This document shows, piece by piece, positions 1 through 12,749 of a DNA stretch of 12,749 nt. The stretch comes from an uncultured Acetatifactor sp. (lineage in GTDB: Bacteria; Bacillota; Clostridia; Lachnospirales; Lachnospiraceae), in assembly GCA_947626405.1 (NCBI GenBank), contig CANQSE010000029.1:1-12749 (forward strand), given 5' to 3'. Numbering within the stretch: position 1 is the stretch's first letter; each line of letters begins with the position of its first letter. A program made the position numbers and the translations under genes. The notes under the pieces were generated by a model, which was given only the letters and a program-made list of their open reading frames with translations, did not search any database and was not told where the DNA came from.

Positions 1-648
1 CCCTGACTTCTTCATTGATATGAACCAGCCGCCGTTTCCGTTTGGAGAGGTCGAAAGCTTTCCCTTCTGCTCCAGATAAATCTTCCCCTGATAATCCGTG
101 GCCGCAGCCATCTCCTGGGTGAAAAAATGGACATATTCACCGCGATACCCGAAGAAATCATGCTCCTTCAGAAACTTTACCGTCGCATCATTGTTTTTTT
201 CACTTGTCATAACAAAGATATGGATCCACGCGTCAGCCTGTCTGACAACATCAAGAAGATTGTTGATAAGACATTCAAAAATATAAAGCTCTCTGGTGAT
301 ACCTACGTTAAACATCCCCTTGGGATTGTCGGAGCCAAGTCTTGTTCCCATTCCTCCGGCAAGCAGCACTGCGCCCACTTTACCTGAGCGGATGGCCTCA
401 AGACCGGCCGCCGTAAACGTGTCACGGTTTTTCTCTATCTCGTCGAGCTTCATCGCCGACAAAGGCTCAATAACGCCTCTCTCCGTCAGCTCGTCACGGT
501 GCCTGCACGCCTCGATCACATCCATATCCGTCGATTCAATCTGTGCCAGAAGATCTTCCTTTTCCCTGTCTGAAAGCTCGTCATAATATTTAAGAAGATG
601 CTGCTGTCCATAGCGCTCCAGTTTTTCCTTAGCCTGAGATAATGTCAT
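1..648 (-). CDS. UDP-sugar pyrophosphorylase (UDPGP/AGX family), N-terminal 216 residues, cut by window edge
   Basis: The gene runs off the left edge, so only the first 216 codons are present. Members of this family join UTP to a sugar-1-phosphate (glucose-1-P or GlcNAc-1-P) to make the UDP-sugar used for envelope polysaccharide and peptidoglycan synthesis in the cytosol. Visible motifs are the nucleotide-binding loop LAGGMGTRLG at residues 96-105, followed by K110. A VMTSEKNND segment lies near 146-154, and PNGNGG at 202-207 matches the uridine-binding PDGNGG of eukaryotic-type UAP/AGX enzymes. An acidic helical lead-in occupies residues 1-90. The ATG at 648 has a strong site, AGGGGAGGAAAT, directly upstream. 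The family usually runs about 400-480 residues, so about half is missing. The family call is firm; whether glucose or GlcNAc is the substrate cannot be decided from this half. Confidence 0.92.
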   Translation of the reverse strand, partial: MTLSQAKEKLERYGQQHLLKYYDELSDREKEDLLAQIESTDMDVIEACRHRDELTERGVIEPLSAMKLDEIEKNRDTFTAAGLEAIRSGKVGAVLLAGGMGTRLGSDNPKGMFNVGITRELYIFECLINNLLDVVRQADAWIHIFVMTSEKNNDATVKFLKEHDFFGYRGEYVHFFTQEMAAATDYQGKIYLEQKGKLSTSPNGNGGWFISMKKSG

Positions 649-720
649 ATTTCCTCCCCTTCCGCCGCTGTCTTCCGCGGCCTGTCTGTCAGTGTAAAAT
701 ATATTATAACCACAGGATTC

Positions 721-749
721 AGTATAGCAGATCAGGACATCCTTGTGAA
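721..749 (-). promoter_or_regulatory. SigA-type promoter for the UDP-sugar pyrophosphorylase gene
   Basis: Read on the minus strand, TTCACA (744-749) and TATACT (721-726) are separated by exactly 17 bases. Each differs from the consensus hexamers at one position. Transcription would start near 714, leaving a leader of about 65 bases before the ATG at 648. No terminator with a U-tract is visible between the MATE stop and this promoter, so read-through from the MATE gene is also possible. Confidence 0.6.
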
Positions 750-793
750 CCACCAATTGTCTAAAACCAATATGCTTTTTTGCCCTGCGGTTG

Positions 794-2134
794 TCATGCC
801 GTCTTTCCTCCCAGCATCTTCTTTTCCCATCTATGCCCTTTAAAGCGTATGGTAAAGCATACGGCCCTGAAAATCCAGTCAACCGTCATGGCGATCCACA
901 CACCCATAAGTCCCATTTCAAAGTAGATTCCGAGCAGATAGGCAAATCCCAGGCGGAATACCCACATCGATGCGATTGCCACCGTCATAGGCATCATCAC
1001 ATCCCCTGCGGCGCGGAAAGTATTTGGCAGAGAAAACGACAGGATCCATGCAATAACAGCCATTACGGCATGATAGATCAGCACCTGCCTTGCAAGCTGA
1101 GTAGCCTCGGGACTTAAATTGTAAAAACCGATCACAGGCCCCGAGCCCAGGATAATCAGGAGCGACATTCCTATCACTCCGATTTCCGCCAGAGCAATCA
1201 GCTTCTTTGTATAATACCGCGCCTGTTCCAGCTCTCCTGCACCGATACATACGGACACAATTGCCACGATGGCGCTGTTGATGGCGGATCCCGGAAGTAC
1301 GTTAAAGGAGGCAAGCGTGTTGCAGACCGCATTTGCCGCTATGGCATATGTACCCATGGTTGAAATCATACTGACCGTAAGAATCTTCCCCATCTGAAAC
1401 AGACTGTTTTCAAGACTGTTTGGCAGCGCTATATACAAAATCTTTTTCAGCATGTCCGGACGGAAACGCAGAGTGAACTGTCCCTTAAAGGATATGACAC
1501 GTTTGTCGCTAAACAGCATGGCTGTGATAACAACCGCCGCCACGGTCCTTGAAAAGGTCGTAGACGCCGCCGCTCCGGCAGTTCCGATTTTCGCTCCGTA
1601 GATAAGGACGGCATTTCCTATAACGTTTAGTACATTCATAAACAGGGATATATACAGGGTGGTTGCGGAATCTCCCATGGTCCTGAACAGTCCCGCACAG
1701 GCGTTGTACACCGCTAACGGCACAAATGAAAGCGCAGTAATCACAAGATAAGACCTGGCATTTTCCATCACGGCAGGCTCCACCCTGCCTATGACAAGCT
1801 GCAGTATACCGTTGTGGAACACAAGAAAAAGCACAGTGATCACAAAGGCGCTCCAAAATGAAAACAGCAGTATCTGCCACCCTGCCCTGCAGGCGTTTTC
1901 GTTATTCTTTTTGCCCAGGTAATGACCGGCAATGACCGCTCCTCCGGTACCGAAGGCTGTGAAAATATTAATAATAAGCACATTGATGGTATCCACCAGA
2001 GAGACGCCGGACACGGCTTCCTCTCCCACGCTGGAAATCATCAGTGTGTCTGCCAGCCCCACCAGCAGCGCCAGAAGCTGTTCAAATACCAGAGGGACAA
2101 TCAGTTTTTTCAGATCCTGTCTTGAATATAACAT
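794..2134 (-). CDS. MATE family multidrug/Na+ or H+ antiporter
   Basis: Membrane exporter of the MATE (NorM/DinF-like) family, which uses a sodium or proton gradient to expel cationic drugs, dyes or metabolites. The protein is about 446 residues and consists almost entirely of hydrophobic helices, consistent with the usual 12 membrane segments in two six-helix halves. Family-like features are the early LIVPLVFEQLLALLVGLADT segment, the following short loop containing EEAVSGVS, and a glycine/alanine-rich second half. Two ATGs lie six bases apart (2140 and 2134). AAGG in the leader sits 2 bases from the first and 8 from the second, so 2134 (MLYSRQ) is the better start. The substrate cannot be told from sequence. 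The gene has its own promoter and is not obviously linked to its neighbours. Confidence 0.9.
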   Translation of the reverse strand: MLYSRQDLKKLIVPLVFEQLLALLVGLADTLMISSVGEEAVSGVSLVDTINVLIINIFTAFGTGGAVIAGHYLGKKNNENACRAGWQILLFSFWSAFVITVLFLVFHNGILQLVIGRVEPAVMENARSYLVITALSFVPLAVYNACAGLFRTMGDSATTLYISLFMNVLNVIGNAVLIYGAKIGTAGAAASTTFSRTVAAVVITAMLFSDKRVISFKGQFTLRFRPDMLKKILYIALPNSLENSLFQMGKILTVSMISTMGTYAIAANAVCNTLASFNVLPGSAINSAIVAIVSVCIGAGELEQARYYTKKLIALAEIGVIGMSLLIILGSGPVIGFYNLSPEATQLARQVLIYHAVMAVIAWILSFSLPNTFRAAGDVMMPMTVAIASMWVFRLGFAYLLGIYFEMGLMGVWIAMTVDWIFRAVCFTIRFKGHRWEKKMLGGKTA

Positions 2135-2159
2135 TTTCATATCCTTAGCTTTTTTCTAT

Positions 2160-2188
2160 TGACGGCGTCCGCACAGACTCGCCCGTCA
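2160..2188 (-). other. Stem-loop at the 5' end of the MATE transcript
   Basis: TGACGGCG (2160-2167) can pair with CGCCCGTCA (2180-2188) with one bulged base, giving an 8-bp GC-rich stem and a 12-base loop. It starts within a few bases of the transcription start predicted from the promoter at 2197-2225. It could protect the 5' end or act as a regulatory leader, but no known riboswitch fold is recognised. Confidence 0.4.
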
Positions 2189-2196
2189 CAGACTTT

Positions 2197-2225
2197 ATTT
2201 TATCTCCATTGTCGAAAAATGTAAA
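2197..2225 (-). promoter_or_regulatory. SigA-type promoter for the MATE gene
   Basis: On the minus strand, TTTACA (2220-2225) and TAAAAT (2197-2202) are spaced by 17 bases. Both are 5/6 matches to consensus. The predicted start near 2190 gives a leader of about 55 bases before the ATG at 2134. Confidence 0.55.
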
Positions 2226-2266
2226 CAGCATACTAAAGAAAAAAGACCTCGATACTGCATTTTGGC

Positions 2267-2296
2267 CCGATTATGACAGGCGTGTCAGTATGTCGG
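2267..2296 (-). terminator. Possible stem-loop after spoIIID, without a U-tract
   Basis: On the minus strand, 18 bases beyond the spoIIID stop, nested inverted repeats read CCGA, five bases, TGACA, CGCC, TGTCA, three bases, TCGG. The hairpin could end the spoIIID transcript before the MATE promoter, but no run of T follows, so it is a weak terminator candidate at best. Confidence 0.3.
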
Positions 2297-2313
2297 TCTT
2301 CTCCTTGCGGAGG

Positions 2314-2571
2314 TTATGTCTGATGTCTGTGCATGTATTTTTCCTTTGTAGCCATTCCTCCGCGTATATGGCGTTCCGATTTGTTCACATCCAACACCTG
2401 GCGAGCCTGTTTGGCCAGTGCGGGATTAATCTGCATAAGACGGTCCGTCACATCTTTGTGTACCGTACTCTTGCTGACTCCAAACGTCTTTGCCGTCTGC
2501 CGGACCGTGGCATTGCTTTCAATGATATAATTGGCGATGCTGATGGCCCTTTCTTCGATATATTCCTTCAA
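2314..2571 (-). CDS. spoIIID: Sporulation transcription regulator SpoIIID, TTG start
   Basis: SpoIIID is the small DNA-binding protein made in the mother cell under SigE. It switches off part of the early regulon and turns on late genes, including sigK. The 85-residue product matches the family along its length: an acidic N-terminal helix (KEYIEERA), a helix-turn-helix at about 21-45 containing FGVSKSTVHKD, then the INP-LA segment, and a basic tail with HIRGG-ATK-KY. Bacillus SpoIIID is a little longer, at 93 residues. The first codon is TTG, supported by AAGGGG seven bases upstream; no in-frame ATG would keep the conserved N-terminus. It sits alone, divergent from a dehydrogenase, rather than beside mbl as in Bacillus. 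This gene marks the host as an endospore former. Confidence 0.95.
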   Translation of the reverse strand: MKEYIEERAISIANYIIESNATVRQTAKTFGVSKSTVHKDVTDRLMQINPALAKQARQVLDVNKSERHIRGGMATKEKYMHRHQT

Positions 2572-2599
2572 AAGAATACCCCTTAAGAATCTTTTTTAC

Positions 2600-2629
2600 A
2601 ATGTATGAATAATTCTCATGGGGTATGAC
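2600..2629 (-). promoter_or_regulatory. SigE-type (mother-cell) promoter of spoIIID
   Basis: On the minus strand, GTCATACC (2622-2629) is followed after 14 bases by CATACATT (2600-2607). These fit the Bacillus SigE pattern: a -35 element centred on ATA (KMATATT), 13-15 bases, and a -10 element CATACAnT. The predicted start lies near 2593, about 20 bases before the TTG codon and just ahead of its Shine-Dalgarno site. SigE control of spoIIID is established in Bacillus, so element and gene agree. Confidence 0.7.
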
Positions 2630-2676
2630 TGAAAATATATATCTGTAATTTCGATAATCCACTTTATTTAATCACA

Positions 2677-2708
2677 TTGACAAGCATTAGGAAACATGCT
2701 AGTGTTAT
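2677..2708 (+). promoter_or_regulatory. Promoter region of the dehydrogenase gene, with an inverted repeat in the spacer
   Basis: A perfect TTGACA lies at 2677-2682. The -10 is less clear: TAGTGT at spacing 17 (2700-2705) or TGTTAT at spacing 20 (2703-2708). Between them is a perfect 5-bp inverted repeat, AGCAT (2683-2687), eight bases, ATGCT (2696-2700). A repressor, or a MerR-type activator that tolerates a long spacer, could bind there, but no such regulator is encoded nearby. Confidence 0.4.
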
Positions 2709-2773
2709 ATTTATCAATCGATTAATTTTTATCGGGAACTCAGGACAGGAAAACCAGAAAGGAGAACAAAGCC

Positions 2774-3532
2774 ATGAAACTAAAAGACAAATCTGTGGTC
2801 GTCACAGGGGCATCCTCCGGTATGGGGAAGGCAATCGTGGAGCTGTTCGCAAAGGAGGGCGCGAGCGTAGTTGCCGTAGCAAGAAGGAAGGAGCGGCTTG
2901 AGGCTCTTGCTGAAAGCCTGAAAGATGCTCCGGGCAGGGTAGTCGTCTTCACGGGAGATATTTCCACCAGAGCAGACTGCGAGGCAATGCTGGAAACTGC
3001 GGTAAAAGAGTTCGGAAAGCTTGACGTACTTGTAAACAACGCCGGAGTTATGGATGATATGGCGCCTATTGCGGAAGCTTCGGACGAAAAATACGAACGC
3101 GTTATGAGCACCAATCTGTACGGGCCAATGGCAGCCATGAGAAAAGCGTGCCAGATCTTTCTTGAACAGGGAAATGGCGGCAGCATAATCAACGTATCCT
3201 CAGTCGGTTCAAATCACCAGGCCGCCGGCCCTATATACTGCGCTTCAAAGGCGGCTCTGAACGCGCTCAGCAGAAACACCGCCTATATGTACATGAAGGA
3301 TAAAATACGGTGCAATGTTATCGCCCCCGGCAGCATTATGACTGAAATCGGTTCCGCTATGGGAATCCCCAACGGTAACGGCTACGCCCGCTGCAAGGAA
3401 GTAATCGGACTCGGCCCCGAGCCCGGTTCCGCGCAGGACATCGCAAATGCCGCCCTGTTTCTCGCAAGCGATGAATCCGCTTATGTAAACGGCATCGTAA
3501 TGCCTGTGGACGGCGGCTGGACTTCCTTCTAG
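2774..3532 (+). CDS. Short-chain dehydrogenase/reductase (classical SDR), probably NADP(H)-dependent
   Basis: A classical SDR of 252 residues that oxidises or reduces a hydroxyl/carbonyl group with a nicotinamide cofactor in the cytosol. Visible are the Rossmann loop TGASSGMG (11-18), a double arginine after the second strand (37-38) that favours NADP(H), GD at 61-62, NNAG at 88-91, and the catalytic set N114, S142/S143, Y155 and K159 (YCASK). APGSIMT follows at 184-190 and VDGGW near the C-terminus. The family includes 3-oxoacyl-ACP reductases, sugar dehydrogenases and hydroxysteroid dehydrogenases; the substrate pocket does not let me choose. The start is set by AAAGGAG 11 bases before the ATG. 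It is monocistronic and divergent from spoIIID; no obvious terminator follows. Confidence 0.92.
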   Translation: MKLKDKSVVVTGASSGMGKAIVELFAKEGASVVAVARRKERLEALAESLKDAPGRVVVFTGDISTRADCEAMLETAVKEFGKLDVLVNNAGVMDDMAPIAEASDEKYERVMSTNLYGPMAAMRKACQIFLEQGNGGSIINVSSVGSNHQAAGPIYCASKAALNALSRNTAYMYMKDKIRCNVIAPGSIMTEIGSAMGIPNGNGYARCKEVIGLGPEPGSAQDIANAALFLASDESAYVNGIVMPVDGGWTSF

Positions 3533-3698
3533 CTAGCTGCCTGCCCGCTCCCCGTATGCCTGTTTTATCTCATTATTTTGACGTGCCCATAGCTTTAGTC
3601 AGATACGCGTTTTATTTGTTTTTTGGCGTACCGATGTTTTTATTCCTTATTTTTGATTGAGAGACAGAAACCGGACCAAAAAACGAATAAAATAATAC
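3533..3698. other. Non-coding stretch between the SDR and helical-protein genes
   Basis: This AT-rich, T-rich stretch holds no open frame that I believe, no recognisable terminator for the upstream gene, and no good SigA promoter. One weak SigE-like arrangement exists (TAAAATA at 3688-3694, 13 bases, CATACTAA from 3708), but its -35 matches only 5 of 7 positions. Confidence 0.4.
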
Positions 3699-3737
3699 AG
3701 GCCGAATCATACTAAAAACAAAAAGGAGATTCGACCT
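3699..3737 (+). promoter_or_regulatory. Hairpin presenting the ribosome binding site of the gene at 3738
   Basis: AGGCCGAATC (3699-3708) pairs with GATTCGACCT (3728-3737) at nine of ten positions, with one C-A mismatch. The right arm ends on the base before the ATG. The 19-base A-rich loop carries almost the whole Shine-Dalgarno AAGGAG (3723-3728). Such a fold would expose the SD but bring the stem against the start codon, so it could tune translation. Confidence 0.5.
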
Positions 3738-4172
3738 ATGACAAGCAACGATACGATTTATCTTCTAAAGGAATGTGATTCCGGCTCAAAGATGGCTGTT
3801 TCCACCATTGACGAGGTGATGGAAAAGGTAAAAGATTCCGAAATGAAGGATCTTCTGAGAGAGAGCCGGGAACACCACGAAAAGCTTGGAAACGAAATCC
3901 ACTCCCAGCTCATGGTACACCACAGCGGCGAAAAGGATCCAAACCCCATGGCAAAGGGAATGTCCTGGATGAAGACTAACGTAAAACTCGGCATGGACAA
4001 CAGCGACTCCGCCATTGCAGATCTTGTCACTGACGGCTGTAATATGGGGATCAAAACTCTTAACAAATATCTTAACCAATACAAGGCGGCCGACGAGACG
4101 TCAAAAAGCCTGTGCAAAAATCTGATTTCAATTGAGGAGGATCTCCGCGGCGATCTGCGGCAGTACCTGTAA
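3738..4172 (+). CDS. Conserved all-helical, ferritin-like/four-helix-bundle protein of unknown function
   Basis: A 144-residue, highly charged soluble protein without signal peptide or membrane segment. It appears to be four amphipathic helices, roughly residues 3-30, 33-62, 76-112 and 115-142. Glu and His residues recur at helix positions (EHHEKLGNE near 45-53, HH near 61-62), reminiscent of ferritin-like or DUF2383-like bundles. I cannot, however, point to a complete di-iron ExxH pair set, so metal binding is unproven. A loop contains KDPNPMAKGMSWMK. I recognise the type from Lachnospiraceae genomes, where it is left as hypothetical. The start has AAGGAG ten bases upstream, inside a hairpin. 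It is monocistronic, ended by the strong terminator at 4225-4257. Confidence 0.75.
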   Translation: MTSNDTIYLLKECDSGSKMAVSTIDEVMEKVKDSEMKDLLRESREHHEKLGNEIHSQLMVHHSGEKDPNPMAKGMSWMKTNVKLGMDNSDSAIADLVTDGCNMGIKTLNKYLNQYKAADETSKSLCKNLISIEEDLRGDLRQYL

Positions 4173-4224
4173 CTCCTCCCTGAGGCAGTATTTTGCATCT
4201 GCGCACGCATCCGGTCAGTAACGT

Positions 4225-4257
4225 AAAAATACCCCGCGGGATGACGGGGTATTTTTT
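4225..4257. terminator. Bidirectional intrinsic terminator
   Basis: AAAAATACCCCG (4225-4236) pairs perfectly with CGGGGTATTTTT (4245-4256) around an eight-base loop. The A-tract on one side and T-tract on the other make it work in both directions. It ends the plus-strand helical-protein gene and the minus-strand asnS-NlpC/P60-nfo operon, whose last stop lies only 16 bases away. Confidence 0.9.
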
Positions 4258-4272
4258 GTCATTATATTTTTT

Positions 4273-5109
4273 TCAATCCTGTGACATCTCTCTGAGCATT
4301 TCGATCTCCCTTTGGTATCCGTCAAGCTCATTTGGAGTCTCAAGGTAAAAGGGAAGCCCTTTTAAAAGCGGATGATTCACAATCCTGCGGAAGGCCTCCG
4401 AACCTATCTTTCCCTGCCCGATCTTTTCATGCCTGTCCTTATGGCTTCCTCTCGGGTTCATGGAATCGTTGATGTGTATGGCTTTCAGTCTGTCTATGCC
4501 TATCACGCTGTCAAATTCCCGCAGCACTCCGTCCAGATCCTCCACAATATCATAGCCTCCGTCCCACACATGGCAGGTGTCAAGGCAGACTCCCATCTTT
4601 TCAGTGAGCTCAACTCTGTCCAGTATACTGCGAAGCTCCTCAAAATTCCTTCCAACCTCGGTGCCCTTTCCCGCCATTGTCTCCAGCAAAACGGTGGTGT
4701 GAAGGTCTTTACAGAGAACGCTGTTTAAGGTGTCCGAAATCAGCCGCACTCCTTCCTCCGCTCCCTGTCCGACGTGGCTGCCGGGATGAAAATTATACAT
4801 TGCGCCCGGGATCATCTCGAGACGCTCCAGGTCATCCTTCATTGTCTCCCTTGCGAATCTGCGTATATTGTCGTCGCTTGCACAGGAATTGAGGGTATAC
4901 GGAGCATGTGCAAGAGGCGCCGCGATACCCGCTTTTTCAAAATATTCCAGCATTGCGCTGACATCCTGCGGGTCCCATGCCTTTGCCGCCCCGCCCCTGG
5001 GGTTGCGCGTAAAAAACTGAAATGTAGATGCATTTATCTGTTCCGCTGTCTTCGCCATAGCCAGAAATCCTCCGGCGGTAGACAGATGGCATCCTATCCT
5101 CAGGCTCAT
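4273..5109 (-). CDS. nfo: Endonuclease IV (AP endonuclease, deoxyribonuclease IV)
   Basis: A zinc-dependent TIM-barrel enzyme of base-excision repair that cuts DNA 5' of abasic sites and trims blocked 3' ends. The 278-residue length is typical. All nine metal ligands known from the E. coli enzyme are in place: H68, H108, E143, D177, H180, H212, D225, H227 and E257, within the motifs [35 protein letters not shown] and YLETPN. The ATG overlaps the stop of the upstream NlpC/P60 gene as ATGA, with AGGAGG placed inside that gene's end, so the two are probably translationally coupled. It is the last gene of the minus-strand operon before the bidirectional terminator. In spore formers Nfo-type enzymes help repair DNA during germination; no sporulation promoter is visible here. 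Confidence 0.97.
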
Positions 5110-6371
5110 AGAATCCTCCTCACTGCCAGAATCGTACGATAATTGGCGTTGCTTACCTTTATTCCTCCCCTTGGATAGGGGTTGCTGTTGCTGGCGTGTA
5201 CAATCAGACCGCCGCCTATGTACATTGCCACATGCCCGTCATAACATACCAGATCCCCAACCTGGATATTTTCGTATGACACACCCGTGCCGGCGCTTCT
5301 CTGCAGATACGACGTCCTTGGAATACTGTAACCGAAATTCTTGTAAACAGCATACGTAAAACCTGAACAGTCGGCCCCATTTGTCAGGCTTGTCCCTCCG
5401 GACACATAAGGGTTGCCTATATACTGGCACGCATACTTGGCAACCTTTCGTCCAAGGTCGGTCCCTGCCGACTTGTCTATGATCGAGTCGTAGTTTGACG
5501 TATAGTTGCCGTTCGCCGCAGCCTGCGCCGCGGCCTGCGCTGCCTGCATATCCTTAAGAGTCTGCTTATCCTTCTTTAACTGCTTCTGAATTGCATCCGC
5601 CTCGCGCTGATATTTGCTGATCTCCGCGTCGTAGTTGGCAGACTGCCGCTTAAGGTCCTTTAACAAAACATTCAGATTATCCTTTTCCTTCTGAAGGTCG
5701 TCCTCCTGACGTTTCAGATCGTTTCTCGCCTCCACGAGCATCGTTTTGTTGTCCTCAAGCTCAGCCTCCTCCTGCTCAAGAAGCTCCCAGAGGTCCTGAA
5801 TCTGATTTTTTGTTAAGATGTAATTATCAAGCATCATTTTGCTGTATTCATAAACTTTTTCAATGTAATCCAGCCTGTTCAAAACGTCCGACAAGCCGTC
5901 TCCCCCCAGGATGGCATTCATATATTCGCCCTGTCCCTGCTCGTACATCATCCTGGTGCGTGCCGCCATGTCAAGCCGCTGCTTTTCCTCTCTGTCTTTG
6001 GCTGCGTTATACTCGTCGATAGTCTCGTCGATCTGCTGCTGCTTTAAATCGATCTCGTTTTCCTTTTCGGTAATCTCCTGCTCTTTTTCCGAAATTTCAC
6101 TCTGGATGAAGCCGATACTGGCCATGGTATTCTGGATCTCGGACTGCATATCCTCCATCTTCTCCAGTATCAGATCCTGCTCGGCCTCAAGATCGGTGAT
6201 AACGCCGTATCTTTCTTCAAGCTCCTGCTGGTGCTTATTTATCTCGGCTTCTATTTCGGAGATGGTTGTAGCCTTAGTCACTAACGCCGTACCGCCGCTG
6301 CATCGCAGGATCCCTACAGTCAGGCACACTAACAATATAAAGTTGACGGCTTTTTTCATTTTATGTCTCAT
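5106..6371 (-). CDS. Secreted coiled-coil NlpC/P60 peptidoglycan hydrolase (CwlO/PcsB-like)
   Basis: Cell-wall endopeptidase expected to cut peptide stems in peptidoglycan, probably during growth or division. Layout of the 421 residues: signal peptide 1-34 (basic start, hydrophobic 8-22, likely cut after VTKA); long Glu/Lys/Gln-rich coiled coil 36-280 with a short break near 150-165; Ala-rich linker 278-287; NlpC/P60 domain about 303-421. Catalytic residues are Cys335 (DCSGF), His380 (GHVAMY) and His392 (VHAS). The order matches CwlO of Bacillus and PcsB-type proteins, whose coiled coil is held inactive or activated by FtsEX; no ftsEX is in this window. ATGs at 6371 and 6359 are both possible and neither has a strong Shine-Dalgarno site. 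It follows asnS by 64 bases and overlaps nfo by 4. Confidence 0.93.
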
Positions 6372-6435
6372 GATTAAAGAATACCATACCTTTGCCGTAT
6401 TTGCATTGCAGAAACGATTAAGATTCTATTAAATT

Positions 6436-7827
6436 CTACAGCTCGCAGTTGTTCACCGTCCTCGGGAAGGGGACAACGTCGCGGATATTGCCCATCCCCG
6501 TAAGGTACATTACGCAGCGCTCAAATCCCAGGCCGAAGCCCGCGTGGCGCACAGAGCCGTATCTGCGCAGATCAAGGTAAAATTCGTAATCCTCCTTCTT
6601 AAGACCCATCTCCTCCATCCTTTGCTCCAGAACATCAAGCCTGTCCTCGCGCTGACTGCCGCCTATTATCTCCCCGATTCCGGGAACCAGGCAGTCCATG
6701 GCCGCCACCGTCTTACCATCCTCGTTGAGCTTCATGTAAAAGGCTTTTATCTCCTTTGGATAGTCCGTCACAAACACGGGCCGTTTGAACACTTCCTCGG
6801 TGAGGTATCTCTCATGCTCAGTCTGCAGGTCACAGCCCCAGGAAACCTTATAGTCGAATTTATCGTTATTTTTTATGAGAAGCTCAACCGCCTCCGTGTA
6901 GGTAACATGCGCAAAATCGGAATTTGCAACATGCTCAAGCCTTTCAATCAGCCCCTTGTCAACAAACTGATTAAAAAACGCCATCTCCTCCGGAGCATGC
7001 TCAAGCACATAGCGGATAACATATTTCAACATTCCTTCCGCCAGCATCATATCGTCTTTAAGATCGGCAAACGCCATCTCCGGCTCGATCATCCAAAATT
7101 CAGCCGCATGTCGTGTGGTGTTGGAATTTTCCGCCCGAAATGTAGGTCCGAAGGTGTAAACGTTTTTAAAGGCAAAGGCATATGTCTCCACGTCAAGCTG
7201 ACCGCTCACCGTGAGATTAGTCTGCTTTCCGAAAAAATCCTTTCCGAAGTCGACCGTCCCGTCCTCTTTCCTTGGAACGTTGTCAAGATCGAGAGTCGTC
7301 ACCTGAAACATCTCCCCCGCTCCCTCACAGTCGCTTCCGGTAATAAGCGGCGTGTGTACGTATACAAAGCCTCTCTCCATAAAAAAGCTGTGAATCGCGT
7401 AAGCGATCAGCGAGCGCACGCGGAATACCGCCTGGAAGGTGTTTGTCCTTGGACGAAGGTGCGGGATGGTTCTTAAGTATTCAAAAGAATGGCGCTTTTT
7501 CTGAAGCGGATAATCGGCGGTTGACGGGCCTTCCACCAATACCTCCGCCGCCTGCATCTCAAAGGGCTGTTTCGCTCCCGCAGTCTCCACGATTGTTCCC
7601 CTTACAACAAGAGCCGCTCCAACGTTAATCCTGCACAGCTCCTGAAAGTTTGAGAGTCCGTCTCCGTACACAACCTGGAGCGGTTCAAAAAAGGTTCCGT
7701 CGTTTATGACAAGAAATCCGAAATTCTTTGAGTCCCTGTTGCTCCTGACCCATCCGCCTACCGTGATCTCCTTTCCGTAAAAATCCTTTCTGTTTCTGTA
7801 GATCTCCCTGATATCAGTCAGTTCCAT
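6436..7827 (-). CDS. asnS: Asparaginyl-tRNA synthetase
   Basis: Class IIb aminoacyl-tRNA synthetase charging tRNA-Asn. Its 463 residues are normal for the family. An N-terminal OB-fold (about 18-105, beginning [18 protein letters not shown]) binds the anticodon. The catalytic domain carries motif 2 (FRAE at 230-233, followed by [17 protein letters not shown]) and motif 3 (GFGLGFER at 430-437). [10 protein letters not shown] (357-366) and the short C-terminal NNCEL are characteristic of AsnS and separate it from AspS. The ATG at 7827 has GAGG six bases upstream. It leads an operon with the NlpC/P60 hydrolase and nfo. The leader contains no T-box; instead a short Asn-rich frame overlaps the start codon (see the entry at 7818). 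Confidence 0.97.
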
Positions 7828-7913
7828 TTTTTCCTCTTTTCCGCGGCTTTAGCCGCTTTCTGTTCGACTTTGCTTCTGTTATTATTAACCGATTGCCCCG
7901 TTTTTTTGCTCAT
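7818..7913 (-). CDS. Possible upstream peptide frame overlapping the asnS start, rich in Asn codons
   Basis: A 31-codon frame starts at 7913, inside the asnS leader, and ends with TGA at 7820-7818, ten bases into asnS in another frame. It encodes a very basic peptide ([14 protein letters not shown]..., ending KRKKWN). It has three consecutive Asn codons (AAT AAT AAC, 7886-7878), and Asn is also the last sense codon. The same frame is open upstream to an ATG at 7952 (44 residues, six Asn). If translated, it could couple to or gate asnS translation in response to Asn-tRNA charging. Against this, neither start has a convincing Shine-Dalgarno site and A-rich leaders give Asn and Lys codons by chance. 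Treat as a hypothesis. Confidence 0.25.
7843..7856 (-). other. Small GC hairpin just before the asnS ribosome binding site
   Basis: GCGGC, four bases, GCCGC forms a perfect 5-bp stem that ends some seven bases before GAGG of the asnS Shine-Dalgarno site. It is too short and lacks a T-run, so it is not a terminator. A second possible stem (CCGGA at 7935-7939 with TCCGG at 7914-7918) lies earlier in the leader. Confidence 0.35.
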
Positions 7914-7970
7914 CCGGATTTTTTTCGGTAAAACTCCGGCATTTTGATTCATAAAATAAAATACCATGTC

Positions 7971-7999
7971 ATTATAACACATGCGCAGCCATTTTGCAA
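7971..7999 (-). promoter_or_regulatory. Extended -10 SigA promoter of the asnS operon
   Basis: On the minus strand, TTGCAA (7994-7999) is followed after 17 bases by a perfect TATAAT (7971-7976). TGT directly before it gives the extended -10 form TGnTATAAT. Transcription would start near 7964, leaving a leader of about 135 bases before asnS. Confidence 0.7.
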
Positions 8000-8087
8000 A
8001 AGAAACAAAATGTGTTATTGCCTATCCGCCATGATATGTGATAAAATACAAAAGTAGCCGCATGATTGTGCGCACGGCTATAACACA
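7974..8087. repeat. Three copies of ATAACACA in the divergent promoter region
   Basis: ATAACACAT at 7974-7982 and ATGTGTTAT at 8010-8018 are a perfect 9-bp inverted repeat separated by 27 bases. A third copy, ATAACACA, lies at 8080-8087. The first arm overlaps the asnS -10 box, the second touches the -35 box of the plus-strand gene, and the third lies in that gene's leader. This placement is what a shared operator would have, though the function is unknown. Confidence 0.45.
8018..8047 (+). promoter_or_regulatory. Promoter of the membrane-protein gene at 8104
   Basis: TTGCCT (8018-8023) and TAAAAT (8042-8047) are 18 bases apart. TGA just before the -10 gives an extended -10 element. The start would fall near 8054, followed by a leader of about 50 bases with a 6-bp stem TAGCCG/CGGCTA (8055-8060 with 8075-8080) and then GGGAGG. 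Confidence 0.55.
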
Positions 8088-8103
8088 ACGGGAGGTAACA
8101 CTC

Positions 8104-8574
8104 ATGGTCTGGAAGATACTGCTTATCGTCGCACTGGTGATAATCGCTCTGATAGTTGTTTTATATTTTCTCGGAAAAAAGGCTCAGAAAAAACAGGCTG
8201 AGCAGCAGGAGGTCATGGAGGCAAACAAGCAGACCGTCTCCATGCTGATCATTGACAAGAAGCGTATGAAGCTGCGCGACGCCGGACTTCCACAGTCTGT
8301 CGTCGAGCAGACGCCAAAGGCGCTGAGGGGCTCGAAGCTGCCCATCATAAAAGCCAAGGCAGGACCTCAGATCCTTTCTTTGATATGTGATGAAAAGATA
8401 TTTGACGCCGTACCTGTCAAAAAGGAAGTAAAGGCCGTGGTCAGCGGTCTGTATGTGCTGGACGTGAAAGGACTTCACGGCAAAATCGAGCCGCCTCCGT
8501 CAAAGAAAAAAGGACGTTTCCGCCGGGCCCTGGAAGCCGCTCAGGAAAAGGCGGGCGCAAAACCCATCAAATAA
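8104..8574 (+). CDS. Single-pass membrane protein of unknown function
   Basis: I do not recognise the family. The 156-residue product begins with one strong membrane helix at about 4-24 (WKILLIVALVIIALIVV...), then a Lys/Gln-rich stretch (25-45). A compact region follows at about 45-125 with motifs MLIIDKKRMKL, LPIIKAKAGPQILSLI and VKAVVSGLYVLDVKG, then a basic, proline-containing tail. Orientation is probably N-out with the bulk in the cytosol, judging by the positive residues after the helix. The small size and single N-terminal helix recall YajC, but the sequence motifs do not match YajC. The start at 8104 is chosen for GGGAGG nine bases upstream; the in-frame ATG at 8038 has no ribosome site. 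ispE follows after 45 bases on the same strand. Confidence 0.8.
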   Translation: MVWKILLIVALVIIALIVVLYFLGKKAQKKQAEQQEVMEANKQTVSMLIIDKKRMKLRDAGLPQSVVEQTPKALRGSKLPIIKAKAGPQILSLICDEKIFDAVPVKKEVKAVVSGLYVLDVKGLHGKIEPPPSKKKGRFRRALEAAQEKAGAKPIK

Positions 8575-8619
8575 TGGTCCCAAGACAACAATTCTTCAAA
8601 TTACGGGGGCGAAAGCCGC

Positions 8620-9477
8620 ATGAACGAATATCGAATCAAGGCACATGCAAAGATTAACCTGGGTCTGGATGTCATCCGGCGTCTGCCGAACGGCTACCAT
8701 GAGGTAAAAATGATAATGCAGAGCATCGGGCTCTGCGACGAGCTGACATTTACAAAGACAGATGACGGAATCACGCTCACGTGCGACGACGCGGAGCTGT
8801 CCTGCGGCGGCGACAATCTCATAATGCGGGCCGCCGGGCTGATGTTCGACACCTTTCATATATCCGGCGGAGTACACATAGAGCTGCGGAAAAACATTCC
8901 CATTGCAGCCGGAATGGCGGGAGGAAGCTCCGACGCCGCCGCCGCGCTTAAGGGAATAAGCCGTCTGTTTGATCTTGATGTTCCATTAAACAGGCTGATG
9001 GAGCTTGGAGCAGCCATCGGCGCCGATGTGCCATACTGTGTCCTGGGAGGGACGGCTCTTGCCGAGGGAATAGGTGAAAAGCTTACCTCTCTCACCCCCG
9101 TTCCCGACTTTTATCTCGTTATTGCAAAACCCGATATCAGCGTTTCAACAAAAGACGTCTACGAGCGTCTCGATGTCGGCGAAATAAAAAAACATCCCGA
9201 TATCGACGGCATGGTCTTTGCAATTGAATCGGGAAGCCTTCAGGGCATACTGGACCGCATGGGCAATGTACTTGAGACAGTGACCGTTAAAGAGCACCCT
9301 GTGACTGACACCTTAAAACGCAGGATCAGGGAGCTTGGCGCGGTAAACAGCCTGATGAGCGGAAGCGGTCCCACCGTGTTCGGTATTTTCCTTTCGGAAC
9401 AGGCCGCTGATTTTGCATGCCATCAGCTAAGGAGTGAAAAACTGGCAAAACAGGTCTTTCTGACCACCCCCGCTTAG
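8620..9477 (+). CDS. ispE: 4-diphosphocytidyl-2-C-methyl-D-erythritol kinase
   Basis: GHMP-superfamily kinase that phosphorylates CDP-methylerythritol with ATP, the fourth step of the MEP pathway to isoprenoids. Its presence indicates that the host makes isoprenoids by MEP. The 285 residues contain K11 in AKINLGL, the glycine-rich ATP loop PIAAGMAGGSSDAAAAL (94-110), catalytic D136 in GADVPYC, and the C-terminal MSGSGPTVFG (246-255). K11 and D136 correspond to the catalytic pair of the E. coli enzyme. The ribosome site is unusual: GGGGG (8605-8609), with GGC-GAAA-GCC (8608-8617) able to form a tiny GNRA-loop hairpin between it and the ATG. The gene is followed after 12 bases by a GntR regulator, so the two are almost certainly co-transcribed. 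Confidence 0.97.
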   Translation: MNEYRIKAHAKINLGLDVIRRLPNGYHEVKMIMQSIGLCDELTFTKTDDGITLTCDDAELSCGGDNLIMRAAGLMFDTFHISGGVHIELRKNIPIAAGMAGGSSDAAAALKGISRLFDLDVPLNRLMELGAAIGADVPYCVLGGTALAEGIGEKLTSLTPVPDFYLVIAKPDISVSTKDVYERLDVGEIKKHPDIDGMVFAIESGSLQGILDRMGNVLETVTVKEHPVTDTLKRRIRELGAVNSLMSGSGPTVFGIFLSEQAADFACHQLRSEKLAKQVFLTTPA

Positions 9478-9489
9478 AAAGGAGTGACT

Positions 9490-10179
9490 ATGAAAGAGCT
9501 ATTTCAGACAGATTCGGATGCGTTTCTTCCCCTTCGCGATCTTGTCTTCAACACATTGCGCCAGGCGATCCTGATCGGCGAGCTGAAGCCAGGGGAGAGG
9601 CTCATGGAAATACACCTTGCCGATCGCCTCGGTGTCAGCCGCACGCCAATACGTGAGGCCATCCATAAGCTTGAGCGGGAGGGTCTGGTCACCATCACGC
9701 CCCGGCGCGGGGCCGAAGTATCCCAGATCACTGAAAAGAGCATGAACGACGTTTTGGAGGTCCGCAGGGCGCTTGATGCCCTGTGCGCGGAGCTGGCATG
9801 CGACAGGATCACGGAAGAAGGCATACGCAACCTGAAAAAAGCCTGCGACGATTTTGAATACAGCGTGAGCACGCAGGACAACAAAAAGATAGCGCAGGCC
9901 GACGTTGCCCTGCATGACATCATTGTCCATGCCACAGGCAATCAGCGTCTGATCCAGCTCGTAAACAACCTGTCCGAGCAGATGTACAGGTACCGTTTTG
10001 AATATATCAAGGACAGCAGCAGGCACGGAGCGCTTATAGAGGAACACAGAATCATATACAGAAGCATTGTGGCAAAAGACAAAAAGACGGCGGCTGAGGC
10101 CGCGAAAACCCACATTGACAACCAGGAGAAGGCCATCATCCGCCGGATCCGGCTGGATCGGGCTTCCGGCAAAACATAA
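9490..10179 (+). CDS. GntR family transcription regulator, FadR/FCD subfamily
   Basis: DNA-binding regulator of 229 residues. An N-terminal winged helix-turn-helix covers about 12-76, with the classic GELKPGERLMEIHLADRLG and VSRTPIREAIHKLEREGLV segments. An all-helical FCD ligand domain covers about 84-220. FCD metal-binding positions are visible: D138 and H142 (ADVALHD), H186 (EEHRII) and H208 (KTHIDN), so a metal-bound carboxylate effector is likely. The ATG at 9490 follows AAAGGAG after five bases; the in-frame GTG at 9484 lies inside that Shine-Dalgarno site and is rejected. It is packed 12 bases after ispE. The regulators usually control organic-acid or sugar-acid metabolism, but the target is not apparent: no matching catabolic genes are nearby. 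Confidence 0.93.
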   Translation: MKELFQTDSDAFLPLRDLVFNTLRQAILIGELKPGERLMEIHLADRLGVSRTPIREAIHKLEREGLVTITPRRGAEVSQITEKSMNDVLEVRRALDALCAELACDRITEEGIRNLKKACDDFEYSVSTQDNKKIAQADVALHDIIVHATGNQRLIQLVNNLSEQMYRYRFEYIKDSSRHGALIEEHRIIYRSIVAKDKKTAAEAAKTHIDNQEKAIIRRIRLDRASGKT

Positions 10180-10193
10180 CGCCCGACCGGAAT

Positions 10194-10223
10194 TTTACCG
10201 CGCCGGGCCGAATAAACTAAAAT
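10194..10223 (+). promoter_or_regulatory. Candidate promoter of the murI cluster
   Basis: TTTACC (10194-10199) and TAAAAT (10218-10223) are 18 bases apart; the -10 matches 5/6 and the -35 4/6. Downstream, before the ribosome site, is an inverted repeat CTATCC (10243-10248)/GGATAG (10259-10264). A GC-rich inverted repeat (GCCCG 10181-10185 with CGGGC 10204-10208) overlaps the -35 and could alternatively be a weak end to the gntR transcript. Confidence 0.4.
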
Positions 10224-10283
10224 GTATTGGCAATAATCCTGACTATCCCGACATAAGCGGATAGAAAAGAGGTGGATTATTGC

Positions 10284-10565
10284 ATGAAAAAAGGATTGAA
10301 GGGGATACGTACCGCACTGGGAATCTGCGCCGCCGCGGGCTGGTGGGGATTTTTATATCCGCAGCTTGCTCTTACGCCGGACACGGTGGTCCTTAAACTG
10401 AGCGACGACGGCGGGATCTGCCGGAGTCAGGCCGCAGAATGGGAATTTGACGGTGAGCTTTATCATAAGCTTCTTAACGCGGGTCCTGAAAACATCTCCT
10501 TCCGGAGCAGATTATTTACGGATTTAAACGGTCTTTTGGAGGCTTTAGATCATGGAAATAAATAG
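10284..10565 (+). CDS. Small membrane-anchored or secreted protein overlapping murI, function unknown
   Basis: A 93-residue product not recognised as a named family. Residues 1-9 are basic (MKKGLKGIR). About 10-30 are hydrophobic with a WWG cluster and no obvious signal-peptidase site, suggesting an N-terminal anchor with about 60 residues outside the membrane. The outer part is mixed polar and acidic (LSDDGG, EWEFDGELYHKLL). The ATG at 10284 is preferred because AGAGGTGG ends eight bases upstream; an in-frame GTG at 10272 lies inside that site. Its last 14 bases overlap the start of murI, whose GGAGG sits in this coding region, so translation is probably coupled. The location suggests an envelope-related role, but that is inference only. 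Confidence 0.7.
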   Translation: MKKGLKGIRTALGICAAAGWWGFLYPQLALTPDTVVLKLSDDGGICRSQAAEWEFDGELYHKLLNAGPENISFRSRLFTDLNGLLEALDHGNK

Positions 10566-11388
10566 AGAAACAGGGCGAAGCTCTCCCATCGGAGTTTTTG
10601 ACTCCGGAGTGGGAGGACTGACGGTTGTCCGTGAGATCATGCGGCAGATCCCGAATGAAAAAATCATATATTTCGGAGATACCGCGCGTGTTCCGTACGG
10701 CAGCAAGTCAAAGGAAACCGTCACCCGCTATTCCGAGCAGATCGTACGGTTTTTGCGCACCTTCAGCGTTAAGACCATAGTGGTCGCATGCAACACGGCC
10801 AGCGCGTGCGCGCTTGACACCCTCGAAAAAGATATTGACATTCCCATTATAGACGTGGTAAAACCGGGGGCAAAAAACGCCGCGGAAGTCACGCGCAACG
10901 GCCGTATAGGCGTGATTGCAACGGAAGCTACCATCGCCAGTCAGATATATACGGAATACATAAAACAGCTCAACAGGAATGTGACTATTTACGGTAAGGC
11001 TTGCCCCCTTTTTGTTCCTCTTGTAGAGGAAGGGCTGCTTGAGGATCCCGTCACTGACGAAATCGCCAGACGCTATCTCTCGGAGCTCATTGATATCGAT
11101 ATCGACACGCTGATCCTGGGGTGTACGCACTACCCTCTTATCCGCTCGACGCTGGGCAGGATAGCAGGCGAAAATGTGACTTTAGTCAATCCGGCCTACG
11201 AAACGGCGCTGGAATTAAAGCGCAGACTGGAATCGCTTGATCTGCTAAACGACGACCCTCCGGCGCTTGGCGCCAACCAATACCGTTTTTTTGTGAGCGA
11301 CAAGGCGGAAAAATTCGTACGGTTTGCAAACTCAATTATAAAATACGGCATCCTTTCCGCAAAAGCCGTAAACATTGAAGAATATTGA
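10552..11388 (+). CDS. murI: Glutamate racemase
   Basis: Cofactor-independent racemase making D-glutamate for the peptidoglycan stem peptide in the cytosol. The 278-residue length fits. Visible are PIGVFDSGVGGLTV (12-25) with catalytic-site D17 and S18, YFGDTARVPYG (40-50), the first catalytic cysteine C80 in VACNTASA, the second C191 in LGCTHYPL, and the phosphate-like contact region NPAYETA. The pair of cysteines on opposite faces is the hallmark of two-base racemases. The start overlaps the preceding small gene by 14 bases, with GGAGG about ten bases upstream. A DUF1934 gene follows after 25 bases in the same direction. Confidence 0.97.
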   Translation: MEINRETGRSSPIGVFDSGVGGLTVVREIMRQIPNEKIIYFGDTARVPYGSKSKETVTRYSEQIVRFLRTFSVKTIVVACNTASACALDTLEKDIDIPIIDVVKPGAKNAAEVTRNGRIGVIATEATIASQIYTEYIKQLNRNVTIYGKACPLFVPLVEEGLLEDPVTDEIARRYLSELIDIDIDTLILGCTHYPLIRSTLGRIAGENVTLVNPAYETALELKRRLESLDLLNDDPPALGANQYRFFVSDKAEKFVRFANSIIKYGILSAKAVNIEEY

Positions 11389-11413
11389 CAGACGTAAAAA
11401 GGATTCCTCCGAC

Positions 11414-11824
11414 ATGAACAGACATGCCATTCTCACCATCACCGGATACAATGAAGACGGAACCGTCACCCGTCAGTCAGCCGTGGGAGAATATTACGAG
11501 AGAAACGATAGTCTCTTTGTACTGTACGAGGACGAAACGGGAGACGGCTTAAAAAATAAAAACCGCATAAAGCTTAAAGGAAAACGCCTTGAGCTGGTAC
11601 GGAAGGGTTCCGTCACGACCTGCATGATCTTTGAGCCGGGCCTTAAGCATGTCACGGATTACTCAACGCCCTACGGCATGACGAAGCTCTGCATCTCTAC
11701 AGAATCCGTAAAGGCGCTCCGGTTGGGCGATTCCGTTGAAATATCCGCCGTATACGATCTGTCGGACGGAGAACGGGTTATAAACCGCTGTAAAATTTTG
11801 GTCAATATCGAATTTCACGTGTAA
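11414..11824 (+). CDS. DUF1934 (YwiB-like) beta-barrel protein
   Basis: A 136-residue cytosolic protein matching the DUF1934 family, small calycin-like beta-barrels of unknown role, of which Bacillus YwiB is a member. It shows the alternating beta pattern and family-like positions: opening strand AILTITGYN, LFVLYEDETG, then RIKLKGKRLELVRKGSVTTCMIFEPG, YSTPYGMTKLCIST and a C-terminal ISAVYDLSDGERVINRCKI. The ATG at 11414 is chosen because AAAAAGGA ends ten bases upstream; an in-frame TTG at 11375 has no ribosome site and would overlap murI. In Bacillus the gene lies next to argS; here it follows murI. Its stop codon doubles as the -35 element of the SigD-type promoter for the next gene. Confidence 0.85.
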   Translation: MNRHAILTITGYNEDGTVTRQSAVGEYYERNDSLFVLYEDETGDGLKNKNRIKLKGKRLELVRKGSVTTCMIFEPGLKHVTDYSTPYGMTKLCISTESVKALRLGDSVEISAVYDLSDGERVINRCKILVNIEFHV

Positions 11825-11849
11825 ACTTTGCGGCTCAAACTGCCGATAT
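11822..11849 (+). promoter_or_regulatory. SigD/sigma-28 (flagellar) type promoter
   Basis: TAAA (11822-11825) is followed after 16 bases by GCCGATAT (11842-11849). This is a full match to the Bacillus SigD pattern TAAA-N14-16-GCCGATAT and 7/8 to the enteric GCCGATAA. Transcription would start near 11856, giving a leader of about 68 bases for the gene at 11924. A much poorer SigA alternative (TTGCGG, 17 bases, TTTAAT) overlaps it. Confidence 0.7.
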
Positions 11850-11923
11850 ATTTAATACAATCATGGATGATGTTGCGCCCGTTAAGGGCAGAAACGGCGT
11901 ATTCCGCCAGAAAGAGGGACAAT

Positions 11924-12571
11924 ATGAGTGTAAACGGAGTTACATCAACACAGGCTGCGGCTGCCTACAATTATACCGCACAGGAAAACAAAACAGTGGA
12001 TGAAGCGTCAAAGGCTGTAGAAGCATCCGAAGTCAAAAAGCAGGACACCGGAGTTTACTACGAACCCTCAGCCGACTCTCAGACTGTAGATTCCGCAAAG
12101 AAAAATTATAAGCCTGACACGAATCTGATAAACAAGCTGAAAGCAGACGCGGAGGCACGTACCGCACAGCTTCGCAGCCTGGTCGAAAAGATGATGAGCG
12201 GACAGGCAAACACATACGGAAAGGCCAACAATATCTGGCAGTTTTTGCGCTCCGGCAGCTATACCGTTGATGCCGCGACCAGGCTGCAGGCTCAGGCCGA
12301 CATTGAGGAGGACGGTTACTGGGGCGTAAAGCAGACCTCAGATCGAATCATAGATTTTGCCACTGCCCTTACAGGAGGAGACCCCGACAAGATCGAGGAG
12401 ATGCGCGATGCGTTTAAGAAGGGATATAAGCAGGCAGAAAAGACCTGGGGCGGTTCTCTCCCCGATATATCCAAGCGCACCTACGACGCCGTGATGGAAA
12501 AATTCGACAAGATGGCAGAAGAAGCCAAAAAGAGTACCCAGGCAGCTCAGGAAGAAGATCCGACCAAATAA
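11924..12571 (+). CDS. Unknown 215-residue protein behind a flagellar-type promoter
   Basis: No signal peptide or membrane helix. Residues 1-60 are low-complexity, rich in Ala, Ser, Thr, Gln and Lys (MSVNGVTSTQAAAAYNYTA start) and probably disordered. About 65-90 is a charged helix. About 115-205 forms a compact domain with IEEDGYWGVKQTSDRIIDFA, a GGDPDKIEEMR turn, KQAEKTWGG and LPDISKRTYDAVMEKFD. The C-terminal part resembles, from memory, proteobacterial proteins loosely labelled 'hydrogenase-4 component G' or DUF5610; I cannot confirm this. The ATG at 11924 has AGAGGGA five bases upstream; in-frame upstream starts lie in the promoter and leader. A motility-related role is inferred from the promoter and the flagellin/hook-like N-terminus, not shown by the domain. 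Confidence 0.8.
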   Translation: MSVNGVTSTQAAAAYNYTAQENKTVDEASKAVEASEVKKQDTGVYYEPSADSQTVDSAKKNYKPDTNLINKLKADAEARTAQLRSLVEKMMSGQANTYGKANNIWQFLRSGSYTVDAATRLQAQADIEEDGYWGVKQTSDRIIDFATALTGGDPDKIEEMRDAFKKGYKQAEKTWGGSLPDISKRTYDAVMEKFDKMAEEAKKSTQAAQEEDPTK

Positions 12572-12583
12572 TTTTTGTTTGGT

Positions 12584-12624
12584 AACAGGTCGTCCTGTTT
12601 AGCCGCGCCATACAGGCGCCGGCT
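12584..12624 (+). other. Two tandem hairpins after the gene at 11924
   Basis: AACAGG-TCGT-CCTGTT (12584-12599) is a perfect 6-bp stem. It is followed directly by AGCCGCGCC (12601-12609) pairing with GGCGCCGGCT (12615-12624) with one bulge, then a short GTTTAT. Together they may help end or stabilise the upstream transcript, but the T-run is weak. Confidence 0.4.
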
Positions 12625-12633
12625 GTTTATATA

Positions 12634-12678
12634 AAGCCATGGGAGTCTGCGTTAAGCAGTCTTCCCATGGCTTCTATA
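12634..12678. terminator. Long inverted repeat between convergent genes, probable bidirectional terminator
   Basis: AAGCCATGGGA (12634-12644) pairs perfectly with TCCCATGGCTT (12663-12673). An inner CTGC-GTTAA-GCAG stem (12647-12659) caps it. TTCTATATTT follows on the plus strand and TTTATAT on the minus strand. Its place between converging genes supports a terminator in both directions, although neither T-run is long. Confidence 0.6.
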
Positions 12679-12701
12679 TTTGCAGATTCTTTTACTCCGC
12701 T

Positions 12702-12749
12702 TCAGCCGCCCTTAACCACCAAAAGCTTCTGTCCGGGCACAAGTTCGTC
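12702..12749 (-). CDS. C-terminal end of a converging gene, probably a LysM-domain protein
   Basis: Only the last 15 codons and a TGA stop (12704-12702) lie in the window. They read DELVPGQKLLVVKGG. The PGQKLLVV pattern is typical of the final strand of a LysM domain, which binds peptidoglycan; clostridial LysM proteins, including spore-coat SPOCS/LysM types, often end this way. Fifteen residues are too few for a firm call. A terminator-like hairpin stands 29 bases beyond its stop. Confidence 0.5.
   Translation of the reverse strand, partial: DELVPGQKLLVVKGG

Follow-up and report, generated by a model that had tools for sequence, protein, structure and literature searches.

In the window, the whole 12,749-nt stretch of DNA analysed here, an uncharacterised gene of 215 amino acids (gene X, 11924..12571, + strand) is very probably transcribed as a late flagellar gene from a genuine SigD (sigma-28) promoter, and its leader would be a CsrA target of the type known for flagellin (hag). 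The reading is built on the promoter motif, its conservation, the co-occurrence of X with flagellar genes across Lachnospiraceae and covarying hairpins in the leaders, all of which were observed, and from these we infer the use of SigD, the binding of CsrA, the release by FliW and the timing. We regard X as an overlooked flagellar-regulon gene, its predicted regulation being of a known kind.

Promoter motif upstream of X and its conservation

The predicted SigD promoter consists of a -35 element TAAA (11822..11825, + strand) and a -10 element GCCGATAT (11842..11849, + strand), both recognised by pattern match. The complete motif TAAA-N16-GCCGATAT at 11822-11849 on the + strand was the sole match in the window and was absent from 200 dinucleotide shuffles; the first-pass annotation had described it as a full match to the Bacillus SigD consensus, and its observation of the motif is exact. 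The transcript of X is expected to start near 11856. The TAA at 11822-11824, which overlaps the -35 element, is the stop codon of the upstream ORF (11375..11824, + strand, with a TTG start per the ORF listing), identified as DUF1934 (PF09148, 84.5 bits against a cut-off of 22.5). The annotation's proposal that this stop codon supplies the -35 element is true at 11822-11824, but the overlap is incidental because only 4 of the 18 named relatives examined, in which DUF1934 precedes X on the same strand, share it (a nineteenth locus, L217, with DUF1934 1.7 kb away, was excluded from this count). The overlap as a designed feature was rejected on the same count. Downstream of X, folding revealed a possible terminator (12623..12685, + strand), a strong hairpin (-34.0 kcal/mol) followed by a T-containing tail, which is missing from the list of a terminator scan that permits loops of 3-8 bases.

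The source assembly is a 1.97-Mb draft of 287 contigs with 84.85% completeness. The pattern TAAA-N14-17-CCGATA matched 27 times in it, compared with 16 matches for its reversed form, and 18 of the 27 sites were without a gene start within 260 nt downstream in a crude scan. This own-genome count is too weak as proof, and genome-wide the motif carries little weight by itself. Conservation of the motif across relatives was taken as the decisive evidence. One of the 27 sites, TAAA-N16-CCGATA, lies 64 nt upstream of an ORF of 91 amino acids that was identified as FlgM by TIGR03824 and PF04316, both over their cut-offs. The flgM gene is a classical sigma-28 target. The genome also encodes FliA/SigD (260.8 bits against an NCBIfam cut-off of 189.6), along with two FlhA, five Flagellin_N and two CsrA matches and one FliW; the presence of this sigma factor and of a flgM gene with the same promoter supports the earlier reading of the motif as a SigD site.

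Leaders of X homologues came from 109 of the 177 X-bearing genomes, giving 110 matches in all, as G221 contributed two. These comprised the 30 best and 80 further listed matches, mostly with the match starting near residue 1, and the other X rows were excluded before their leaders were looked at. A script assigned the start codons; some may be misplaced, and such rows were kept in the counts. One leader was dropped for N, leaving 109 of up to 220 nt each. A set of named relatives contributed 79 of its 80 loci, one locus being too short. Of the 109 X leaders, 84 contained CCGATA (against a mean of 4.8 and a maximum of 11 in shuffles, and 5 in reversed sequences), 69 contained TAAN-N14-17-CCGATA (0.54 on average in shuffles; reversed 0) and 38 the strict TAAA-N14-17-CCGATA (0.2 on average in shuffles; reversed 0). 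Among the 79 named leaders, 46 had CCGATA and 41 had TAAN-N14-17-CCGATA. Leaders without CCGATA numbered 25/109 in the first set and 33/79 in the named set, and variant -10 elements such as GCCGAAAT and TACGATAT occurred among the latter.

The neighbours of X in the window are ispE, gntR, murI and DUF1934, and the locus is not a flagellar one. With flanks up to 4 kb, tblastn detected ispE in 65, gntR in 63, murI in 47 and DUF1934 in 43 of the 80 named loci, with X in either orientation relative to them, and DUF1934 or murI flanked X in 1 of 29 other loci of the first set (tblastn E 1e-3, flanks up to 1.5 kb; some DUF1934 neighbours may escape tblastn because DUF1934 diverges fast). Rather than varying among relatives while the coding regions stay conserved, the -10 and -35 elements persist before X across many genera while the adjacent gene and the orientation change, TAAA and CCGATAT at sigma-28 spacing being conserved among the X orthologues. 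It is very improbable that the motif is a chance match, with X transcribed from a housekeeping promoter or as part of the murI-DUF1934 operon. Such an explanation could draw on the end of DUF1934 at the motif and on the excess of the loose pattern over its reversed form in the genome, but the motif is kept where DUF1934 is not a neighbour or is oppositely oriented, X follows flagellar genes, and a sigma-70-type scan gave no promoter near 11822-11924. In addition, the full promoter pattern was found in none of 188 leaders of the neighbouring genes, 13 of which had CCGATA (usable leaders came from 49 of the 63 loci with a tblastn match for gntR, 63 of 65 for ispE, 44 of 47 for murI and 32 of 43 for DUF1934). 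The SigD reading of 11822-11849 is well supported computationally.

Distribution and sequence features of X

X was found in 177 of 397 Lachnospiraceae genomes, FlhA in 212 (200 over the cut-off) and CsrA in 210 (208 over the cut-off). Among the 177 X-bearing genomes, 174 had FlhA and the three without it all had CsrA; a CsrA match was likewise present in 174, the other three having FlhA. FlhA or CsrA was present in 177/177 of these genomes and X in 0 of the 180 genomes with neither, an association (Fisher 6.7e-74) whose value is inflated by relatedness. X occurs together with the flagellar system, and its distribution across the 397 genomes, together with the conserved promoter, supports its earlier placement in the motility regulon. 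A minority of flagellated Lachnospiraceae is without X (40 of the 217 genomes with FlhA or CsrA). Cultivable carriers of X include Kineothrix alysoides (L288).

Comparison within genera covered a selected set of 36 genera, namely those with a second member present in the X or FlhA listing; in a few of them, including g91 and g95, handle numbering served to identify the first member. In 5 of the 36, one member was without X, FlhA and CsrA and the other had all three. Three genera were discordant: X differed in g15 with FlhA in both members, FlhA differed in g35 with X in neither, and FlhA differed in g96 with X and CsrA in both. A class-wide search gave an X match in 29 of 291 genomes, of which 8 were the own genome or from the same family and one of the other 21 was marginal. 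G193 had five X matches, most listed genomes having one or two. Two distant X homologues from other Clostridia (L299 and L300) lie downstream of ORFs that by eye resemble methyl-accepting chemotaxis proteins.

Neither Pfam nor NCBIfam gave a match over a cut-off for the X protein, and its comparison with PDB sequences gave one chance-level match (E = 1). Its relatives number at least 7,694, the share of 7,999 scored candidates that reached E <= 0.001 in a protein search. The N-terminal third is strongly variable and the C-terminal part conserved, which would fit, but does not prove, an export substrate. A literature search of open-licence papers returned nothing recognisable as X among titles and abstract openings, and no paper on DUF5610. 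Membership of X in DUF5610 (PF18433) was considered and rejected on the curated Pfam cut-off: weak matches were obtained in 11 of the 29 members of alignment A1 (best E 0.0073), all scores seen were below the cut-off, the best of 14.8 bits lying far below the required 26.4, and GET2, an unrelated family, weakly matches 10 of the 29 in the same scan. The X protein of the window had no DUF5610 match. Some Acetobacterium homologues of X are named DUF5610 in UniRef, and for four Acetobacterium proteins so named (P0132, P0133, P0153 and P0157) the domain was not listed at E <= 0.1. Protein P0204, an 'anti-sigma28 factor' according to JGI, was considered as a FlgM-X fusion and dropped, as a Pfam scan at E <= 0.1 did not list the FlgM domain for it.

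ANGGAN hairpins in the leaders of X

The leaders of X hold short hairpins with an ANGGAN hexaloop, which the first-pass annotation had missed. In the window, where the leader would be about 68 nt long, hairpin search and leader comparison placed a predicted CsrA site 1 at 11860..11871 (+ strand; ATC-ATGGAT-GAT, an ANGGAN hexaloop on a 3-bp stem). It is followed on the same strand by stem-loop 2 (GCCC-GTTAA-GGGC, 11877..11889, from folding), stem-loop 3 (GGCG-TATTC-CGCC, 11896..11908, from folding and the alignment of close relatives) and the Shine-Dalgarno (SD) sequence GAGGGA (11914..11919), within which AGGGA at 11915-11919 forms a predicted CsrA site 2, ANGGA being close to any Shine-Dalgarno. 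The site-1 stem of 3 bp is weak and absent from the minimum-free-energy fold (fold z-score -1.08). A comparison of the window with Rfam was negative up to E 1.

Across relatives, ANGGAN hairpins with at least three Watson-Crick pairs were present in the last 110 nt of 67 of the 109 X leaders, whereas shuffles averaged 1.5 (maximum 5) and each of ten altered loop motifs gave 0-3. Among named relatives, 63 of the 79 leaders had such a hairpin. Flagellin leaders, used as a positive control, had the hairpin in 17/30 and CCGATA in 14/30, and by eye a flagellin leader of the source genome has an 8-bp hairpin with the loop ACGGAT. In a family-wide set of murI leaders, from which 4 of 30 loci gave no usable leader, the counts were 0/26 and 1/26, respectively. 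Leaders of the neighbouring genes at the named X loci were nearly devoid of the hairpin (gntR 1/49, ispE 1/63, murI 0/44, DUF1934 0/32; 2/188 pooled).

The stems were examined in 185 distinct leaders. Upstream of the SD zone, 57 of 120 distinct ANGGAN sites have three flanking pairs, compared with 5.9 expected (maximum 15) on random reassignment of the 3' flanks and with 0-6 for the ten altered loops. As many as 23 different stem triplets were seen at the paired sites, for example ATC-GAT, GTC-GAC, ACC-GGT and GCC-GGC. Within the SD zone, 28 of 125 sites were paired against 7.0 expected (maximum 17). In leaders with a promoter match, 103 of 105 hairpins lay downstream of the -10 element and 2 upstream of the -35, a position that is as expected if they act as RNA elements, with 39 of the 105 being SD-zone sites and downstream by definition. 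Some ANGGAN hairpin was present in 128 of the 185 leaders, and two designs can be distinguished across the leaders L036-L145 and L213-L292, with a hairpin far upstream of the SD in 73/185 or an SD-embedding one, such as ACC-AAGGAG-GGT, in 63/185, both together being rare (8/185).

An alignment of 19 leaders from close relatives showed the site-1 helix paired in 100% of cells and stem-loop 3 in 89.3%. Within site 1, one pair shows a double change from A-U to G-C and two are invariant. In this alignment three of five measures (percentage paired, covariation score and doubly changed cells) exceed 500 of 500 shuffles. The other two do not: 69 of 500 shuffles reach the observed number of doubly changed pairs and 500 of 500 that of further pair types. 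The broad set of 185 leaders is the stronger evidence for covariation than the 19-leader alignment.

The leader family presents ANGGA in a hairpin loop with a covarying stem, and the source genome contains both csrA and fliW. RsmE contacts an ANGGAN hexaloop, and the SELEX-selected CsrA hairpins described in the same review mostly combine a six-base loop with no more than four contiguous pairs (PMC7652899). The SigD promoter could still be real and the hairpins serve a role unrelated to CsrA, in mRNA stability or with another RNA-binding protein; this would accommodate the many leaders with a single hairpin, the scarcity of an upstream and SD-zone pair, the weak site-1 stem of the window and the fact that we only infer CsrA binding to the X leader. 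We hold it to be unlikely, as the loop is restricted to ANGGAN when set against the altered motifs in both tests, ANGGAN is a published CsrA/RsmE element (PMC7652899), nearly all X-bearing genomes have a CsrA match and the flagellin leaders share the element. The putative CsrA-type leader is a link to flagella independent of the promoter and more informative than the stop-codon overlap.

Relation to known systems and the proposed role of X

The hag gene of B. subtilis is under SigD control. Its translation is repressed by CsrA at two sites, and FliW freed by flagellin export relieves the repression (PMC7652899, a review). Like hag, X has a sigma-28 type promoter, ANGGA motifs in the leader, of which one, a putative CsrA site, overlaps the Shine-Dalgarno, and csrA and fliW in the genome. 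Unlike hag, X is not a flagellin and sits by ispE-gntR-murI-DUF1934, and its control by CsrA/FliW is a prediction from sequence. The flaA mRNA of Campylobacter jejuni carries two ANGGA sites in hexaloops whose stems show compensatory changes, FliW is the antagonist, and CsrA there binds several flagellar mRNAs besides flaA (PMC4894983); that host is Gram-negative, and its CsrA binding was demonstrated by RIP-seq and reporters, whereas that of X is predicted from sequence. For Roseburia/Eubacterium flagellins, predicted sigma-28 promoters are described and csrA is noted in a flagellin locus (PMC3720852). X resembles them in having TAAA and CCGATAT, and the N16-17 of the Butyrivibrio reference fits the N17 to CCGATAT here; it differs in that the cases described in that paper are flagellin genes.

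X is most likely a SigD-transcribed, CsrA/FliW-controlled late flagellar gene, like flagellin. SigD would transcribe X late, and CsrA, bound to the hairpin with the ANGGAN loop and to the ANGGA motif of the Shine-Dalgarno, would prevent translation. Flagellin export would then free FliW, releasing CsrA repression, and X would be made together with flagellin once the hook and basal body are finished. Control through the flagellin checkpoint would suit a protein that has no use until the hook is complete, for example an export substrate or a filament partner. Tentatively, X could be a flagellar protein typical of the clade (Lachnospiraceae and some other Clostridia). It might act as a filament/assembly factor or be a late substrate of the flagellar export apparatus, and a SigD promoter and CsrA-FliW checkpoint in common with flagellin would keep the synthesis of the two in step.

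Across hundreds of genomes this nameless family accompanies the flagellar genes, and it shares flagellin's two apparent layers of control. It appears to be a missing part of the motility programme and suggests that CsrA-FliW in Lachnospiraceae governs more than flagellin. If true, a non-flagellin protein family in Gram-positive bacteria would be under homeostatic control of the flagellin type. Flagellated Lachnospiraceae are common gut commensals with pro-inflammatory flagellins (PMC3720852).

In the source genome, csrA lies next to fliW on contig C48, and a second, divergent CsrA-like gene (64.9 bits) is located directly upstream of the flagellin gene at L146 on contig C97. Two further TAAA-N14-17-CCGATA sites of this genome, L002 (G000:C19) and L005 (G000:C37), precede ORFs of 290 and 206 amino acids, respectively, which are candidate SigD-regulon genes.
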